The notes under the pieces: model-generated
What the model was told of the DNA's origin: nothing
What the model saw: the letters and a program-made list of their open reading frames with translations, nothing else
Database searches by the model: none
Source of the DNA: a virus
Length of the DNA stretch: 50,464 nt
Virus record (IMG/VR): IMGVR_UViG_3300047552_002926
Span: 1 to 50,464 of that record
Direction: 5' to 3' (one strand)
Part shown: positions 1 through 50,464 of the stretch, in pieces
How the letters are laid out: every line of letters starts with the position of its first letter
How positions within the stretch are numbered: the first letter of the stretch is position 1
Program-made: the position numbers and the translations under genes

Positions 1-828
1 ATGCGCCCCATTCGCCGCCAATACGAAGACTTCATGCAACACGTGGACAGCCACGGTGTCGCCAAGACCGACCGCACCGGCACCGGAACCAAAAGCGTCT
101 TTGGTTACCAAATGCGTTTTGACCTGAATGAAGGCTTCCCGCTCGTGACGACCAAGAAGGTTCACTTGCGTTCAATCATTCAAGAGCTGTTGTGGTTCCT
201 CACGGGCTCTAGCAACAACAACTGGCTCAAAGAGCGCAACGTCACCATCTGGGACGAATGGGCCCGTGAAGACGGCGACCTCGGTCCAGTGTACGGCGTT
301 CAATGGCGCAGCTGGCCCACCCCTGACGGCGGCCATATTGACCAAATTCAACAAGTCATCGACACACTCAAAAGCAACCCTGACAGCCGTCGCATCATCG
401 TGAGCGCTTGGAACGTTGCTGAGCTTGACAAGATGGCGCTCATGCCTTGCCACGCGTTCTTTCAGTTCTATGTTGCGCCTGCGCAAAACCCAGGCGAAAA
501 AGCCAAGCTCAGCTGCCAGCTGTACCAGCGCAGTGCCGACATCTTCTTGGGCGTGCCCTTCAACATTGCCAGCTACGCCCTGCTCACCCACATGGTGGCC
601 CAACAGTGCGACCTCGATGTGGGCGACTTCATCTGGACCGGTGGCGATTGCCACATCTACAGCAACCACCACGAACAAGTGGCGTTGCAATTGAGCCGTG
701 AACCGTTTGCCTACCCCACGCTTCACATCAAACGCAAACCCGATTCCATCTTCGACTACCAGTTTGAAGATTTCGAGGTGCTGGACTACCAATGCCACGG
801 TGCGATCAAAGCCCCAGTGGCGGTCTGA
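1..828 (+). CDS. thyA: Thymidylate synthase
   Basis: Makes dTMP from dUMP using methylene-tetrahydrofolate, in the cytoplasm. The 275-aa product has the family's length and motifs: the N-terminal phosphate-binding region with RTGTGT near residues 25-30, the catalytic Cys150 in [11 protein letters not shown], and the substrate-binding stretch [14 protein letters not shown] around residue 180. The ATG is the first base of the window, so its ribosome site is not visible. Dihydrofolate reductase follows 16 bp downstream, the usual pairing, because ThyA makes the dihydrofolate that FolA reduces. It is a host gene, left of the prophage. Confidence 0.98.
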
Positions 829-844
829 ATAAGGTCGTTCAAGC

Positions 845-1333
845 ATGGCTTTGAATTTGATTTTTGCGCGCGCGCGCAACGGCGTCATTGGCAAAGACAA
901 CACCTTACCTTGGCACTTGCCCGAGGACTTGGCGCATTTCAAGCAAACCACCCTTGGCCAGCCCGTGGTGATGGGCCGCAAAACATGGGAATCACTCCCG
1001 CCTAAATTTCGCCCGCTGCCTGGTCGCACCAACATCGTCGTGACGCGTCAGTCTGATTGGCGGGCCGAAGGCGCTGTGGTTGCACATTCCATTGAAGAAG
1101 CCATGCAACACTGCCCTGTAGATGCGCAGGTGTGGGTCATCGGTGGCGCAGAGGTGTACGCCCAAGCCATGCCTTTGGCATCGCGCGCTGTCGTCACAGA
1201 AATTGATGCAGACTTTGAAGGCGACGCCTTCGCCCCCACCTTCGATGGCAGCTGGCAAGAAACCGCACGCACCACACACGTGGCTGCAAATGGTTTGACT
1301 TACAGCCTAGTCACTCTCACTCACACACGTTAA
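845..1333 (+). CDS. folA: Dihydrofolate reductase
   Basis: Reduces dihydrofolate to tetrahydrofolate with NADPH. At 162 aa it matches the chromosomal bacterial family. Visible motifs are the N-terminal strand with GVIGKDNTLPWHLPEDL, where Trp23 and Asp28 match the conserved tryptophan and catalytic acid, the NADPH-binding VMGRKTWESL near residue 45, and VIGGAEVY near residue 100. It lies 16 bp after thyA and is probably cotranscribed with it. Nothing suggests a mobile trimethoprim-resistance cassette; the context is chromosomal. Confidence 0.97.
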   Translation: MALNLIFARARNGVIGKDNTLPWHLPEDLAHFKQTTLGQPVVMGRKTWESLPPKFRPLPGRTNIVVTRQSDWRAEGAVVAHSIEEAMQHCPVDAQVWVIGGAEVYAQAMPLASRAVVTEIDADFEGDAFAPTFDGSWQETARTTHVAANGLTYSLVTLTHTR

Positions 1334-1347
1334 GCAGGAGCTTTTGA

Positions 1348-1923
1348 ATGTCTGAACACGGTTTTCACGTGCACGGTCCACACGACCACGAACTGGAACA
1401 CGCAGCCGCTGGCCACGGCAATAGCTTTACCAACAAGATCGCCATGTTCACTGCCATCATCGCCACGGTGGGCGCCATCTTTGGCTACATGGGCGGCGCC
1501 ACACAAGCTGCCGCAGGTTTGTACAAAAACGATGCGGCCATCAAAAAGACCGAAGCCTCCAACCAGTGGAACTATTTCCAAGCCAAAAGCAGCAAACAAA
1601 ACTTGATGGAACTGGCTTTGGAGTTGGCGCCTGCCAGCAAAGCTGACTATTACAAAGGCCAGATCGAGCGCTACAAAACTGAGAAAGCCGAGATCAAAGC
1701 TGTCGCAGAAAAGCTCGAAGCGCAGTCCAAAGAGTTCGACGAGATGTCTGAAGCGCAAATGCATCAGCACCACCGCTGGGCACAAGCCACCACTGTGTTG
1801 CAAGTGGCCATCGCCCTCGCCGCCATCGCGTTGCTGACCCGCAAAATGTGGGTGGAATACGCCATGTTTGGCACAGGCGCACTCGGCATTGCCGTGGGCA
1901 TCATGGCCGCGCTTCACCTCTAA
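1348..1923 (+). CDS. DUF4337 family membrane protein
   Basis: A 191-aa protein that looks like the DUF4337 family of proteobacterial membrane proteins of unknown function. It has a His-rich N-terminus (residues 4-23), one hydrophobic segment at about 30-55, a charged helical middle rich in Lys, Glu and Gln that should lie outside the membrane, and two hydrophobic segments at about 148-190. It starts 14 bp after folA behind AGGAG (AGCAGGAGCTTTTGAATG), so it is probably in the same operon. It is the last host gene before the prophage. Confidence 0.8.
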   Translation: MSEHGFHVHGPHDHELEHAAAGHGNSFTNKIAMFTAIIATVGAIFGYMGGATQAAAGLYKNDAAIKKTEASNQWNYFQAKSSKQNLMELALELAPASKADYYKGQIERYKTEKAEIKAVAEKLEAQSKEFDEMSEAQMHQHHRWAQATTVLQVAIALAAIALLTRKMWVEYAMFGTGALGIAVGIMAALHL

Positions 1924-2069
1924 AGAACACACACATGCAACTCGCCACTTGCAATATAAAGCGCTGTTTCAGGTTGTCTCACAGTGCATCAAGAAACAAC
2001 CCAAGCCGTTGATTTATCAGTACATTTAAGCTCATGCCGTTTCTTACTGTCTCAGCATATCTCACCACT

Positions 2070-2112
2070 TTTGGGTAGCTAGGTGGGTAGCTAGATCGCC
2101 TAGCTACCCAAA
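2070..2112. repeat. Inverted repeat just upstream of integrase
   Basis: TTTGGGTAGCTAGG (2070-2083) and its exact reverse complement CCTAGCTACCCAAA (2099-2112) flank a 15-bp spacer that holds a further GGGTAGCTAG copy at about 2085-2094. The right arm ends just before the integrase ribosome site AGAGGAAAC. Such repeats near int often are integrase or excisionase arm sites, or an operator for int; which one applies here is inference. A looser pair, AAGAAAC near 1991 and GTTTCTT near 2039, lies further left. Confidence 0.7.
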
Positions 2113-2121
2113 GAGGAAACA

Positions 2122-3414
2122 ATGCCACGAATAATCCATGCACTTTCTGATTTACAAATAAAGCGATGGATGTCTAAAGGTGAACCAGTGGCTAAATCCG
2201 ATGGGGATGGCCTAACGTTCACTCTATCAGGTGCAGGGACTGCCGCTTGGGTACTCCGTTACCGAAACATGGGCGGCAAGCGGCAAGAGGTCACCATTGG
2301 CAACTATCCCGATGTGTCACTGTCATCTGCGCGTGAAAAGTCACGCGCAATGCGAGCCAAGATTGACGCAGGCTCTGATCTGGCAGCAGACAAGCGCCAA
2401 TCCCGCGCTCGGTCAGCAGAGGCATGGACTGTCAATGAGCTACTGGAAGACTACCGAGACAAGGTGCTTACCGCTGGCAACTACGCAAAAGACACCATCC
2501 GATATCGAAACGATGACTTCAATCAGGTGATATTGCCATTTTTCCGCGCATGGGAAGTTCGAGCCGTTACCTCGATTGACGTGGTGCATATGCTGAAAAA
2601 AGCAAAGCGCACATGGACGGTCTCAAAGCGAGTTCTTACCTCAACGTCTAAATTAATGGATCACGCCCAAGGTTTGACGATCATTGCCGCCAACCCGTGC
2701 ACAGGAATCAAACTCAGCTCTATTTTTGGTAAAAGACCCCCCATCAAGAAGCGCCTCATGCTCGATGTGGCAGAGCTTCAAAGAATGTTACCTACCATCG
2801 ACGAGAGCATTGGGCGTGACAACGGACTAGCGTTCCGAATTCTTCTGTCTACCTGCGTTCGTGGCATTGAGCTGGTCAAAGCAAAGAAAGAGCACATTGA
2901 TCTTGAAAGCGGCTCTTGGTGGGTACCGGATGAAGACGTTAAAACCCGCAGTGGGTTTCTTGTCCCTCTATCACCCGCAGTTTTAGGGTGGTTCAAAGAG
3001 CTTATATCGGTGGCAGGAGATTCGACTTATGTGCTTCCGGCAAGGCGAGCGGACGTGATTAGGCGAAACGGCGGTGACATGCACGTTGGTCGGACAACGC
3101 TTTGGGCTGCATTTGCTCGAGCCTTCAAGCGTGGCGATTTAGATATCAGGAAGTTCACACCCCACGACACGCGCTCAACAGCGAAAGGCCACTTGAGAAA
3201 TTTAGGGTTTTCACGCGAGATTAGCGAGGTGGCGCTGAACCATTCACTCAAGGGAATGGAGGCCATCTATGACGTGCGCGAGGAAATACCAGAGCGAAGA
3301 ACTGCAATGTCCGCATGGTCTGATTTTGTTGTCTATTGCGAAACTGGAGAGACACCAAAACAACCCACCAATGTAGTGGTGATGCGTCCGCTAAATTCCT
3401 CAAGTCAGCATTAA
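2122..3414 (+). CDS. int: Prophage tyrosine integrase (P4-type)
   Basis: Site-specific recombinase that inserts and excises the prophage. At 430 aa it has the N-terminal DUF4102-type arm-binding domain (about residues 1-95), a core-binding domain (about 100-200) and a C-terminal catalytic domain. Catalytic residues can be placed at Arg247 (TCVRGIEL), Lys274, His348 and Arg351 (HDTR), His374 and Tyr383 (AIYD). The start is set by AGAGGAAACAATG. It reads away from the host genes, into the phage, and is not part of the leftward late operon. Confidence 0.93.
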   Translation: MPRIIHALSDLQIKRWMSKGEPVAKSDGDGLTFTLSGAGTAAWVLRYRNMGGKRQEVTIGNYPDVSLSSAREKSRAMRAKIDAGSDLAADKRQSRARSAEAWTVNELLEDYRDKVLTAGNYAKDTIRYRNDDFNQVILPFFRAWEVRAVTSIDVVHMLKKAKRTWTVSKRVLTSTSKLMDHAQGLTIIAANPCTGIKLSSIFGKRPPIKKRLMLDVAELQRMLPTIDESIGRDNGLAFRILLSTCVRGIELVKAKKEHIDLESGSWWVPDEDVKTRSGFLVPLSPAVLGWFKELISVAGDSTYVLPARRADVIRRNGGDMHVGRTTLWAAFARAFKRGDLDIRKFTPHDTRSTAKGHLRNLGFSREISEVALNHSLKGMEAIYDVREEIPERRTAMSAWSDFVVYCETGETPKQPTNVVVMRPLNSSSQH

Positions 3415-3515
3415 GCCTAGATAAAAGCTGGAAATGACTACCGATAACTAGGAGCAACATCGTAAAAATTTAACCCTATTTCGACAAACTAAGACTCAAT
3501 TCTTAGAAAGTCAAA

Positions 3516-3878
3516 ATGAAAAAAATTGCTCTAGCACTAGTGTTAATCGCTGCATCTCAGTCAAACGTAATCGCTAATGACGTATCAAGCAGACCGAGTA
3601 TCTGGGCGTCACCAGCATGTGAGACAGGGTGTAGTTTTCTTTCCAGCTCTGGTAGCGCTAAAACAATATTCGCAGGTGATACTTCAAAGCACTACAAACT
3701 ATGCAGGGCAAATAGCCCATATGGGTCTGGCTCAACTCATATACAGATCAATGCCTCTAGCATCGTAGAGATTCCAGATACCAGCTCTAATGGTCGAGGA
3801 TGTATTGATGTTGCTGCGCGACTTATCACGTACTCGGGAAGTGCAGACCTTCTAGTTGGCATCATTCCAAACAACTAA
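3516..3878 (+). CDS. Small secreted protein of unknown function
   Basis: A 120-aa protein with a clear Sec signal peptide: positive start MKK, hydrophobic run LALVLIAASQSNVIA and a likely cut after ANA-like residues near 20. The mature part has four cysteines (in ACETGC, LCRAN and GCIDVA), suggesting disulfides in the periplasm, and is rich in Ser and Gly. It is not recognised by family. As a single gene between int and the convergent late operon it fits a lysogenic accessory gene expressed from the prophage. Confidence 0.7.
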   Translation: MKKIALALVLIAASQSNVIANDVSSRPSIWASPACETGCSFLSSSGSAKTIFAGDTSKHYKLCRANSPYGSGSTHIQINASSIVEIPDTSSNGRGCIDVAARLITYSGSADLLVGIIPNN

Positions 3879-3885
3879 CAAACGC

Positions 3886-3917
3886 AAAAAAGCCCCTCCC
3901 CAATTAAGGAGAGGGGC
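3886..3917 (-). terminator. Terminator of the leftward late operon
   Basis: GCCCCTC (3892-3898) pairs with GAGGGGC (3911-3917), and on the minus strand the stem is followed by six T (3891-3886). It lies about 220 bp past the last late gene and meets the rightward secreted-protein gene head-on. The rest of 3918-4138 holds no gene; a palindrome at 3920-3931 and a GC stem near 4035-4055 are the only structures seen. Confidence 0.75.
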
Positions 3918-4138
3918 GTACTGGTTGACCAGCGTTATCGAGCAATTAGCATAACCACGATACAAAGTAACGCTTTTAAATGCGAGAGCTTGAAGCGCAA
4001 AAGCAGATTTTTAAGCATTAGCAACCTAAACTAGCCCCGCCTCTAGAGGTGGGCAGGGCCTTGTTTTTGATCGGAGCTAGTGTTCGATTGAAGGGTTGGT
4101 CTGACTGTTAGCGCGGTCAGGCCATCGCCTTGTTCTTT

Positions 4139-5572
4139 TTATGCGACAGACTCCAGCGTCAAGAGTCGAGCCGCCATGTCTTTATTCTGCTGCGACAACT
4201 GCTGAACCGCCTTAATTAGCGGCGCGATCAATTCGTCATATCCAATCGACAGCACATCTTCCCCACCCTCAATCTTGTGGTCTTGGTAGCCGCCAAAATC
4301 AATCCCAAGCAGATCAATCGTTGACTTCACCTCCTGAGCAATCAGGCCGTGGTGGTAACGGTTGCGTTTTTTCGTTCCGTCGCGCGTCAAGTTTTCAGGC
4401 TTGACAGCAATCAGCCACGCATCCATCAAAACCTTGTGGTCAGCCCATGCCAATTCGTAGGCTGCTAAGTCTTTAGCATAGGTTGGCGACTGTTCGTCTG
4501 TAGGGCGTTCAATGATTGGTTGCGCTGGTACTTCTGGTTTGTAGAACTCACGCATGTCCCATCGGTAGTCAACGGGACGAAGCGCCTCAATAAATTCAAG
4601 GCCGATCGTTGAATCACGAACGTCAGTTTTGTCGCGTAAGTCTGATCTGTTTTGAACCGTGCCATAGACATAGGTTGTTGTTGCGCTGTCTCCTAGCTGG
4701 ACTTGGTTTGACCCAGTTACTTGACTATATGCACCAAAGCCAGAGACGTTTGAGTAGGTAACGTTACCGCGAAGCGCGTATGAACCACTAGCAGTGTTGT
4801 AGCTGCCTGTATCGTTATCTGCAAGCGCGTTGTAACCATTAGCAGTGTTGCCGCCACCTGAGCTGTTGCTGTAAAGCGCGTTGTAACCATTGGCAGTGTT
4901 GCCGCCACCCGAGTTAACGTAAAGCGCGTAGTAACCATTAGCAGTGTTGTAGCTGCCTGTATTGTTATATGCAAGCGCCCAAGAGCCATTAGCAGTGTTG
5001 TAGCTGCCTGTGCTGTTAACGTAAAGCGCGTAGTAACCATTGGCAGTGTTGTGGCTGCCTGTAGTGTTAACTGCAAGCGCGTAGCAACCATTAGCGGTGT
5101 TGCAGATGCCTGTATCGTTTTCGCGAAGCGCGTAGTAACCATTAGCAGTGTTGTAGCTGCCTGTGCTGTTAACTGCAAGCGCGTTGTAACCATTAGCGGT
5201 GTTGAGTCTACCTGTGCTGTTTAGGTAAAGCGCGGAGGTGCCATTAGCGGTATTGCTTGCGATATTCCCGTTACCGCTGCCTGTTGTCACAGCAGTTGTA
5301 GCGGTTGTAGCGGTCGCAGCATTACCGCCAATGCTCAAACCACTCAACATCATCACCTCAACATCGGCTCCAAGTGCGTTCCGCTGATAGAGTCGCGCTG
5401 ACAAATTAGTTGTTCCAGTAACCGACCAACGAAGCATCCCTGCAACCAAGTTGCTCATTCCTGTGTAATCACCCTTCCACAATCGAGTGATATGGCCTCG
5501 CAAGGTTTGCATCACCTCCGTCGAATAGTTACTGGTTCCATCTGGCTTGTTTAGATCGTTTAAATCTGACAT
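4139..5572 (-). CDS. Tail fibre with self-cleaving S74 chaperone domain
   Basis: A 477-aa receptor-fibre candidate. Residues 1-100 should join the virion. Residues about 107-275 are ten near-perfect 17-residue repeats of the type NTANGYYALYVNSTGSY, expected to build a beta-helical or triple-beta shaft. The C-terminal domain is the intramolecular chaperone (Peptidase_S74): RSDLRDK with Ser310 and Lys315 as the likely dyad, then GLIAQEV near residue 410. In this family the domain trimerises the fibre and cuts itself off before the serine. It is the last gene of the late operon, after tip protein J, the usual fibre position. Confidence 0.88.
   Translation of the reverse strand: MSDLNDLNKPDGTSNYSTEVMQTLRGHITRLWKGDYTGMSNLVAGMLRWSVTGTTNLSARLYQRNALGADVEVMMLSGLSIGGNAATATTATTAVTTGSGNGNIASNTANGTSALYLNSTGRLNTANGYNALAVNSTGSYNTANGYYALRENDTGICNTANGCYALAVNTTGSHNTANGYYALYVNSTGSYNTANGSWALAYNNTGSYNTANGYYALYVNSGGGNTANGYNALYSNSSGGGNTANGYNALADNDTGSYNTASGSYALRGNVTYSNVSGFGAYSQVTGSNQVQLGDSATTTYVYGTVQNRSDLRDKTDVRDSTIGLEFIEALRPVDYRWDMREFYKPEVPAQPIIERPTDEQSPTYAKDLAAYELAWADHKVLMDAWLIAVKPENLTRDGTKKRNRYHHGLIAQEVKSTIDLLGIDFGGYQDHKIEGGEDVLSIGYDELIAPLIKAVQQLSQQNKDMAARLLTLESVA
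4747..5252 (-). repeat. 51-bp tandem repeats coding the fibre shaft
   Basis: About ten 51-bp units in frame inside the fibre gene, each coding a 17-residue NTANG-containing unit; one or two are 16 residues. The units are alike at DNA level, so recombination or slippage can add or drop one without a frameshift. This would change fibre length between relatives. Confidence 0.88.
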
Positions 5573-5582
5573 TCAATTCCCC

Positions 5583-5633
5583 AAAAAAGAAAACCCGCAC
5601 GAAGCGGGAATAAAAAAACCACCCAAAGGTGGT
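5583..5633 (-). terminator. Two hairpin-T elements between J and the fibre gene
   Basis: CCCGC-GCGGG stem at 5594-5608 and ACCACC-GGTGGT stem at 5618-5633, each followed on the minus strand by a T-rich run (5593-5583 and 5617-5612). They lie between the J gene and the fibre gene, inside the late operon. They would need Q-type antitermination, or be leaky, for the fibre to be made. Confidence 0.65.
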
Positions 5634-5655
5634 TTGTGTGTGGTTTTAGAAGTGT

Positions 5656-8600
5656 TTAGTAGCCGCCAATTTGCAGACTCACAGAGCCACTGCAACGGTT
5701 GTTTGACGAGTCCCACGCCTGAACATAGACCCTGCTCACGCTTGTTGAGTCATCAATGATCACGTTGATTTTTGCGATTGATGGCGAGTTGTTTGCTGTA
5801 GCAATGGCACTCACAATGTCTAGGAACGACTTGTTACATGTGTAGAGCGTTCCAGATGCATCAGAGGCATTGAGTACAAGGCTTCCGTACTCTGCTTTTT
5901 CTTCGCTGCTCACGACAACGTGCGGTGGACTGAGTTTGATCAAATCATCACCACCAGAAGATGTGATCGAGTAGGTAACTCGCACATATCGGCACTTAGT
6001 TGCTTGTAGGTCTGTTGAACCAGCCGCTCCAGCTATCCATGCGGATGTTGTTGCATCGCGCCATTCAATCAATACAGTAGGTAAAACAGAGCCAGCTAAG
6101 GTAATGCTTTGCACGGTGACGGTAATCTTCACGCTCGGCAAAATCTTGCCAACGTCATGCTCTTCAACATAGCTGCCAGTTGCCAACGATGGTTCAAAGA
6201 CCAGCGGGTAACCAGCGCTCACTTGGTCATTGATCGTTGACCATCCACGCGTAGAGAAGTGATCTGCCCATGTCTCGGTTGTATTGACTGGCATGAACAA
6301 ATATCCGCCATCAACATACGCATTTGTTCTAGTGCCCGTCCAGTTTTCATCCCACTCGCTAGAGATAACAAAGTTAGATGGAAGAGCAACGTTAACGTCA
6401 ATTGACGATGGCTCCGACAGATTACCCGCTACATCTTCGGCGACTAAGTAGATGCGCTTTTTGCCAGCACTTCTAAAAATCACTACATCACTGCGAGAAT
6501 CCGAACCAGCCTTGCCGTACAAGGTGCAAGCAGACAGCGCATCGCCAGCATTTCCCGTGTAGATCGAGTACGACTTGATCGGCTGCGACGATTTAGCATC
6601 ACCCCAACCTAGAGCAACGGTATTCACTTGCACATCGGTTCGAGTGAATTGCACCTGATTTGGGTTTGCAATGACGATTGAAGTACCAACAGCATTGACA
6701 CTCTGGTTTCCAGTTGTATCAAAGTGCTTCGCCCAAATCTGCAAAGTGCCAACAGATTGCCAGCCAAGCAGGTGTGACGTTGCAGACTTGCGAAGCACCT
6801 CAACGCCAGCAGCCCATGAAGTACCAATGCGAACGGATGTTTCGCTGTAGTCAATATCAAAACATTGACTCCAAGTAGCCCTGACCCCATTGCTCTCAAC
6901 AGAAATGGCCAGCGCTTGCACATCGGATGGCGGCTGCGAAAGACCAACTATCGAATATGAAACACGCGCAGTTGCTCCCGCTTGACCCACTGAGTTCTTT
7001 GGCCGAACTTCAACATTCCAAGACTCACCAAGGCCACCAACCCACTTGAATGACTGAACTGTTGACACGCCTAATTTATGAAGTGATGAGCCATTAACAC
7101 CACCCCAAATTTCAGCCTCTGCAAATGCACCTGTGACCTCATAACTCAAATTCAAGTCAACGTAAAAGGTATTTCCCTGTCGATTTAACTGCTCAGTTAC
7201 GACTGCGGACGCTGCCGCAGGGACAACGGATAGAAGGCTTCTATTTGGCGGGGCGGTGTAGGCCCCTGTCAAAACGTAAGGCCAAAACTCATCGGGCAGC
7301 GGAGCAACTGTTACTTTTGCACCACCTTGGTTGTCCGATGGCTCAATCTTTGTGACGACAACCTTTTGACCTGGGGTCGACTTGAAGTCATAAATCCAAA
7401 CGGTATCCATCGTCGGCAAAGACACGCCACTAGGCCAAGCGCCTGAAAGCGTAACGCTGCGACCTGTTGAATCTACAGATGAAACTGTGAAGATTCGATA
7501 CTGTGTCTCACCAGCCAATCGAAGGCCGATGTACTTAGAGCCTGAACTTGTAGGTACCAGATCATCAAGACCAAGCGTAATTACGCCAGCATTGCTAACT
7601 GCACTTTGGATTCGACCGCTGTAGCCCCATTGCGTCATATCGTGCGACAGGGCTAAAACAGTCCCGCGCTTGTAGGTCATGTACTCCAAGTCTTGCTCAA
7701 ACGTGATGGCTTTTGCCATGTAGACGTTTTGCGCCATTGCATAACGAGCAAGTAATGCGGCCTGTGCTTGGGTAGTGATACCCAAATTACTCAGACGCGC
7801 CGTGTTGTTTGGCATCGTCACGTTTGGACTCAAGACGCGAAGGCTGTTCCACTGGTTATTTGACGATCTGTCAAAGTATCCGTACTCAATTTCATCGGCT
7901 CGGTCAGTGGTCGAATAAGCCACGCTGAAAGACTTAGCCTTTATGTTGCCCATGTTGATCACGCCCTCTATCGGGGCGGTATCGGACAGCCATTGAACAC
8001 CGAACTTACCTGCGCTCCAGCTAATCGTACCCATGCCAGCATAAGCAATGGCAGAAAAAAGATCATCATGGCTAATGGTCGTTTGAATGATTGCGTCAAA
8101 TGTGAGCGACTTAGCGGCGCACCAAACAGAGAACGCCTTGATCGATTCAATATCGATTCGAGAATCAGCCCATCCAAGGCCAGCGATTAGCTTTCCGTTT
8201 TCATCATAGATACCACGGGCAAGCTGCAATATTTGGGTAGCAGGGTTACTTAGGCCGTTTGTACGATTTGTTGCAGTGACCCAAGCAGAGCCATTCCAGT
8301 AGGGCGCTGGTCTAGCCGTAGCAATCCAATTGAGCTGATCTAGCGCACCCGAAAGCTGTCCGCTTGCTTTGATGGTGAGCGCCACCAATGATTGGCCGGG
8401 GTAAGTGGCGAGGTCAGGCTGGAACGACTTGAGCTGCGTCCACGTGACCACATTGGATGCCGTGGTGGATGTTTCGTTTTTGGTGATCTTGCGCAGGCGC
8501 ACGTCATACTGGCCCTTGGCCACATCCATGGTGATGCCGATGCGCAGCGGCTTGGTGCTGGCATTTAAATATCCGGGCTTGCCACTTGCATAAAGAATTG

Positions 8601-9684
8601 GCCGCCACGAATAAACGGGAACTTCTACATATTGAATGAGGCCTTCACCCGTTTCGCGCGGCTCAAGCGCAGTTCCGCTTTGGTATTTCTCTTGGTAAGT
8701 CGCCCCCGTGGGCACACCCAGCCACACACCCGAGCCAGCCACGGCGTACTCCACCTCTAAATCAACAGTGCGTGACTCATAAGCACCCGAGCTTGAGTTG
8801 ACAGAAAAAAGCGACATCTCAAGGTCAATACCAATTTTGGTGGTGTCTGTACTGGTGGTGCGCACCACCCATGTGCCAGTGCCTGTGGGCGCATCGAGCA
8901 AAGCACCCGAAATGGTGTCCACACTGTTGGCGGGCAAGTCGGATGGCCATGATGTTTCTGGCAGGCCCTTGGCGCGAACAGTCACGCCCTCATAGGCACT
9001 GAGCAGGGTTTGGCCAATGCGCAGGGTGTCCACTTTTTGCAGGTTGATGCCGCCGTGGAAAACTTGGGTGAGGTATTGGTCTTCGCCGCTGTAGTAGCTC
9101 CAAGGCTGGCCGGCCAAATCTGGCACGACATAGGGCTGACCAAGCACCAAGCTCATGGGTTCCCACAGGCGTGAGCTATTTCGGCCACCGCTGAGGCTGT
9201 AAGTGGGCTGAGCATCATTGCTGGCCGCCTGCATCATTGCGGGCAGGCTTGGCGGCAAAACGCTGTTGATGACCATCGTCCCAGCAACAACGATGGCATA
9301 CGACCAAGCGGCAGCGCTTCCACCATAGGCTGCCGCAGCACTAGCACCCGCAGGTCCAGCAAAATAAATCAAGGCAATGGTGGCCGCAATGCGCAGCGTG
9401 TTGTTGTCATGCACCGCCCGACGGCACTCAATCACCACCCCATGCTTGACGCGCGTGCGCCCCCACATCAAAGCGGGGACTTGCAAACCGCCAAGTTCGA
9501 CAATCCATCCAGCATCAACACCTTGGCGATCAAGAATCGCAGACAAGTACTCACCGTCTTCAAGCAGCAAGGCAAAGCTCGTCTGCCCCTGAGTTGTCAT
9601 TGGATGAGGCGTAACGACAATACGCGCATCTTTTGCGGAAACCATGCGCGGCTCAACGTCTGTGACGCAATCAATCATTTCCAT
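5656..9684 (-). CDS. Tail tip / host specificity protein J-like
   Basis: A 1342-aa central tail-tip protein of the lambda gpJ class. It forms the distal end of the tail tube and usually contacts the receptor. Residues about 96-150 are a hydrophobic Ala/Gly-rich stretch typical of J proteins, and the conserved tail-tip domain follows up to about residue 830. Fibronectin-like beta domains appear in the second half (for example around 920 and 1000), then a C-terminal beta-rich region. It lies after the NlpC/P60-like gene, overlapping it by 10 bp, the normal lambda-like K-I-J order. Confidence 0.9.
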   Translation of the reverse strand: MEMIDCVTDVEPRMVSAKDARIVVTPHPMTTQGQTSFALLLEDGEYLSAILDRQGVDAGWIVELGGLQVPALMWGRTRVKHGVVIECRRAVHDNNTLRIAATIALIYFAGPAGASAAAAYGGSAAAWSYAIVVAGTMVINSVLPPSLPAMMQAASNDAQPTYSLSGGRNSSRLWEPMSLVLGQPYVVPDLAGQPWSYYSGEDQYLTQVFHGGINLQKVDTLRIGQTLLSAYEGVTVRAKGLPETSWPSDLPANSVDTISGALLDAPTGTGTWVVRTTSTDTTKIGIDLEMSLFSVNSSSGAYESRTVDLEVEYAVAGSGVWLGVPTGATYQEKYQSGTALEPRETGEGLIQYVEVPVYSWRPILYASGKPGYLNASTKPLRIGITMDVAKGQYDVRLRKITKNETSTTASNVVTWTQLKSFQPDLATYPGQSLVALTIKASGQLSGALDQLNWIATARPAPYWNGSAWVTATNRTNGLSNPATQILQLARGIYDENGKLIAGLGWADSRIDIESIKAFSVWCAAKSLTFDAIIQTTISHDDLFSAIAYAGMGTISWSAGKFGVQWLSDTAPIEGVINMGNIKAKSFSVAYSTTDRADEIEYGYFDRSSNNQWNSLRVLSPNVTMPNNTARLSNLGITTQAQAALLARYAMAQNVYMAKAITFEQDLEYMTYKRGTVLALSHDMTQWGYSGRIQSAVSNAGVITLGLDDLVPTSSGSKYIGLRLAGETQYRIFTVSSVDSTGRSVTLSGAWPSGVSLPTMDTVWIYDFKSTPGQKVVVTKIEPSDNQGGAKVTVAPLPDEFWPYVLTGAYTAPPNRSLLSVVPAAASAVVTEQLNRQGNTFYVDLNLSYEVTGAFAEAEIWGGVNGSSLHKLGVSTVQSFKWVGGLGESWNVEVRPKNSVGQAGATARVSYSIVGLSQPPSDVQALAISVESNGVRATWSQCFDIDYSETSVRIGTSWAAGVEVLRKSATSHLLGWQSVGTLQIWAKHFDTTGNQSVNAVGTSIVIANPNQVQFTRTDVQVNTVALGWGDAKSSQPIKSYSIYTGNAGDALSACTLYGKAGSDSRSDVVIFRSAGKKRIYLVAEDVAGNLSEPSSIDVNVALPSNFVISSEWDENWTGTRTNAYVDGGYLFMPVNTTETWADHFSTRGWSTINDQVSAGYPLVFEPSLATGSYVEEHDVGKILPSVKITVTVQSITLAGSVLPTVLIEWRDATTSAWIAGAAGSTDLQATKCRYVRVTYSITSSGGDDLIKLSPPHVVVSSEEKAEYGSLVLNASDASGTLYTCNKSFLDIVSAIATANNSPSIAKINVIIDDSTSVSRVYVQAWDSSNNRCSGSVSLQIGGY

Positions 9685-10088
9685 TGGTAATAGCCTTCTA
9701 TCCGCTGACCTTGGCCAGCAATATCTCTGAGTCTGTTTAAAGAAGCGCCAACGAGTCGTTGGTTATGGAGTACCCACCACTCCCCTGCGTTATCAAAAGT
9801 CGTTCCTATGTGCCACACAGCGCCGCTAACTGTCAAAACTACGCCACCATGAACAGGGGCTTCTATTCGGTAGGCAAGTTCACCGGTTGCGGCATTGATT
9901 TGTGATGCTTGCCCTGCCCTGCCCCGCATGTGTCTGTCAAACCGAGTGGGTAGGGATAAGACCCGTCCGAATACCTCGCGCTGGACAAGTAGGCAGAAGT
10001 GGGCGCAATCAAACTCGCCTTCGATGTAGTCCATGCCAACGTACCGCTGTGCCGCCAAAAAATCGGCAGCGTGATCTCTGTTTGGCAT
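9675..10088 (-). CDS. NlpC/P60-type tail tip peptidase (gpK-like)
   Basis: A 137-aa C40-type cysteine peptidase candidate. The catalytic cysteine is seen in EFDCAHF (Cys28) and the histidine in AVWHIGT (His93), the order and spacing of NlpC/P60 domains. In lambda-like tails this protein sits in the tip complex and helps open the cell wall or mature the tip. It is shorter than lambda K because there is no Mov34 domain. It overlaps J and follows the DUF1833 gene by 2 bp. Confidence 0.82.
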   Translation of the reverse strand: MPNRDHAADFLAAQRYVGMDYIEGEFDCAHFCLLVQREVFGRVLSLPTRFDRHMRGRAGQASQINAATGELAYRIEAPVHGGVVLTVSGAVWHIGTTFDNAGEWWVLHNQRLVGASLNRLRDIAGQGQRIEGYYQWK

Positions 10089-10090
10089 GG

Positions 10091-10567
10091 TTAACCAGCA
10101 AAGAGCGCGGGAGCATTTACAGGGTCAAAGCGGATTCGAACAGCACTTTGACGCATCGTTTCATCCGGCCCGAGTACGCAGCTCATTACCGTGGGGGTGA
10201 TGTTGATTCCGCTTAATTGGCTGATAAATTCATAGTCAGTAACCGTTGGTGTTGCGCGGCTGACAACACGAATGGTTGCAGTCAAAGACGCACCTACAGG
10301 TAGAGCCTCCACCAGCGCAGTCAATTCCCTGCCGATGTTGTCAATTTGTAACGTGGCGCGTGGTTGCTCTTTCTGCACTTGGCTTGGCAGCTTTAGGCTA
10401 AACGGCAACCCCACAAAAGTGTCAACACCAATCACCCAATCTCTGGTGTCGTTTACAACACGAACGGGACTTGAGAAGCTGGCATGGTCAATGAGAAGAA
10501 GCTCCAAGATGCCATATCCATCGGACGTGCTTTGTAGCGAGGCGATTGTTGTTTGACTGACTGTCAT
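10091..10567 (-). CDS. DUF1833 minor tail protein
   Basis: A 158-aa protein that matches the DUF1833 phage family by length, order and pattern: an N-terminal strand set with LELLLIDHASF, a middle FVGLPFSLKLPSQ, and IDNIGRELTALVEAL. In siphoviruses this gene lies between a minor tail gene and the C40 peptidase, where lambda has gpL, and it is thought to be a tip or hub component. Its stop overlaps nothing downstream and its ATG shares bases with the upstream stop codon, so translation is probably coupled. Confidence 0.8.
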   Translation of the reverse strand: MTVSQTTIASLQSTSDGYGILELLLIDHASFSSPVRVVNDTRDWVIGVDTFVGLPFSLKLPSQVQKEQPRATLQIDNIGRELTALVEALPVGASLTATIRVVSRATPTVTDYEFISQLSGINITPTVMSCVLGPDETMRQSAVRIRFDPVNAPALFAG

Positions 10568-10935
10568 TAGTAAGCGCTCCGCAGATACTCAAGATTCAGT
10601 GATCGCATTGACATGCCAGACCACACGCCAGTTGCAGGTTTTAGAGAGCCAAGTTCACCAGCAACAATACGCGCCTGAACAACTGCTGAAGTCCTTGGGT
10701 TTTTCCAACTGAACCAGTTAGCGCCACCGCCAATTTGGGAGTACACCCAAGTCTCAAAATCAATGGCGTTTTGCTTAGTCTCGAAAAACAGATCAACAGG
10801 TACCGTGACCATCGAATCGCTTGAAAGGCGGCGCTGTTTAGGCACTCCACGTTCCATCTCGCTTCTGACCACCACGGACTTAGGCGACTCGCTAGAGCCA
10901 ATCAAAATCTTCACGTATGTTGGAAAAGTTGCCAT
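10567..10935 (-). CDS. Minor tail protein, gpM-like position
   Basis: A 122-aa protein with alternating beta pattern and no membrane segment. It stands between the tape measure and the DUF1833 gene, where lambda has gpM. The core around residues 50-80 (ETWVYSQIGGGANWFSW) resembles small phage tail proteins of this slot. The role as a tip component is inferred from position, not from a clear motif. Confidence 0.72.
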   Translation of the reverse strand: MATFPTYVKILIGSSESPKSVVVRSEMERGVPKQRRLSSDSMVTVPVDLFFETKQNAIDFETWVYSQIGGGANWFSWKNPRTSAVVQARIVAGELGSLKPATGVWSGMSMRSLNLEYLRSAY

Positions 10936-10951
10936 TTGTATCTTTGAAAAA

Positions 10952-10985
10952 CAAAAAGCCCCGCCTGAATTAACAGCGCGGGGCT
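10952..10985 (-). terminator. Hairpin-T element after tape measure gene
   Basis: AGCCCCGC (10957-10964) pairs with GCGGGGCT (10978-10985); on the minus strand a T run follows at 10956-10952. It lies between the tape-measure gene and the next minor tail gene. Confidence 0.7.
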
Positions 10986-11003
10986 ATGAGGGTGAAGTGA
11001 TGC

Positions 11004-13532
11004 TTAGGTGGTTTGCATCTTTGAGAACCTAGAGCCAATGGCGTGATACACATTGCCAGTGCCGCTTGCAACACCATCGGCAATGCTTCCGGCCACCATG
11101 TCGACAATCACCTGTAAGCCACCTTGCCCGTCACTTTGAGTGCTGACTTGGGCTTGGCTGTTGTTGATGATTTGGACGTTGATGCCGCCCGATGAGCTGG
11201 CTCCATTTGGAACGATTGAGCCTGAAACGCTAGGGTTGAATATCTCAGGGCCTTTCTCGCCAACAAGGTAGGAGCTGCCCGAGAACACAGATCCGCCACC
11301 AGCTCGAGCGCCTGCAACACCAGGCATATTTATATCGGATGGCGCAACCGCAGAGGGCGATGTAGGACTACTGCCGCCACCAAACGCCTGACTAAGAAAG
11401 CCACTCGCACCCGTTGCCGCCATTGCAATTTGCTGACGGATTTGAATTCGAAGAATGTCCTCAATGATTGCGTTAGCAAAGTCAGAAAAGTTGAGTTTTC
11501 CAGTTTTCACGAAGTTAACAAGGGAATCTTCCATCTTGCTGAAGGCATTGTTCATCGCGCCTTCAATCTGCGAGGCCATGTTTGTCGCATTCTCGGCATA
11601 CTTTCGAACAGCCTCCTTTGCACCATAAACACCATCGCGTTGCTTGTTGTAGCTTTCCTCGATCTGAGCAGATGATTTGGCTTGCTGAATTGCTGTGGCA
11701 GCGACCGCATCAGATATTTCTTTTTGCAAGTCAACTTCACTTATCCCTTTTTGACGAAGCTGATAGATTCGTTCATCAAGGTCTAGCTGTAGCTTTTTAG
11801 CAGCGGTTTGCTGTGCAATCTCTAGCGTCCCTTTGCCCAACATTTCGTTTTGAAATTGTGCAGCGCCGTTTGCCAAGTCCCATTGATGTTGCTGTTGCTT
11901 GGAAGCAAGAACAAAGTCATTGACCGTTTTAAGGCGATCAATCTCAATCAGGTTCAGTTGCTTGCTTGCTTCAGTCTGCGCCGCTAGTCGCTTAACGGCA
12001 ACCTCTGCAAGTTTGTTTTTAATGTCTTGACGTTCTGCCGCTGTGCCAGAATTTTTGGAAAACTCAACGATTGCAGCAGACTCTTTGTCGTAAGCTGCGA
12101 TCTTGTTTTCTACATCTTCATTGATTGCGTTCTTGAGACCTTCGTAATACTCATTCTGAGACATGAACTGCATTCCGTAGAACGTCTTGAGCATTTGCTC
12201 ACGATCTTTGTAGTTCTTGTCCTCATTGGCGATTACCAGCTCTTGCAGCTTGATAGCACCTTCGAGCATCTTTTTTGCTTCTTTGTCTGACTCGCTGCCA
12301 AAGCCGCCTGTATTTATTTTTGACTTTGGGGTTTTATCTTCATCTGGAGCAAAGCCAAACAATCTGAGGTTTCCCATATCCTCTTGATTTTTTGAAGCAG
12401 CAGTTTCTCGTATGACCCTGTTTGTTTCGAAGTTCTTTTTTAAGCTGTCGCTTACCTTTGCGCCGTTGTAGTCCCATAGCTCTGCGTATCGTGCATTAGA
12501 TTCTTCTACAACTCTATTTCTATCAGAAAGGGCTTGTTCTAGCGACTTAACTTGATCATCGCCTTTGAATGGATTTGCAATATTTGCAACATCACCCAAG
12601 AATGAAATATCAGCACCTACTGCCTGAAAACTCCCACCAACAGCACGGACAGTTTTGATTATTCCAATGAACGATTCAACAATCATGGTCGCAGCAATGG
12701 CTGCGTTTTCTGCCCAGCTCTGAATTGAACCGTCTTCAGCTAGACCATCAAGTGCTTTCTTTAGATCGCTACCCTCTTTCTGTGCATCGAGCATAGATTG
12801 TGAGAATGTATTTAAGACAGGAATTAACTCCAAGCCAACCGTCTTAAATAGTTCGTTATTCGTCAACTGAAGACGTTTTAATGTCTTGTCATACTGATCG
12901 GCCTCGAATGCTTGCTCTGTCGTAATCTTTGTCTGAAACTCTCCAACTTCAGCCAAGTCATTCATAACTGGAATCAGGTTGGCACCCGCCTTGCCGAATA
13001 GATTTTGCATTACAACAACCTTCTCGGCACCGTCTTGGTAGTTCTGCAACGACTTAGCTATCGCTAGAAACGCATCTTCTGGTTTTTGACTTTTCAATGA
13101 CTGGACGGAAAGCCCAATAGCCTCAAACGACCCACCCGTTTTCTTGCCGCCATTTTCAGCATCAATCATTGACTTGCTGAGTTTTTGCAAACCAGTGGCG
13201 AGGGTTTCGGTGTCTGTGCCAGATAACTTCGCAACAGATGCAAGGCCAGACAGCGCCTCGACTGTCACCCCCGTTCGCTCTGCCACCTGATAAAGATCAG
13301 CAGATGATTCAATGACACCTTCAATCTTTGATCTAACAGCCTCAAATGTTGCAAACGAAGCCATCGACAGGCCAAGCACGCCTAGCGAACTCTTGACTAG
13401 ACCGAGAGCAGCGTCAACCTCTTTCATGCGCTTTTCAGCGATATAAGCGGCCTTGTCCATTGACGATGTGAATTGCGCAATGTTCCCTTCTAGCGAGATA
13501 ACCAGATCACCTAATGCACCTGACATTTTCAT
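11004..13532 (-). CDS. Tail tape measure protein
   Basis: An 842-aa protein that sets tail length and passes into the cell with the DNA. Long charged helices and coiled coil fill residues about 380-650. Hydrophobic patches occur near 45-75 and 270-300. The C-terminal part around residues 660-740 has the Lambda tape-measure C-terminal pattern (AFSKMEDSLVNFVKTG, then FANAIIEDILRIQIRQQI). At about 1.5 angstrom per residue it predicts a tail near 125 nm, like lambda. It is preceded by the accessory block rather than directly by gpGT. Confidence 0.93.
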   Translation of the reverse strand: MKMSGALGDLVISLEGNIAQFTSSMDKAAYIAEKRMKEVDAALGLVKSSLGVLGLSMASFATFEAVRSKIEGVIESSADLYQVAERTGVTVEALSGLASVAKLSGTDTETLATGLQKLSKSMIDAENGGKKTGGSFEAIGLSVQSLKSQKPEDAFLAIAKSLQNYQDGAEKVVVMQNLFGKAGANLIPVMNDLAEVGEFQTKITTEQAFEADQYDKTLKRLQLTNNELFKTVGLELIPVLNTFSQSMLDAQKEGSDLKKALDGLAEDGSIQSWAENAAIAATMIVESFIGIIKTVRAVGGSFQAVGADISFLGDVANIANPFKGDDQVKSLEQALSDRNRVVEESNARYAELWDYNGAKVSDSLKKNFETNRVIRETAASKNQEDMGNLRLFGFAPDEDKTPKSKINTGGFGSESDKEAKKMLEGAIKLQELVIANEDKNYKDREQMLKTFYGMQFMSQNEYYEGLKNAINEDVENKIAAYDKESAAIVEFSKNSGTAAERQDIKNKLAEVAVKRLAAQTEASKQLNLIEIDRLKTVNDFVLASKQQQHQWDLANGAAQFQNEMLGKGTLEIAQQTAAKKLQLDLDERIYQLRQKGISEVDLQKEISDAVAATAIQQAKSSAQIEESYNKQRDGVYGAKEAVRKYAENATNMASQIEGAMNNAFSKMEDSLVNFVKTGKLNFSDFANAIIEDILRIQIRQQIAMAATGASGFLSQAFGGGSSPTSPSAVAPSDINMPGVAGARAGGGSVFSGSSYLVGEKGPEIFNPSVSGSIVPNGASSSGGINVQIINNSQAQVSTQSDGQGGLQVIVDMVAGSIADGVASGTGNVYHAIGSRFSKMQTT

Positions 13533-13541
13533 TTCCCCAAT

Positions 13542-13561
13542 AAAAAACCCGCCGAAGCGGG
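13542..13561 (-). terminator. Hairpin-T element before tape measure gene
   Basis: CCCGC-CGAA-GCGGG (13548-13561) followed on the minus strand by six T (13547-13542). It lies after the Bro-N gene and just upstream of the tape-measure start. It may end the separate Bro-N transcript. Confidence 0.68.
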
Positions 13562-13581
13562 TTTGTGTTGATCTGATTTAT

Positions 13582-14289
13582 TTATGCACCAATTGCTTTT
13601 GATGCCTTGTGTATGTCTTCTGAAATCTGCGAGTAGGCCTCTGCACCTATGTCGCAAAGCTCAGCCAATGTAAAGTGTTTGAGGCTAGCTCTCACCTTTT
13701 CGGCTTCACTTGGGGTTCTAGTTTTAATCCGAATTGCCTGTCGAAACAAAGCGCCATTTGCCGCACCAGCGATTGCAATCACGTCATTTAGGCAAATTTC
13801 TTGCATCTTGATAGCGTTAGCAATCTCAGAGCCAGTCATTACATAACAGTCATCTGTTAGCTCTTTGATCATCTGCTCACCGCTTGAATCAAGGCATACA
13901 CACCAGCGGCGCGGTTTCGGCGGTTGATATTTTTGCTCGACTGCGTAACTTCCAGTTTTGCGAATGGATGGCAAGACCTCCCCCGTCACCCACTTTGCAA
14001 ACTTTCTGGCCTCTGGCTTTCTACTGCGGAGCACTAGGGCGTACAGGCCGGACTCGTTGATGATGGTCAGTTTTTGCTTTCCACCAAGGGTGTCACTAAT
14101 CGTTACACCCCTTTCATCATCATCAAGATGGTCGGCGACTGCCTTTCGTGGATTTGCATAGCCAAGGGCTTCGCAAATATCCCCAGAGACGAACCAAGGG
14201 CTCCCATTTTTAAGAATCACGCGAATAGCGCTATCTCCAAAACGAAAGACGTTTTCAGAAAAGGTTGCATGGGTAGTAGTAGATGACAT
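13582..14289 (-). CDS. Bro-N antirepressor-like protein
   Basis: A 235-aa protein with an N-terminal Bro-N domain (about residues 10-115: FRFGDSAIRV, then GDICEALGYANPRKAV, LTIINESGLYALVLRSRKPEA and FAKWVTGEVLPSIRKTG). The C-terminal half is not recognised. In phages such proteins often bind repressor or DNA and act as antirepressors. The start is the ATG at 14289, six bases after GGAG; the more upstream frame is the structured leader. It lies alone in an accessory block within the tail genes and is preceded by a C4-type antisense RNA, the classical control of ant genes in P1 and P7. Confidence 0.85.
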   Translation of the reverse strand: MSSTTTHATFSENVFRFGDSAIRVILKNGSPWFVSGDICEALGYANPRKAVADHLDDDERGVTISDTLGGKQKLTIINESGLYALVLRSRKPEARKFAKWVTGEVLPSIRKTGSYAVEQKYQPPKPRRWCVCLDSSGEQMIKELTDDCYVMTGSEIANAIKMQEICLNDVIAIAGAANGALFRQAIRIKTRTPSEAEKVRASLKHFTLAELCDIGAEAYSQISEDIHKASKAIGA

Positions 14290-14374
14290 TTTGCGCTCCA
14301 TTGCGGTGTTGAACCGCCACCCACTTCCAAATGGGGTGGCAGACCGAAACGAGGTTGGAAGACCGATGGAGCAC

Positions 14375-14500
14375 CGGCGAACCTTGCGGCTCCCCCATTT
14401 CGGCCCACCGTAAACTGGACGCGCCAAGATGTGAAAAAAGCCGCAAAACTAGCAAGTTAGCGGCCTTACACCGCTCCAAACGAGCTTCCAAACTCGATCA
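14375..14500 (-). ncRNA. C4-type antisense RNA controlling the Bro-N gene
   Basis: The minus-strand leader of the Bro-N gene has the layout of phage C4 antisense RNA. Segment a' GCGGTGT (14474-14468) is complementary to ACACCGC (14309-14303), which lies just before the Bro-N GGAG. Segment b' AAATGGGG (14400-14393) is complementary to CCCCATTT (14336-14329). The target region also has its own GCCACCC/GGGTGGC stem near 14317-14341. A possible promoter with -35 TTGACT (14553-14548) and a weak -10 near 14529-14523 lies upstream. In P1 and P7 the processed RNA pairs with the downstream mRNA and blocks ant translation; that action here is inferred from the pairing. Confidence 0.78.
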
Positions 14501-14554
14501 CCCGAAAAGGTGACAAATGGACTTTAGCACAAATGCCGCAAGCTGCAAGTCAAT

Positions 14555-15025
14555 TCATGTGAACTCGAAGTGCTGCCTTAAAGAATGTTTCGCTGGATAG
14601 CAATACGACTCGTCAAGTCCCTGCTCTTTCACAACATCGTTGTAAGCGAGCTCTTTGATGGCAATAGAAATCTTCGTCTCATCTTCGGAAACCAGCTTCA
14701 AGTAGCAGGTGGAGAGCTCATCATCTGAAAGATGTTGACTATTGGCATATAGACCCGCATACCCCCTGCGCTGCGCGAGAGATTCATACATCTTTTCATT
14801 TGGACTGAGGGTGTATTCAAGGGCTTGAAATAATGCAAATATCAACCCCAAGGCTGTTGCAGTATCGGGGTGACTACCAACAACGGACATGATTGATGCC
14901 GAGCCGCTGAGAATCGACATGAATTTAAGAAATGAAGCAGCCCTCCCCCAAAGAGCTGATCTACGATCATGCAATCGTATTGCGTACCGTATTGAAAATA
15001 AGGTTGTATGGCGATCTGTATTCAT
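14555..15025 (-). CDS. Two-helix membrane protein, possibly SLATT-like
   Basis: A 156-aa protein from the ATG at 15025. After a charged helix (IRYAIRLHDRRSALWGRAA) come two close hydrophobic segments at about 34-50 and 58-75, then a cytoplasmic helical tail with ESLAQRRGYAGLYANSQ. This two-helix plus helical-tail design recalls SLATT-type effectors, but the match is by eye and weak. It stands in the accessory block between gpGT and tape measure, next to another membrane protein, so a lysogenic or exclusion role is possible. An upstream GTG at 15058 is a less likely start. Confidence 0.6.
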   Translation of the reverse strand: MNTDRHTTLFSIRYAIRLHDRRSALWGRAASFLKFMSILSGSASIMSVVGSHPDTATALGLIFALFQALEYTLSPNEKMYESLAQRRGYAGLYANSQHLSDDELSTCYLKLVSEDETKISIAIKELAYNDVVKEQGLDESYCYPAKHSLRQHFEFT

Positions 15026-15102
15026 GGTCTTGGTGGTGGTGGCGCTTTGGCGGCACACTTCCTTTTACTAGCGTTTGTAATTTCATTCACGGCAATCTGT
15101 AG

Positions 15103-15780
15103 TTAAAAATCTAAGTCGCTCACGTCAAAAACCCATGATTTATTGCCATCTTGATAAAGCGGCAGCTCAATCCTCATGGTCCTTGATTTTTTGATTTCTT
15201 TGACTATTTGTTCATATCCATGAATGAACAAAGTAGTAGAACTACCATCCGATGGTTTTCCTGCACTAAACCGAATTGGCGGCCTATCGTCAAACCTAAT
15301 CAACACAGAGCATCCGTCGTAACTTGGACACAGGATTTGGCCTTCATCAATAGATATGAGCACACTTTTCCCATGTCTTGGATGCTTTCTGAGTGTCAAC
15401 TCCCCAGAAATACCAGCTCCGTAAGGCCAATGAAGATTATTCTTATTAAGGCTTTGACTGTCCGCAAAAACGATTTCTTTTCCACTCATATCGTCATCAC
15501 GCGTATAGACATTCCACGCCTTTGGCGGTGTGTACTCTCTATTTGGGTCAAGAACAACGACGCCTTGATGCTGATTTGACTGGTTTGTAGGCGAAGACTT
15601 TGAGCCGCCGGAAGAGCTAATGACCAACACCACCCCAATCAAAATTAGAAAAATCTCAAATCTTGACCTATTCCCAAGCCAGATCAAGACCTTACTAACG
15701 ACCTCAAGAATGAAGACATAAACCTGAAACAAAATCCTTGGGATTTTTTTTAATGCGGAAGCTATCACTTGTTGGCTCAC
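15103..15780 (-). CDS. Single-pass membrane protein of unknown function
   Basis: A 225-aa protein with hydrophobic helices near residues 15-35 and 43-58 and a long C-terminal beta-rich domain, likely periplasmic, containing two cysteines (LCPSYDGC). No family is recognised. The GTG start at 15780 shares bases with the stop of the gpT frame (GTGA), so it is translated by coupling from the tail assembly gene. Its presence between gpGT and tape measure is unusual and suggests a cargo gene. Confidence 0.6.
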   Translation of the reverse strand: MSQQVIASALKKIPRILFQVYVFILEVVSKVLIWLGNRSRFEIFLILIGVVLVISSSGGSKSSPTNQSNQHQGVVVLDPNREYTPPKAWNVYTRDDDMSGKEIVFADSQSLNKNNLHWPYGAGISGELTLRKHPRHGKSVLISIDEGQILCPSYDGCSVLIRFDDRPPIRFSAGKPSDGSSTTLFIHGYEQIVKEIKKSRTMRIELPLYQDGNKSWVFDVSDLDF

Positions 15781-16139
15781 TTAAAAAACGTTAATCCTTT
15801 GAATATGGACTGTTTTATCAATTCAGACTGCAATTCGGGCGTTGTTTGTGGAACAAATGTCTGCTTGTTTTCAGGCCAGTGTGACGGGTGCCAATATATG
15901 AAGTCCTCTGCCCTGTATGGGTCGGGCTTCTTTTTTGCGTCCCTGTTGACGTTGGCAAGCACAGAGGAAAGAATCCCATGCCGCTGATCTGCCGCAGCCT
16001 CACCAAAAGGCTCAACCTCCTCAAAGGCCATCCACTCCGTCAGCTCTGCGCTGTCAATTTCGCTCAGTAACTGACGGACTGTCTTTCCAAGAGCGAGTGC
16101 TAGTCGGAAGTAGAAGCGCCGCTCTGGGCGCTCTCGGAG
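15777..16139 (-). CDS. gpT part of tail assembly chaperone (DUF4035), made by -1 frameshift
   Basis: The frame entered after -1 slippage at the end of gpG. It reads RRFYFRLALALGKTVRQLL, then ELTEWMAFEEVEPFGEAAAD and GILSSVLANVNRD, the clear signature of the DUF4035/gpT family. No good separate start lies at its head: an ATG at 16031 is internal to the conserved domain. The product is therefore the fusion gpGT (16495 to 15777). In lambda gpG and gpGT coat the tape measure and recruit tail tube protein before leaving the tail. The last about 40 residues of this frame have no counterpart I recognise. Confidence 0.88.
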   Translation of the reverse strand, partial: LRERPERRFYFRLALALGKTVRQLLSEIDSAELTEWMAFEEVEPFGEAAADQRHGILSSVLANVNRDAKKKPDPYRAEDFIYWHPSHWPENKQTFVPQTTPELQSELIKQSIFKGLTFFK

Positions 16140-16495
16140 TTTTTTGCTGCTTGGGCCTTGCTATCAGAGGTCATTCCATTAATGCGTTGGGCGGCATCGA
16201 ATACTCGCTCAATCGCAGCGGACGATTTGAGGCCTAACCGCTCGATGTCGTCAATGCCAAACATTCGATTGCCAGCATCGTCAACCACTGTGAGTGCAAC
16301 TAGCTTCAGTCGAAGGTTTGAGACATTTGCCTTGCGTGAGCCATCTGGTTGAATGTCAACCATGCTTTCTTCGAAAGACGCACGATCTGCGCCTGTCATT
16401 GTGCGAACAAGAACAGAGCCGCCCCACTCCGGAACATCGACCTCGATATTTTTAAGATCGGAGCATTCCAAGATTTGATCTTTAGTAAGTGCCAT
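16100..16495 (-). CDS. Tail assembly chaperone gpG-like
   Basis: The 131-aa upstream product of the frameshift pair. It lies directly between the tail tube gene and the gpT frame, the fixed position for tail assembly chaperones. The first 100 residues look like a mixed alpha/beta domain (VPEWGGSVLVRTMTGADRAS, then VALTVVDDAGNRMF). The end is a flexible Ala/Ser-rich tail containing the slip site. Cytoplasmic role: binds the tape measure during tail assembly and is absent from virions in lambda. Confidence 0.87.
   Translation of the reverse strand: MALTKDQILECSDLKNIEVDVPEWGGSVLVRTMTGADRASFEESMVDIQPDGSRKANVSNLRLKLVALTVVDDAGNRMFGIDDIERLGLKSSAAIERVFDAAQRINGMTSDSKAQAAKNSESAQSGASTSD
16139..16145 (-). 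promoter_or_regulatory. Slippery heptamer A-AAA-AAC for -1 frameshift
   Basis: On the minus strand the gpG frame reads GCA AAA AAC, giving the ideal X-XXY-YYZ heptamer. Shifting one base back opens the DUF4035 frame, which stays open to 15777; the unshifted frame stops at 16100, about 13 codons later. The gpG:gpGT ratio is set by such a site in lambda and many long-tailed phages. Confidence 0.87.
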
Positions 16496-16510
16496 TGTTT
16501 TCTCCTTAGA

Positions 16511-17149
16511 TTACAGACCGGACACAGCGCCGCTGATGCGAATATCAACAGATGTTTTAGCCACGGCATCAACACCGCCAGCCAAGCTGAACTTCTTAAC
16601 GAAGCCAGTGAAGGTAACAACTTGAGCATTTGGTAATGTCAGTTTGAAACTAGACAAAATGCCAGAGACTTGTTTTTCACGTAGTGCGATATGGCCTGAA
16701 TTCGCGCTGTCGTAATCAATGTTGATCGTGAATTGACCTGGGTCGACCAAGCCCAAGCGGAACTCTTTAGCTGTACTGTCAAGGTTCGTCACATCAATTT
16801 CGGATGCTGCACCATCGAAGCCTGAGAAGTCCTTCATATTGCCGATTGGCGCGAAAGTAACGGGCGTTGCATTGCCAGCAGCCACAATTGTTTTTCCAAT
16901 GGTGTCGATGTTCACCGCGAACGTGTTGGTTGTCACGTTACGCACTGTCAGTCGTTGGCCGTTCAACAGCGCGGCATCTGCGCCAGTGAGTCCGGCAATT
17001 GAGAGTACATCGCCGGCATTGAAGCCGTGTGCTGCTGCCGTGATGATTGTGGGGTTGCCAAGTTGAATGGCGGTGATATTTTTGGCAGCGCCTGAACCTG
17101 TACCGATGGAGAGAACTGAGCCTTGTGCGCTGATTGCAGAAGATGACAT
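16511..17149 (-). CDS. Major tail tube protein
   Basis: A 212-aa tube protein from the ATG at 17149; it forms stacked hexamers around the tape measure. It begins SSSAISAQGSVLSIGTG. A beta-rich insertion with HGFNAGDVLSIAG (about residues 35-90) looks like the domain seen on several phage structural proteins. The conserved tube part with MKDFSGFDG and DVTNLDSTAKEF follows. It lies between a terminator pair and the gpG gene, as in lambda-like tails, and should be one of the most abundant virion proteins. Confidence 0.87.
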   Translation of the reverse strand: MSSSAISAQGSVLSIGTGSGAAKNITAIQLGNPTIITAAAHGFNAGDVLSIAGLTGADAALLNGQRLTVRNVTTNTFAVNIDTIGKTIVAAGNATPVTFAPIGNMKDFSGFDGAASEIDVTNLDSTAKEFRLGLVDPGQFTINIDYDSANSGHIALREKQVSGILSSFKLTLPNAQVVTFTGFVKKFSLAGGVDAVAKTSVDIRISGAVSGL

Positions 17150-17163
17150 GATTAGCTTTCTGA

Positions 17164-17227
17164 AATAAAAAAACCCGCACAAGGCGGGGTTTGGTTGGGG
17201 AAGTAAAAAAGCCGCTGTTTAGGCGGC
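17164..17227 (-). terminator. Two hairpin-T elements before the tail tube gene
   Basis: ACCCGC (17173-17178) pairs with GCGGGGT (17184-17190), and GCCGC (17211-17215) pairs with GCGGC (17223-17227). Both stems are followed on the minus strand by T runs (17172-17166 and 17210-17205). They separate the DUF3168 gene from the tail tube gene. Confidence 0.66.
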
Positions 17228-17235
17228 TTGTGTTG

Positions 17236-17586
17236 TTAGTAGTACCAGATTGAGTAATCCATTGACATTCGATAAATCTTCACATCCGATTCGTAGAGGT
17301 CGCGTGAGCTGATCTGTACGTTTTGCACAGACCAGCCTTTCATCGCTGTAGCGACATGATCATTCAATGCCTGAGCTTGTGCGTAGGTTTTCGCCCACAC
17401 ATCGATCTGCATCCGACAGTTACTAATCGGCGTTGACCCATTCCCATCCATCACGTTTTCGTTCCTTGAGGAAATGCGTTGGTACGTGATATGCGGATAA
17501 GGCGCGTCTTGCGTTGCGACTATGGGGAATACGGAAGCCGTTGTCGCTGTTGCGATCAGCGCTTGTAGTTGTTCTTGAATGGTCAT
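17236..17586 (-). CDS. Tail terminator-like protein (DUF3168)
   Basis: A 116-aa protein with the DUF3168 pattern: an N-terminal helix, then VFPIVATQDAPYPHITYQRI, and a middle MQIDVWAKTYAQAQAL. The family includes tail completion/terminator proteins (gpU-like) that cap the tail and join it to the head. It overlaps the gp10-like gene by 4 bp (ATGA) and precedes the tail tube gene, the expected place. Confidence 0.82.
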   Translation of the reverse strand: MTIQEQLQALIATATTASVFPIVATQDAPYPHITYQRISSRNENVMDGNGSTPISNCRMQIDVWAKTYAQAQALNDHVATAMKGWSVQNVQISSRDLYESDVKIYRMSMDYSIWYY

Positions 17587-18050
17587 TTTTTGCGCCTAAG
17601 TTTTTCAGCTTCAACCGGTATTCGTCTTGCAAGATATTGCTTGATTGCCTCTGCTGCCTCGTATTTCTTGGACTCAAAAGCGGGTCGAAGAAACGGCCTC
17701 GCTGCCATCTTCTTTGTGCCAAATTCAACAAACCGCCAGTAGTAAGCATCTAGCCCTTTTTTTTGCTGACTTTTGCCACTTCTGACGCTGACATAAAACA
17801 CCTGCTTGAACCAAGAAGATGCTTCACGAATTTGCTTTTGATAGACGGCCCGTCTAAGCGCACCAGCAGGTGCATGTCCTGCCTGTGGCTTACCCTCATA
17901 AATGGGGGCGTTGTCTCTAACCTCATTCCGAATGAGTGAAGCACCGGCATTCACAGCCCCCCTCAACACATTGCGACCAATGTTCCGAGGCAGTTGCCGC
18001 ATCGCTGCTTGAAGCTCTTTCAAGCCTTCGATGCTTTTAAGTTCAGCCAT
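17583..18050 (-). CDS. HK97 gp10-like tail completion protein
   Basis: A 155-aa protein with the HK97_gp10 features: an N-terminal helix with GLKELQAAMRQLP, AGASLIRNEVRDNAP, and the strongly conserved YYWRFVEFGTKKMAARPFLR near residues 103-122. It takes part in joining the tail to the head. Overlaps with both neighbours (8 bp upstream, 4 bp downstream) indicate one translation-coupled head-tail joining unit. Confidence 0.9.
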   Translation of the reverse strand: MAELKSIEGLKELQAAMRQLPRNIGRNVLRGAVNAGASLIRNEVRDNAPIYEGKPQAGHAPAGALRRAVYQKQIREASSWFKQVFYVSVRSGKSQQKKGLDAYYWRFVEFGTKKMAARPFLRPAFESKKYEAAEAIKQYLARRIPVEAEKLRRKK

Positions 18051-18393
18051 CGGTCAGACCCTCGGTTGCAATTAGTGTGATTTCACGATTCCGTTCGTCT
18101 TTGTTTACGCTTGAAGTGATGTTGAACACCCGAGTGCCAAAGAGTAGCCTGTAAGTTGCCACAGTTTTAGGGGCTCCAAACTCAGGCCGATAACGGCAAA
18201 TGATTTGATGCGTGATTTCAGACTGAACCTGTTGAGCAATCAACGACTCACGCCCTGACAGCGGACTAATCTGGCACCAGATAGTTGCTAGCGTAGTCCA
18301 TGTTTGAACTGCCTGACCGAATGAATCTTGAGTGTCGACCTGCTGCTGTAGCTTTGCCCTGTGGCGAAGATCACCAGCCCTCACTTGGGCCAC
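18043..18393 (-). CDS. Head closure / head-tail adaptor (SPP1 gp16-like)
   Basis: A 116-aa beta-barrel protein with the family pattern AGDLRHRAKLQQQV at the start, TWTTLATIWCQISPLSGRE in the middle, and a C-terminal VFNITSSVNKDERNREITL. It closes the capsid portal after packaging and receives the tail. The start overlaps the end of the Rz gene by 13 bp, so the lysis genes are inserted directly upstream of this head-tail gene in the same transcript. Confidence 0.87.
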   Translation of the reverse strand: MAQVRAGDLRHRAKLQQQVDTQDSFGQAVQTWTTLATIWCQISPLSGRESLIAQQVQSEITHQIICRYRPEFGAPKTVATYRLLFGTRVFNITSSVNKDERNREITLIATEGLTDG

Positions 18394-18851
18394 CCATGCT
18401 GATAAGTCAGCGAGTCGGCGGCATGGCCATCGGCCTCGATTGCAATGCGCTCAACTCCTTCTGCAAATTTATCAACAGCGATTCCAATTGCGTCGAGTAA
18501 CTTTCGCTCGGCTGCTTGGTCGTCGGTGTAGGTGGCGGCGGGGAGTTGAAGGCCGGAACCAATGGAACCGAAGGTGAGGCGCACCCGATTTCGCTCAGTG
18601 TCAGCGCGAACAGAATCGGCATGATTAGATTGCGTTTTATCGGTGCGAACATTGATTGCCTTTATGAGTTGCTCGGATTGTTTTGTTTGGGTTGCCAGCG
18701 CTGCGACTGCCACAGCCTCGTTTTCGGCTTTGGCCTCAATGTCACGCTGGTGGTAGCCATCGGACTTGCCAACCTCATAGAGGCTGATGCCGAGGCCAGC
18801 TAGAGTGATGGCGCAGACCAGTGCCGCAATGATTCGTGTTTGAACTGTCAT
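18381..18851 (-). CDS. i-spanin (Rz-like)
   Basis: A 156-aa inner-membrane spanin subunit from the ATG at 18851, preceded by GGAGG. One N-terminal membrane helix (IIAALVCAITLAGLGISL, about residues 7-24) leads to a charged, largely helical periplasmic domain. With the outer-membrane partner Rz1 it fuses inner and outer membranes at the last step of lysis. It follows the endolysin with a 4-bp overlap and contains Rz1 in another frame, which supports the call strongly. Confidence 0.85.
   Translation of the reverse strand: MTVQTRIIAALVCAITLAGLGISLYEVGKSDGYHQRDIEAKAENEAVAVAALATQTKQSEQLIKAINVRTDKTQSNHADSVRADTERNRVRLTFGSIGSGLQLPAATYTDDQAAERKLLDAIGIAVDKFAEGVERIAIEADGHAADSLTYQHGWPK
18407..18652 (-). 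CDS. o-spanin (Rz1-like) nested inside Rz
   Basis: An 81-aa frame (or 71 aa from the ATG at 18622) lying wholly inside Rz in a different frame. It has a short hydrophobic leader MPILFALTLSEIGC with a lipoprotein-type cysteine, then a proline-rich segment (FNSPPPPTPTT) and a helical end, the standard Rz1 layout. The residue three before the cysteine is Glu rather than Leu, so the lipobox is imperfect. Expected to be an outer-membrane lipoprotein that binds Rz. Confidence 0.78.
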   Translation of the reverse strand: MFAPIKRNLIMPILFALTLSEIGCASPSVPLVPAFNSPPPPTPTTKQPSESYSTQLESLLINLQKELSALQSRPMAMPPTR

Positions 18852-19327
18852 GCGACCTCCTGAATACCTAGCGCTGTGCCAGCGGGTGAAATAGTGATGA
18901 CACGATTTACGATCTTTTGAGTGGGTCGGCGTGATGCATGAACCCATCGAGCGCCCTGCTTGTTGCCTTCGTAGATCAATTGGCCAATGCCCAGCTCATT
19001 GACCATCGGGGCCAAGAACTTTGCAATTTGGTACGGAGTGCCAAAGGCTGGAGCCTCAAAGTCACAGGCGCACATCATGGGGTGGTCGCCGTTTGGCTTG
19101 CTGCCCACAGCCGCATTGAGTTCTGAGCATCGGTAACCACTGGAGGTATCAATCGGCACATCCTTGCCAGCCTTCTCGCTGAGTGCAGAGCGAATGCCCT
19201 CCATGAACTTCGCTTGCTCAAATGCTGCGTCAAGCAAGTGCTCGGGTAGCGAGTTGTCAATGTGAAGCTCGTCAGCCGTAGGGCTGTGGGTGAATTCTTC
19301 AAGCGTGAAGTGTTGTGAAAGTTTCAT
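18848..19327 (-). CDS. M15-family endolysin (peptidoglycan endopeptidase)
   Basis: A 159-aa zinc peptidase of the Peptidase_M15_3 type that cuts peptidoglycan cross-links. Zinc ligands can be placed at His82 and Asp89 (GDHPMMCACDF) and His130 (RWVHAS); the substrate motif SGYRCSELNAAVG is at 63-75. There is no signal peptide, so release needs the holin encoded next to it. The order holin-endolysin-Rz/Rz1 is standard, and all junctions overlap by 1-4 bp. Confidence 0.9.
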   Translation of the reverse strand: MKLSQHFTLEEFTHSPTADELHIDNSLPEHLLDAAFEQAKFMEGIRSALSEKAGKDVPIDTSSGYRCSELNAAVGSKPNGDHPMMCACDFEAPAFGTPYQIAKFLAPMVNELGIGQLIYEGNKQGARWVHASRRPTQKIVNRVITISPAGTALGIQEVA

Positions 19328-19632
19328 GACGTTGATTTCCCGTTATTCACAAACTCGCAAATCTTGAAGCCGTGATGCCACAGCCAGAAAATCAGCACGA
19401 ACATTGCAGTGCATAGGCAAAGCGAACAAATGAACACCACCTCAACATCGTTTAGCAGTGCAAACATTGCCATCACGCCACCGCTTGATGACCCAAAGCC
19501 TAGAATCCAAACCAGACAATGTGCCTTTTTGCCAATCAGGTAATTAGCCATGCAAGCAAAGTGAATCAGTGCAGCAATACCGACCAGCGCCGCAAACGCG
19601 CGGTATTCTGTGGTCAAAGCAATTGAGTCCAT
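19324..19632 (-). CDS. Membrane protein, holin candidate 1
   Basis: A 102-aa protein from the ATG at 19632, whose first base is the last base of the upstream stop (TAATG). Three hydrophobic segments appear at about 10-32, 38-60 and 67-88, the number typical for class I holins. It precedes the endolysin with a 4-bp overlap. Holin or antiholin function is inferred from size, topology and position. Confidence 0.62.
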   Translation of the reverse strand: MDSIALTTEYRAFAALVGIAALIHFACMANYLIGKKAHCLVWILGFGSSSGGVMAMFALLNDVEVVFICSLCLCTAMFVLIFWLWHHGFKICEFVNNGKSTS

Positions 19633-20015
19633 TACGCACTCCCCTTGTCCAGTTTGCTCTTTAGGAAGGTTCCACCAAACGAAACAATCCAAGGCCAGCC
19701 GCCAGCAAGAATGCCAGCCACTAAGCGCGGATGAATCTCAGCGGATAGCTTGGCTGTTGCGTAGGCGGCGGCAGGCTCTGCGACTATCATTCCCAAAAAC
19801 AGCGAGATGATTAGGTTTGCAGCCGTTGCAAGCCGTGTTTCAGGCTTTGAGTAGGCGGTGACTACAACCATGCCGCCGATGCAAATTGCGGCCTGTATTG
19901 GGTCGATGTGGTAGCCAGTTGACGAAGCGACAACGGCACCAACAACAACCGAGGCCGCGAGTGATGGTTTAGCGCCGCCCAGAATCGACAGAGCCACTGA
20001 AAATTTCTTCCACAT
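19632..20015 (-). CDS. Membrane protein, holin candidate 2
   Basis: A 127-aa protein with three to four hydrophobic segments (about 15-32, 40-53, 64-85 and 98-115) and a lysine-rich end (FLKSKLDKGSA), the usual charged holin tail. Two membrane proteins side by side before the endolysin suggest a holin/antiholin pair. Which one forms the hole cannot be told from sequence. Confidence 0.62.
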   Translation of the reverse strand: MWKKFSVALSILGGAKPSLAASVVVGAVVASSTGYHIDPIQAAICIGGMVVVTAYSKPETRLATAANLIISLFLGMIVAEPAAAYATAKLSAEIHPRLVAGILAGGWPWIVSFGGTFLKSKLDKGSA

Positions 20016-20018
20016 GGG

Positions 20019-20549
20019 TCAGTCCTTCAAAATGAATTTGAGATTGAATGGCGCAACAACCTCTGCGGGGCTAGGCATGTTTGGCATTGATTCGGGGCGT
20101 ATCCAGCCTGCCCACTCAAGCCATCGAGCGGTGAATGTGGAGCAAACCAGAGATTTATCGCCATCGCCGCCGTTAGGAATACCAAGCGCGAGGCGCAAAC
20201 CGATGCGCACCAAGTCGAGGATGGGATAGCTGATTGGGTTTGATGTCGCCATGTCGAACGTGTCTTGCATGGCCTTGAGTGGCACGGGGCATTCATAGAC
20301 ATGAAGCGCGGCTGCTTTGGCAACGATCTGAGACATGGGGCGAAGCACGTTGTGCATTCCATCCATCTCGACTGAGTACAAGCGCCCTTCCACCCACCAT
20401 GCGGTGCATGTGTGCGTGATGTTTCGCGTCTCTATGGGTAATCCAGCAATGCGCTGGCCGATACGAACCAAAAATGCCAGCGGAGTATTGAACTCAACGC
20501 CGATTGGGTCGCCTGAATTGATTAGGCTTCTCGCCTCTGCGTAGTTCAT
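20019..20549 (-). CDS. Permuted papain-like (NlpC/P60-related) protein
   Basis: A 176-aa protein with a histidine early (HTCTAWW, His46) and a cysteine late (LVCSTFTARWLEWAGW, Cys136). This reversed His-then-Cys order is that of permuted NlpC/P60-like papain-fold enzymes (YiiX/YebB type), which hydrolyse amide or thioester bonds in cell wall or lipids. Position just before the holins suggests a lysis or cell-wall role. The family call is by motif order only. Confidence 0.6.
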   Translation of the reverse strand: MNYAEARSLINSGDPIGVEFNTPLAFLVRIGQRIAGLPIETRNITHTCTAWWVEGRLYSVEMDGMHNVLRPMSQIVAKAAALHVYECPVPLKAMQDTFDMATSNPISYPILDLVRIGLRLALGIPNGGDGDKSLVCSTFTARWLEWAGWIRPESMPNMPSPAEVVAPFNLKFILKD

Positions 20550-20809
20550 TTTTTAACCCCAAAGAATCGTTGAATGTGATGCCAATTAGCCTCTACGAGT
20601 AGCGCCCAAAAGAATCCCAGAGTTGAGTACATTGCCACCGCTTTTGTGAGCGACCACATATCTGTAACTTGGTAGGCTCCGCTTGTAGAGCCCACAAAAG
20701 GAATGGTGATGAAGCCGCACAGCCGAGCTGGAACGCTTGAAACAAAGGCTCTGTAAATAATCTTTGGCCTAGACCCAAAGAGCGTTGCAATTCGATATTT
20801 CATATGCAT
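20546..20809 (-). CDS. Small membrane protein of unknown function
   Basis: An 87-aa protein (or 85 aa from the second ATG) with two hydrophobic stretches, about 25-45 and 55-72, and basic ends. It overlaps the next gene by 4 bp (ATGA), so it belongs to the lysis-region transcript. No family recognised. Confidence 0.55.
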   Translation of the reverse strand: MHMKYRIATLFGSRPKIIYRAFVSSVPARLCGFITIPFVGSTSGAYQVTDMWSLTKAVAMYSTLGFFWALLVEANWHHIQRFFGVKK

Positions 20810-20882
20810 GCTTCAGGCCATCCTTTGTAATTTTTAGCCTCATATTTTTTTATCTATCTTTTACTTACAAGCCTCACTAAAG

Positions 20883-21209
20883 TTAATTTTTCATATCGCG
20901 ACGAATTTGATCGGTACGAATAATTGCAGTAATGCCCATAAGTAATTCTTGAATTGATGTTGTTTGACCTTCAATAGGCTCACCCGTAGATGGATTTACT
21001 AGTTGAATGCGGCCATCAAATTCATGCGAATTTATTTCCAAGTTAAATGGAGTGGCTTCGCTATCAAGAAATCTAACTTGCCCATCAAGCACGGCTGCAC
21101 TTCGTTCTGTATAAATTACAGTCGGCAAGCCACTTGCAGGATATTGGATTTCAATACGCTCAATACGCTTATAGACTTTATGATCTCTGGTGTCGTAGTT
21201 GCTTGTCAT
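20883..21209 (-). CDS. Hypothetical phage protein
   Basis: A 108-aa soluble protein with a beta-rich middle (IQYPASGLPTVIYTERSAAV) and a helical end. No membrane segment or known motif. It follows the large structural gene at 21264 and precedes the lysis genes. It may be a virion accessory protein or a chaperone of its upstream neighbour; this is only positional. Confidence 0.55.
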   Translation of the reverse strand: MTSNYDTRDHKVYKRIERIEIQYPASGLPTVIYTERSAAVLDGQVRFLDSEATPFNLEINSHEFDGRIQLVNPSTGEPIEGQTTSIQELLMGITAIIRTDQIRRDMKN

Positions 21210-21263
21210 ATTTACTCTTTCAAATTTTTAATTTATTGATTTGTCACTATTGATGGAGGCCGA

Positions 21264-23384
21264 TCACACTCCGCGCGACAACTTGACCTTTACTTGACCC
21301 GCTGCAACGGCAGTAGTGTCAGTATCTGCAACACCACCTGTGATTGCTAATCCAAGCCCAAGCACAAATCGATATCCCATGAATCCTTGTGCAATTTCAA
21401 CTACACCAGGCACCCCAGCAACTGCGGCAGGAACAGGAATGATCATTTCAGGAATATCAGTACCTACGATTGGTGCTGTAGCTTTGTTGTAGAGCTTTAC
21501 GTAGGCTATAGATGCACCCATGTTGCTTGCATAAAATGCCTGCAATCCACTGGTCGTAGCTGCTACGAGAGTTCCATTTGTAGTGGCTGCTGAGTTCAAA
21601 AAGTACGGGGTTTGTGGGATTGCTGGATATACAGTTCCCGCTGTTGTTAAAGACCAAGCCCCACCTTGAGTGACCGCACTAGCGCCGCCCTGAATGCTCA
21701 CTGGCAATGCCTGTGCAACATCACCCGTTGGCCGAGCCATGATCTCAACACGCGAGCGCTCAAATGCAAGTGCACGAACGTAGCTCACGCGCAAGTCAGT
21801 ACGTTTTAGGACGGAGCCGCCGCAATTGGTGGTCACCATGTTTGATGGCGGAGCCCATCCAACCGGTTCAAGCTCTAGGCCGGTAGTAACAATATTCCGA
21901 ATGCGCCAAGCACCATCAATCCCAAGAGCGCTTCCATCAATGATGTTACGAATGCCAATCGTGTTTACAAGATCACCAATTTGCAAAGCCGCCCACGCAG
22001 CGCTTCCAGTTAGCTTAAGCACACTAGATGTAATCGATGCACTTTGAATAACTTGACCAAGTGAGCCCGCAGCTGCATACAAGTTGCCAGCATTCACGCG
22101 CATCAAGAATCCACCATAACTAGTTGCTGTAGCCGCGCCGCCCCAAACTACCGTAATTGACGTCGAGTTAACGATTGAGGATATTGCTGTAACCACGCCC
22201 AAGTTAGGGAAATTTACCGTATCTCGTACTCCATATGCGGCAATTTGATCTGAGGTTTTCAGCCCATGAGGGCGATCAAAGTTGACAGTTGCTGTGGTGG
22301 TACCTGTTTTAACGACACTGACAATTTGACCCACTGGGATGCCGAACGATTTGTTGTTTGTCGCACGAATGCGGATTTTGTAAAGCTTGTCGGGGTTTGG
22401 AACTACTTGCGTGCGCTTACTTCGGCTGGTAGATGCAGTCAATGTGTCAACGGGCATATCAGACCACTGAACCGCATCGACAAAGGCGGTGAGCTTGAAT
22501 TCGGATGTGGGCTGAAACGCATAGGTTAGTGCCGCATTCACGGCCTGCACGGATGCCGTGGTAGCAATAGTCGTCGAATGTGCCCCGACCAGCGTACCGC
22601 TCGGCAGCGCATCGCCGCTTTCGCCGCGCACGTAGAAGCTGGCATTGGTAGCAATAGCATTCTCAAAAATCATCGATGCGCCATCGGTCGCCAAACCAAG
22701 GGCCGAGCGCTGGAAAATTGCGCCGCTCGTAAAAGGGCCAGCAGTTACCGCCGGAAGGTTCCCAGCAGGCCCTGCTGTAGCCGTGATCTGCTTTTCAGTG
22801 GGTGCAGTAGCAACAACAAGCGCTGGGTAATTCATTCGGCTGTCCGCACATCCGACTACCCCAAATCTCATGCCGGGCTTCAGGCCGTGAGGTGCTAATG
22901 TGTTCACAGTCAGCACTGCTGCGGTTTGCGAGATTGATGCAATAGATGCGTCGGGCTCTTCAACCATCGGCGCATCCGTGGAAACCATTTCCACTGCAAT
23001 TTCTTGGCCCACCATCCGTTGACTCATGTGCAAGCCAAACGCCGCCTCAATCGGCATTTCAAATGCAGCGCGCGTTTCGATGGATGTAATGGTGCCAGCG
23101 GCGAGCGGGTCAAGGCTAATAACTAGGTAGCTGGCACCTGCCGCATTTCCATCAACAAAAACAAGGTCTCCGCTTGATTTGTCCATGGACCAAACATCGG
23201 TCGTGTCTAGCGCCTGAAAAGCCTCGCGAAACTTTGTCGTGAAGTTGGTAGACGGGGACGCGCCACCGCCTGAACTGCCGCCGATTGAGTCGCCAGAAAG
23301 GCCAACAACGGAAACGACTTCACGGAATACGGGGTTGCCGTTCGCATCGGTACCGATTACGGTATGCATTGGAATTTGTGTCAT
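21264..23384 (-). CDS. Large virion-associated protein of unknown role
   Basis: A 706-aa protein rich in Thr, Ser, Ala and Val. It starts TQIPMHTVIGTDANGNPVFREV and then a Gly/Ser linker (SGGSSGGGASPS, about residues 33-45). Two related modules with HGLKPG and HGLKTSDQIA occur near residues 173 and 375, similar to the HGFNAGDVLSIAG insert of the tail tube protein. The pattern suggests beta-sandwich modules on a capsid or head fibre. It lies between the head-tail connector gene and the lysis cassette. Confidence 0.65.
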   Translation of the reverse strand: MTQIPMHTVIGTDANGNPVFREVVSVVGLSGDSIGGSSGGGASPSTNFTTKFREAFQALDTTDVWSMDKSSGDLVFVDGNAAGASYLVISLDPLAAGTITSIETRAAFEMPIEAAFGLHMSQRMVGQEIAVEMVSTDAPMVEEPDASIASISQTAAVLTVNTLAPHGLKPGMRFGVVGCADSRMNYPALVVATAPTEKQITATAGPAGNLPAVTAGPFTSGAIFQRSALGLATDGASMIFENAIATNASFYVRGESGDALPSGTLVGAHSTTIATTASVQAVNAALTYAFQPTSEFKLTAFVDAVQWSDMPVDTLTASTSRSKRTQVVPNPDKLYKIRIRATNNKSFGIPVGQIVSVVKTGTTTATVNFDRPHGLKTSDQIAAYGVRDTVNFPNLGVVTAISSIVNSTSITVVWGGAATATSYGGFLMRVNAGNLYAAAGSLGQVIQSASITSSVLKLTGSAAWAALQIGDLVNTIGIRNIIDGSALGIDGAWRIRNIVTTGLELEPVGWAPPSNMVTTNCGGSVLKRTDLRVSYVRALAFERSRVEIMARPTGDVAQALPVSIQGGASAVTQGGAWSLTTAGTVYPAIPQTPYFLNSAATTNGTLVAATTSGLQAFYASNMGASIAYVKLYNKATAPIVGTDIPEMIIPVPAAVAGVPGVVEIAQGFMGYRFVLGLGLAITGGVADTDTTAVAAGQVKVKLSRGV

Positions 23385-23399
23385 TCAGGCCTCGGCTTT

Positions 23400-24089
23400 T
23401 TAAAATCTTGGGGAAACAGTTATTGGGTCAAGCAGCGTGTCGACGTAACTCGCTGGCATTTCGATTGCGGCAGTCTTGCCAATCAGGAACATTTCTCGGT
23501 TTTCATAAGCCCAACCACAGGCCAGCAATATCCAGTGGATAACGCTTGGGAAAAATGACGCAAAGTCATCGGGCAGCATTCCTGCTCGATAAATGATGGT
23601 CACAGCATTGGCAACGTCTGCGGTATGAGGCCAGTACGCACCAGCACTCAGGCTCAGTTCGACGTTTGCAGAATCGACCACCACGATGTTGAGCTTTGAC
23701 ACATCAAGCGTTTGGGTTACGCCCTGCGCGTCGATGTAGGTCACGGAATCAACCGAATTGATCAGGCCGTGGGCAAACTTGATCGGTAGGCTCTTGCTTG
23801 CTCGGCTAAACGGAGCAAAGGACAATGCACCACTCACTCGGTCACGTTCGTGGCGAGGGAATGCCGACAGAGTTTGTTTGTATCTAGCGGGACGGATTGC
23901 AGAGCCGCTTTTTCTCTCTGCCAATTGACGAGCCGATGGAATGATCACCGACTCGATGAATGCTGAATCACCCGCATCAGACTCAATACGGAGATGGGAC
24001 AGCACTGTTTCGAGCGAAACTGGCTCAAAAGTAGCGCTAACGCCAGAGCCGAAATCAGCTTGCGTGAGGTAATTCAGCAGGACGGCCAT
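23400..24089 (-). CDS. Head-tail connector (gp6-like)
   Basis: A 229-aa connector protein with the gp6/phiE125 gp8-type pattern: SLETVLSHLRIESDAGDSAFIES, IIPSARQLAERKSGSAI, a beta middle with INSVDSVTYIDAQG, and a helical end with HWILLACGWAYENRE. It forms a ring below the portal. The stop of the upstream gene and this ATG share a base, and the capsid gene lies just before, the normal head order. Confidence 0.86.
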   Translation of the reverse strand: MAVLLNYLTQADFGSGVSATFEPVSLETVLSHLRIESDAGDSAFIESVIIPSARQLAERKSGSAIRPARYKQTLSAFPRHERDRVSGALSFAPFSRASKSLPIKFAHGLINSVDSVTYIDAQGVTQTLDVSKLNIVVVDSANVELSLSAGAYWPHTADVANAVTIIYRAGMLPDDFASFFPSVIHWILLACGWAYENREMFLIGKTAAIEMPASYVDTLLDPITVSPRF

Positions 24090-24358
24090 TACTTACCTTG
24101 ATTAGCGTTTTGAGCGGCTTGATTAGCTACTTGCTCGGCAGCTGCTTGTTCGGCAGCTAACTTGTCTTCGTCAGCTTTTTGTGCGGCAGCAGCGGCAGCA
24201 GCTTGCTCAAGTTCTTTCTTGCTCAGTTTTGGCAGTTTGAAATCAAAGATTTCAGCGTGACCACTTTCAACCAGCGCATCAGCAACCGCATCTTCAAAAC
24301 CAGCTTCTTCAGTTGGATTCAAACCATGTGTGTGCTTCAAAATTCGGACGTGTTTCAT
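24089..24358 (-). CDS. Small head-region protein with Ala/Gln-rich tail
   Basis: An 89-aa protein. A globular start (KHVRILKHTHGLNPTEEAG) is followed by a long helix of Ala, Gln, Glu and Lys (residues about 45-89). Small proteins of this kind are common between capsid and connector genes. Function unknown; a decoration or assembly role is possible. Confidence 0.65.
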   Translation of the reverse strand: MKHVRILKHTHGLNPTEEAGFEDAVADALVESGHAEIFDFKLPKLSKKELEQAAAAAAAQKADEDKLAAEQAAAEQVANQAAQNANQGK

Positions 24359-24375
24359 TTGGGATTCCCTGTTTC

Positions 24376-24414
24376 ACAAAAAGAAAGGCGGGGCAACTTG
24401 TAAAGCGCCCCGCC
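24376..24414 (-). terminator. Strong hairpin-T element after the capsid gene
   Basis: GGCGGGGC (24387-24394) pairs exactly with GCCCCGCC (24407-24414); on the minus strand a T-rich run follows (24386-24376). It lies directly downstream of the major capsid gene, where it could end or stabilise a capsid-specific mRNA. Confidence 0.75.
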
Positions 24415-24436
24415 CGTTTCAATCACTCAGAGGTGA

Positions 24437-25765
24437 TTAGCGATACCAAGTGATGCCGTTCAACACAGCAATGGCTTCGGCATGGCGTGGGCCGAAATCG
24501 TTTTCTGTGATGACGCGAATCAATGTTTCGTCGCGCTGGAACGCATTGACAGAAATGCCGCCAACTGTGTAGGTTGCTTCGGTAGACACTGCGACTTGCA
24601 TGCTCATCGACTCACCGATCACCATCTGAGCGAAGTCGACAAAGTACAGCTCAGAGCCGTTACCAGCAGCGCCAGAACCAGACAATGTCAAGTTGGTTGG
24701 GATTTGAGTGGTCACACCGATTGGGAAGCCGCGGAACTTGCCATCTGACAATTCAGGGAAGACCTTTACACCAGTTGTGGTGATCAAGTCAGACAGGAAC
24801 TGGAAGGTGTCAGGGTGCATCAACCAGCCAGCATTCGTCAACTTCACATTGGCACGGCGCAAAGCCAAGATTGCCTTGCCAGCATCAGCTGTGATTGCTT
24901 GAATAAGCGCAGCGCCTGTCAATAAGCTCACGTTTGTTGCCGTGATCAAGTTGGCAGCTGGCAACCAAGTACGCAAGCCTGTGGGTGTATTGTTTGTGCC
25001 ATCACCACGGATGAATGCTTGGTCTTCGGCGGTTGCCATGCTTACTGCGGTGTCTTCAACGATCAACGAATCAACACGCTGGTCAGTACCAGCGAAGCGA
25101 ATCAAGTCATTAGAAATTGGCACTAAGGCGGCCAATTTTTTGGCGGTCAACTGAACGCCGCCAAAGGTATTCTGGCTCACGGTTGCATCAGCTTCACGAC
25201 CAATGTAACCAGCAGATGCGCCGCCTGAAATGCTTGGCAGTTTCAAATTGCCGTTATTCAAAGGCAAAGTCAAAGCGCCCATCGAACGGACGACAGCATT
25301 TGGTGTCAAGCGCTCGATCACCGAAGATGCGGTATTGGCAGGAACCAAGATCGCACCACCAGTAGAGCTGCTTGAGTTCAATGACATGGACACTTCGTTA
25401 CCGATAGCGCCCAAGTTTTTCTTGGCGTACTCAGCGGCTGCGTATGGATTGCCGGGGAATTTCACCAAAGAACCAACCATGCCAGCGAAGATGCTCTTGT
25501 TGTGTTCTTTTTCAGCTTTGTGGTCACGAGCAACGGCATGATGTACAGATGAAACTGGCGCGGTCTGAGCGGCAACAACAGCGCTTGCAGCTTCTGCTTG
25601 CAATTTCTCTAATGTAGAGATTTGGCCTTTCAAGACTTCAATTTTTGCCAACATGCCTTCGGCAGCGGTGAAATCTTCGGCGGTTGCATCGGTCTTGCCG
25701 ATAAGTTGGTTGGCGGCGGCGGTAAGTTGTGCGCGTTCGCTTTTCAAGTCAGATAACTTCATCAT
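24437..25765 (-). CDS. Major capsid protein (HK97 fold)
   Basis: A 442-aa HK97-type capsid protein. The N-terminal about 110 residues are a charged coiled-coil delta region (KLSDLKSERAQLTAAANQL, then MLAKIEVLKGQISTLEKLQ) that scaffolds assembly and should be removed by the S49 protease. The capsid core follows, with VSMSLNSSSSTGGAILVP and later GRDTN-like loops such as FIRGDGTNNTPTGL. It lies downstream of portal and protease, the standard HK97 order, and hairpins flank it on both sides. Confidence 0.93.
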   Translation of the reverse strand: MMKLSDLKSERAQLTAAANQLIGKTDATAEDFTAAEGMLAKIEVLKGQISTLEKLQAEAASAVVAAQTAPVSSVHHAVARDHKAEKEHNKSIFAGMVGSLVKFPGNPYAAAEYAKKNLGAIGNEVSMSLNSSSSTGGAILVPANTASSVIERLTPNAVVRSMGALTLPLNNGNLKLPSISGGASAGYIGREADATVSQNTFGGVQLTAKKLAALVPISNDLIRFAGTDQRVDSLIVEDTAVSMATAEDQAFIRGDGTNNTPTGLRTWLPAANLITATNVSLLTGAALIQAITADAGKAILALRRANVKLTNAGWLMHPDTFQFLSDLITTTGVKVFPELSDGKFRGFPIGVTTQIPTNLTLSGSGAAGNGSELYFVDFAQMVIGESMSMQVAVSTEATYTVGGISVNAFQRDETLIRVITENDFGPRHAEAIAVLNGITWYR

Positions 25766-25781
25766 TTTTCCTTGTGGAAAT

Positions 25782-25867
25782 AAAAAAACCGCCTAGAGAG
25801 GCGGCAACTGCTTTTCTGTGCGAACGCACCAAAAAGTTAGGGACGAAAAAAAACCACCCGAAGGTGG
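25782..25867 (-). terminator. Two hairpin-T elements between protease and capsid genes
   Basis: CCGCCT (25789-25794) pairs with AGGCGG (25799-25804), and CCACC (25854-25858) pairs with GGTGG (25863-25867). T runs follow both on the minus strand (25788-25782 and 25853-25846). They lie in the 123-bp gap upstream of the capsid gene. Confidence 0.68.
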
Positions 25868-25888
25868 CTAGTTCTCTGTGTTTGGTAG

Positions 25889-26806
25889 TTACGAAACTTC
25901 TACGAGTTTCGATTTGGCTTTCATTCGACGTTGCATCAGCGGGTCGAATAAGGCTGGCTTCGGTTGCGCATCAAACACACGCTGAATTGCTTGTGATGGC
26001 GTTTCCAATGTATCTGCGAGGCCAGCATTGATTGCTGATTGACCGTAAAAGCACTTAGCCTGAGTTGCCACGACTGCATCAACGCTCAAGTTACGAGCCT
26101 TTGCAACAAAGCCAGTGAACATTGCATAGAACATGTCGAGCTGCGCGTTGAACTCTGCCAGTGCGGGTTCGCTCAATGGGTCTGAGGGGTTGCCATCTGC
26201 TTTGTTGTCGCCACGAGTGAGGGTCGTTACCTTAATGCCCTCTTCGTCAAGCATCTTGGAATAATCCATGTGCTGCATCAAGACACCAATCGAGCCAACA
26301 CCATCGGTATCGCTAACGCTGATCGTGTCGCAAGCGCAAGCGATCAGGTAGCCAGCGCTGTAGGCCGAGTGGTTGACGATTGCTTGGATTGGCTTCACGC
26401 CTCGATTTGCGTAGATCAAATTAGCCAAATCGAAAGCGCCAGCAACTGAGCCGCCTGGTGTATCTAGGTCAAAAACGATAGACAAACAGGCGGGGTCATT
26501 GATTGCGGCTGTAAATTGCTGTGCGATTGACTCGTATGCAGTCATTCGGCTACACATTTGCAAGTTGCCAGTACGTGCAACCAATGGGCCATACACAGCG
26601 ATGTTGGCAATTCCACCAGCGTAACCACTGCCTTCATCTGATTCGTCACCGTCATCATCATCAAACACGCCCATTTGAGCCTTGCTGAAACCAGCAACAT
26701 TCAAACCAAGGTGGATTTTGGCAAAAACAACAGCGTCGAACATCAGCGCGGGTGTCGCAAGCATGGGCTTGTTGAAAATCTCGCCCATGATGTGTTGATA
26801 TTTCAT
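25889..26806 (-). CDS. S49-family head maturation protease
   Basis: A 305-aa ClpP/SppA-fold serine peptidase. Motifs are VFDLDTPGGSVAGAF (about 111-125), HSAYSAGYLIACACD with likely nucleophile Ser150, VGSIGVLMQHMDY, and NKADGNPSDP with likely base Lys202. In HK97-type phages it cuts scaffold segments from the capsid protein. An acidic stretch (FDDDDGDESDEGSG, about 48-61) is a distinctive linker. Its ATG overlaps the portal stop by 4 bp, and the capsid gene follows. Confidence 0.9.
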   Translation of the reverse strand: MKYQHIMGEIFNKPMLATPALMFDAVVFAKIHLGLNVAGFSKAQMGVFDDDDGDESDEGSGYAGGIANIAVYGPLVARTGNLQMCSRMTAYESIAQQFTAAINDPACLSIVFDLDTPGGSVAGAFDLANLIYANRGVKPIQAIVNHSAYSAGYLIACACDTISVSDTDGVGSIGVLMQHMDYSKMLDEEGIKVTTLTRGDNKADGNPSDPLSEPALAEFNAQLDMFYAMFTGFVAKARNLSVDAVVATQAKCFYGQSAINAGLADTLETPSQAIQRVFDAQPKPALFDPLMQRRMKAKSKLVEVS

Positions 26807-28056
26807 TGGTCACTTTCTTTCTTTGGTGCTGGACGTAGCCCGATTGGTGCGCCCGTTTTACCGTCTGCCATGTTGAGTGGCACAAGGTACTGATTTCCAC
26901 CATCTACAGGCGGTTCATCTATCTTTTTACGAATGTCGTTGGTACTCAAGAATCCCCATTGCTTTCCAAGCGCGTAGGACTCATATCGACTTTTCAGATC
27001 ACCGCGAATCAAGCCTGACACGTCAAACTTCACGTAGACACCTGATTTGCGCTCATCCATCGTGAGCAGATCGCGCTCAATGGCCTCTTCGTGCCTTTTA
27101 ATCCAAGGCATCAAGCCATAGCTGACAAACTCAATTGCTAGTTGTTCTGTGTTTGCTTTGACTTGTGAAGACTCGCCAAGCATGTGAGCAGGGACACCAA
27201 AGATTCGAGCAACGTCACGAACTCCCCACCCTCTCGTGAGAATCAGCTCGGCGTCTTCATTCGACATTGACAAAGGTGAAAACTTACCGCCGCCAGCAAG
27301 AACCGCAACGCTTCCGGCATTGGACGAGCCGGAGTGCATGTCTCGCCAGTCGTTTTTAATCTTCTTGAGCGTCTCTTCATCTGTGATCTTTTGCGGGTAT
27401 TCCAAAATACCACTCAACTTCGTGCCATTGCCAAACACTGAGCTGGAATGTTCCTCCACCGCTGCGACCAATCCAATAGCCTCTGCGTGAAGTGAAATTG
27501 GCGACAAACCCGCATAACCGTTATCCGAGATCCATCGAACGTGGTGAATGTCGTTTGCTGAATACATGCCCTGAAACTGGTCAACAGTTGAATGCAAGAC
27601 ACGGTAGTAAGGCATCCGGTCAATCGGGCTGACCATGATCTGCACTCGATCTGGGTGCAGCGGGTGCAATTCTTTGACTTGGTATTTCTTGTCACGGATG
27701 ATCAGGAAGAACGCATTACCGCGAAGCCCCAAGCTGATCTGCTTGAACTCGTTGAACTCAAACGGGGTCATCCAACCGTTAGGCGCGTAGTTAAGCAGCG
27801 CCGAAACAGGGTGATCATTCAAAGGCTCGATTGAATCACCAGCGCCTCGCTTGTAGACACCACAAGGAAGCTGTGCGAATGACTCAGCCAAGATCGACAC
27901 GGCACGTTGAACCGCCGTGATTGCCAGAGCAGATGAGGGTGTGACGTTAATTCCTGCGCGGGTTCGGTTTCCTGTTGAGGAAAAAGCCCCCATCCAACCG
28001 CCCGTCCCTGCTGGTGACGTTGCACCACTGCCAGAAAACATGCCAGAGGTAAACAT
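26803..28056 (-). CDS. Portal protein (HK97 family)
   Basis: A 417-aa portal that forms the dodecameric DNA channel at one capsid vertex. Family patterns include AVQRAVSILAESFAQLPCGVY near residue 50, LLNYAPNGWMTPFEF, GLRGNAFFLIIRD near 108-120, and the late RGWGVRDVARIFGVPAHMLG near 280. It sits between terminase and protease genes, with ATG/stop contact on both sides. Confidence 0.94.
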   Translation of the reverse strand: MFTSGMFSGSGATSPAGTGGWMGAFSSTGNRTRAGINVTPSSALAITAVQRAVSILAESFAQLPCGVYKRGAGDSIEPLNDHPVSALLNYAPNGWMTPFEFNEFKQISLGLRGNAFFLIIRDKKYQVKELHPLHPDRVQIMVSPIDRMPYYRVLHSTVDQFQGMYSANDIHHVRWISDNGYAGLSPISLHAEAIGLVAAVEEHSSSVFGNGTKLSGILEYPQKITDEETLKKIKNDWRDMHSGSSNAGSVAVLAGGGKFSPLSMSNEDAELILTRGWGVRDVARIFGVPAHMLGESSQVKANTEQLAIEFVSYGLMPWIKRHEEAIERDLLTMDERKSGVYVKFDVSGLIRGDLKSRYESYALGKQWGFLSTNDIRKKIDEPPVDGGNQYLVPLNMADGKTGAPIGLRPAPKKESDQ

Positions 28057-28259
28057 TACGCTCGGCCTCCGTGGTTAGCGATTGATCGAGCAAACATTGC
28101 CGACCAGCCCATGAGCAAAATGCCAGCGACCATCAACGAGGCGGGAATGCTGACCAATGCAATGCCTGTCACCAGAGAAAAGAAGCCGATGATTCCTGCG
28201 GACATGGCTACGCCATCGGGCGTTTTTACTTTCGCCCAAAAAGCGCTACATGCCGACAT
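28056..28259 (-). CDS. Small membrane protein overlapping terLS
   Basis: A 67-aa protein read from an ATG inside the last codons of the terminase gene (AGGA about nine bases upstream). Two hydrophobic helices, about 18-35 and 40-56. Earlier ATGs at 28277 and 28274 are possible. No family recognised. Small proteins in this slot are common in HK97-like phages of Burkholderiales. Confidence 0.6.
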   Translation of the reverse strand: MSACSAFWAKVKTPDGVAMSAGIIGFFSLVTGIALVSIPASLMVAGILLMGWSAMFARSIANHGGRA

Positions 28260-29847
28260 AAACGAATTCCTCATCATCTTCTTTCTCTTCTTTACCAGCT
28301 GCGCCGAGCGCCATAGCAAGCGCCACCATTCCATCAATGCGGCCTGTACTTTTTGATTTGGTGAGCTTTCTGTTGTCAGCGGCATCCTTCTCGGTCACGG
28401 CATTTGCCGCGCACATCGTTAGAGCTGGATTCATGCCGTGGGCGATTTGCTCGTTGAGCAATGCAATCTCAAGCGTGGTCAGCGCTGGCCCCATGTCTTT
28501 GAAGCCCTGACCAAATGGAACTAATGGCAACTCGATACCGAGCTTTTCCAGCTCTCGCTTAAATAGATCAATGCGCCACCTGTCGTAGCTGATCGCTACG
28601 ATGTTGCAGCCATCAATCGCATCAACAATGTCTTGCACGACATGCTCGTAATCAATTGCTGCACCTGCTGTCGTTTTGATATGGCCCTGTTTCACCCATA
28701 CGTCATAAGGCGCTCTGTCACGCTTCGATCTATCCTCTAGACCCTTTTCAGGAGTCCAGAAGTAGGCTCTAACGTGCCACCTACCCCGCCAAAACGCAGC
28801 CATCACGAATGAGGTCAAGTCGGTCTTGCCTGAAAGGTCGAGTCCCGCATAAACCTCGGCTTCGTAAAAAGCCTGTGGGTCTGGTTCGTGGCCATTCAGC
28901 AGCCACACCTCTTTGCTCACGAATGGTGCGATTGACTGAACACGCTGGTTTAGCTCAAGGTTTCTAAATGTCGCCTCGAATGAGGGCATCCGTTTTGCCT
29001 TGTCTGCCTGATCTTTGAAGACCGACAGGCTTTTGAACTTGCCGAGCGCTGGGTTTGAATAAATCCAGCTTTTCTCGTCCGTTAAATCTGCTTTTTCATC
29101 CGTTGTGTAAACGTGGGCAACAGTAGATTTGGGCTGATTCTTCTTTGCGTCATCAAGCCAGATGCTGAACATGTCGCCATCGTTTGCCGCCTGAACACTG
29201 ATTGCGATTAGCAACGGATGCTCATACAAGCTCTGGCTGGTTGTGATCGAGTCAACAAAGTCCGACTTGGGGCCGCGCACTTGGCCTGTTTCATCAAGAA
29301 TCGCCAACACAGGGCCTTTGCCGTGGTTGTTCTTCGCATCAGCACTCAGCGCCTTGTATTCGACGTTTTTTGACACGCCAATGATCTTGCTACCTGAGTC
29401 AACGATTCGACAAAGGCGACTTAGCGTCTCAGATTGACGAATCATCTTGGCTGCGTAGTTGAAAACTTCGGAAGCCTGTTCGCGGCTCAACGCACCAGAA
29501 ATGATGCGGGAGTTCATCACCGCCTCTGGCCCCGCCAAGTGAACTAGCAAGATGATCGCAATCGTTCCCGTCTTGGCATTTTTACGCGCCATCGACAGAT
29601 AGGCTTCTCGCGTGTGGTGCGGGTTGTCGTACACCGCATAGAAAAAAGCCTCTTGAAAAATATCAAGCCGAATAGGTTTCCCAACAAGCTCACCCTCTGG
29701 AACCAGAAGGTAAGTCTCGGAAAACTTCATCGCCCGTTCAGCACGGGTCAGACTTTTAACTTTTAACTTTCGCCAGTTTCTTACTTTTACCTTTGGGCCA
29801 GACCAGATTGCAGCCTCGACATGCTTAGGCAAGCAAGGCATCTTCAT
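28246..29847 (-). CDS. terL: Terminase large subunit
   Basis: A 533-aa packaging motor and nuclease. The ATPase part shows a Walker A-like SMARKNAKTG (85-94) and a Walker B VLAILDE (180-186). The nuclease part begins near AGLDLSGKTDLTSFV, with an Asp of the metal centre. It is like terminases of the HK97/P27 group, cutting at cos or unit-length ends. It overlaps TerS by 23 bp. Confidence 0.94.
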   Translation of the reverse strand: MKMPCLPKHVEAAIWSGPKVKVRNWRKLKVKSLTRAERAMKFSETYLLVPEGELVGKPIRLDIFQEAFFYAVYDNPHHTREAYLSMARKNAKTGTIAIILLVHLAGPEAVMNSRIISGALSREQASEVFNYAAKMIRQSETLSRLCRIVDSGSKIIGVSKNVEYKALSADAKNNHGKGPVLAILDETGQVRGPKSDFVDSITTSQSLYEHPLLIAISVQAANDGDMFSIWLDDAKKNQPKSTVAHVYTTDEKADLTDEKSWIYSNPALGKFKSLSVFKDQADKAKRMPSFEATFRNLELNQRVQSIAPFVSKEVWLLNGHEPDPQAFYEAEVYAGLDLSGKTDLTSFVMAAFWRGRWHVRAYFWTPEKGLEDRSKRDRAPYDVWVKQGHIKTTAGAAIDYEHVVQDIVDAIDGCNIVAISYDRWRIDLFKRELEKLGIELPLVPFGQGFKDMGPALTTLEIALLNEQIAHGMNPALTMCAANAVTEKDAADNRKLTKSKSTGRIDGMVALAMALGAAGKEEKEDDEEFVYVGM

Positions 29848-30298
29848 CCTGTACTTGACCTTTGGCAGTCACGGCATCGTTGAATGTCCTGCGCCGATTG
29901 CCAACAACCCTTGAATCTGCCTTAGCGTTTGCATTCATGGTCAGCGCCCGAAAGGTTGCCAGTTGGGATTGCTTCAATTCGTTGATCGCCCGAAACCTTG
30001 GATTGGTCACCATCGTGCCCCTATCGTTTTCGACAATCGTTCCCTCGGTATCAAGCAAACCTTGCTCACGCTCGATGTCAGCCATGCAACGAGCGAGCTG
30101 TGCGGCCACTACCAAGTCAGCATCGCTCCACTCACTTCGCGCACGCGCGCGTAGCACATCATTCCAAAAGGGCAAATCTCCGTCTCTCAACTTGACGTGT
30201 TTAGGCACAGATGGCAGGTCAAGTGAAGCGTCCAGCATTGCCGAAATCGCGCCACTTGCCGTGTCAGATGCCCTAATTCGCTTTTGTTTTTGCTTCAT
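29825..30298 (-). CDS. terS: Terminase small subunit (P27 family)
   Basis: A 157-aa DNA-recognition subunit. It has a basic start, the P27-type motif LPSVPKHVKLRDGDLPFWNDV, an acidic helix with ARARSEWSDADLVVAAQLARC, and the conserved NPRFRAINELKQSQLATFRAL. Forms a ring on the packaging site. It lies between the HNH nuclease and TerL, the typical cos-phage order. Confidence 0.9.
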   Translation of the reverse strand: MKQKQKRIRASDTASGAISAMLDASLDLPSVPKHVKLRDGDLPFWNDVLRARARSEWSDADLVVAAQLARCMADIEREQGLLDTEGTIVENDRGTMVTNPRFRAINELKQSQLATFRALTMNANAKADSRVVGNRRRTFNDAVTAKGQVQDEDALLA

Positions 30299-30383
30299 TT
30301 TTAGTGTTTGCGTTTGCGTTGATGGTCACAAGCGGTTTCCGTAGACTGCTAGATAGGAAGTTTTGACCCCCCTAGGTCTATCG

Positions 30384-30683
30384 CTATGTGTTCCAGTGGT
30401 GTCCATGTCTTGTCGGCATCCCTTTGGCATCACTGCCGCTTGTAATCTTTGACCCTAGGTCTACTTGCGTCTTCTCTTTGTGGCACTCGGTGCACAGGCC
30501 TTGTCTATTGCTTGGAGATTCCTTGCCGCCCTTATATAGAGGGACGATGTGGTCAACCTCTCTAGTCATCCTGACAATCCCCTTGGCTTTGCACTTAACG
30601 CACAGTGGGTTGGCTCTCAGGACTTCCTGCCTTATGGCTTGGAGCTTCCGTCCTGTGATGCGCTTGGTCTTCTCATAGATCAT
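30384..30683 (-). CDS. HNH endonuclease for packaging
   Basis: A 99-aa HNH nuclease from the ATG at 30683 (GAGG six bases upstream). Motifs are CVKC (28-31), the HNH core VDHIVPLYKGG with His45, SNRQGLCTECHKEKT with the second zinc pair and last His. HNH proteins beside terminase are needed for cos cleavage in HK97-type phages. The start overlaps the preceding stop. Confidence 0.9.
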   Translation of the reverse strand: MIYEKTKRITGRKLQAIRQEVLRANPLCVKCKAKGIVRMTREVDHIVPLYKGGKESPSNRQGLCTECHKEKTQVDLGSKITSGSDAKGMPTRHGHHWNT

Positions 30684-31026
30684 CAGGAACCTCTTGTGGG
30701 TTGTTCCGAATGTGCATCCATCCCTCACCCGATGCCCTGCGTCTTACGACTACGAATCGAATTCCGAATCTGTCTGCTGCGGCTTGGAGTGTTCGAGTCT
30801 TGTCTTGCATGAACCAAGCCCTCGCATCGTTGAGGCTTGATTCCTCTGTCTCTATGGCAGAGCGCCTCTCCATCTTCTGAGCAGTGGCAAGTGCTGCGGT
30901 TGCGGTTCTTAGTTCCGCTACCGTGATGTTCGCCTTGGGTGATAGCCTGTCACCTTGTTTGGTTAAGAGCATCCCTCGGGCGATCTGTCTTATTGCTAGT
31001 GCATCGTTCTCGCTTGGGGTCTTCAT
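30673..31026 (-). CDS. Hypothetical protein before the HNH gene
   Basis: A 117-aa protein from the ATG at 31026 with AGAGG upstream. Mostly helical, with basic residues around FGIRFVVVRRRASGEGWMHI. Not recognised. It lies between the methyltransferase and HNH genes at the head of the late operon and may bind DNA. Confidence 0.6.
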   Translation of the reverse strand: MKTPSENDALAIRQIARGMLLTKQGDRLSPKANITVAELRTATAALATAQKMERRSAIETEESSLNDARAWFMQDKTRTLQAAADRFGIRFVVVRRRASGEGWMHIRNNPQEVPDDL

Positions 31027-31046
31027 GCTCAACCTCTAGGGTTTAG

Positions 31047-32276
31047 CTAGTGTGTGTGTCTTTCGTTACTTAATGACGCGAAGGTTTGTTGAGTACCTTC
31101 TAGCGTTGCGTCACCGCCTGTGAATTCTTGCCAGCGTTTCACGATCACATCGCAGTACTTACCGTCTAGCTCCATCAACCTTGACGATCTGCCGTGCTTC
31201 TCACACGCGATCATGGTTGAACCAGAGCCGCCGAATAAGTCAAGCACCACGTCTCCACCTCGGCTGCTGTTGAGTAACGGGTACTCAATGAGCGCGATTG
31301 GCTTCATGGTTGGGTGAACATCGTTTCGCTGTGGTCGGTCAAAGTTCCATACCGTTGATTGCTTGCGGTCTGTGTACCAGCGGTGGGCGGCTGTTGCCTT
31401 CCATCCATACAAGACGGGCTCATGCTGCCAGTGGTAATCCTGTCGGCCCATGACGAACTGTTGCTTTACCCACACGCAGCATTGAGCCAGCTTGAAGCCA
31501 GCCTCGACCATTGCCTTGCGGAAGTTCATTCCCTCGCTATCGGCGTGGAAGACATAAAGGCCAGCACCGTCCTTAGCGACCAAGAACATAGCTGTGTAGG
31601 CGGCAAACAGGAATTGGTAAAACGATTCAGCGCTCATGCTGTCGTTCTTGATGGTCAGCTTTTCCTCTGTGCCGCCTTCATAGGCCACGTTGTACGGCGG
31701 GTCGGTGATGATCAGATCAGCCTTGTAGCCAGCCATTAGACGCTCAACGTCCGCTGTGCTTGTGCTATCGCCACACATCACGCGATGGTCGCCACATAGC
31801 CAAACATCGCCAGCCTGTGAGATTGGCGTGTCGCTTAGTTCGGGGGCTGAGTCTTCATCGGTCAGTCCGTCCTTGGCATCTGGCTCCAGCAATGCGCCTA
31901 GCTCTTCAATGTCAAAGCCGAGCATGTCAAGGTCGAAGCCCTCTGCCTTCAAGTCGCCAAGCTCAAGTGCAAGCAACTCGTTATCCCATCCGGCGTTTTC
32001 AGCCAATCGGTTGTCAGCGATCACATAGGCGCGTTTCTGCGTCTCTGTCATGTGGGACAGCTCAATGCAAGGGACTTCAATCAGGCCGAGCTTACGAGCT
32101 GCCAAGATGCGACCATGACCAGCAATGATGCCGTTGTCGCCATCGACCAATACAGGGTTAGTCCATCCGAACTCTTTGATGCTGGAAGCGATCTGCGCTA
32201 CCTGTGCATCTGAGTGAGTGCGTGAATTCCGACAATAGGGAATCAGGCTCTCAATGGTTCTGTTTGTGACTTGCAT
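31047..32276 (-). CDS. ParB-like / DNA adenine-type methyltransferase fusion
   Basis: A 409-aa protein with an N-terminal ParB/Srx-like domain (about residues 5-110: NPVLVDGDNGIIAGHGRILAA and YVIADNRLAENAGWD) joined to a beta-class methyltransferase. The catalytic motif is TDPPYN (191-196) and the cofactor motif FGGSGST (348-354). Motif order (DPPY first) marks the beta class, which makes N6-methyladenine or N4-methylcytosine. In phages such enzymes protect DNA from restriction or mark it for packaging. It is the first gene after the late promoter. The recognition sequence cannot be predicted. Confidence 0.92.
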   Translation of the reverse strand: MQVTNRTIESLIPYCRNSRTHSDAQVAQIASSIKEFGWTNPVLVDGDNGIIAGHGRILAARKLGLIEVPCIELSHMTETQKRAYVIADNRLAENAGWDNELLALELGDLKAEGFDLDMLGFDIEELGALLEPDAKDGLTDEDSAPELSDTPISQAGDVWLCGDHRVMCGDSTSTADVERLMAGYKADLIITDPPYNVAYEGGTEEKLTIKNDSMSAESFYQFLFAAYTAMFLVAKDGAGLYVFHADSEGMNFRKAMVEAGFKLAQCCVWVKQQFVMGRQDYHWQHEPVLYGWKATAAHRWYTDRKQSTVWNFDRPQRNDVHPTMKPIALIEYPLLNSSRGGDVVLDLFGGSGSTMIACEKHGRSSRLMELDGKYCDVIVKRWQEFTGGDATLEGTQQTFASLSNERHTH

Positions 32277-32389
32277 CGTGGCGCAGCTTTGGAGATTTGG
32301 GAAGCTGACGTATCAGCGGCTAGACCTTTGAATGCAAAACTGCACATTGCCCTGTTGGGCGCTTGGTGTGGTCTAGGCTGTCACCCAAA

Positions 32390-32518
32390 GAAAACCCGCC
32401 GCGACATTGCTATCGGGCGGGGGTATTGGCTCCAGCGCTTTCAGCAGGAATGCTTGTCAGGCTCTACCCTGCTTGCTCCAGAAACACAAAAGCCCGAAGC
32501 GCTTTAATTCTTCGGGCT
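32390..32518 (-). terminator. Two terminators in the late leader (tR'-like)
   Basis: AGCCCGAAG (32491-32499) pairs with CTTCGGGCT (32510-32518), followed by four T on the minus strand. Further on, CCCGCC (32395-32400) pairs with GGCGGG (32416-32421), followed by TTTTCTTT. Both lie between the late promoter at 32.6 kb and the first late gene at 32276, as the terminator does after lambda pR'. The rest of 32277-32580 has no convincing gene. Confidence 0.75.
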
Positions 32519-32586
32519 TTCTATCGGGCGCACTTCGACTGCCGCAAAGCATCGAAGGCACAAGACGCGGTGTCAGGGAGGCGTTC

Positions 32587-32615
32587 AGTATAGGTGCGAT
32601 TTTTCAATTCGTTAA
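32587..32615 (-). promoter_or_regulatory. Candidate late promoter (pR'-like)
   Basis: On the minus strand -35 TTAACG (32615-32610), 17-bp spacer, -10 TATACT (32592-32587). The start would be near 32580, about 60 bp before the first terminator. The Q-like gene lies about 340 bp upstream, with a rightward 94-aa gene between. This repeats the lambda logic of Q, late promoter, early terminator, late genes. Confidence 0.65.
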
Positions 32616-32671
32616 ACGCCTACCCAATAAAAGCAAAGAATCTTAAAAATTCTTTTCATCTCGATACAAGC

Positions 32672-32956
32672 ATGGCAAATTTAGACGACTTCCCAATAAA
32701 GGTTATTTGTATGAAATTCAATGATGCGGTCGAAATGATGAAGTGTAAAAGTGGCTACCTTTCAGTCTTACCCTGTCTTTCCGATTCGGGCATGGAAAAG
32801 CTGTTTAGGCTAAAAAGCCTAGAAACTCTGCACCAAATTGAAATTCTGGCCGATCTACTTCTCGAAGGGAAAAGGCTATTTATTTGGAATAACCAGTTTT
32901 TTACAGAGCTACTAGAAGATGATTTCGAATGGCTAGAAAGCTCCCTAAACATCTAA
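32672..32956 (+). CDS. Hypothetical 94-aa protein, opposite strand to its neighbours
   Basis: A 94-aa protein, acidic and helical, with FEWLESSLNI at the end and LSVLPCLSDSGMEKLFRLK in the middle. It reads against the surrounding leftward genes, stops 1 bp before the Q-like stop, and its start lies upstream of the late promoter on the other strand. Not recognised. An accessory gene with its own promoter is likely. Confidence 0.5.
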   Translation: MANLDDFPIKVICMKFNDAVEMMKCKSGYLSVLPCLSDSGMEKLFRLKSLETLHQIEILADLLLEGKRLFIWNNQFFTELLEDDFEWLESSLNI

Positions 32957-32957
32957 A

Positions 32958-33359
32958 TCACGCACTTGTGTTCATTGTTGCTGTCGGTCCGTGGCATCGC
33001 CAGTTGTTGTCAAACATCCGAACGCCAGCCAAGAAGGTCTCTGCCCATGTCCTTGGTGATAGTTTGTAAGACCGACGAATTGCATCTGGTGGTAAGCGCT
33101 GAGGAATGTAGGACGCATGAAGCACTCGGCGGTATTGAATCGGCACAAGGTTCAATGTGCGCTGAACATCCATTGCGCGAAAGTCTGCGATAAACGGCTC
33201 CATTGGCTCATCTTCGCTCCACATGGGCGGTGCGCGGTACTTATGCTCGATGGACGCGCAGTGCTGCTTTTTGTATCTGTCTTGCGCCCAACACCCATAT
33301 TGGTAGAGAAGTCGGTCGGCTTGTTTCAAATCATCGGGCACTCGTTTCGTGGCTGTCAT
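32958..33359 (-). CDS. Putative late antiterminator (Q-like)
   Basis: A 133-aa protein at the end of the leftward early operon, just after ninB and ninG, where lambdoid phages carry Q. It has an N-terminal helix with DRLLYQYGCWAQDRYKK and a C-terminal HTH-like part (LPPDAIRRSYKLSPRTWAETF). It would let RNA polymerase pass the two leader terminators. The family match is by position and pattern only; a sigma-like role is an alternative. Confidence 0.65.
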   Translation of the reverse strand: MTATKRVPDDLKQADRLLYQYGCWAQDRYKKQHCASIEHKYRAPPMWSEDEPMEPFIADFRAMDVQRTLNLVPIQYRRVLHASYIPQRLPPDAIRRSYKLSPRTWAETFLAGVRMFDNNWRCHGPTATMNTSA

Positions 33360-33556
33360 TGGCTAACCTTTAATTTAAAACTTTTACAACGCTTGAAGCA
33401 GATTCGGTTGGTCAGGTTGCAGACGCTTACCGTCTCGATTGCAAACTCCATCGTCAATTTGTGTTTGCAGTCAGCGCATGATTTGTTGAGTGCTTGTTGC
33501 TGCTTGCGCTCTAGAACCCGCTCTGGGTTTCCGTATTGCCATGCGTCAAAGGCCAT
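33356..33556 (-). CDS. Small four-cysteine protein
   Basis: A 66-aa protein with CADCKHK, then CNLTNRICFKRC, likely one zinc site, and a basic end. It overlaps ninG by 11 bp and the Q-like gene by 4 bp. It resembles the many short zinc proteins in nin regions; function unknown. Confidence 0.6.
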   Translation of the reverse strand: MAFDAWQYGNPERVLERKQQQALNKSCADCKHKLTMEFAIETVSVCNLTNRICFKRCKSFKLKVSQ

Positions 33557-34118
33557 GTGAGACCTTTAGTTGCTTTGTCATTGATCGGTACTCGGCGGTT
33601 AGGGTCTTGAGCCCTTCGCTGGTGTACTTTCTAAGCACTTGGTCAGATTCAAGCGAATCAAGGCGAGTCAATCCGATGCGGGTAAACAGGCCACGGCGGT
33701 ACTCCACAGCATTACCAGACAGGTACAGGTTGCATTTTTTGCACTGTCCGTGAGCGTTGTCTTCATGGAATCGAAGGTGCGGAGCGCTACCCACTGAGCG
33801 ATAGTGACCACAATCGAAGCTGCCGCCCAGAGCCTCACGCGCCAGCGGAACCCCGCATGAAATGCAGGGCTGGTTAGCGTCACGGGCACGGATGAACTGG
33901 TTAAAAGCCACTTGAGCCTTCTTCATCCAATCCGAGCGAGTCAAGATTGCTTCTTTGCGCTCTTTTAGGGTTTTGGCCTCTGCCTTCTTGCGGTCATCAA
34001 ATGACTTGAGCAATGCCAGCGACTTAGCGCACTCGATGCCACAGACTTTTTGAAGTGGTCGAACCTTTGTGTACTCGGTACCGCAATGCTTGCACTTGTG
34101 CTGCTTGGTGGGCTTCAT
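33546..34118 (-). CDS. ninG: Recombination protein NinG (Rap)
   Basis: A 190-aa NinG/Rap protein, a structure-specific nuclease acting on branched DNA in phage recombination. The N-terminal zinc region CKHCGTEYTKVRPLQKVCGIEC (in two parts here) is followed by a coiled charged helix, then CISCGVPL, FDCGHYRSVGSAPHLRF and NAHGQCKKCNLY, the conserved core. The pairing with NinB (4-bp overlap) confirms it. Confidence 0.93.
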   Translation of the reverse strand: MKPTKQHKCKHCGTEYTKVRPLQKVCGIECAKSLALLKSFDDRKKAEAKTLKERKEAILTRSDWMKKAQVAFNQFIRARDANQPCISCGVPLAREALGGSFDCGHYRSVGSAPHLRFHEDNAHGQCKKCNLYLSGNAVEYRRGLFTRIGLTRLDSLESDQVLRKYTSEGLKTLTAEYRSMTKQLKVSHGL

Positions 34119-34525
34119 GCAGCCATCCGTTCATCACGGTAGACGGTCACGCCGCGAAGTGCAGCAGTAGCAATCAAAAATTCAATCCACTCGCTGAATT
34201 TCTTTTTGCCAAACTGACTTGTGCGCTGCCCAAGCATCACCACGCCGCCATCCAGCCCCATTGCTAGACGAGCTGTCTCACGTTGGAATGCGGCGGTTAG
34301 AACATCTTTCCACTCGTCAGGCTGCATCTTTACCATCTGACCATTGACGGGCCATTCAAGCTGCTTGCTGAATGCGTCTAGGTAAGGCCACTGTGCAGCG
34401 TTTTGCTCCACTGTGCGCCCACCTTCGAACAAAGACATAAACCAGCCATCAGGCGCTTGCATAGCTGCTTGCGCAGCGTTTTGACGGACGTGGGCGGTTG
34501 ATAGGCAATAGACCTGCTTAGTCAT
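34115..34525 (-). CDS. ninB: NinB recombination protein
   Basis: A 136-aa NinB (Orf) family protein, which binds single-stranded DNA and helps load recombinase in lambda. The start is the ATG at 34525 after GAGGTGG; a longer frame upstream is not needed and overlaps another gene. Visible pattern: LDAFSKQLEWPVNGQMVKM and EEWK-like PDEWKDVLTAAFQRE, then the late GQRTSQFGKKKFSEWIEFL. Confidence 0.92.
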   Translation of the reverse strand: MTKQVYCLSTAHVRQNAAQAAMQAPDGWFMSLFEGGRTVEQNAAQWPYLDAFSKQLEWPVNGQMVKMQPDEWKDVLTAAFQRETARLAMGLDGGVVMLGQRTSQFGKKKFSEWIEFLIATAALRGVTVYRDERMAA

Positions 34526-34652
34526 AGTCCACCTCGATGCAGGTAATTGGTGTGTTGGTAAACAGAATCCGAAAGTGACCGAATCCAAATGAGCCAAGGA
34601 TTGCAAGTACGCAAATCGTCACGCCGATTGCTGCGAAAGTGTTTTTAATCAT
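34518..34652 (-). CDS. 44-aa single-helix membrane protein
   Basis: A short frame from the ATG at 34652 to TAA at 34518. One membrane helix (AAIGVTICVLAILGSFGFG, about residues 7-25) and a short tail. It overlaps ninB by 8 bp, covering ninB's ribosome site, so the two are coupled. Function unknown. Confidence 0.6.
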   Translation of the reverse strand: MIKNTFAAIGVTICVLAILGSFGFGHFRILFTNTPITCIEVDYD

Positions 34653-34695
34653 GATGCCCACCCTTCTCGCATTGCCACGACTTGCTCAGATTCAC

Positions 34696-34911
34696 TCAAA
34701 GGCGTTTCGTCTGCATCTGGCTTACGCACTTCAAAACATCCTCGCGTGAGGGTGAGCCCTCGTGTCTGGCTATGCAGGTCAGCATTGCCTTCGCCTTGGC
34801 CTTGTCGGGTGTCGTAGCTAACACCAGCCGCGCACAGCATTGAAGGCAAGTCATTGCGTACAGACCCGAGTGCTTTCGTTTGTTGGCTTCGTTGCATGGT
34901 TTGCATGTCAA
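34696..34911 (-). CDS. Small zinc-binding protein
   Basis: A 71-aa protein with CKPCNEA and CLQCCARL, a likely zinc site, and a helical end with SREDVLKCV. The start is a TTG overlapping the replication protein stop (TTGA), with GGAGGG upstream. A frame beginning with an ATG nearby (MQTMQRSQQ) covers the same DNA but lacks any conserved look. Short proteins of this type follow replication genes in many Burkholderiales phages. Confidence 0.6.
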   Translation of the reverse strand: MTCKPCNEANKRKHSGLYAMTCLQCCARLVLATTPDKAKAKAMLTCIARHEGSPSREDVLKCVSQMQTKRL

Positions 34912-35828
34912 TGAGCCCTCCCTGTGGTGATTTGTTGAATCTTTTGACGAACGTGAGCTGGCATCGGAACGGCCAATTCAGCATCACGTTTAATTTTTTC
35001 GAGAGCCTGATCTGGCTCGTTTGAACTTGGAACGGTGGTGTGAATCACATCGCCCTTCATCGGCGAGGCAGTCGAACTGACCAGCCACGAAGCATCCAAG
35101 CCCTGAGAACCCCTGCGGCACCATGTCTGCAAAAAGTCCTCAAGCGACATTCCGGCCTTCACAGACTCAGCCCTTGCGCCTTTGAGCACAGTGGCAGTCA
35201 CGGGTGCGGACTTTGATTTTCTGAGTTGAAGCCAATCGCTCCATGTCTGCGAATCAACGTCTTCCGGCTTTTCAATTGAAGCGGGTGGTGCGCTGCGCTT
35301 GCGCGGCGCTATTTCTTTATCTACTGGTACTGGTACTGGTACTGGTACTGGTGTCGCGCTCCCATGTGACACTGGTGTCTGTCCTACGTCTGTCCCGTGG
35401 GACATTTGCCCAAGCATGCGGGACTCTTCGTCGCGTCTCTCTGTGTCCTTCATCTTTCGATAGTCGGCCTTGCGTTGAGCCTCAGATGTGCGCTTGCCGA
35501 GCATCAGCAATACGCTCTCTGCAATCGTGTCGTGATAAAGGCGACCATCATCAGCAAGCCACCACCCACGCAACAGGATTGATTTGTTCTTTTCAAAGAA
35601 CTTTTTAGTGATGCCAAGACGGGCAATCAATATCTCTTCTTCGCTTGGGAGGCTTCCGCATGGGGTTTGCGACCATGCTGTCGTCCACACCATTAGTAGC
35701 CACGGGCGAACATCAAGAGCAGCCAATGCCCATGTGTCAGATTGCTGGATGCGTTCAATGTCAAGCTCAAATCGCCATCCCTTGCACTTGGTGTCAATGG
35801 CATAAGGCACAGGATTTGGAGTGGTCAT
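34908..35828 (-). CDS. Phage replication initiation protein
   Basis: A 306-aa protein likely playing the lambda O role. The N-terminal part (residues about 10-120: FELDIERIQQSDTWALAALD and DGRLYHDTIAESVLLML) is the winged-helix replication domain seen in DUF1376-like phage proteins. Then come a linker with five Pro-Val pairs (about 158-167) and a C-terminal domain with TWSDWLQLRKSKSAPVT. No helicase loader gene follows, so host DnaB must be reached another way or by this protein. Confidence 0.8.
   Translation of the reverse strand: MTTPNPVPYAIDTKCKGWRFELDIERIQQSDTWALAALDVRPWLLMVWTTAWSQTPCGSLPSEEEILIARLGITKKFFEKNKSILLRGWWLADDGRLYHDTIAESVLLMLGKRTSEAQRKADYRKMKDTERRDEESRMLGQMSHGTDVGQTPVSHGSATPVPVPVPVPVDKEIAPRKRSAPPASIEKPEDVDSQTWSDWLQLRKSKSAPVTATVLKGARAESVKAGMSLEDFLQTWCRRGSQGLDASWLVSSTASPMKGDVIHTTVPSSNEPDQALEKIKRDAELAVPMPAHVRQKIQQITTGRAH
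35323..35352 (-). repeat. Five tandem ACTGGT units in the replication gene
   Basis: Five exact 6-bp copies (ACTGGT on the plus strand) coding the Pro-Val linker of the replication protein. Slippage would alter linker length by two residues per unit without a frameshift. Confidence 0.9.
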
Positions 35829-36034
35829 GCAATAACCCCCTGCTGTAATTCGCTTTTAGCGCGAGCAGTCGCATGAGCCATCACAACGCAAGCAAACATG
35901 GACTCTTTTATCTGGTCGCTACCAGACCTAAAATCCGTCAGCAACTGCTTCATGGCTTGCTCGGTTCTCATCGTTGAAATTCGACGCTGATAAAGCTCAT
36001 TGCACTCGGCAATCATTTTTTGAGACTTATTCAT
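35825..36034 (-). CDS. Hypothetical helical protein
   Basis: A 69-aa all-helical protein (MRTEQAMKQLLTDFRSG). It overlaps the replication gene by 4 bp. Its ATG shares two bases with the ATG of the divergent DUF4145 gene, so its promoter or upstream mRNA must run through that gene in antisense. Confidence 0.6.
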   Translation of the reverse strand: MNKSQKMIAECNELYQRRISTMRTEQAMKQLLTDFRSGSDQIKESMFACVVMAHATARAKSELQQGVIA

Positions 36035-36665
36035 GGCAACCCTTACCTGCGACTGTCCACATTGCGGAACAAAGAAATCTGGCTTTTCTATCCATGGAAC
36101 TTCCGCTAGAAGTCATATCAATCAACAGATATGGCACTCCACCTATGTTTGCAACCACTGCGGCATGGCGGTTCTTGTTACTACAGCGGGAAGCAGCAAC
36201 TCGAATCCTGCGCAGCAATTGGGCGACTTGCTGCAAATAAATAGCTTGATTCAAATAGTTCCAGCACCTGAGAAGATTGAGGCACCAGATCACCTTCCGG
36301 ACGCAGTACGCAACGCATTTATTGAGGGATGTGAAATACTGAAAATATCTCCAAGCATGGCAACCACATCTTTCAGAAAGTCCCTTGAGCTGGGTCTTAA
36401 AGACCTCTCGCCAGAGATTGATGCATGGAAACTTGAAAAACGCATCGACAGAATGGCTGAGAAGGGGCTGCTCACGAACGACCTTAAAGAGTGGGCTCAC
36501 CATCTTCGACTCGATGGAAACGAGGCCACCCATGAGGGTGAAGTGGATGCGAGCAAACAGGCACTCATTGCGAAAGCTATATCCACCCGTGAATTGACTA
36601 AGTTCGTGCTGACCTACTTGTTCACTCTTCCGGGACAAATTAAAGCCGCGCGCTCTGTTGAGTAA
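36033..36665 (+). CDS. DUF4145 protein, inserted against the early operon
   Basis: A 210-aa protein. It has an N-terminal zinc ribbon (CPHCGTKKSG and CNHCGMAV, about residues 8-44) and a DUF4145 domain with the family pattern LPDAVRNAFIEGCEILK, MATTSFRKSLELGL, and WAHHLRLDGNEATHEG. The domain occurs in restriction and defence-linked proteins and alone in prophages; its action is not known. It is the only rightward gene inside the leftward early operon, a sign of late acquisition. Confidence 0.82.
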   Translation: MATLTCDCPHCGTKKSGFSIHGTSARSHINQQIWHSTYVCNHCGMAVLVTTAGSSNSNPAQQLGDLLQINSLIQIVPAPEKIEAPDHLPDAVRNAFIEGCEILKISPSMATTSFRKSLELGLKDLSPEIDAWKLEKRIDRMAEKGLLTNDLKEWAHHLRLDGNEATHEGEVDASKQALIAKAISTRELTKFVLTYLFTLPGQIKAARSVE

Positions 36666-36709
36666 AGGCGCACGCAGAACAGCGCAACCATTGATACTGA
36701 GGGCGCGAT

Positions 36710-37009
36710 TCACACCGCCTCCCAAACGCGCTCAGGACGACCAGAAGCGGTCTTGCGCGTGTCACCTGTGGTGCGAATTAGTCCGTCACGGCTCAACTCG
36801 CTGGTTCGCTTGCGTACTTGGTAAGCGTCTAACTTGGTAACTGCTGCGATCTGCTCTGCGCCAGCCTTTGTAAAGCGGCGAAGCGCTGACAAGATCAGCT
36901 GTTGCTGTGACTTGCCAAACTCTTTGGCCCGAGCTGCTGCCTCATGGCTTGTCGCTGGGTCACTTTTACGAGCGAGGTGTGACGGTTGGAACTCCATAGA
37001 CATTTGCAT
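36710..37009 (-). CDS. Winged-helix-like DNA-binding protein
   Basis: A 99-aa protein from the ATG at 37009 (GAAGGA five bases upstream). The middle, AGAEQIAAVTKLDAYQVRKRTSELSRDGLI, is a typical winged helix, and a basic wing follows. In the early operon it could regulate transcription or assist replication. The longer frame upstream is not needed. Confidence 0.72.
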   Translation of the reverse strand: MQMSMEFQPSHLARKSDPATSHEAAARAKEFGKSQQQLILSALRRFTKAGAEQIAAVTKLDAYQVRKRTSELSRDGLIRTTGDTRKTASGRPERVWEAV

Positions 37010-37135
37010 ATCAATCCTTCGCTGTTTGTTCAGCAATAGCACCCTGCACCAAGGGCGCATTTCTCTGTGATGTTTTCCATGCGATGAACTGAGCCAACGA
37101 TGGGGCGACTATTTGGGGCGGCATGTGTTTCACAG

Positions 37136-37327
37136 TTATTCCTCTCCACTAAAAATTCGGTTGTAGATTTCAGGCTTTGGCACAACATCAGCAAAGACGT
37201 TCAAAGTGCCTTTATTGACATATTCAGAAAAGCGTTCACACGCGACCTTGTTGACTTCGCATGACTTAAGGCTGATGCACCCATAGGCAACGCAGGGTGA
37301 CTTGCGAACTGAGTCAATCGCTTTCAC
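37136..37327 (-). CDS. Hypothetical small cysteine-containing protein
   Basis: A 63-aa protein with four cysteines (SPCVAYGC, SCEVNKVAC) in its first half, suggesting metal binding. It overlaps the CII-like gene by 4 bp. Not recognised. Confidence 0.55.
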   Translation of the reverse strand: MKAIDSVRKSPCVAYGCISLKSCEVNKVACERFSEYVNKGTLNVFADVVPKPEIYNRIFSGEE

Positions 37328-37695
37328 GATCCGCCGCCTAACATCACTCGACGAAGTGCTGCGTTTTCTTCTTTAAGCAATCTGTTCTGCTTCTCGATCT
37401 CGCTTTCCAGCTTGCGAACGCTGTGCAGGTCATATCCGCGCTGGTGAAGCATCCAGAGCAATGGGGCATCGTTTCCGCACACATCCATAAGCGCCATGAA
37501 CTTGGGCCATACAACGCCCTCGGTGCCTGAGTGCCAGCGACTGAACTGGGCCTTATCGACTCCAAGAGCCTGTTGCAACGTCTTGTCCAGCGAATGCCCT
37601 GCTACCTTCGCGCAAAGCTCGATGGAGCCGCCCAAAGTCTTCTCGCGCATAACTTCCTCTGGCTTAACTTCGTTTGGTATTGATACTTGGTTCAT
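37324..37695 (-). CDS. CII-like early regulator
   Basis: A 123-aa protein from the ATG at 37695. The helix-turn-helix is in KTLQQALGVDKAQFSRWHSG (about 38-57), with the following PKFMALMDVCGND typical of CII-type phage regulators. The end is a leucine-rich coiled coil (KLESEIEKQNRLLKEENAAL), for oligomers. It is second or third after Cro, the place of cII. Whether it favours lysogeny is inferred. Confidence 0.72.
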   Translation of the reverse strand: MNQVSIPNEVKPEEVMREKTLGGSIELCAKVAGHSLDKTLQQALGVDKAQFSRWHSGTEGVVWPKFMALMDVCGNDAPLLWMLHQRGYDLHSVRKLESEIEKQNRLLKEENAALRRVMLGGGS

Positions 37696-37768
37696 GCAGT
37701 CTCTCAACTTGGTTGTGCGCTGTTGTGTGGCTTAAATAGACAAAAAAAACGATGATTGATTTATGAAA

Positions 37769-37951
37769 TCAGCCAACCAACTCGCCAATCAACTCGTTCT
37801 GAGCCTCAAGGAAGTCATGGGCGAAATGCGCGTGGGCATCGCTCATTGGTGGATACGGATTAACAGCAACAGCGCCCGTACCGATAGCTGCACTTTCGGC
37901 AGCTGCACGGGCGAGGTTGCGAATGTGGTCGCGGGAGATGACTTCGAACAT
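37769..37951 (-). CDS. Small protein after Cro
   Basis: A 60-aa frame whose ATG directly follows the Cro-like stop codon (TAAATG). It has an Ala-rich helix (RNLARAAAESAAIGTGA) and a helical acidic end. Function unknown. Confidence 0.55.
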   Translation of the reverse strand: MFEVISRDHIRNLARAAAESAAIGTGAVAVNPYPPMSDAHAHFAHDFLEAQNELIGELVG

Positions 37952-38161
37952 TTAGATAGCCCTCGCCTTTTTGGATTTAGAAGCCTTGCTGAACTTTTTG
38001 TGAAGCTCGTGAATAGCTTGACCAAGCGCGAATCTCGGCTCCGTAGATTTGCCCGTGGACAAATCGCTGATAGTTGCCTGAGCGCACCCACAGGCGGCGG
38101 CAATTTGTGGCTGTGTAACGCCGAAGGATTGAAGTTCGGAAATGATTTTTTTGAAGCTCAT
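37952..38161 (-). CDS. cro: Cro-like repressor
   Basis: A 69-aa DNA-binding protein with one helix-turn-helix, VTQPQIAAACGCAQATISDL (about 13-32), and a basic end (KKFSKASKSKKARAI). It is the first gene of the leftward early operon, divergent from the CI-like gene and sharing its operator. The ATG lies 6 bp after the -10, so the mRNA probably begins at or next to the start codon and has no leader. The longer frame beginning upstream would cross the operator and is rejected. Confidence 0.85.
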   Translation of the reverse strand: MSFKKIISELQSFGVTQPQIAAACGCAQATISDLSTGKSTEPRFALGQAIHELHKKFSKASKSKKARAI

Positions 38162-38167
38162 ACCGAA

Positions 38168-38196
38168 ACTATAACGGTTATCCGTTATTACGTCAA
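38168..38196 (-). promoter_or_regulatory. Early leftward promoter with operator (pR-like)
   Basis: On the minus strand -35 TTGACG (38196-38191), 17-bp spacer, -10 TATAGT (38173-38168). A perfect palindrome TAACGG-TTAT-CCGTTA (38172-38187 on the plus strand) fills the spacer and touches the -10, so repressor binding must block polymerase. A looser AAACGG...CCCGTTT pair (38195-38217) lies toward the CI gene and could be a second operator. Confidence 0.88.
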
Positions 38197-38233
38197 ACGG
38201 TTTTTTGATACCCGTTTTTAGTAAGGTACGGAT

Positions 38234-38701
38234 ATGGCTACCGAATACGGAAAAAGACTGAAGCAAGCAAGAACTAATGCGGGACTAACGCAGGAGGCTG
38301 CTTCAAAAAAAACAGGCATTAGCCAAAGCACTATCTCAACTGCTGAGCGCCTAGGTAATGGATCGGCTGAGAATCATGCTTACGCAATTGCTTATGGCGT
38401 AAGCCCGATTTGGCTCGCTACTGGCGAGGGGCCAATGCACTACGAAGCCGGAAGCGTAAGTGTTGAACGCCCTTCACCTACGGTGGCTGTGGCGTTAGAT
38501 GCGATAGAGGATGCTTGTGAAAAGCTAAATCAAGAGCAGCGCAAAGAACTCGGCTCTCTGTTGGCCATGTTCGTAGCCAATCCACGCGAATCGATCAAAC
38601 AAGTCATTCTTGAAACGCTTTGTTCGGTAGCGAACAAACCCTCGGAACACACTTCCCACTTAACTAAAAATAGCCAAGAAAAATTTTTGAAAAAGGGTTA
38701 A
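38234..38701 (+). CDS. CI-like prophage repressor (no protease domain)
   Basis: A 155-aa XRE-family repressor with the N-terminal helix-turn-helix RTNAGLTQEAASKKTGISQS (about residues 13-32) and the family ending GVSPIWLATGEGPM. The remainder (residues about 75-155) is helical and has no S24/LexA-like Ser-Lys self-cleavage domain. Induction would therefore need something other than RecA-stimulated cleavage, for example an antirepressor. AAGG lies eight bases before the ATG. It faces right, opposite Cro. Confidence 0.85.
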   Translation: MATEYGKRLKQARTNAGLTQEAASKKTGISQSTISTAERLGNGSAENHAYAIAYGVSPIWLATGEGPMHYEAGSVSVERPSPTVAVALDAIEDACEKLNQEQRKELGSLLAMFVANPRESIKQVILETLCSVANKPSEHTSHLTKNSQEKFLKKG

Positions 38702-38831
38702 TCTCCCGAAACGTCTATTTGTTTAGACCAATGTCAAAGAATGAGCAGGAAAGTAACCAGCTCGTTTTTTTTGGGTTTTAAATTAACTTTTTTCGTAAAT
38801 TTATTAATTTAATTATTTAAAAGGGATTCTT

Positions 38832-39218
38832 ATGGTTCGATCTATCTTCGCCTCTGTTTTGTTGGCGGCACTTCTTTTAAGTGGGTGCGCATTGCAGCCA
38901 CCATCAAAAGAAGCGCTTGCAAATGCAGATTACGGAAAGTTTCCAAATGACTACGAGCAGATCGTAAAAAGTCATTACGCACGAAGACTTAAAGACCCAG
39001 AGTCGGTGATTTACAAGGGGATCACATACCCAAGCACATTTTTTCTTGGGTCAAGATTCGATGGAGACACCTATGGGTATCTAACTTGCGCCACCTTGAA
39101 TGCAAAAAATTCATATGGTGGATATATCGGGTACAAAACTGATGCCTTGATTATCAGGAACGGTGTGGTGGTGATGCGAATTGATGATGCTTACTGGTTC
39201 GGGAAGAGGCTTTGTTGA
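38832..39218 (+). CDS. Phage-encoded lipoprotein
   Basis: A 128-aa lipoprotein: signal MVRSIFASVLLAALLLSGC with lipobox LSGC and acylated Cys19. The mature part has AHYARRLKDPES-like helices (IVKSHYARRLKDPESVIYKG) and a beta region (AKNSYGGYIGYKTDALII). Expected in the periplasm or outer membrane. Placed directly after the repressor and followed by its own terminator, it is probably made in lysogens, where such proteins often block superinfection. The region before it (38702-38831) is very AT-rich and probably holds its promoter. Confidence 0.75.
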   Translation: MVRSIFASVLLAALLLSGCALQPPSKEALANADYGKFPNDYEQIVKSHYARRLKDPESVIYKGITYPSTFFLGSRFDGDTYGYLTCATLNAKNSYGGYIGYKTDALIIRNGVVVMRIDDAYWFGKRLC

Positions 39219-39295
39219 ATCGCATGGCTGCCAAACTAAAAGCCCCTCATTAGGTTTGAATAAATTTGCCCTCTGACCTGTCATAACAACCAAAT

Positions 39296-39316
39296 CCCGC
39301 TTCGGCGGGTTTTTTT
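39296..39316 (+). terminator. Terminator after the lysogenic genes
   Basis: CCCGC-TTCG-GCGGG (39296-39309) followed by seven T. It separates the CI/lipoprotein transcript from the next promoter, 46 bp further on. Confidence 0.88.
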
Positions 39317-39361
39317 TCGCCCCGACATCAAGGCTTGAGCAAATTAAGGCAAATATAACGC

Positions 39362-39390
39362 TTGACCGATAACGGATTACCGTTTATATT
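39362..39390 (+). promoter_or_regulatory. Rightward early promoter with operator (pL-like)
   Basis: -35 TTGACC (39362-39367), 17-bp spacer, -10 TATATT (39385-39390). The spacer holds TAACGG-ATTA-CCGTTT (39370-39385), the same operator as at the Cro promoter in the same place. The two promoters are near copies over 29 bp. It should be silent in the lysogen and fire on induction. The predicted start is about 39397. Confidence 0.87.
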
Positions 39391-39396
39391 TCACCC

Positions 39397-40171
39397 ATCG
39401 CAGCAAAACAGCGAAACAACCAAGGCCAAGCGATACGTGGCCTAGCCCGACAGGATGCAAAGGGTGGTTTAGGAGCAAAGGCTCCGCAGCACAAAGTTTT
39501 GCAACGGTACAGAGTGATTAGTGAAGGGTTCAGCGGTTCAGCTCCGTTGATTGTTGGACACCCTATGTAGTAGTAGATAAAAGCCGCTGCTTTATGCGAG
39601 GCCTTCAACCACTTCACTAATCACTCTAAACGGGTGAATGTGCATTGTCAGGCTCACCGTCAAGACCTTTAAAAATCTGACCCTTGCGGTTCTCTACCAA
39701 GCAGACAGCAAGCGTACACATCGGGCGTGATCGGTGTTGAGGTAGGAGCGACCAAGAGAAGAAACGCTGCAAATCATCACAGGCACTGGCTCAGGCTGGT
39801 GTCGATGTGATGGCAAGTTTTCCGAAACCGAGTGATCGGGTTATGTCGGACGCACACACGCCCTAGCGGGTATTGATAACCAAGTACGTGTGCAAATGGC
39901 TCTAGAAATAGAGCCATCACAGAGTCGTCGGCGTGGAATGACACGCATCAAACGAGAGCGCTCTTGTTTGAGTATTTCAGGCACTGAACAAGTAATTCAG
40001 CGAGCCGTGGGTAATGCGGGGCATAAATCCCGCACCAGAAATAGCTGGTGTCAAACCCAGCACGACTCTGCGATGGTGTCTCAACTTGATTGGATTTGCG
40101 GTTGCATCAAGAAGCGCATGCAACTCCAGCACACCATCTTCAATCCAAGCCCTCCCCCGCGAGGGCTTTTT
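39397..40171 (+). ncRNA. Large structured noncoding RNA, GOLLD/ROOL-class candidate
   Basis: About 775 nt between a strong promoter and an intrinsic terminator (AGCCCTC/GAGGGCT then T5, 40147-40171), with no convincing gene. Perfect helices include: GCAAAAC 39403/39496; AGGCCA 39423/39438; GGAGC-AAAG-GCTCC 39472-39485; the 16-bp AGAGTGATTAGTGAAG 39511/39612; CATCACA 39775/39806; a 9-bp stem with GAAA loop 39896-39917; a 12-bp stem 39948-39971; a three-way junction 40006-40064; and GATGGTGT 40072/40131. CTTGAT 40085/ATCAAG 40106 and GTTGC 40101/GCAAC 40120 form a candidate H-type pseudoknot. Size, density of helices and phage setting fit GOLLD or ROOL RNAs. Class assignment is by likeness, not alignment. 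Confidence 0.72.
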
Positions 40172-40180
40172 CACGCACAC

Positions 40181-40267
40181 GCTTTGTTGCACCTCTTGTC
40201 TGTTGAGTGTCCCTCAACCGTCCAGATAAACCCCAACCACTACGACTGGCAGGTGGTGCAACAAAGC
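40181..40267 (+). repeat. 13-bp inverted repeat in the leader of DGR target 2
   Basis: GCTTTGTTGCACC (40181-40193) pairs exactly with GGTGCAACAAAGC (40255-40267), enclosing a smaller GTTGAG/CTCAAC hairpin (40203-40217). The stem ends about 15 bp before the ribosome site AAGGA of the target gene. Transcripts that pass the terminator at 40171 would carry it as a structured leader. Confidence 0.8.
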
Positions 40268-40294
40268 GCTGCAAATTCAACCAAAAGGAAATCT

Positions 40295-40609
40295 ATGTCA
40301 AAAGCCCAATTCATCAAAGAAAACCTCAAGCCAAACGAAACTTATGTCGGAATCCTGATTGGAAAGAACGGTCAGCCAGATCACCACGTAGCACTGCTTG
40401 AGGGTGAGTACAAATTGAACTGGCACGATGCGACGAAGAAAGCCAAAGAGCTTGGCTACATCCTTCCTGATAGACGGACACAGAGTCTGCTGTTTGCCAA
40501 TGCCAAAGAGAAGTTTGCAGCTGATTGGTATTGGTCAAGTGAGCAGTCCTCAGACAGCGACGCTTGGCTTCAGCACTTCGGCTACGGCAGTCAGCACGGC
40601 TACAGCTAG
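40295..40609 (+). CDS. DGR target protein 2, cut short by an amber codon in the VR
   Basis: A 104-aa DUF1566/C-type-lectin-like variable protein. The start is the ATG at 40295 (AAAAGGA upstream). Residues 30-80 match DGR target 1 (WHDATKKAKELGYILPDRRT, SLLFANAKEKFAADWYW). The variable repeat follows from residue 84. Codon TAG at 40607 stands where the template has AAG. Reading past it would add 14 residues (SSERRCCFVRRLVL) and end at 40654, exactly as in target 1. The gene is thus a remote target 6 kb before the RT, probably inactivated, reversibly, by the retroelement's own mutagenesis. Confidence 0.85.
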   Translation: MSKAQFIKENLKPNETYVGILIGKNGQPDHHVALLEGEYKLNWHDATKKAKELGYILPDRRTQSLLFANAKEKFAADWYWSSEQSSDSDAWLQHFGYGSQHGYS

Positions 40610-40642
40610 TCTTCCGAGCGCCGCTGCTGTTTCGTCCGCAGA
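40544..40642 (+). repeat. DGR variable repeat 2 (VR2)
   Basis: 99 bp aligned without gaps to the template repeat. It differs at 14 positions, all of them adenine in the template, spread over twelve codons. The last 33 bp (TCTTCCGAG to CGCAGA) are identical to the template and to VR1 and should be the initiation-of-homing segment. The next 26 bp (40643-40668) are identical to those after VR1 but not to the template flank. Confidence 0.95.
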
Positions 40643-40682
40643 TTAGTCCTTTAAACCTTTAATCCTTTGAATCGGATTAGCC

Positions 40683-41087
40683 ATGCAAGGACTTGACGCG
40701 CATTACGCCGCACAGCTCGACCGCCACCAAGCGCAGATCGACAAGCGGGACTACGAAGACCTAGAGCGCGAGGAAATTGAGCTAGAGGCCGAAACTGAAT
40801 TTGAGCGAATCGCCAAGTCTTGTGATATGGCAGCGCCGATGCCCGAAACAGAGATTCCCGTTATTGAGCGAATCAATGGCAAATACATCAAGACGGGCGA
40901 TAGGCCTCTTGAGTTTGGCGAGCTTATCTACGAACAGATGGGCGACAAGGAACACGCAAACCACCTTCTACGCGCCCTCTTCCTTTGCGCCGCCAAGGGG
41001 AATGTCGAGGCAATCGAAGCAGTCAATGAAATCAAAGAGCTGTACGTCAAAGAACGTGCAGACAAACAACTGGAGCGTGACGAATGA
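40683..41087 (+). CDS. Hypothetical acidic protein
   Basis: A 134-aa protein with a very acidic coiled helix (DLEREEIELEAETEFERI, about 26-43) and a C-terminal helical domain (HANHLLRALFLCAAKGNVEAI). No family recognised. It begins 15 bp after the DGR target flank and opens the chain of ATGA-overlapping genes of this operon. Confidence 0.6.
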   Translation: MQGLDAHYAAQLDRHQAQIDKRDYEDLEREEIELEAETEFERIAKSCDMAAPMPETEIPVIERINGKYIKTGDRPLEFGELIYEQMGDKEHANHLLRALFLCAAKGNVEAIEAVNEIKELYVKERADKQLERDE

Positions 41088-41209
41088 AGACCTACCAACT
41101 TAAAAGCAGCCTCGGTTGCTACACCGGATTGTTTAAATCTTCGTGGGACGCTGTGGATAGCCTGATCGCACAGGGCGTGACCAAACTTTCGGTGAGGTTA
41201 ATCAAATGA
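41084..41209 (+). CDS. 41-aa basic protein
   Basis: A short frame (MKTYQLKSSLGCYTGLFKSS...) from the ATG at 41084 to TGA at 41209. It overlaps both neighbours by ATGA, which makes it very likely to be translated. Function unknown. Confidence 0.6.
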   Translation: MKTYQLKSSLGCYTGLFKSSWDAVDSLIAQGVTKLSVRLIK

Positions 41210-41691
41210 CAGATAAAGAGACGATGCGGTTTGCGCTTGGGGAAATGAAGATAGGCAACTACAACAGTGCCGCCGAGCGTTTAGAAGCGGCACTAGCCAA
41301 GCAAGAGCAGCGGTGTGAATACTGCGATGGCACTGGCGACGTTCACGACCAAACTGGTGAATGGCGTGGCGTATGTGTTTGCGAAGCAGGAGCCAAGCAA
41401 TATCAGGGTGAGCTTGTAGCCTTGCCTTGTGTTGTGGTTGATGTTGATTACTCATTAGACACCGCTGCCGTATTGATACAAGACACCAGAGACTACGAAT
41501 TCAATAACTGTCAATACTGGCTGACAACTGAAAAGCCACAACCAGCGCAGAAGCCGTTGACAGGTGAGCAAAAACTTGAAATTGCTGAGTCGGCTGTTCT
41601 GAAATTTGACTGGTCAAACGACTATCTGCAAGCAATCGCTTTTGTAGTTGAGCAATGCGAAGCCGCCCACAGCATTAAGCACGACAAATGA
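41206..41691 (+). CDS. Hypothetical protein with DnaJ-like zinc motif
   Basis: A 161-aa protein. It has an N-terminal helix pair, then CEYCDGTGDVHD and VCVCEAG, resembling half of a DnaJ-type zinc finger. The C-terminal part ends QAIAFVVEQCEAAHSIKHDK. It resembles many phage proteins of Burkholderiales with the AKQEQ linker, also seen in the 364-aa protein at 48074. Function unknown. Confidence 0.58.
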   Translation: MTDKETMRFALGEMKIGNYNSAAERLEAALAKQEQRCEYCDGTGDVHDQTGEWRGVCVCEAGAKQYQGELVALPCVVVDVDYSLDTAAVLIQDTRDYEFNNCQYWLTTEKPQPAQKPLTGEQKLEIAESAVLKFDWSNDYLQAIAFVVEQCEAAHSIKHDK

Positions 41692-41870
41692 CCCACTACT
41701 TCGCCCCCAACACCATCGAGCATCACGCTCGAAAGGTTCCTAACAAATGGTTGCTTCGTGCAGCCATTGTTTTTTTGTGCGGTTGCTTTGATCTGGTGGT
41801 TGCTATGACACCAGAACAAGCCCTCGCTTTTGTGCTGGTTGCAGCATTTATTGATTTTTTGATTGGATAA
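41688..41870 (+). CDS. 60-aa membrane protein
   Basis: Two hydrophobic segments (LLRAAIVFLCGCFDLVVAM and ALAFVLVAAFIDFLIG). ATGA overlap with the upstream gene and end just before the recT start. Function unknown. Confidence 0.55.
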   Translation: MTHYFAPNTIEHHARKVPNKWLLRAAIVFLCGCFDLVVAMTPEQALAFVLVAAFIDFLIG

Positions 41871-41874
41871 CGAA

Positions 41875-42975
41875 ATGACAAATACAGACCTAGCCGTTAA
41901 ATCGGCAGATAGCCTTCCAGTTTTGGCAACGAGTAGCGCATCTCTAATGATGGACTCGGCAAGCCTCGACAAGATGGAGCGATTGGCAAACATGATGGCA
42001 ACCGCCAAATCAACAGTTCCAAATCACTTTAAGGGTAGCGTCGGCGACTGCCTTGCAGTGGTAATGCAATCTGTAACGTGGCAGATGAACCCATTTGCAG
42101 TCGCGCAAAAAACATTCCTAGTAAGCGGTGTTCTTGGATATGAGGCTCAGCTAGTGAGCGCGGTAATCAACAACAGCGGGGCAGTTAAAGATCGCTTTCA
42201 CTTTGAGTGGTTTGGCTCTTGGGAAAAGATTATTGGGAAGTTCAAAAAAGTTACATCCAAAACAAAAAAGGATGACAACGGGAACTTCAAAGAGTACATC
42301 GTCCCTGCATGGGAAATTTCAGACGAACAAGGTCTAGGGGTACGAGTTTGGGCAACTATTAAGGGTGAATCAGAACCCCGAGTGCTTGAGTTGCTGATGA
42401 CGCAAGCGCGTACACGAAATTCAACGCTGTGGACAGAAGACCCAAAGCAGCAGCTTGCATACTTGGCTCAAAAACGATGGGCGCGTTTGTATGCGCCTGA
42501 CGTAATTCTTGGTGTCTACACACCCGACGAACTTGAATCATTCAAGCCGCCCGTCAACATGGGCAATGTGGACGAGGTTGGCTCGGGTGCAAAAGAGGTC
42601 GATGCAGACCAGCTCCTAAAAGAAGGTTGGGCAAAGGCTGCGAAAGGTATGACTGAGTTTGGCCCTTGGTTCAACGGTTTGCCTAAATCATCAGAAGGCA
42701 ACCACCGACCAACTATTGAGCCTCACCGTGCAGCAATGCTTGCAAAAGCCCGAGAGGTTGATAGCTCTCGAACGATAGATGCCGAAGTTAAGGCACCTAA
42801 AGATTCGCAGGTTGTCATTACCTACGCGAAAGTGATGGAAAGCCTCATAGCTGCAAAAAATCACGAGCAGCTTGATTCGGCTGCTGACTTGATCGGTGAG
42901 GTATCAGACCCGAAGCAACGTGCAGAGCTAACCGCCAAGTACGAGGCGCTTCAATCAACTATGCAAGCGGAGTAA
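41875..42975 (+). CDS. recT: RecT-family single-strand annealing protein
   Basis: A 366-aa RecT/Bet-type protein from the ATG at 41875; it anneals complementary single strands in phage recombination. Family patterns are ANMMATAKSTVPNHFKGSVG, AVVMQSVTWQMNPFAVAQK, GYEAQLVSAVINNSGAV and YLAQKRWARLYAPDVILGVY. Its partner exonuclease follows 3 bp later. In this arm of lambdoid phages the recombination pair is transcribed from pL, which fits the promoter at 39.4 kb. The same single-strand handling could bear on DGR homing, but that is speculation. Confidence 0.93.
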   Translation: MTNTDLAVKSADSLPVLATSSASLMMDSASLDKMERLANMMATAKSTVPNHFKGSVGDCLAVVMQSVTWQMNPFAVAQKTFLVSGVLGYEAQLVSAVINNSGAVKDRFHFEWFGSWEKIIGKFKKVTSKTKKDDNGNFKEYIVPAWEISDEQGLGVRVWATIKGESEPRVLELLMTQARTRNSTLWTEDPKQQLAYLAQKRWARLYAPDVILGVYTPDELESFKPPVNMGNVDEVGSGAKEVDADQLLKEGWAKAAKGMTEFGPWFNGLPKSSEGNHRPTIEPHRAAMLAKAREVDSSRTIDAEVKAPKDSQVVITYAKVMESLIAAKNHEQLDSAADLIGEVSDPKQRAELTAKYEALQSTMQAE

Positions 42976-42978
42976 CCA

Positions 42979-43689
42979 ATGCGAATAGTCGAATGCGAAC
43001 AAGGAAGCGAGGAATGGCACAAGGCTCGCGCTGGAGTCATTACCGCCTCCATGTTCAAGGTTGCTAGGTCACGCCTAAAGGTTGGTCCACGTAAAGGTGA
43101 CTTCACTGATGCCAGCAAAAACTACGCTTTCCGAATCGCCATTGAGCGAATCGGTGGGAAGCCTCTCGACGAAGGGTTTTCAACATGGCAAATGAAGCGC
43201 GGCAACGAGCTTGAGCCAAAAGCCAGATCACGACACGAAGAAGAAGCCGCCGTGATTGTTGAACGCGCCGGATTTGTTCTCACGGACGATGGCGTATTTG
43301 GAGCAAGTGCAGACGGGTTGATTGGTGATGACGAGGGTAGTGAATACAAGTGCCTAGTGTCGCCAGAAGGTTTGCGCGAGATTCTGATCAATGACGACAT
43401 AGGTGAATTTCTAGATCAGGTATATGGCTGTCTCTGGATTACAGGGCGTAAGCGTTGGCACTTTGGCCTCTACTGCCCTCCCCTTGCCGACATTGGAAGA
43501 GACTTCACTTTGAAAATTTTGAAGCGTGACGACGACTACATCTTTGAACTAGAAAAAGACTTGATTGATTTCAAGTCAATGGCAGATGGCTACGAGAGAA
43601 CTCTGCGACTAGACATTGAATCAGGAAAGGCGCAAATCAACGATCTGCAAGTTGAAGCCTCCCTGCAAGTTGAAGAAATTGATTTTTAA
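42979..43689 (+). CDS. YqaJ/lambda-exo type exonuclease
   Basis: A 236-aa 5'-3' exonuclease of the YqaJ family, partner of RecT. Active-site residues are visible: GSEEWHKARAGVITAS near residue 10, an Asp in GASADGLIGD, and the Glu-x-Lys of SEYKC (about residues 113-115). It makes 3' overhangs for RecT. Confidence 0.93.
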   Translation: MRIVECEQGSEEWHKARAGVITASMFKVARSRLKVGPRKGDFTDASKNYAFRIAIERIGGKPLDEGFSTWQMKRGNELEPKARSRHEEEAAVIVERAGFVLTDDGVFGASADGLIGDDEGSEYKCLVSPEGLREILINDDIGEFLDQVYGCLWITGRKRWHFGLYCPPLADIGRDFTLKILKRDDDYIFELEKDLIDFKSMADGYERTLRLDIESGKAQINDLQVEASLQVEEIDF

Positions 43690-43698
43690 GGAATCGAA

Positions 43699-44691
43699 AT
43701 GGAACAAGTAGAAGTTTTAGACAGGGCTGAAATTAACGGCCAGACGGTGATTGTTGAATACTCGAAGACGGAGGCAGCCCTGGCTGTGCTGCGTGGCAAA
43801 TATGAAAACGTAGTATTTGACTGCACCACCACAAAGGGCGACAAAGAAGCGCGATCTGCCAGACTTGATCTAACGACACTCCGCACAAGTCTTGAGAAGA
43901 AGCGAAAAGAACTCAAGGCTCCAGCGCTTGATCTTGGTAAAAAAATTGACAGCGAAGCCGAGCGCGTAACAGTTGAAATCGTCAAACTTGAAAAGCCGAT
44001 TGACGAGCAGATCAAGGCAGACGAAGCAAGACGCGCAGCCGAAAAATTTGAGCGTGATCGCATAGAGGCCGAGCGCATTCAGGCATTACAGGACAAGATC
44101 ACAAGCATTCACGCGTTTGTCCAAAAATGCCACGGCATCAGCGCCGAGCGAATTGCAACTGGCATTGAAAAGGTAAAACTGATTGATACCAACCAAGACG
44201 TGTTCTTTGAGTTCTCAACAGATGCAACTGCCGCTAAGTCGGCAACTTTACAGGCCATGCAGGAGCTTCACGCGAAAGCTGTAGGCAGCGAAGCGGTGGC
44301 AGCAAAGGTTGAGGCGCAGCGCATCGAAAACGAGCGAGTCGCCGCAGAGCAGAAGGTGTTGGCCGATTCTCTAGCTCTGCAAAAGGCCGAACTAGATAAG
44401 GCTGCTGCTGATGTTGCAAAGGCTTCGGCATTACTTGAGGAATCAAGCAAAAAGCCAGAGGCCATGCCAGCGCCCCAATCGGCAGCAGTCGCCCAATCTT
44501 CGGTAACTACAACGCTCACAAGCGTGGCAAGTACTGGAATAGCAGCCTTTTCAGCCAACACCAGCAGTAGCGTACCCACTATTTCAGCCATCCGCAAGGA
44601 ACTGAATGAACGGCTCGACAAGTTAGGCGAGTCAGAACTAAAGCGGATTCTCAGTTTTGTCGTCTCCCGATACGAACTGCAAGCCGCCTAA
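43699..44691 (+). CDS. Coiled-coil phage protein of the recombination operon
   Basis: A 330-aa protein with an N-terminal globular part, two long coiled coils (about 65-130 and 185-255, with ARRAAEKFERDRIEAERIQA), a Ser/Thr/Ala-rich linker and a C-terminal helix pair (ELNERLDKLGESELKRILSF). Similar proteins follow recT/exo in many phages (DUF1351-like place). The role may be to support exonuclease or recombinase; not known. Confidence 0.65.
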   Translation: MEQVEVLDRAEINGQTVIVEYSKTEAALAVLRGKYENVVFDCTTTKGDKEARSARLDLTTLRTSLEKKRKELKAPALDLGKKIDSEAERVTVEIVKLEKPIDEQIKADEARRAAEKFERDRIEAERIQALQDKITSIHAFVQKCHGISAERIATGIEKVKLIDTNQDVFFEFSTDATAAKSATLQAMQELHAKAVGSEAVAAKVEAQRIENERVAAEQKVLADSLALQKAELDKAAADVAKASALLEESSKKPEAMPAPQSAAVAQSSVTTTLTSVASTGIAAFSANTSSSVPTISAIRKELNERLDKLGESELKRILSFVVSRYELQAA

Positions 44692-44695
44692 CCCC

Positions 44696-44720
44696 AAGCC
44701 CTCACCCCGAGGGCTTTTTT
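44696..44720 (+). terminator. Terminator after the recombination genes
   Basis: AGCCCTC (44697-44703) pairs with GAGGGCT, followed by six T to 44720. It is nearly the same stem as the ncRNA terminator at 40147-40171. It separates recT/exo from the DGR part, so the DGR needs read-through or its own promoter, which I could not identify. Confidence 0.85.
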
Positions 44721-44748
44721 CTGCAACTTTGAAAGTAATGGAGCCACC

Positions 44749-45141
44749 GTGAGCGCCCTACCCGAACTAACTCCCACGCCTACCAATTCCAGCAACCTAA
44801 CGCCTGAACTCACAAATCGCGGCTTAACTTTTTGGCCAATACCTGAGTTTGACGATATGGCACTGGCGTTTGGTGCAAATGCCAGCGCGTACTTTGACAG
44901 ACGCGATCTTCCAGAAATTCCAAGATCATTTGAGAAAAAGGCATCCGACCTGTTTTTCAAAGGTGGCGGCATTGAAGTAAGCGATGACATTGATGCATTG
45001 AAGGCAACAAGGGCTATCCGTGCGTGGCTTTCATCATTTGCACCATCGCATGAAAGCAAAGAGGCAACGGTTGCCTACGCACTGTGGTGCTGGTCAGATG
45101 AAGCGCTAGAGGCACGTAAATCATTGCAGGTAACTGCATGA
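44749..45141 (+). CDS. Hypothetical protein before the DGR
   Basis: A 130-aa protein with a GTG start after GGAG. Pattern RGLTFWPIPEFDDMALAFGA, then a helical end (AYALWCWSDEALEARKSL). Not recognised. Its stop is overlapped by the next small gene. Confidence 0.58.
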   Translation: MSALPELTPTPTNSSNLTPELTNRGLTFWPIPEFDDMALAFGANASAYFDRRDLPEIPRSFEKKASDLFFKGGGIEVSDDIDALKATRAIRAWLSSFAPSHESKEATVAYALWCWSDEALEARKSLQVTA

Positions 45142-45296
45142 GCCACTACAAACCAACCCCCACCCCAATGCGTCAAGGCGCACAGGATGCCTTCACCAAG
45201 CCCTCAGTGGTACTAGGCCAGCGCATCGAGCGCAAGGCTCCCCACGGTGGCCCCGTTGGTCAGCTCAAAGACCGCAAACAACATCACAACGATTGA
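45138..45296 (+). CDS. 52-aa basic protein
   Basis: A short frame from the ATG at 45138 (ATGA overlap) to TGA at 45296. Rich in Pro, Lys, Arg and His (MSHYKPTPTPMRQ, ending KDRKQHHND). Probably disordered and nucleic-acid binding; the role is unknown. Confidence 0.52.
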   Translation: MSHYKPTPTPMRQGAQDAFTKPSVVLGQRIERKAPHGGPVGQLKDRKQHHND

Positions 45297-45305
45297 AAGA
45301 AAACT

Positions 45306-45812
45306 ATGAACATCGGAACAGTAAACATCAACATCACCCACGGTCAATCAAGCGTGGCCCGTGCCTTCATCGAGGCAATGCTCCGCAGCCCAGAAACTGG
45401 CGAATCAGAGTCTATTGAAACAAGTCATGCAGTCCCACAAATCGGCGAATACTGGCAAGGTCAAGGCGGCATCTATGCAGGTATGTGCCGAGGCTTGAAC
45501 GGTGAGCGTGATTACCCATTGATTCTTTTTACCGAAATCACAGAGACAGAGCGAAATTGGAAAGACAGTCTTGATGCCTCAAAGGAAATCACAGCCGATG
45601 GCCACCAAGACTTTCATGTACCAACAAAAGAAGAAAGCGCCCTGCTCTACGCAAACCTGAAAGACAAGTTTGATGCAGATACGTGGTACTGGACGAGTAC
45701 GCAGTACTCAGACAGCCACGCTTGGATTCAGTACTTCGACAACGGCCATCAGAACGACACCAGCAAGTCTTCCGAGCGCCGCTGCTGTTTCGTCCGCAGA
45801 TTAGTCCTTTAA
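45306..45812 (+). CDS. DGR target protein 1 (DUF1566 / C-type-lectin-like)
   Basis: A 168-aa variable protein. The N-terminal 45 residues are a separate segment (MNIGTVNINITHG...). From about residue 48 follows a DUF1566-like fold with DFHVPTKEESALLYANLKDK, TWYWTSTQ and a C-terminal FVRR, as in many DGR targets of the C-type-lectin group. The variable repeat covers residues 133-165, and seven codons differ from the template. No signal peptide or membrane helix, and no virion-attachment part that I recognise. It is the first gene of the cassette target-avd-TR-RT, the same order as in Bordetella phage BPP-1. Confidence 0.9.
   Translation: MNIGTVNINITHGQSSVARAFIEAMLRSPETGESESIETSHAVPQIGEYWQGQGGIYAGMCRGLNGERDYPLILFTEITETERNWKDSLDASKEITADGHQDFHVPTKEESALLYANLKDKFDADTWYWTSTQYSDSHAWIQYFDNGHQNDTSKSSERRCCFVRRLVL
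45702..45800 (+). repeat. DGR variable repeat 1 (VR1)
   Basis: 99 bp aligned without gaps to the template repeat. Seven differences, every one at a template adenine: AAC to CAC, TAC, GAC, GAC, ACC and AGC, and AAT to CAT. The final 33 bp are identical to the template. The flank 45801-45826 is identical to the VR2 flank. Confidence 0.96.
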
Positions 45813-45828
45813 ACCTTTAATCCTTTAT

Positions 45829-46188
45829 ATGCTTCACACCGATCTTCCAATTTATAAAAAAGGCTGCGAGCTTGTCTCGTTGGCCTTTCAGGTTCAAACG
45901 CAAATGCGCCGTGACTTCAAGCGCTCATTAGGCGAGAAGATCACGAGCCATTGCACTGAAATGGTTAATTTGATGGCACTAGCAAATGCATCAAGAGGCC
46001 ATCAACGCGCAGAGCATATTCGGGTACTGCTTGAAACGCAGCACGCAACGACTGTTCTCATGCGCGTATGTCACGACTCAAGACTTGTATCAACAAAACT
46101 TTGGGCTGAGTCAGTGCAATTGCTTGATGGAATTGGTAAGCAAGGTGGTGGCTGGTTGAAATCAAGCAAGAACACGCCTGTTGTATGA
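45829..46188 (+). CDS. avd: DGR accessory variability determinant (Avd)
   Basis: A 119-aa helical protein of the Avd / S23-ribosomal-insert-like four-helix bundle type: DLPIYKKGCELVSLAFQVQT at the start, FKRSLGEKITSHCTEMVNLM and a late ILL-type helix. In known DGRs it forms a basic barrel that binds the RT and template RNA and is needed for mutagenic cDNA. It lies between target 1 and the template repeat; its stop overlaps a possible RT start (ATGA). Confidence 0.9.
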   Translation: MLHTDLPIYKKGCELVSLAFQVQTQMRRDFKRSLGEKITSHCTEMVNLMALANASRGHQRAEHIRVLLETQHATTVLMRVCHDSRLVSTKLWAESVQLLDGIGKQGGGWLKSSKNTPVV

Positions 46189-47555
46189 CGGTCAAGGCCC
46201 TCATTCCCGTGCGTACATTGAATCTGGTTATGCCCCTAGCTCAAAAGGCTACGGATATGCGCTCCACAGAAACTGCCGAACAATCGCTCGGTATGTCTGG
46301 CGCAATTTCTACGTTGATCGGCTCAGACCTTCGGCGTGGCGATGTGAAAAGCATACAAAGACGCAGTACTCAGACAGCAACGCTTGGATTCAGAACTTCA
46401 ACAACGGCAATCAGAACAACAACAACAAGTCTTCCGAGCGCCGCTGCTGTTTCGTCCGCAGAAACAAACTTGCCAACATTCGACCAGCTCGTGCAAGCCT
46501 ACCTAGATTGCAGAAAGAGCAAACGCAACAGCTCAAGTTGCAGGGCTTTTGAAGATCATCTAGAAAGGAACTTGTGCGACGTATATGAAGAGTTGATTTC
46601 TGGCAAATATCAGCCAAGTCGATCAATTTGCTTCGTAATCACGCAGCCAAAGCCAAGAGAGGTTTGGGCTGCTGAGTTTAAGGATAGGGTTGTTCATCAT
46701 CTGCTTTACAACCATATAAGCCCACGCTTTTATGCGAGTTTTATTGCGAATAGTTGCGCTTGCATCCCAACCAGAGGAACCTTATACGCAGCCGAGCGCC
46801 TTGAGCATAGTGTTCGATCTATTACGCAGAACTGGAGCAAGTCGGCGCATTATCTAAAGATGGATTTATCCAACTTCTTTGTTGCGATTGATAAAAACGT
46901 ACTTCGTGAGCAGTTGGCGATGCGGGTCATTGAGCCTTGGTGGATGAATCTTACAGAGTCGATACTTTTTCACGACCCTCGCTTAAATGTGGAGGTCAGA
47001 GGAAACGGCAAGACTCTTGCGCTTGTGCCGCCTCATAAAAGCCTGTTCAATGCGCCTGATCACTGCGGGTTACCGATTGGAAATCTAAGCAGTCAGTTTT
47101 TTGCAAATGTTTATCTTGATGCCCTTGACCAATATTGCAAGCACAAGATTGGCGCAAAGCATTACGTTAGATATGTTGATGACTTCATCATCCTTCATGA
47201 GTCAGCCGAGTGGCTAAACGATGCATTAAGACGAATTACAGAATGGCTACCACTTCGACTTGGTGCAAATTTAAACCCGAGAAAAACAATATTGCAGCCA
47301 ATCCATAGAGGCATCGACTTTGTTGGGCACGTTATCAAGCCTTGGCGCAGAACAACAAGAAAACGAACGATTAGAACGGCACTCAGCCGGATTAGATCAA
47401 TTTCAGACGATGAAACATTTGAAACTGGAAACAGCTATTTAGGGCTTTTTGGTCAAGCAAGCCATAGCCATTCAGACCGCGCACAAATTGCAAACGCATT
47501 GCGATTGCGTGGTCACTCAGTCCAGCAGGACTTAACAAAGATTTTCAGAAAGTAG
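46185..47555 (+). CDS. DGR reverse transcriptase
   Basis: RNA-directed DNA polymerase that copies the TR RNA with errors at adenines. On the full frame (456 aa) the motifs are: PREVWAAEFKDRVVHHLL near 157-174, LKMDLSNFF with Asp227, GLPIGNLSSQFFANVYLD (295-312), RYVDDFIIL with the catalytic YVDD at 330-333, and FVGHVIKPW near 379. No maturase or endonuclease domain is present, so it is not a group II intron RT. The start is uncertain. The ATG at 46185 overlaps the avd stop in the style of this operon and would put the TR inside the coding frame. TTG at 46470, eight bases after the TR, gives 361 aa, the more usual DGR RT size. Confidence 0.94.
   Translation: MTVKALIPVRTLNLVMPLAQKATDMRSTETAEQSLGMSGAISTLIGSDLRRGDVKSIQRRSTQTATLGFRTSTTAIRTTTTSLPSAAAVSSAETNLPTFDQLVQAYLDCRKSKRNSSSCRAFEDHLERNLCDVYEELISGKYQPSRSICFVITQPKPREVWAAEFKDRVVHHLLYNHISPRFYASFIANSCACIPTRGTLYAAERLEHSVRSITQNWSKSAHYLKMDLSNFFVAIDKNVLREQLAMRVIEPWWMNLTESILFHDPRLNVEVRGNGKTLALVPPHKSLFNAPDHCGLPIGNLSSQFFANVYLDALDQYCKHKIGAKHYVRYVDDFIILHESAEWLNDALRRITEWLPLRLGANLNPRKTILQPIHRGIDFVGHVIKPWRRTTRKRTIRTALSRIRSISDDETFETGNSYLGLFGQASHSHSDRAQIANALRLRGHSVQQDLTKIFRK
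46364..46462 (+). repeat. DGR template repeat (TR)
   Basis: 99 bp rich in AAC codons (a run of four AAC then AAG near 46414-46428). Both variable repeats match it except at adenines, so it is the non-variable donor. Its 3' flank diverges from both VR flanks right after CGCAGA. It lies between avd and the RT core, inside the long open frame of the RT. Confidence 0.96.
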
Positions 47556-47557
47556 CC

Positions 47558-47743
47558 ATGACCCCCACAACCGACATAGCCACACCCGAACAACTCCAAC
47601 GTCGAGTCCTGCGCCTTGAGGCTGTAATCAAAGCAATCCACGAAGGCAAGACGCTAGAGGAATATCAGTTGGCACGTTTTGGTGCCTTTTCAGCGGTGGG
47701 CATCAAGTGCTCAATGCTGGATGAAATCGGGGGTGCGAAGTGA
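47558..47743 (+). CDS. Small protein after the RT
   Basis: A 61-aa protein with a helical core (QLQRRVLRLEAVIKAIHEGKTL). It starts 2 bp after the RT stop and overlaps the next gene by GTGA. Not recognised. It might be part of the DGR cassette or an ordinary operon gene. Confidence 0.58.
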   Translation: MTPTTDIATPEQLQRRVLRLEAVIKAIHEGKTLEEYQLARFGAFSAVGIKCSMLDEIGGAK

Positions 47744-47919
47744 AGTACAACAACGCAGAGCACATGATGGAAATATTTGGAGGCGGCTTTGTAAAAGCCT
47801 TGGTCGATCTTTGGTATCGAGCTGACAGCACAAACAAACAACGGTTACGTGCCGCATTCCCTGAGTATTTCGAGAGATACGAGCTGATGTTCAAACGACA
47901 CAAAGAAAGCCAAGCATGA
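47740..47919 (+). CDS. 59-aa protein
   Basis: GTG start at 47740 overlapping the previous stop. It reads MKYNNAEHMMEIFGGGFVKA and ends with a basic helix (FERYELMFKRHKESQA). It overlaps the next gene by ATGA. Unknown function. Confidence 0.58.
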   Translation: MKYNNAEHMMEIFGGGFVKALVDLWYRADSTNKQRLRAAFPEYFERYELMFKRHKESQA

Positions 47920-48077
47920 CCACCTTCTACAACCTTCGCGTAGGTGACAAAGTTCAAATCAAAGACGAGGTGCACACCATCATCGGCAAATCATTAGGCC
48001 GCGACTGGAGCGCTTTGCGTACCGATGCTGGCCTTGTCAAAGTAACAAAAAAACAAAATTTTGAGGTAATGAAATGA
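47916..48077 (+). CDS. 53-aa beta-type protein
   Basis: MTTFYNLRVGDKVQIKDEVH, then HTIIGKSLGRDWSALRTDAG. Looks like a small beta-barrel (KOW or SH3-like) protein. ATGA overlaps on both sides. Function unknown. Confidence 0.55.
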   Translation: MTTFYNLRVGDKVQIKDEVHTIIGKSLGRDWSALRTDAGLVKVTKKQNFEVMK

Positions 48078-49168
48078 CACCGCAAATCTACCTGATCAGC
48101 AACCCAACCAAACCGACCCACCGCCGCTTGAGTTTTAAGGATGACATGACCACCTTTGAGAAAGGCTTGGGATGGGCTTCCGAGTTGGTGGCCGGTGATG
48201 ATGCAGTCACCCCGCCCGTGCGCGAGGCTATGGGGTGGCCTTGTGAAATTGAGACCGCAGATTTTGCGAAAGACACCATCACACTCAAGATGAAATCTGG
48301 TGATTACAAGGTTTCTGCTGGACACCATTGGTTATCCACTTCTGCCAAGCAAGAGCAGCGGGCCGTAAGTGAGCAATTGGGTGAGCCTGTGGCACACGTT
48401 CGTGTAAGCGGCGGCATGCTTGGTGGTGCAAGGCGTGGTAAGGGTATGAGCGAATTACCAGACGGGGATTATTCGCTCTACATCACACCACTAGCCAAGC
48501 AAGAGCAGGGTGAGCCTGACTTTTCAAAAAGTAAAACTCTTTTGTCTGAGCTTTGGAAAAACCCCTTGTACTCTTTGCAAGATCGTTTGCTAATGGCTGA
48601 TGGTGCGGTGTCTTTTCGTGATGAAGTGATTGCAAATTTGCGAAAGCAGCAAGAGCAGGGTGAGCCTGTTGCTAAGTACAGCGACATAGTTTCTGATGGT
48701 GGATTCGATCCTCGCAATCAGTTTGACGCTACACCACAACAACGCAAGCCGCTGCCACCAGTTGAAGGCGACTTGTTGCCACAAGTTGGCTCAAAGGTTC
48801 TCATTTACCTTGCGAGTCAAGAGGGATGGGTAGAGCACACCGTTGTTGGCTACTACGTTTGGGGCGGCTTGGATGGTCGCGAAGAACGGATGCACAGAGT
48901 TTTTGTGAGAGTTGTCGATGCTGATGGCATCTTGAACGCTCGAATGCTGCGCGATGTGCGGCCAGTCGAAGCCGCCCACGGCATAGCACCACAAACCAAG
49001 TCAGCAGCGCAAGAAGGTTGGAAGCTGCTTCCTATTGAGCCGACATTCGATCAGATCATTGCTGCTGCAAAGGCTGCAAAACAATACATGGATGAATGTG
49101 GCGTCAACAGTCCAACAGTGATTTATCAAGCAATGCTCGCAGCAGCACCACAAGGGAGCAAGCCATGA
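48074..49168 (+). CDS. Mosaic hypothetical protein with EQ-rich linkers
   Basis: A 364-aa protein built of three short modules joined by the recurring linker AKQEQGEPV / KQQEQGEPVAKY (about residues 90-105, 140-150 and 190-202). The middle has SLQDRLLMADGAVSFRDEVI; the end has LPIEPTFDQIIAAAKAAKQYM, a module seen at the end of other phage proteins. Probably an assembly of mobile small domains; no enzyme motif seen. Confidence 0.6.
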   Translation: MTPQIYLISNPTKPTHRRLSFKDDMTTFEKGLGWASELVAGDDAVTPPVREAMGWPCEIETADFAKDTITLKMKSGDYKVSAGHHWLSTSAKQEQRAVSEQLGEPVAHVRVSGGMLGGARRGKGMSELPDGDYSLYITPLAKQEQGEPDFSKSKTLLSELWKNPLYSLQDRLLMADGAVSFRDEVIANLRKQQEQGEPVAKYSDIVSDGGFDPRNQFDATPQQRKPLPPVEGDLLPQVGSKVLIYLASQEGWVEHTVVGYYVWGGLDGREERMHRVFVRVVDADGILNARMLRDVRPVEAAHGIAPQTKSAAQEGWKLLPIEPTFDQIIAAAKAAKQYMDECGVNSPTVIYQAMLAAAPQGSKP

Positions 49169-49332
49169 ACTTTGAAACATTAGGAACGGCAGCCGCGCTT
49201 GTATCGGGGTGGATTGTGGTGGTGTTAATTTGCTTTTTAGCGCTAGAGCTGACTTGGATGCTCGCCAAGCGCATCGTTGGGATGGCACGGATTCTTAAAG
49301 CCATTGCAACACTAAACAGGATCGACAAATGA
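49165..49332 (+). CDS. 55-aa membrane protein
   Basis: MNFETLGTAAALVSGWIVVV followed by more hydrophobic residues makes one or two membrane helices (about 6-35), then a basic helix. ATGA overlaps both neighbours. Unknown. Confidence 0.55.
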   Translation: MNFETLGTAAALVSGWIVVVLICFLALELTWMLAKRIVGMARILKAIATLNRIDK

Positions 49333-49616
49333 CAGAAAAAACACATACAGCCGTGCTATATGAGTCAATGACAGCCAGCGTCATCAGCGATATTTTCACT
49401 TTTCTGGTGACGGCTGGTCTTATGTTGCTTGCGGATGGGCGCTCGCTTACTTGGCAGATCATCACCACCGCAATGTTTATTTTTTGGGTAACTGCCAGAT
49501 CAGGAATGCTGGGCAAGGTGCACAAGTTTTGTAGCAAGCGTGAGCTTGTTGAATGGGCATCATCTTTGCCTGATGAAAACAACTGCCAAGCACCAAAAGA
49601 GAGCCAAGACAAATGA
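49329..49616 (+). CDS. Two-helix membrane protein
   Basis: A 95-aa protein with membrane segments at about 18-36 (VISDIFTFLVTAGLMLLAD) and 42-56, and a polar end. Adjacent to another small membrane protein. ATGA overlaps. Unknown. Confidence 0.55.
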   Translation: MTEKTHTAVLYESMTASVISDIFTFLVTAGLMLLADGRSLTWQIITTAMFIFWVTARSGMLGKVHKFCSKRELVEWASSLPDENNCQAPKESQDK

Positions 49617-49921
49617 AACAAAGCACCCTTACCCTACCCCTCAAGCGCGAGTATTTCGACGCCATCCAATCAGGCAAGAAGCTGGAGGAATACCGACTCT
49701 GCACGCCCTACTGGACTAAGCGCCTTGAGGGGAAGACCTACGAGCGAATCATGCTCACGCTTGGCTACCCGTCAGCCAGCGATCACAAACGCCGAATCGT
49801 CAAGCCTTGGGCTGGATTCACCCGCAAGACCATCACACACCCGCACTTTGGAGCGTCAGCCGTTAAGGTGTTCGCCATTGATGTGTCGGGTAAATCAACG
49901 CCGCAAGAAGACCCCAAATGA
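49613..49921 (+). CDS. ASCH-domain protein
   Basis: A 102-aa protein with the ASCH pattern: LTLPLKREYFDAIQSGKKLE, EYRLCTPYWTKRL, and the late GASAVKVFAIDVSG. ASCH domains have the PUA-like fold and bind RNA or nucleosides; some are ribonucleases or amidohydrolases on modified cytidine. Small phage ASCH genes often lie in early operons. The substrate here is unknown. Confidence 0.78.
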   Translation: MKQSTLTLPLKREYFDAIQSGKKLEEYRLCTPYWTKRLEGKTYERIMLTLGYPSASDHKRRIVKPWAGFTRKTITHPHFGASAVKVFAIDVSGKSTPQEDPK

Positions 49922-50118
49922 TCGTCACCCCATTCAGCAATCGGCAGGAGTTCGTAAAGCTGCACATGCCTGATTTCTTGTCCACACTCCGCAAGGAATC
50001 CAAGCAGGTCGCAGATGGCAAGCTCCATGCAACTAAGTCACGAGCTGTCAGAATTTCTACCCAAGAGGTAAATTCTCGGTCAATCGACACATTCCCCACA
50101 ACGAGGTCTGCAAAATGA
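49918..50118 (+). CDS. Hypothetical protein
   Basis: A 66-aa basic protein (FLSTLRKESKQVADGKLHAT) in the ATGA-linked chain. Not recognised. Its C-terminal half looks disordered. Confidence 0.5.
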   Translation: MIVTPFSNRQEFVKLHMPDFLSTLRKESKQVADGKLHATKSRAVRISTQEVNSRSIDTFPTTRSAK

Positions 50119-50279
50119 TGCAATCCAAATTACCAAGACTGCCAGCACAAACCGACTTCTTCACCCCAAAGTACACCGCCGAGCAAATGCGGGAGTACGC
50201 GCGGAAGGCTATTGAGGCTGAGTTGAAGGCTCGAAACATTGGCCATACGCACAAACCAAATCCTCGAAAGGGTGAATGA
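50115..50279 (+). CDS. 54-aa protein before the excisionase
   Basis: From the ATG at 50115 to TGA at 50279. One amphipathic helix (YTAEQMREYARKAIEAELKA) and a basic tail. Overlaps both neighbours. Unknown. Confidence 0.55.
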   Translation: MMQSKLPRLPAQTDFFTPKYTAEQMREYARKAIEAELKARNIGHTHKPNPRKGE

Positions 50280-50464
50280 TGAACACCGCAATACACTCAC
50301 TCACTTATCGGGTAAGCACAGCGGCGGCAAAGCTGGATATTTCGCGTGCGACAATTTATCGATTAGCTGCCGCAGGAAAGCTAAGACTGATTAAGGTCAG
50401 CACTCGCGCCAGCGGAATCACCGCAGAAAGTCTGAACAAATACGTCAACGACTGCGGCAAATGA
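50276..50464 (+). CDS. xis: Excisionase-like HTH protein
   Basis: A 62-aa MerR/HTH_17-type DNA-binding protein. The core is VSTAAAKLDISRATIYRLAA (about 13-32), then a short wing KLRLIKVSTRASGITAESL. This is the size and form of phage excisionases, which bend attachment DNA and direct integrase to excise. It is the last gene of the rightward operon, and in the circular phage would stand just before attP and int. A small transcription regulator is the alternative. Confidence 0.75.
   Translation: MMNTAIHSLTYRVSTAAAKLDISRATIYRLAAAGKLRLIKVSTRASGITAESLNKYVNDCGK

Follow-up and report, generated by a model that had tools for sequence, protein, structure and literature searches.

Does the stretch of about 775 nt at the head of an early operon in the viral record IMGVR_UViG_3300047552_002926 specify one giant structured RNA, or does its apparent ornateness have another origin? 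An earlier note, made from the letters alone, had proposed the former, with GOLLD and ROOL as the closest class. We analysed the region 39397-40171 within the window, i.e. the whole stretch of 50,464 nt, which also carries an integrase, a terminase, a capsid gene and a diversity-generating retroelement (DGR). The features on which the first part of the analysis rests are as follows.

38234-38698, HTH regulator
39362-39390, + strand, sigma-70-type promoter TTGACC-17-TATATT (10 of 12 consensus positions matched), overlapping the operator palindrome AACGGATTACCGTT
39511-39627, + strand, domain with a perfect closing helix of 16 bp (39511-39526/39612-39627); blastn of the gathered loci gave no relative
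39775-39812, + strand, long hairpin CATCACAGGC...GTCGATGTGATG
39896-39917, + strand, 9-bp hairpin with a GAAA loop, immediately upstream of the module described below
40148-40171, + strand, intrinsic terminator AGCCCTCCCCCGCGAGGGCTTTTT, read directly from the letters
40180-40268, + strand, long inverted repeat CGCTTTGTTGCACC/GGTGCAACAAAGCG, between the terminator and the first gene
40295-40609, + strand, first gene 3′ of the leader, its 3′ end being a DGR variable repeat
41875-42972, RecT, in the early recombination operon downstream of 39397-40171
42979-43686, YqaJ, in the same operon

Coding content, promoter and folding of the region

The position of the promoter places the transcript start (+1) at about 39397. 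The only long open frame reaching into the region begins with GTG and runs from 39890 to 40609 through its 3′ part; it has no Pfam match, and a translated gene in that frame was ruled out on this ground. The likely start of the first gene is 40295, behind an AAAGGA-type ribosome site. The region 39397-40171 is thus noncoding by prediction, no sign of a gene being found inside it. Folding of these 775 nt gave a minimum free energy of -283.2 kcal/mol against -243.7 +/- 7.8 for shuffled sequences (z = -5.08). Perfect Watson-Crick stems of at least 9 bp, formed within 150 nt, numbered 4 against an expected 0.32 (maximum of 2 in 300 shuffles). When 120-nt segments were folded, the excess was patchy and the majority of segments were not significant, so that the surplus of structure comes from a few long helices and is not uniform. 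The earlier description of a strongly structured noncoding RNA with a 16-bp helix and a 9-bp GAAA stem, lying between a strong repressor-controlled promoter and an intrinsic terminator, therefore stands. So does its placement at the head of a pL-like operon (here one with RecT and YqaJ) and next to a DGR target.

It may be noted that CCATC at 39914-39918 can pair within the GAAA hairpin or, alternatively, with GATGG at 40072-40076. The latter has a further potential partner in ACACCATC at 40131-40138, so that a three-way switch beside the terminator is possible. The DGR variable repeats in the window are at 40543-40642 and 45642-45826; in the first, an AAG of the template reads TAG, an apparent adenine change by which the target protein is shortened. 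Genes of early operons downstream of leaders in two other loci (L106 and L085) have long runs of GGCTCCGGCTACGGC-type repeats that give Gly-Ser/Tyr/Asp repeats.

Comparison with catalogued RNAs

When 39000-40700 was scanned permissively with all 4227 Rfam families, nothing relevant was listed up to E = 10. Covariance models were a check that the earlier note had proposed for its suggestion of a divergent GOLLD. The GOLLD (RF02032) and ROOL (RF03087) models, run directly on the record, gave no match at E ≤ 10, the ROOL search being one in which no positive control rang. The YrlA model (RF02553) likewise matched nothing in the window at E ≤ 10; YrlA is a bacterial Y RNA that mimics tRNA and has been reported from bacteria and phages. 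Membership in ROOL or YrlA was rejected on these searches. For GOLLD it was rejected because the model of the conserved 3′ domain is unmatched and because, among the gathered loci, there is no single conserved RNA of about 800 nt but three short stretches with relatives. GOLLD RNAs are often longer than 800 nt, have a universally conserved 3′ region, are encoded by phages or prophages and often lie near tRNA islands (PMC12286853). Our region resembles GOLLD and ROOL in kind, these being large structured noncoding RNAs of phages and prophages with loop-loop contacts (RF02032, RF03087; PMC12286853). It differs in that each of those is a single conserved RNA of 500-800 nt, whereas here a mosaic contains a module of about 100-300 nt and gives no sign of multimers.

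Elsewhere in the window a C4 antisense RNA (14332-14415, - strand) scores above the Rfam gathering score. Also, an Rfam RT-15 RNA at 46172-46363 ends exactly at the start of the DGR template repeat (46363-46462), and from this abutment RT-15 looks here like the 5′ part of the DGR template RNA.

Mosaic composition of the leader

On blastn of the region against all gathered loci, relatives were found for three stretches only: 39390-39481, 39655-39765 and about 39906-39954, the last being the 5′ side of the module. The first two belong to the following leader elements.

39390-39489, + strand, conserved 5′ leader element, with TTCACCCATCGCAGC across the discriminator and +1, then hairpins
39398-39401/39411-39414 (UCGC/GCGA), 39424-39442 and 39472-39485, + strand, hairpins of the 5′ leader
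39655-39765, + strand, boxA-containing stretch, with the boxA-like GACCTTTAAAA at 39664-39674

Relatives of 39390-39481 are present in nine other phage loci at 72-84% identity over 73-94 nt. Covariation in this leader is moderate (11 sequences; 13 double-changed cells against 5.8 after shuffling). In about 74 viral loci TTCACCCATCGCAGC follows operator-type promoters of unrelated sequence, and in these a boxA-like CGCTCTTTAACAA often lies 30-65 nt behind it. The stretch 39655-39765 matches the viral locus L003 at 65% identity (E = 0.001 to 3e-6, depending on the search space) and, by eye, is also distantly related to L002; boxA-type sites are present in its relatives. The boxA-like site of the window is close to that of L085 (GGTCTTTAAAAATCTGA) and conforms to the boxA consensus near the predicted transcript start. 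The region is like phage nut and put sites and rRNA boxA leaders in that a transcript which is early or untranslated has a boxA-type sequence at its head, but unlike nut sites it has no boxB-like hairpin that we could identify.

The same pieces recur in other arrangements. In Acidovorax phage AP1 the order is the same leader, boxA, a module of the second subtype, a small gene and a module of the first subtype, and L002, L003, L049, L076, L084 and L471 hold the same pieces in other combinations. The region is accordingly read as a mosaic of separately inherited RNA elements and not as one conserved giant RNA. The earlier idea of a new class survives in part: the region does lie outside the known classes, but not as a single molecule of 775 nt. 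Two further spacers recur among the loci. The structured GCCGACAGGCGAGTTACCC ... GGGGTACTT ... GGCGAGCCCTTAACGCATCA is found in L003, L049 and L076, which have the same leader type, and a third recurring spacer, CGCGAAAGCCGCGCGACAGACGGCATGGGATTCAAGTTGGCCGATGGCTGCGGGAG, is found in L001, L013, L084 and L471.

Anatomy and covariation of the module

Copies of the module were found in three ways: from the 5′ arm (GGCGTGGAAGGACACGC), from the 3′ arm (AGCCGGTATCAAGCCCGGC) and with a covariance model. At least 154 copies, mostly on viral contigs, satisfy the structural descriptor, which makes the abundance a lower bound. The order of parts is an outer helix, a C, a 5′ arm, a variable middle, an A, a 3′ arm and the second strand of the outer helix, which the 3′ arm joins with a junction of zero nt. 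Among the copies listed, the outer helix is of 7-20 bp (mostly 7-9 bp) with no conserved sequence, the 5′ arm has a 5-bp stem and the loop GANGGA, the 3′ arm has a 5-bp stem and the loop UNUCRANY, and the hypervariable middle (hereafter the payload) is of roughly 30-190 nt. The copy in the window is laid out as follows.

39920-40070, + strand, module copy, outer helix 39920-39928/40062-40070
39931-39946, + strand, 5′ arm, loop GAAUGA
39947-40042, + strand, variable middle
40043-40061, + strand, 3′ arm, loop UGUCAAAC

The outer helix was tested on 73 distinct copies among the matches listed, chosen by the 5′ 17-mer and the 3′ hairpin motif only; as no outer helix was required of them, the test avoids circularity. 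All 7 positions pair in 63 of the 73 copies and at least 6 of 7 in 72 (mean 6.84 of 7), against 2.6-3.4 paired positions in shifted registers and about 2.3 of 73 copies with 7 of 7 when partners are shuffled. In an alignment of 64 copies that excludes the window, double changes occur in 15 of 17 pairs and in all three helices, and covariation is 0.593 against 0.143 after shuffling. An arm that served as search pattern is fixed by construction, and the conservation of each arm was therefore judged from the opposite search only; the 5′ arm shows compensated variation among copies located through the 3′ arm. In 184 kb searched with the model R2, which was built from the same 64-copy alignment, the window copy is recovered at 39922-40068 (E = 8.4e-8). 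The window copy has every feature of the family except for one deviation in a loop (GAAUGA, not GANGGA). Compensatory changes, by which the earlier note had wished its helices to be judged, are thus strong in the 151-nt module and moderate in the 5′ leader, whereas the other helices have no relatives among the gathered loci.

We hold the anatomy of the module and its standing as a family with high confidence. When 12 loci bearing canonical copies were compared with Rfam, tRNA was the sole match, and 7 loci searched more permissively (E ≤ 5) gave nothing at the modules; the family is absent from Rfam 15 and apparently uncatalogued. Also, no paper with this layout was found among open-licence papers. 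tRNA-like phage RNAs already exist as a kind, and hence the module is not categorically new.

Resemblance to tRNA and a second subtype

The consensus of the tRNA T-loop is UUCRANY. The 3′ loop of the module, UNUCRANY, keeps its U, C, R, A and final pyrimidine with one extra nucleotide. The outer helix is continuous with this T-arm-like hairpin, as the T-arm stacks on the acceptor stem in tRNA and tmRNA, and the 5′ hairpin lies opposite, two nucleotides behind the outer helix and with GG in its loop, as in a D-arm. Unlike tRNA, the module has a loop of 8 nt instead of 7, no CCA, and a variable segment of 30-190 nt in place of the anticodon domain. Neither the Rfam tRNA model nor ARAGORN recognises it. 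The module as a tRNA proper was rejected on these grounds (model recognition, a 7-nt T-loop, a CCA end), and a CCA or aminoacylatable tRNA-like end was ruled out since nothing is conserved 3′ of the outer helix. The resemblance is one of layout, and the loop-loop contact in the main subtype is a putative one.

In a second subtype the two arm loops are complementary over 6 bp: AGGCUGAU faces AUCAGC in L057, L058 and L293. There is apparent covariation, with UGCUGA/UCAGCA in L136 and UGCGAU/AUCGCA in L471, in what is a noisy list, the subtype having been drawn from the top entries of a loose descriptor. This subtype supports the predicted contact between the loops.

T4 species 1 RNA (rnaC), a stable phage RNA in a tRNA cluster, also has a T-arm-like hairpin at its end, but model R1 has no match there and no GANGGA 5′ arm was seen; T4 rnaC and rnaD were ruled out as members, as model R1 does not match them. 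tRNA or tRNA-like genes lie near several module copies. A tRNA of 148 nt in L166 (3795-3942, - strand) has a CCA end and a long insertion that replaces the usual middle; it is separated from a module copy by a few hundred nt and may connect tRNA and the module in evolution.

Genomic context and alternative explanations

The module lies outside predicted genes in 142 of the 154 copies listed, by a rough gene prediction. It is on the strand of the neighbouring genes in 121 of the 153 copies listed and antisense in 32, gene orientation being taken from a composition score that is likewise rough. Of the 149 copies listed, 25 have a promoter-like -10 site whose end is 0-9 nt upstream of the outer helix, against 5.0 per average 10-nt bin (p about 1e-10); the commonest distance, 6 nt, would put +1 on the first base of the outer helix. 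Such promoters are commoner in the antisense copies (12 of 32 against 13 of 121 among the copies listed, p = 0.0008). Taken together, the strand bias, the aligned promoters and their excess in antisense copies point to an RNA able to stand alone. Terminators after the module are not above chance in the copies listed. The payload has no excess of complementarity to its own contig, by which an antisense role against the phage was ruled out, and has little structure (z = -0.45), so that nothing in it points to a partner.

Well-formed copies are, among others, on contigs of Chromobacterium, Bordetella, Alcaligenes, Methylobacterium, Ancylobacter and Granulicella and of Anaerolineales and Verrucomicrobiota MAGs, with 1-3 copies per genome. 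Only 3 of 200 Burkholderiales genomes have the module, a low prevalence that argues against a host gene and fits a prophage-borne element. With a stretch of L171 as query, Bordetella phage IFTN2 matched over 40% of the query at 88.6% identity; in that phage the related region is flanked by repressor genes and RecE/RecT genes, and the module scores weakly in it.

The boxA data bear on the reading that leader, boxA and module form together a nut- or put-like site acting in cis, at which the polymerase is made to read through terminators such as that at 40148-40171. At least seven leaders of early operons (L001, L013, L049, L076, L084, L085, L350, L471) have a boxA-like site some 5-25 nt upstream of the module, and in L001-L003 and the window a terminator stands directly ahead of the first gene, as this reading would have it. 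But a boxA-like match within 45 nt of the module occurs in just 6 of the 147 copies listed, the boxA of the window is about 245 nt before its module, about one fifth of the copies run antisense to the neighbouring genes, and for many a promoter sets +1 at the module. The rarity of nearby boxA suggests that it is a property of the leaders of early operons rather than of the module itself; as the majority of copies have neither a strict promoter of their own nor a nearby boxA, neither feature defines the family. We regard antitermination in cis by the module as doubtful.

A processing signal, whereby RNase P (or RNase III at a long outer helix) would cut at the acceptor/T-arm stack and so separate or stabilise early mRNAs, appears unlikely. 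RNase P measures an acceptor/T-arm stack of 12-13 bp, which is what an outer helix of 7-9 bp or more and the 5-bp T-like stem would provide. Many copies are packed between genes, from stop codon to helix and from helix to start codon, and phage tRNA genes are close by in some loci. Against this, a subset of copies apparently starts transcription at the helix, leaving nothing for RNase P to remove, the module has no CCA and a loop of 8 nt, and the large variable payload is not accounted for.

Unrelated phages have inverted outer arms that are unrelated in sequence, and this, together with shuffling among operons and a hypervariable cargo, might also suggest a DNA-level element, i.e. a site of recombination or a mobile cassette bounded by inverted ends, whose functional form would be the hairpin of its single strand; the strand preference of the copies, promoters that align +1 to the helix, the T-loop-like motif and the failure to see any shared flanking target sequence make this highly improbable. 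As for a divergent GOLLD- or ROOL-like giant RNA assembling into cages, the size, phage location and strong folding of the region and the complementary arm loops of the second subtype (kissing loops are used by GOLLD and ROOL too) are outweighed by the unmatched models and the mosaic composition, and this reading is largely refuted.

Proposed function and significance

Our preferred reading, to which we give a probability of about 0.5, is that 39397-40171 is a leader mosaic carrying a predicted tRNA-shaped RNA that acts in trans. The segment would be the untranslated leader of the repressor-controlled early operon of a temperate phage, composed of the conserved 5′ leader, the boxA site and one copy of the tRNA-elbow-like module. 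In the module, an acceptor-like outer helix would stack on the T-arm-like 3′ hairpin, with the D-arm-like 5′ hairpin facing it. The boxA would recruit NusB/S10 and the polymerase would thereby cross the long untranslated stretch. This putative antitermination step is based on the site at 39664-39674 and on a published proposal that NusB/NusE at BoxA protects untranslated rRNA from Rho-dependent termination (PMC4807359). The terminator ending at 40171 would release part of the transcripts as leader RNA. The module, acting in trans as a stable tRNA-shaped RNA, would engage a tRNA-binding host or defence factor, to which the payload would adapt it. As judged from sequence features, action in trans stands at even odds, and the role of a decoy or mimic for a tRNA factor, suggested by the shape, the early expression and the company of tRNA genes, is possible and no firmer than tentative.

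Shuffled modules can together look like one giant ornate RNA, such as had been supposed for this locus, and this matters for the scoring of GOLLD-like candidates. The module itself, a compact RNA family with clear covariation found on phage contigs and in several bacterial phyla, is a defined object for study. Anti-host functions concentrate in the early operons of phages, and the structured RNAs there are poorly catalogued. It is conceivable, though we put it forward with reserve, that the family represents a phylum-crossing class of phage RNAs in which a tRNA-elbow scaffold, held by a T-loop/D-loop-like contact or, in the second subtype, by a Watson-Crick kissing pair, may present a hypervariable payload early in infection, and that its members may act on factors of the host or of defence systems as tRNA-shaped decoys or inhibitors.

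Follow-up and report, generated by a model that had tools for sequence, protein, structure and literature searches.

A two-target diversity-generating retroelement in the predicted early operon of a temperate phage, and related elements in phages of one reverse transcriptase clade

The virus record analysed here (50,464 bases, called the window in the counts) is that of a temperate tailed phage, and it almost certainly carries a diversity-generating retroelement (DGR) placed among the early genes, judging by its own sequence and by that of related loci. Our explanation of the whole, to which we give about an even chance, would be that an active-type DGR in a lambda pL-like early operon makes changing intracellular binding proteins. 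The element consists of the following parts.

40295 to 40609, plus strand: target 2, 104 aa (ATG at 40295, in-frame amber at 40607-40609, natural end TAA at 40652-40654)
40543 to 40642, plus strand: VR2, forming the 3' end of target 2 and differing from the template repeat at 14 positions, all A
45306 to 45812, plus strand: target 1, 168 aa, a short N-terminal helix and an Lcl_C (DUF1566) domain carrying VR1
45699 to 45800, plus strand: VR1, forming the 3' end of target 1 and differing from the template repeat at 7 positions, all A
45829 to 46188, plus strand: avd, accessory variability determinant, 119 aa
46172 to 46363, plus strand: RT-15 structured RNA (RF03018), 141.9 bits in Rfam (gathering value 82), directly 5' of the template repeat
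46361 to 46462, plus strand: template repeat (TR)
46430 to 46462, plus strand: invariant GC-rich, IMH-like 3' part of the TR, which VR1 (45768-45800) and VR2 (40610-40642) share unchanged
46470 to 47555, plus strand: core of the DGR reverse transcriptase (RT), with YVDD and GLPIGNLSSQ (PHROG 1423 at 3.6e-112)

The order target 1, avd, TR and RT, which is that of BPP-1, had been proposed in the first-pass annotation and was confirmed, together with a second target said to lie about 6 kb before the RT: VR2 is found 5.8 kb upstream of the TR. The description of the element as a complete two-target DGR stands as far as the anatomy is concerned, but target 2 is broken by a stop codon of the DGR's own making and only target 1 is intact. 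The TR and both VRs were recovered independently by a repeat finder and by BLAST, and BLAST found no further VR elsewhere in the window. The RT and Avd genes are intact in the record; the YVDD and GLPIGNLSSQ motifs are invariant across the RT alignment, and Avd matches PHROG 3206 (Avd) at 1.2e-21 and Pfam bAvd at 3.6e-8, the latter below the curated cut-off. By analogy with BPP-1, the GC-rich 3' part of the TR has a putative IMH role. The RT-15 RNA is probably the 5' part of a DGR RNA that ends in the TR.

The coding core of the RT begins near TTG 46470, while its open frame reaches back to ATG 46185 through the TR and the RT-15 RNA. In 96 of 128 relatives this stretch (46185-46470) reads open as far as the stop of avd; the other two frames are open for 280 nt in 0/125 and 6/125, and the spacing preserves the frame in 71/88. 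Synonymous changes are mildly enriched in it (39% against 25-27%; 80% in the RT core), and stops interrupt it in Haboob and phPA-G. The TR may belong to the translated part of the RT gene, with its translation coupled to that of avd.

The first-pass annotation had counted 7 VR1 and 14 VR2 differences from the TR, all at template adenines, and base-by-base comparison bore this out (7/7 and 14/14, with no difference at a non-adenine position in about 100 aligned bases). Under random placement, computed with 31 A in a 101-base core, the chance of this would be 1.5e-4 and 5e-9, respectively. Target 2 owes its length of 104 aa, and the loss of its last strand, to one of these changes, by which a template AAG was turned into TAG in VR2. 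Of the two target sizes that had been given, 168 aa holds for target 1, while 118 aa for target 2 is obtained only when the amber is read past. Read-through by a recoded genetic code was ruled out, since TAG ends 3 of 32 genes in the window, including the RT. The amber allele is a DGR by-product, and as the TR still holds AAG, later retrohoming could rewrite it.

The RT was found by tblastn and alignment-based scans at 55-76% identity in the phages Magia, Cruim01, QDWS, Haboob, LPPA56, phPA-G and SC_8, and also in 80 viral and more than 40 bacterial contigs, the bacterial ones being almost all from Beta- and Gammaproteobacteria. A single RT clade, from phages of Beta- and Gammaproteobacteria, yielded TR/VR pairs at 125 loci (261 VRs). 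There are usually two to four targets per phage, and 82 of the 86 loci with at least 9 kb of upstream sequence hold two to four VRs. The VRs always lie upstream of the RT and on its strand across the 125 loci, none being downstream or on the other strand. At the TR adenines 3423 of 8080 positions are changed; the low number of changes at the other bases is partly forced by the filter of the TR/VR search and is not used as evidence. In the RT tree the clade members group with one another, and BPP-1, VP58.5, BalMu-1 and further distant DGR RTs fall outside; the control and distant RTs are split off by a branch with 96% SH-aLRT, with one locus (L133) at the edge of the clade and the Lagaffe row, whose translation was in the wrong frame, disregarded. 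Carriage of the clade RT by plasmids was considered and rejected, only distant RTs of less than 60% identity being found there. Hujiaoplasma phage zrk29-1 (OP650936, our locus L009) and Shewanella phage QDWS (OK094664) are both 47,902 long and have the same RT match; their stated hosts are unrelated, and one host assignment may be wrong.

Divergence between relatives repeats the pattern seen within the window. Between Haboob and phPA-G, two phages of Pseudomonas aeruginosa, the TRs do not differ at all, while the VRs show changes at 13/32 and 12/35 adenines and at 0/138 other sites; other pairs with identical or near-identical TRs behave in the same way. VRs that diverged at adenines alone between phages with identical TRs are indirect evidence pointing to mutagenic retrohoming. 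Stop codons are rare in the clade (2 of 261 VRs carry one): TR codon AAG became TAG twice and GAG 26 times, AAC became TAC 488 times and GAC 346 times (Fisher p 2.7e-8), a comparison which is weakened by the relatedness of the loci and by a possible preference for tyrosine at AAC, with the stop deficit still large. From this deficit the targets appear to be selected to stay full length. The near target of one relative (L032:8809-9288), about half identical to target 1, likewise has a TAG derived from a TR AAG codon.

The early placement was deduced from the gene map of the window, in which late and replication genes occupy the minus strand from 4.1 to 35.8 kb (the late ones being tail spike, J, tape measure, capsid, portal and terminase), and recT, the exonuclease, the DGR and a xis-like HTH gene lie on the plus strand from 38.2 kb to the end of the record. 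The genes and candidate control sites relevant here are listed below.

2122 to 3414: integrase
37952 to 38266, minus strand: Cro-like HTH protein, divergent from the repressor, at 38.2 kb
38168 to 38196, minus strand: pR-like promoter before cro, with operator TAACGGTTATCCGTTA at 38172-38187; best promoter-like site of the minus strand
38234 to 38701, plus strand: repressor-like HTH protein
38832 to 39218: small lipoprotein gene (PHROG 2320, of unknown function), immediately after the repressor
39362 to 39390, plus strand: pL-like promoter, with operator-like TAACGGATTACCGTTT at 39370-39385 between -35 and -10; best promoter-like site of the plus strand
40180 to 40268, plus strand: long hairpin immediately 5' of target 2 (z -6.4 for the RNA fold of 40140-40289)
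41863 to 42975, plus strand: RecT single-strand annealing protein (1.9e-36)
42979 to 43689, plus strand: exonuclease (3.8e-30)
50276 to 50464, plus strand: xis-like HTH protein

The layout is that of a lambda pL-type region, in which a divergent repressor/cro pair is followed by recombination genes and xis, opposite the late genes, and the earlier statement that the targets lie among recT, exonuclease and xis on the strand opposite the late genes was found correct on this map. The pL-like promoter stands about 900 bp before target 2 and would head an operon of target 2, recT, exo, target 1, avd, TR and RT. The operator TAACGGTTATCCGTTA is a perfect 16-base palindrome; with up to 3 mismatches it has 10 matches against 1.0 expected (both strands being counted for palindromes), and the pR-like and pL-like sites are the two best of them. 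Promoter-like sites as such are not commoner than in shuffles (6 found, 11.3 expected, in one genome and by pattern). It is by pattern that the two operator-bearing sites are read as pR and pL. Similar palindrome pairs are weak (13/16) in Magia and Haboob, and none was found in Cruim01, phPA-G and SC_8. A strong terminator-like site at 39296-39309 parts the repressor and lipoprotein genes from the pL-like promoter; with this site and the operator-bearing promoter before it, target 2 should be off in the lysogen, and the operon is predicted to be silent in the lysogen and expressed early.

Three further structures were noted in the leader. A terminator-like stem at about 40147-40171 precedes the long hairpin, comparable to the structured leader before lambda N; another stable hairpin of the 0.9 kb pL leader lies at 39495-39642 (z -3.8, no Rfam match), and there is a palindrome at 39948-39971. 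The lipoprotein gene at 38832-39218 occupies the position of the lambda rex genes.

The same placement was met across the clade, where marker genes from annotated relatives were mapped on all loci. Late markers are opposite to the DGR strand in 40/40 cases, coming from the 19 loci in which they are present, many clade loci being too short to contain any; cro/O/NinG-type markers are also opposite (24/24). The DGR strand carries 26 of 27 repressors and 115 of 122 early-left markers (recT/exo/int-type), and in each of the seven loci with both an identified repressor and an identified remote target, the target follows the repressor on its strand at a distance of 1.0-2.9 kb. In the control phages BPP-1, VP58.5, BalMu-1, Lagaffe and Bacteroides F4 the DGR is found in or beside the tail, baseplate or lysis end of the late module, and the targets have 253-410 aa. 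Whereas a BPP-1-type target is encoded in the late (tail) module, the targets of the window belong to an early operon on the opposite strand. A DGR target hidden among the late genes was considered and rejected, for the rest of the window has no VR, and the late regions available for 8 phages gave no Lcl_C homologue. The suggestion that the targets are made early is supported by the gene map, by the predicted operator-bearing promoters and by the placement in related loci.

The targets themselves are small. Target 1 matches Pfam Lcl_C (PF07603) at 8.4e-9 with 36.2 bits (curated cut-off 34.9), and the truncated target 2 reaches 15.8 bits, below the cut-off. Structure prediction of both proteins, which the first-pass annotation had proposed as a check, returned C-type lectin folds: target 1 as such a fold with a short N-terminal helix (pLDDT 86), and read-through target 2 as a bare C-type lectin-fold (Lcl_C) domain (pLDDT 97). 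Two of the alignments used for prediction were built without rows from phage records. Among solved structures, Legionella Lcl and Bdellovibrio Bd2740 come nearest in fold, each with its C-terminal domain (Z 13.2 and 13.6); when solved structures were searched by sequence, the Lcl domain (chain 8q4e, called HbP1) and vertebrate lectins were the sole matches. Lcl, an adhesin that is secreted, shares domain family and fold with the targets, as do other DUF1566 proteins, but the phage proteins have no export signal. The clade targets form one homologous family (BLASTP from target 1 or 2 matches 251 of 255), mostly of 120-210 aa and mostly consisting of the lectin-fold domain alone. By a simple test, which detects the phage's own lipoprotein as a control, only 4 of 256 have export-signal-like N-termini. 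The earlier remark that the targets lack a virion-attachment part agrees with the absence of any recognisable tail-attachment module. By their sequences they look like soluble cytoplasmic binding proteins.

We consider it moderately probable that the targets are intracellular early binders rather than virion parts. During infection or induction the operon would supply RT, Avd and TR RNA along with RecT and replicating phage DNA, and mutagenised cDNA would then be placed into the 3' ends of the target genes, so that every phage lineage would possess 2-4 versions of a small soluble binder, all of them subject to change. These would be made inside the cell before the virion genes are switched on, and their most likely use would be the binding of host (or competitor) proteins which vary between hosts, in a diversified form of counter-defence or of action against the host. 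In lambdoid phages, anti-host functions such as Gam, Ral/Lar and methyltransferases are housed in the early operons, and some of the relatives have genes annotated as a host nuclease inhibitor, as Lar and as methyltransferases. A diversified multi-copy binder in an early operon fits counter-defence best, the ligand being a guess, and service in counter-defence specifically has in our estimate somewhat less than an even chance. Several points weigh against this explanation: early operons can contain genes which act later or end in virions; the operators and promoters are assigned by pattern in one genome, the pairs in relatives being weaker or missing; none of the targets could be matched to a known anti-defence family, and PADLOC matches nothing near the DGR beyond the RT; and the C-type lectin folds of other DGRs are mostly surface binders.

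The main competing view is that the targets are small virion (tail-tip) decorations, made early and assembled late, and that the DGR still serves to adjust adsorption, as it does in BPP-1. Receptor-binding proteins are diversified by nearly all phage DGRs characterised so far (PMC8144416, PMC10743442), an altered host range was suggested by the authors of Magia (PMC7883833), and the target fold is that of adhesins such as Lcl; against these stand the missing tail-attachment module in proteins which are mostly just the lectin-fold domain, the position of the targets opposite to every late marker found, and the control phages, with their larger targets in or beside the late module. The tail-tip add-on already mentioned in the first-pass annotation gained no positive evidence, there being neither a tail module nor a late-region Lcl_C homologue (8 phages), and we regard it as unlikely. 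The targets might instead be made in lysogens or on superinfection and bind competitor phage proteins, as an intracellular superinfection-exclusion repertoire. The remote targets lie shortly past the repressor on its strand (7/7), where lambda carries rexAB, and DGR-based immunity has been proposed for cells (PMC10053308); but target 2 stands behind the terminator-like site at 39296-39309 and a predicted operator-bearing promoter, and avd and the RT are in the same operon as target 2. We regard this reading as improbable.

It is also conceivable, if quite improbable, that the cassette is placed here to supply retrohoming with the RecT-type annealing and replicating DNA it requires, and its position reflects the timing of mutagenesis, not the function of the targets. 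recT/bet and exonuclease share the operon in the window and in several relatives, and the cDNA of a reconstituted BPP-1 DGR is thought to anneal to lagging-strand DNA (PMC12875486). However, the same paper makes no mention of RecT (PMC12875486), the operon also contains the targets, DGRs of the BPP-1 type operate from a late module, and RecT was detected, with a small marker set, in a minority of the clade loci. Highly improbable, finally, is that target 2 is decaying as a pseudogene and that this genome holds a mere relic of a DGR: the amber in VR2 speaks for it, but that stop arose at a TR adenine, as did all the remaining VR2 differences, the rest of the frame, the RT and Avd are intact, the read-through protein is predicted to fold with very high confidence, and stops of this kind are exceptional in the clade.

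Compared with known systems, the element resembles the BPP-1 DGR (mtd-avd-TR-brt) in gene order, adenine-only changes, the presence of Avd, a C-terminal VR in a C-type lectin fold and a GC-rich invariant 3' end. It differs in its early operon opposite the late genes, the RT-15 RNA and a distinct RT clade; BPP-1 mutates one tail protein of 381 aa from a late tail module, and the clade has 2-4 small targets instead of one. The RT-15 RNA, listed in Rfam, is readable here as the 5' part of the DGR RNA. Burkholderia phage Magia belongs to the same clade, with the same early-operon placement, an RT of 61% identity, and near and remote targets. Its authors described a potential DGR with targets in the short genes 47 and 57 (PMC7883833); by TR/VR comparison there are three, the third VR being borne by gene 46 (L007:12163-12627), which they did not name. 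The Pseudomonas phages Haboob, phPA-G, Cruim01, LPPA56 and SC_8 and the Shewanella phage QDWS have the same cassette on the early side, with two tandem near targets before avd (Cruim01 has a remote one in addition), unlike the window with one near and one remote target; in most of them the RT is annotated and the DGR has largely gone undescribed. In a large survey the targets of viral DGRs were mostly structural proteins of the tail (PMC8144416), and no description of an early-operon class was found in the open-access literature, subscription papers and preprints being outside the search.

Phage DGRs are taught as tools of receptor switching, and this clade suggests that phages diversify intracellular proteins as well: the rewriting of 2-4 small soluble proteins from an early operon would mean that some factor encountered within the cell, or at a very early stage, changes quickly enough to repay the same machinery. 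We put forward only tentatively a widespread class of temperate phages in which a repressor-controlled multi-target DGR maintains an intracellular binder repertoire that neutralises variable host defences from the start of infection; if true, this would be an evolvable, antibody-like counter-defence of phages. The clade also offers natural libraries built on one small binding scaffold whose structure is predicted with very high confidence.

Some minor features of the record may be added. No near copy of the phage was found in the sequenced genomes of one host family, where 6 of 299 match, the best with 66% DNA identity. Positions 1-1923, adjoining the integrase, encode thymidylate synthase, dihydrofolate reductase and a DUF4337 protein; as these resemble genes of a host chromosome, the record may include the flank of an integrated prophage. 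A C4 antisense RNA (RF01695, 54.6 bits) at 14332-14415, inside the tail module, overlaps the start of an antirepressor-like gene (13582-14427), an arrangement comparable to the c4-ant immunity locus of P1.
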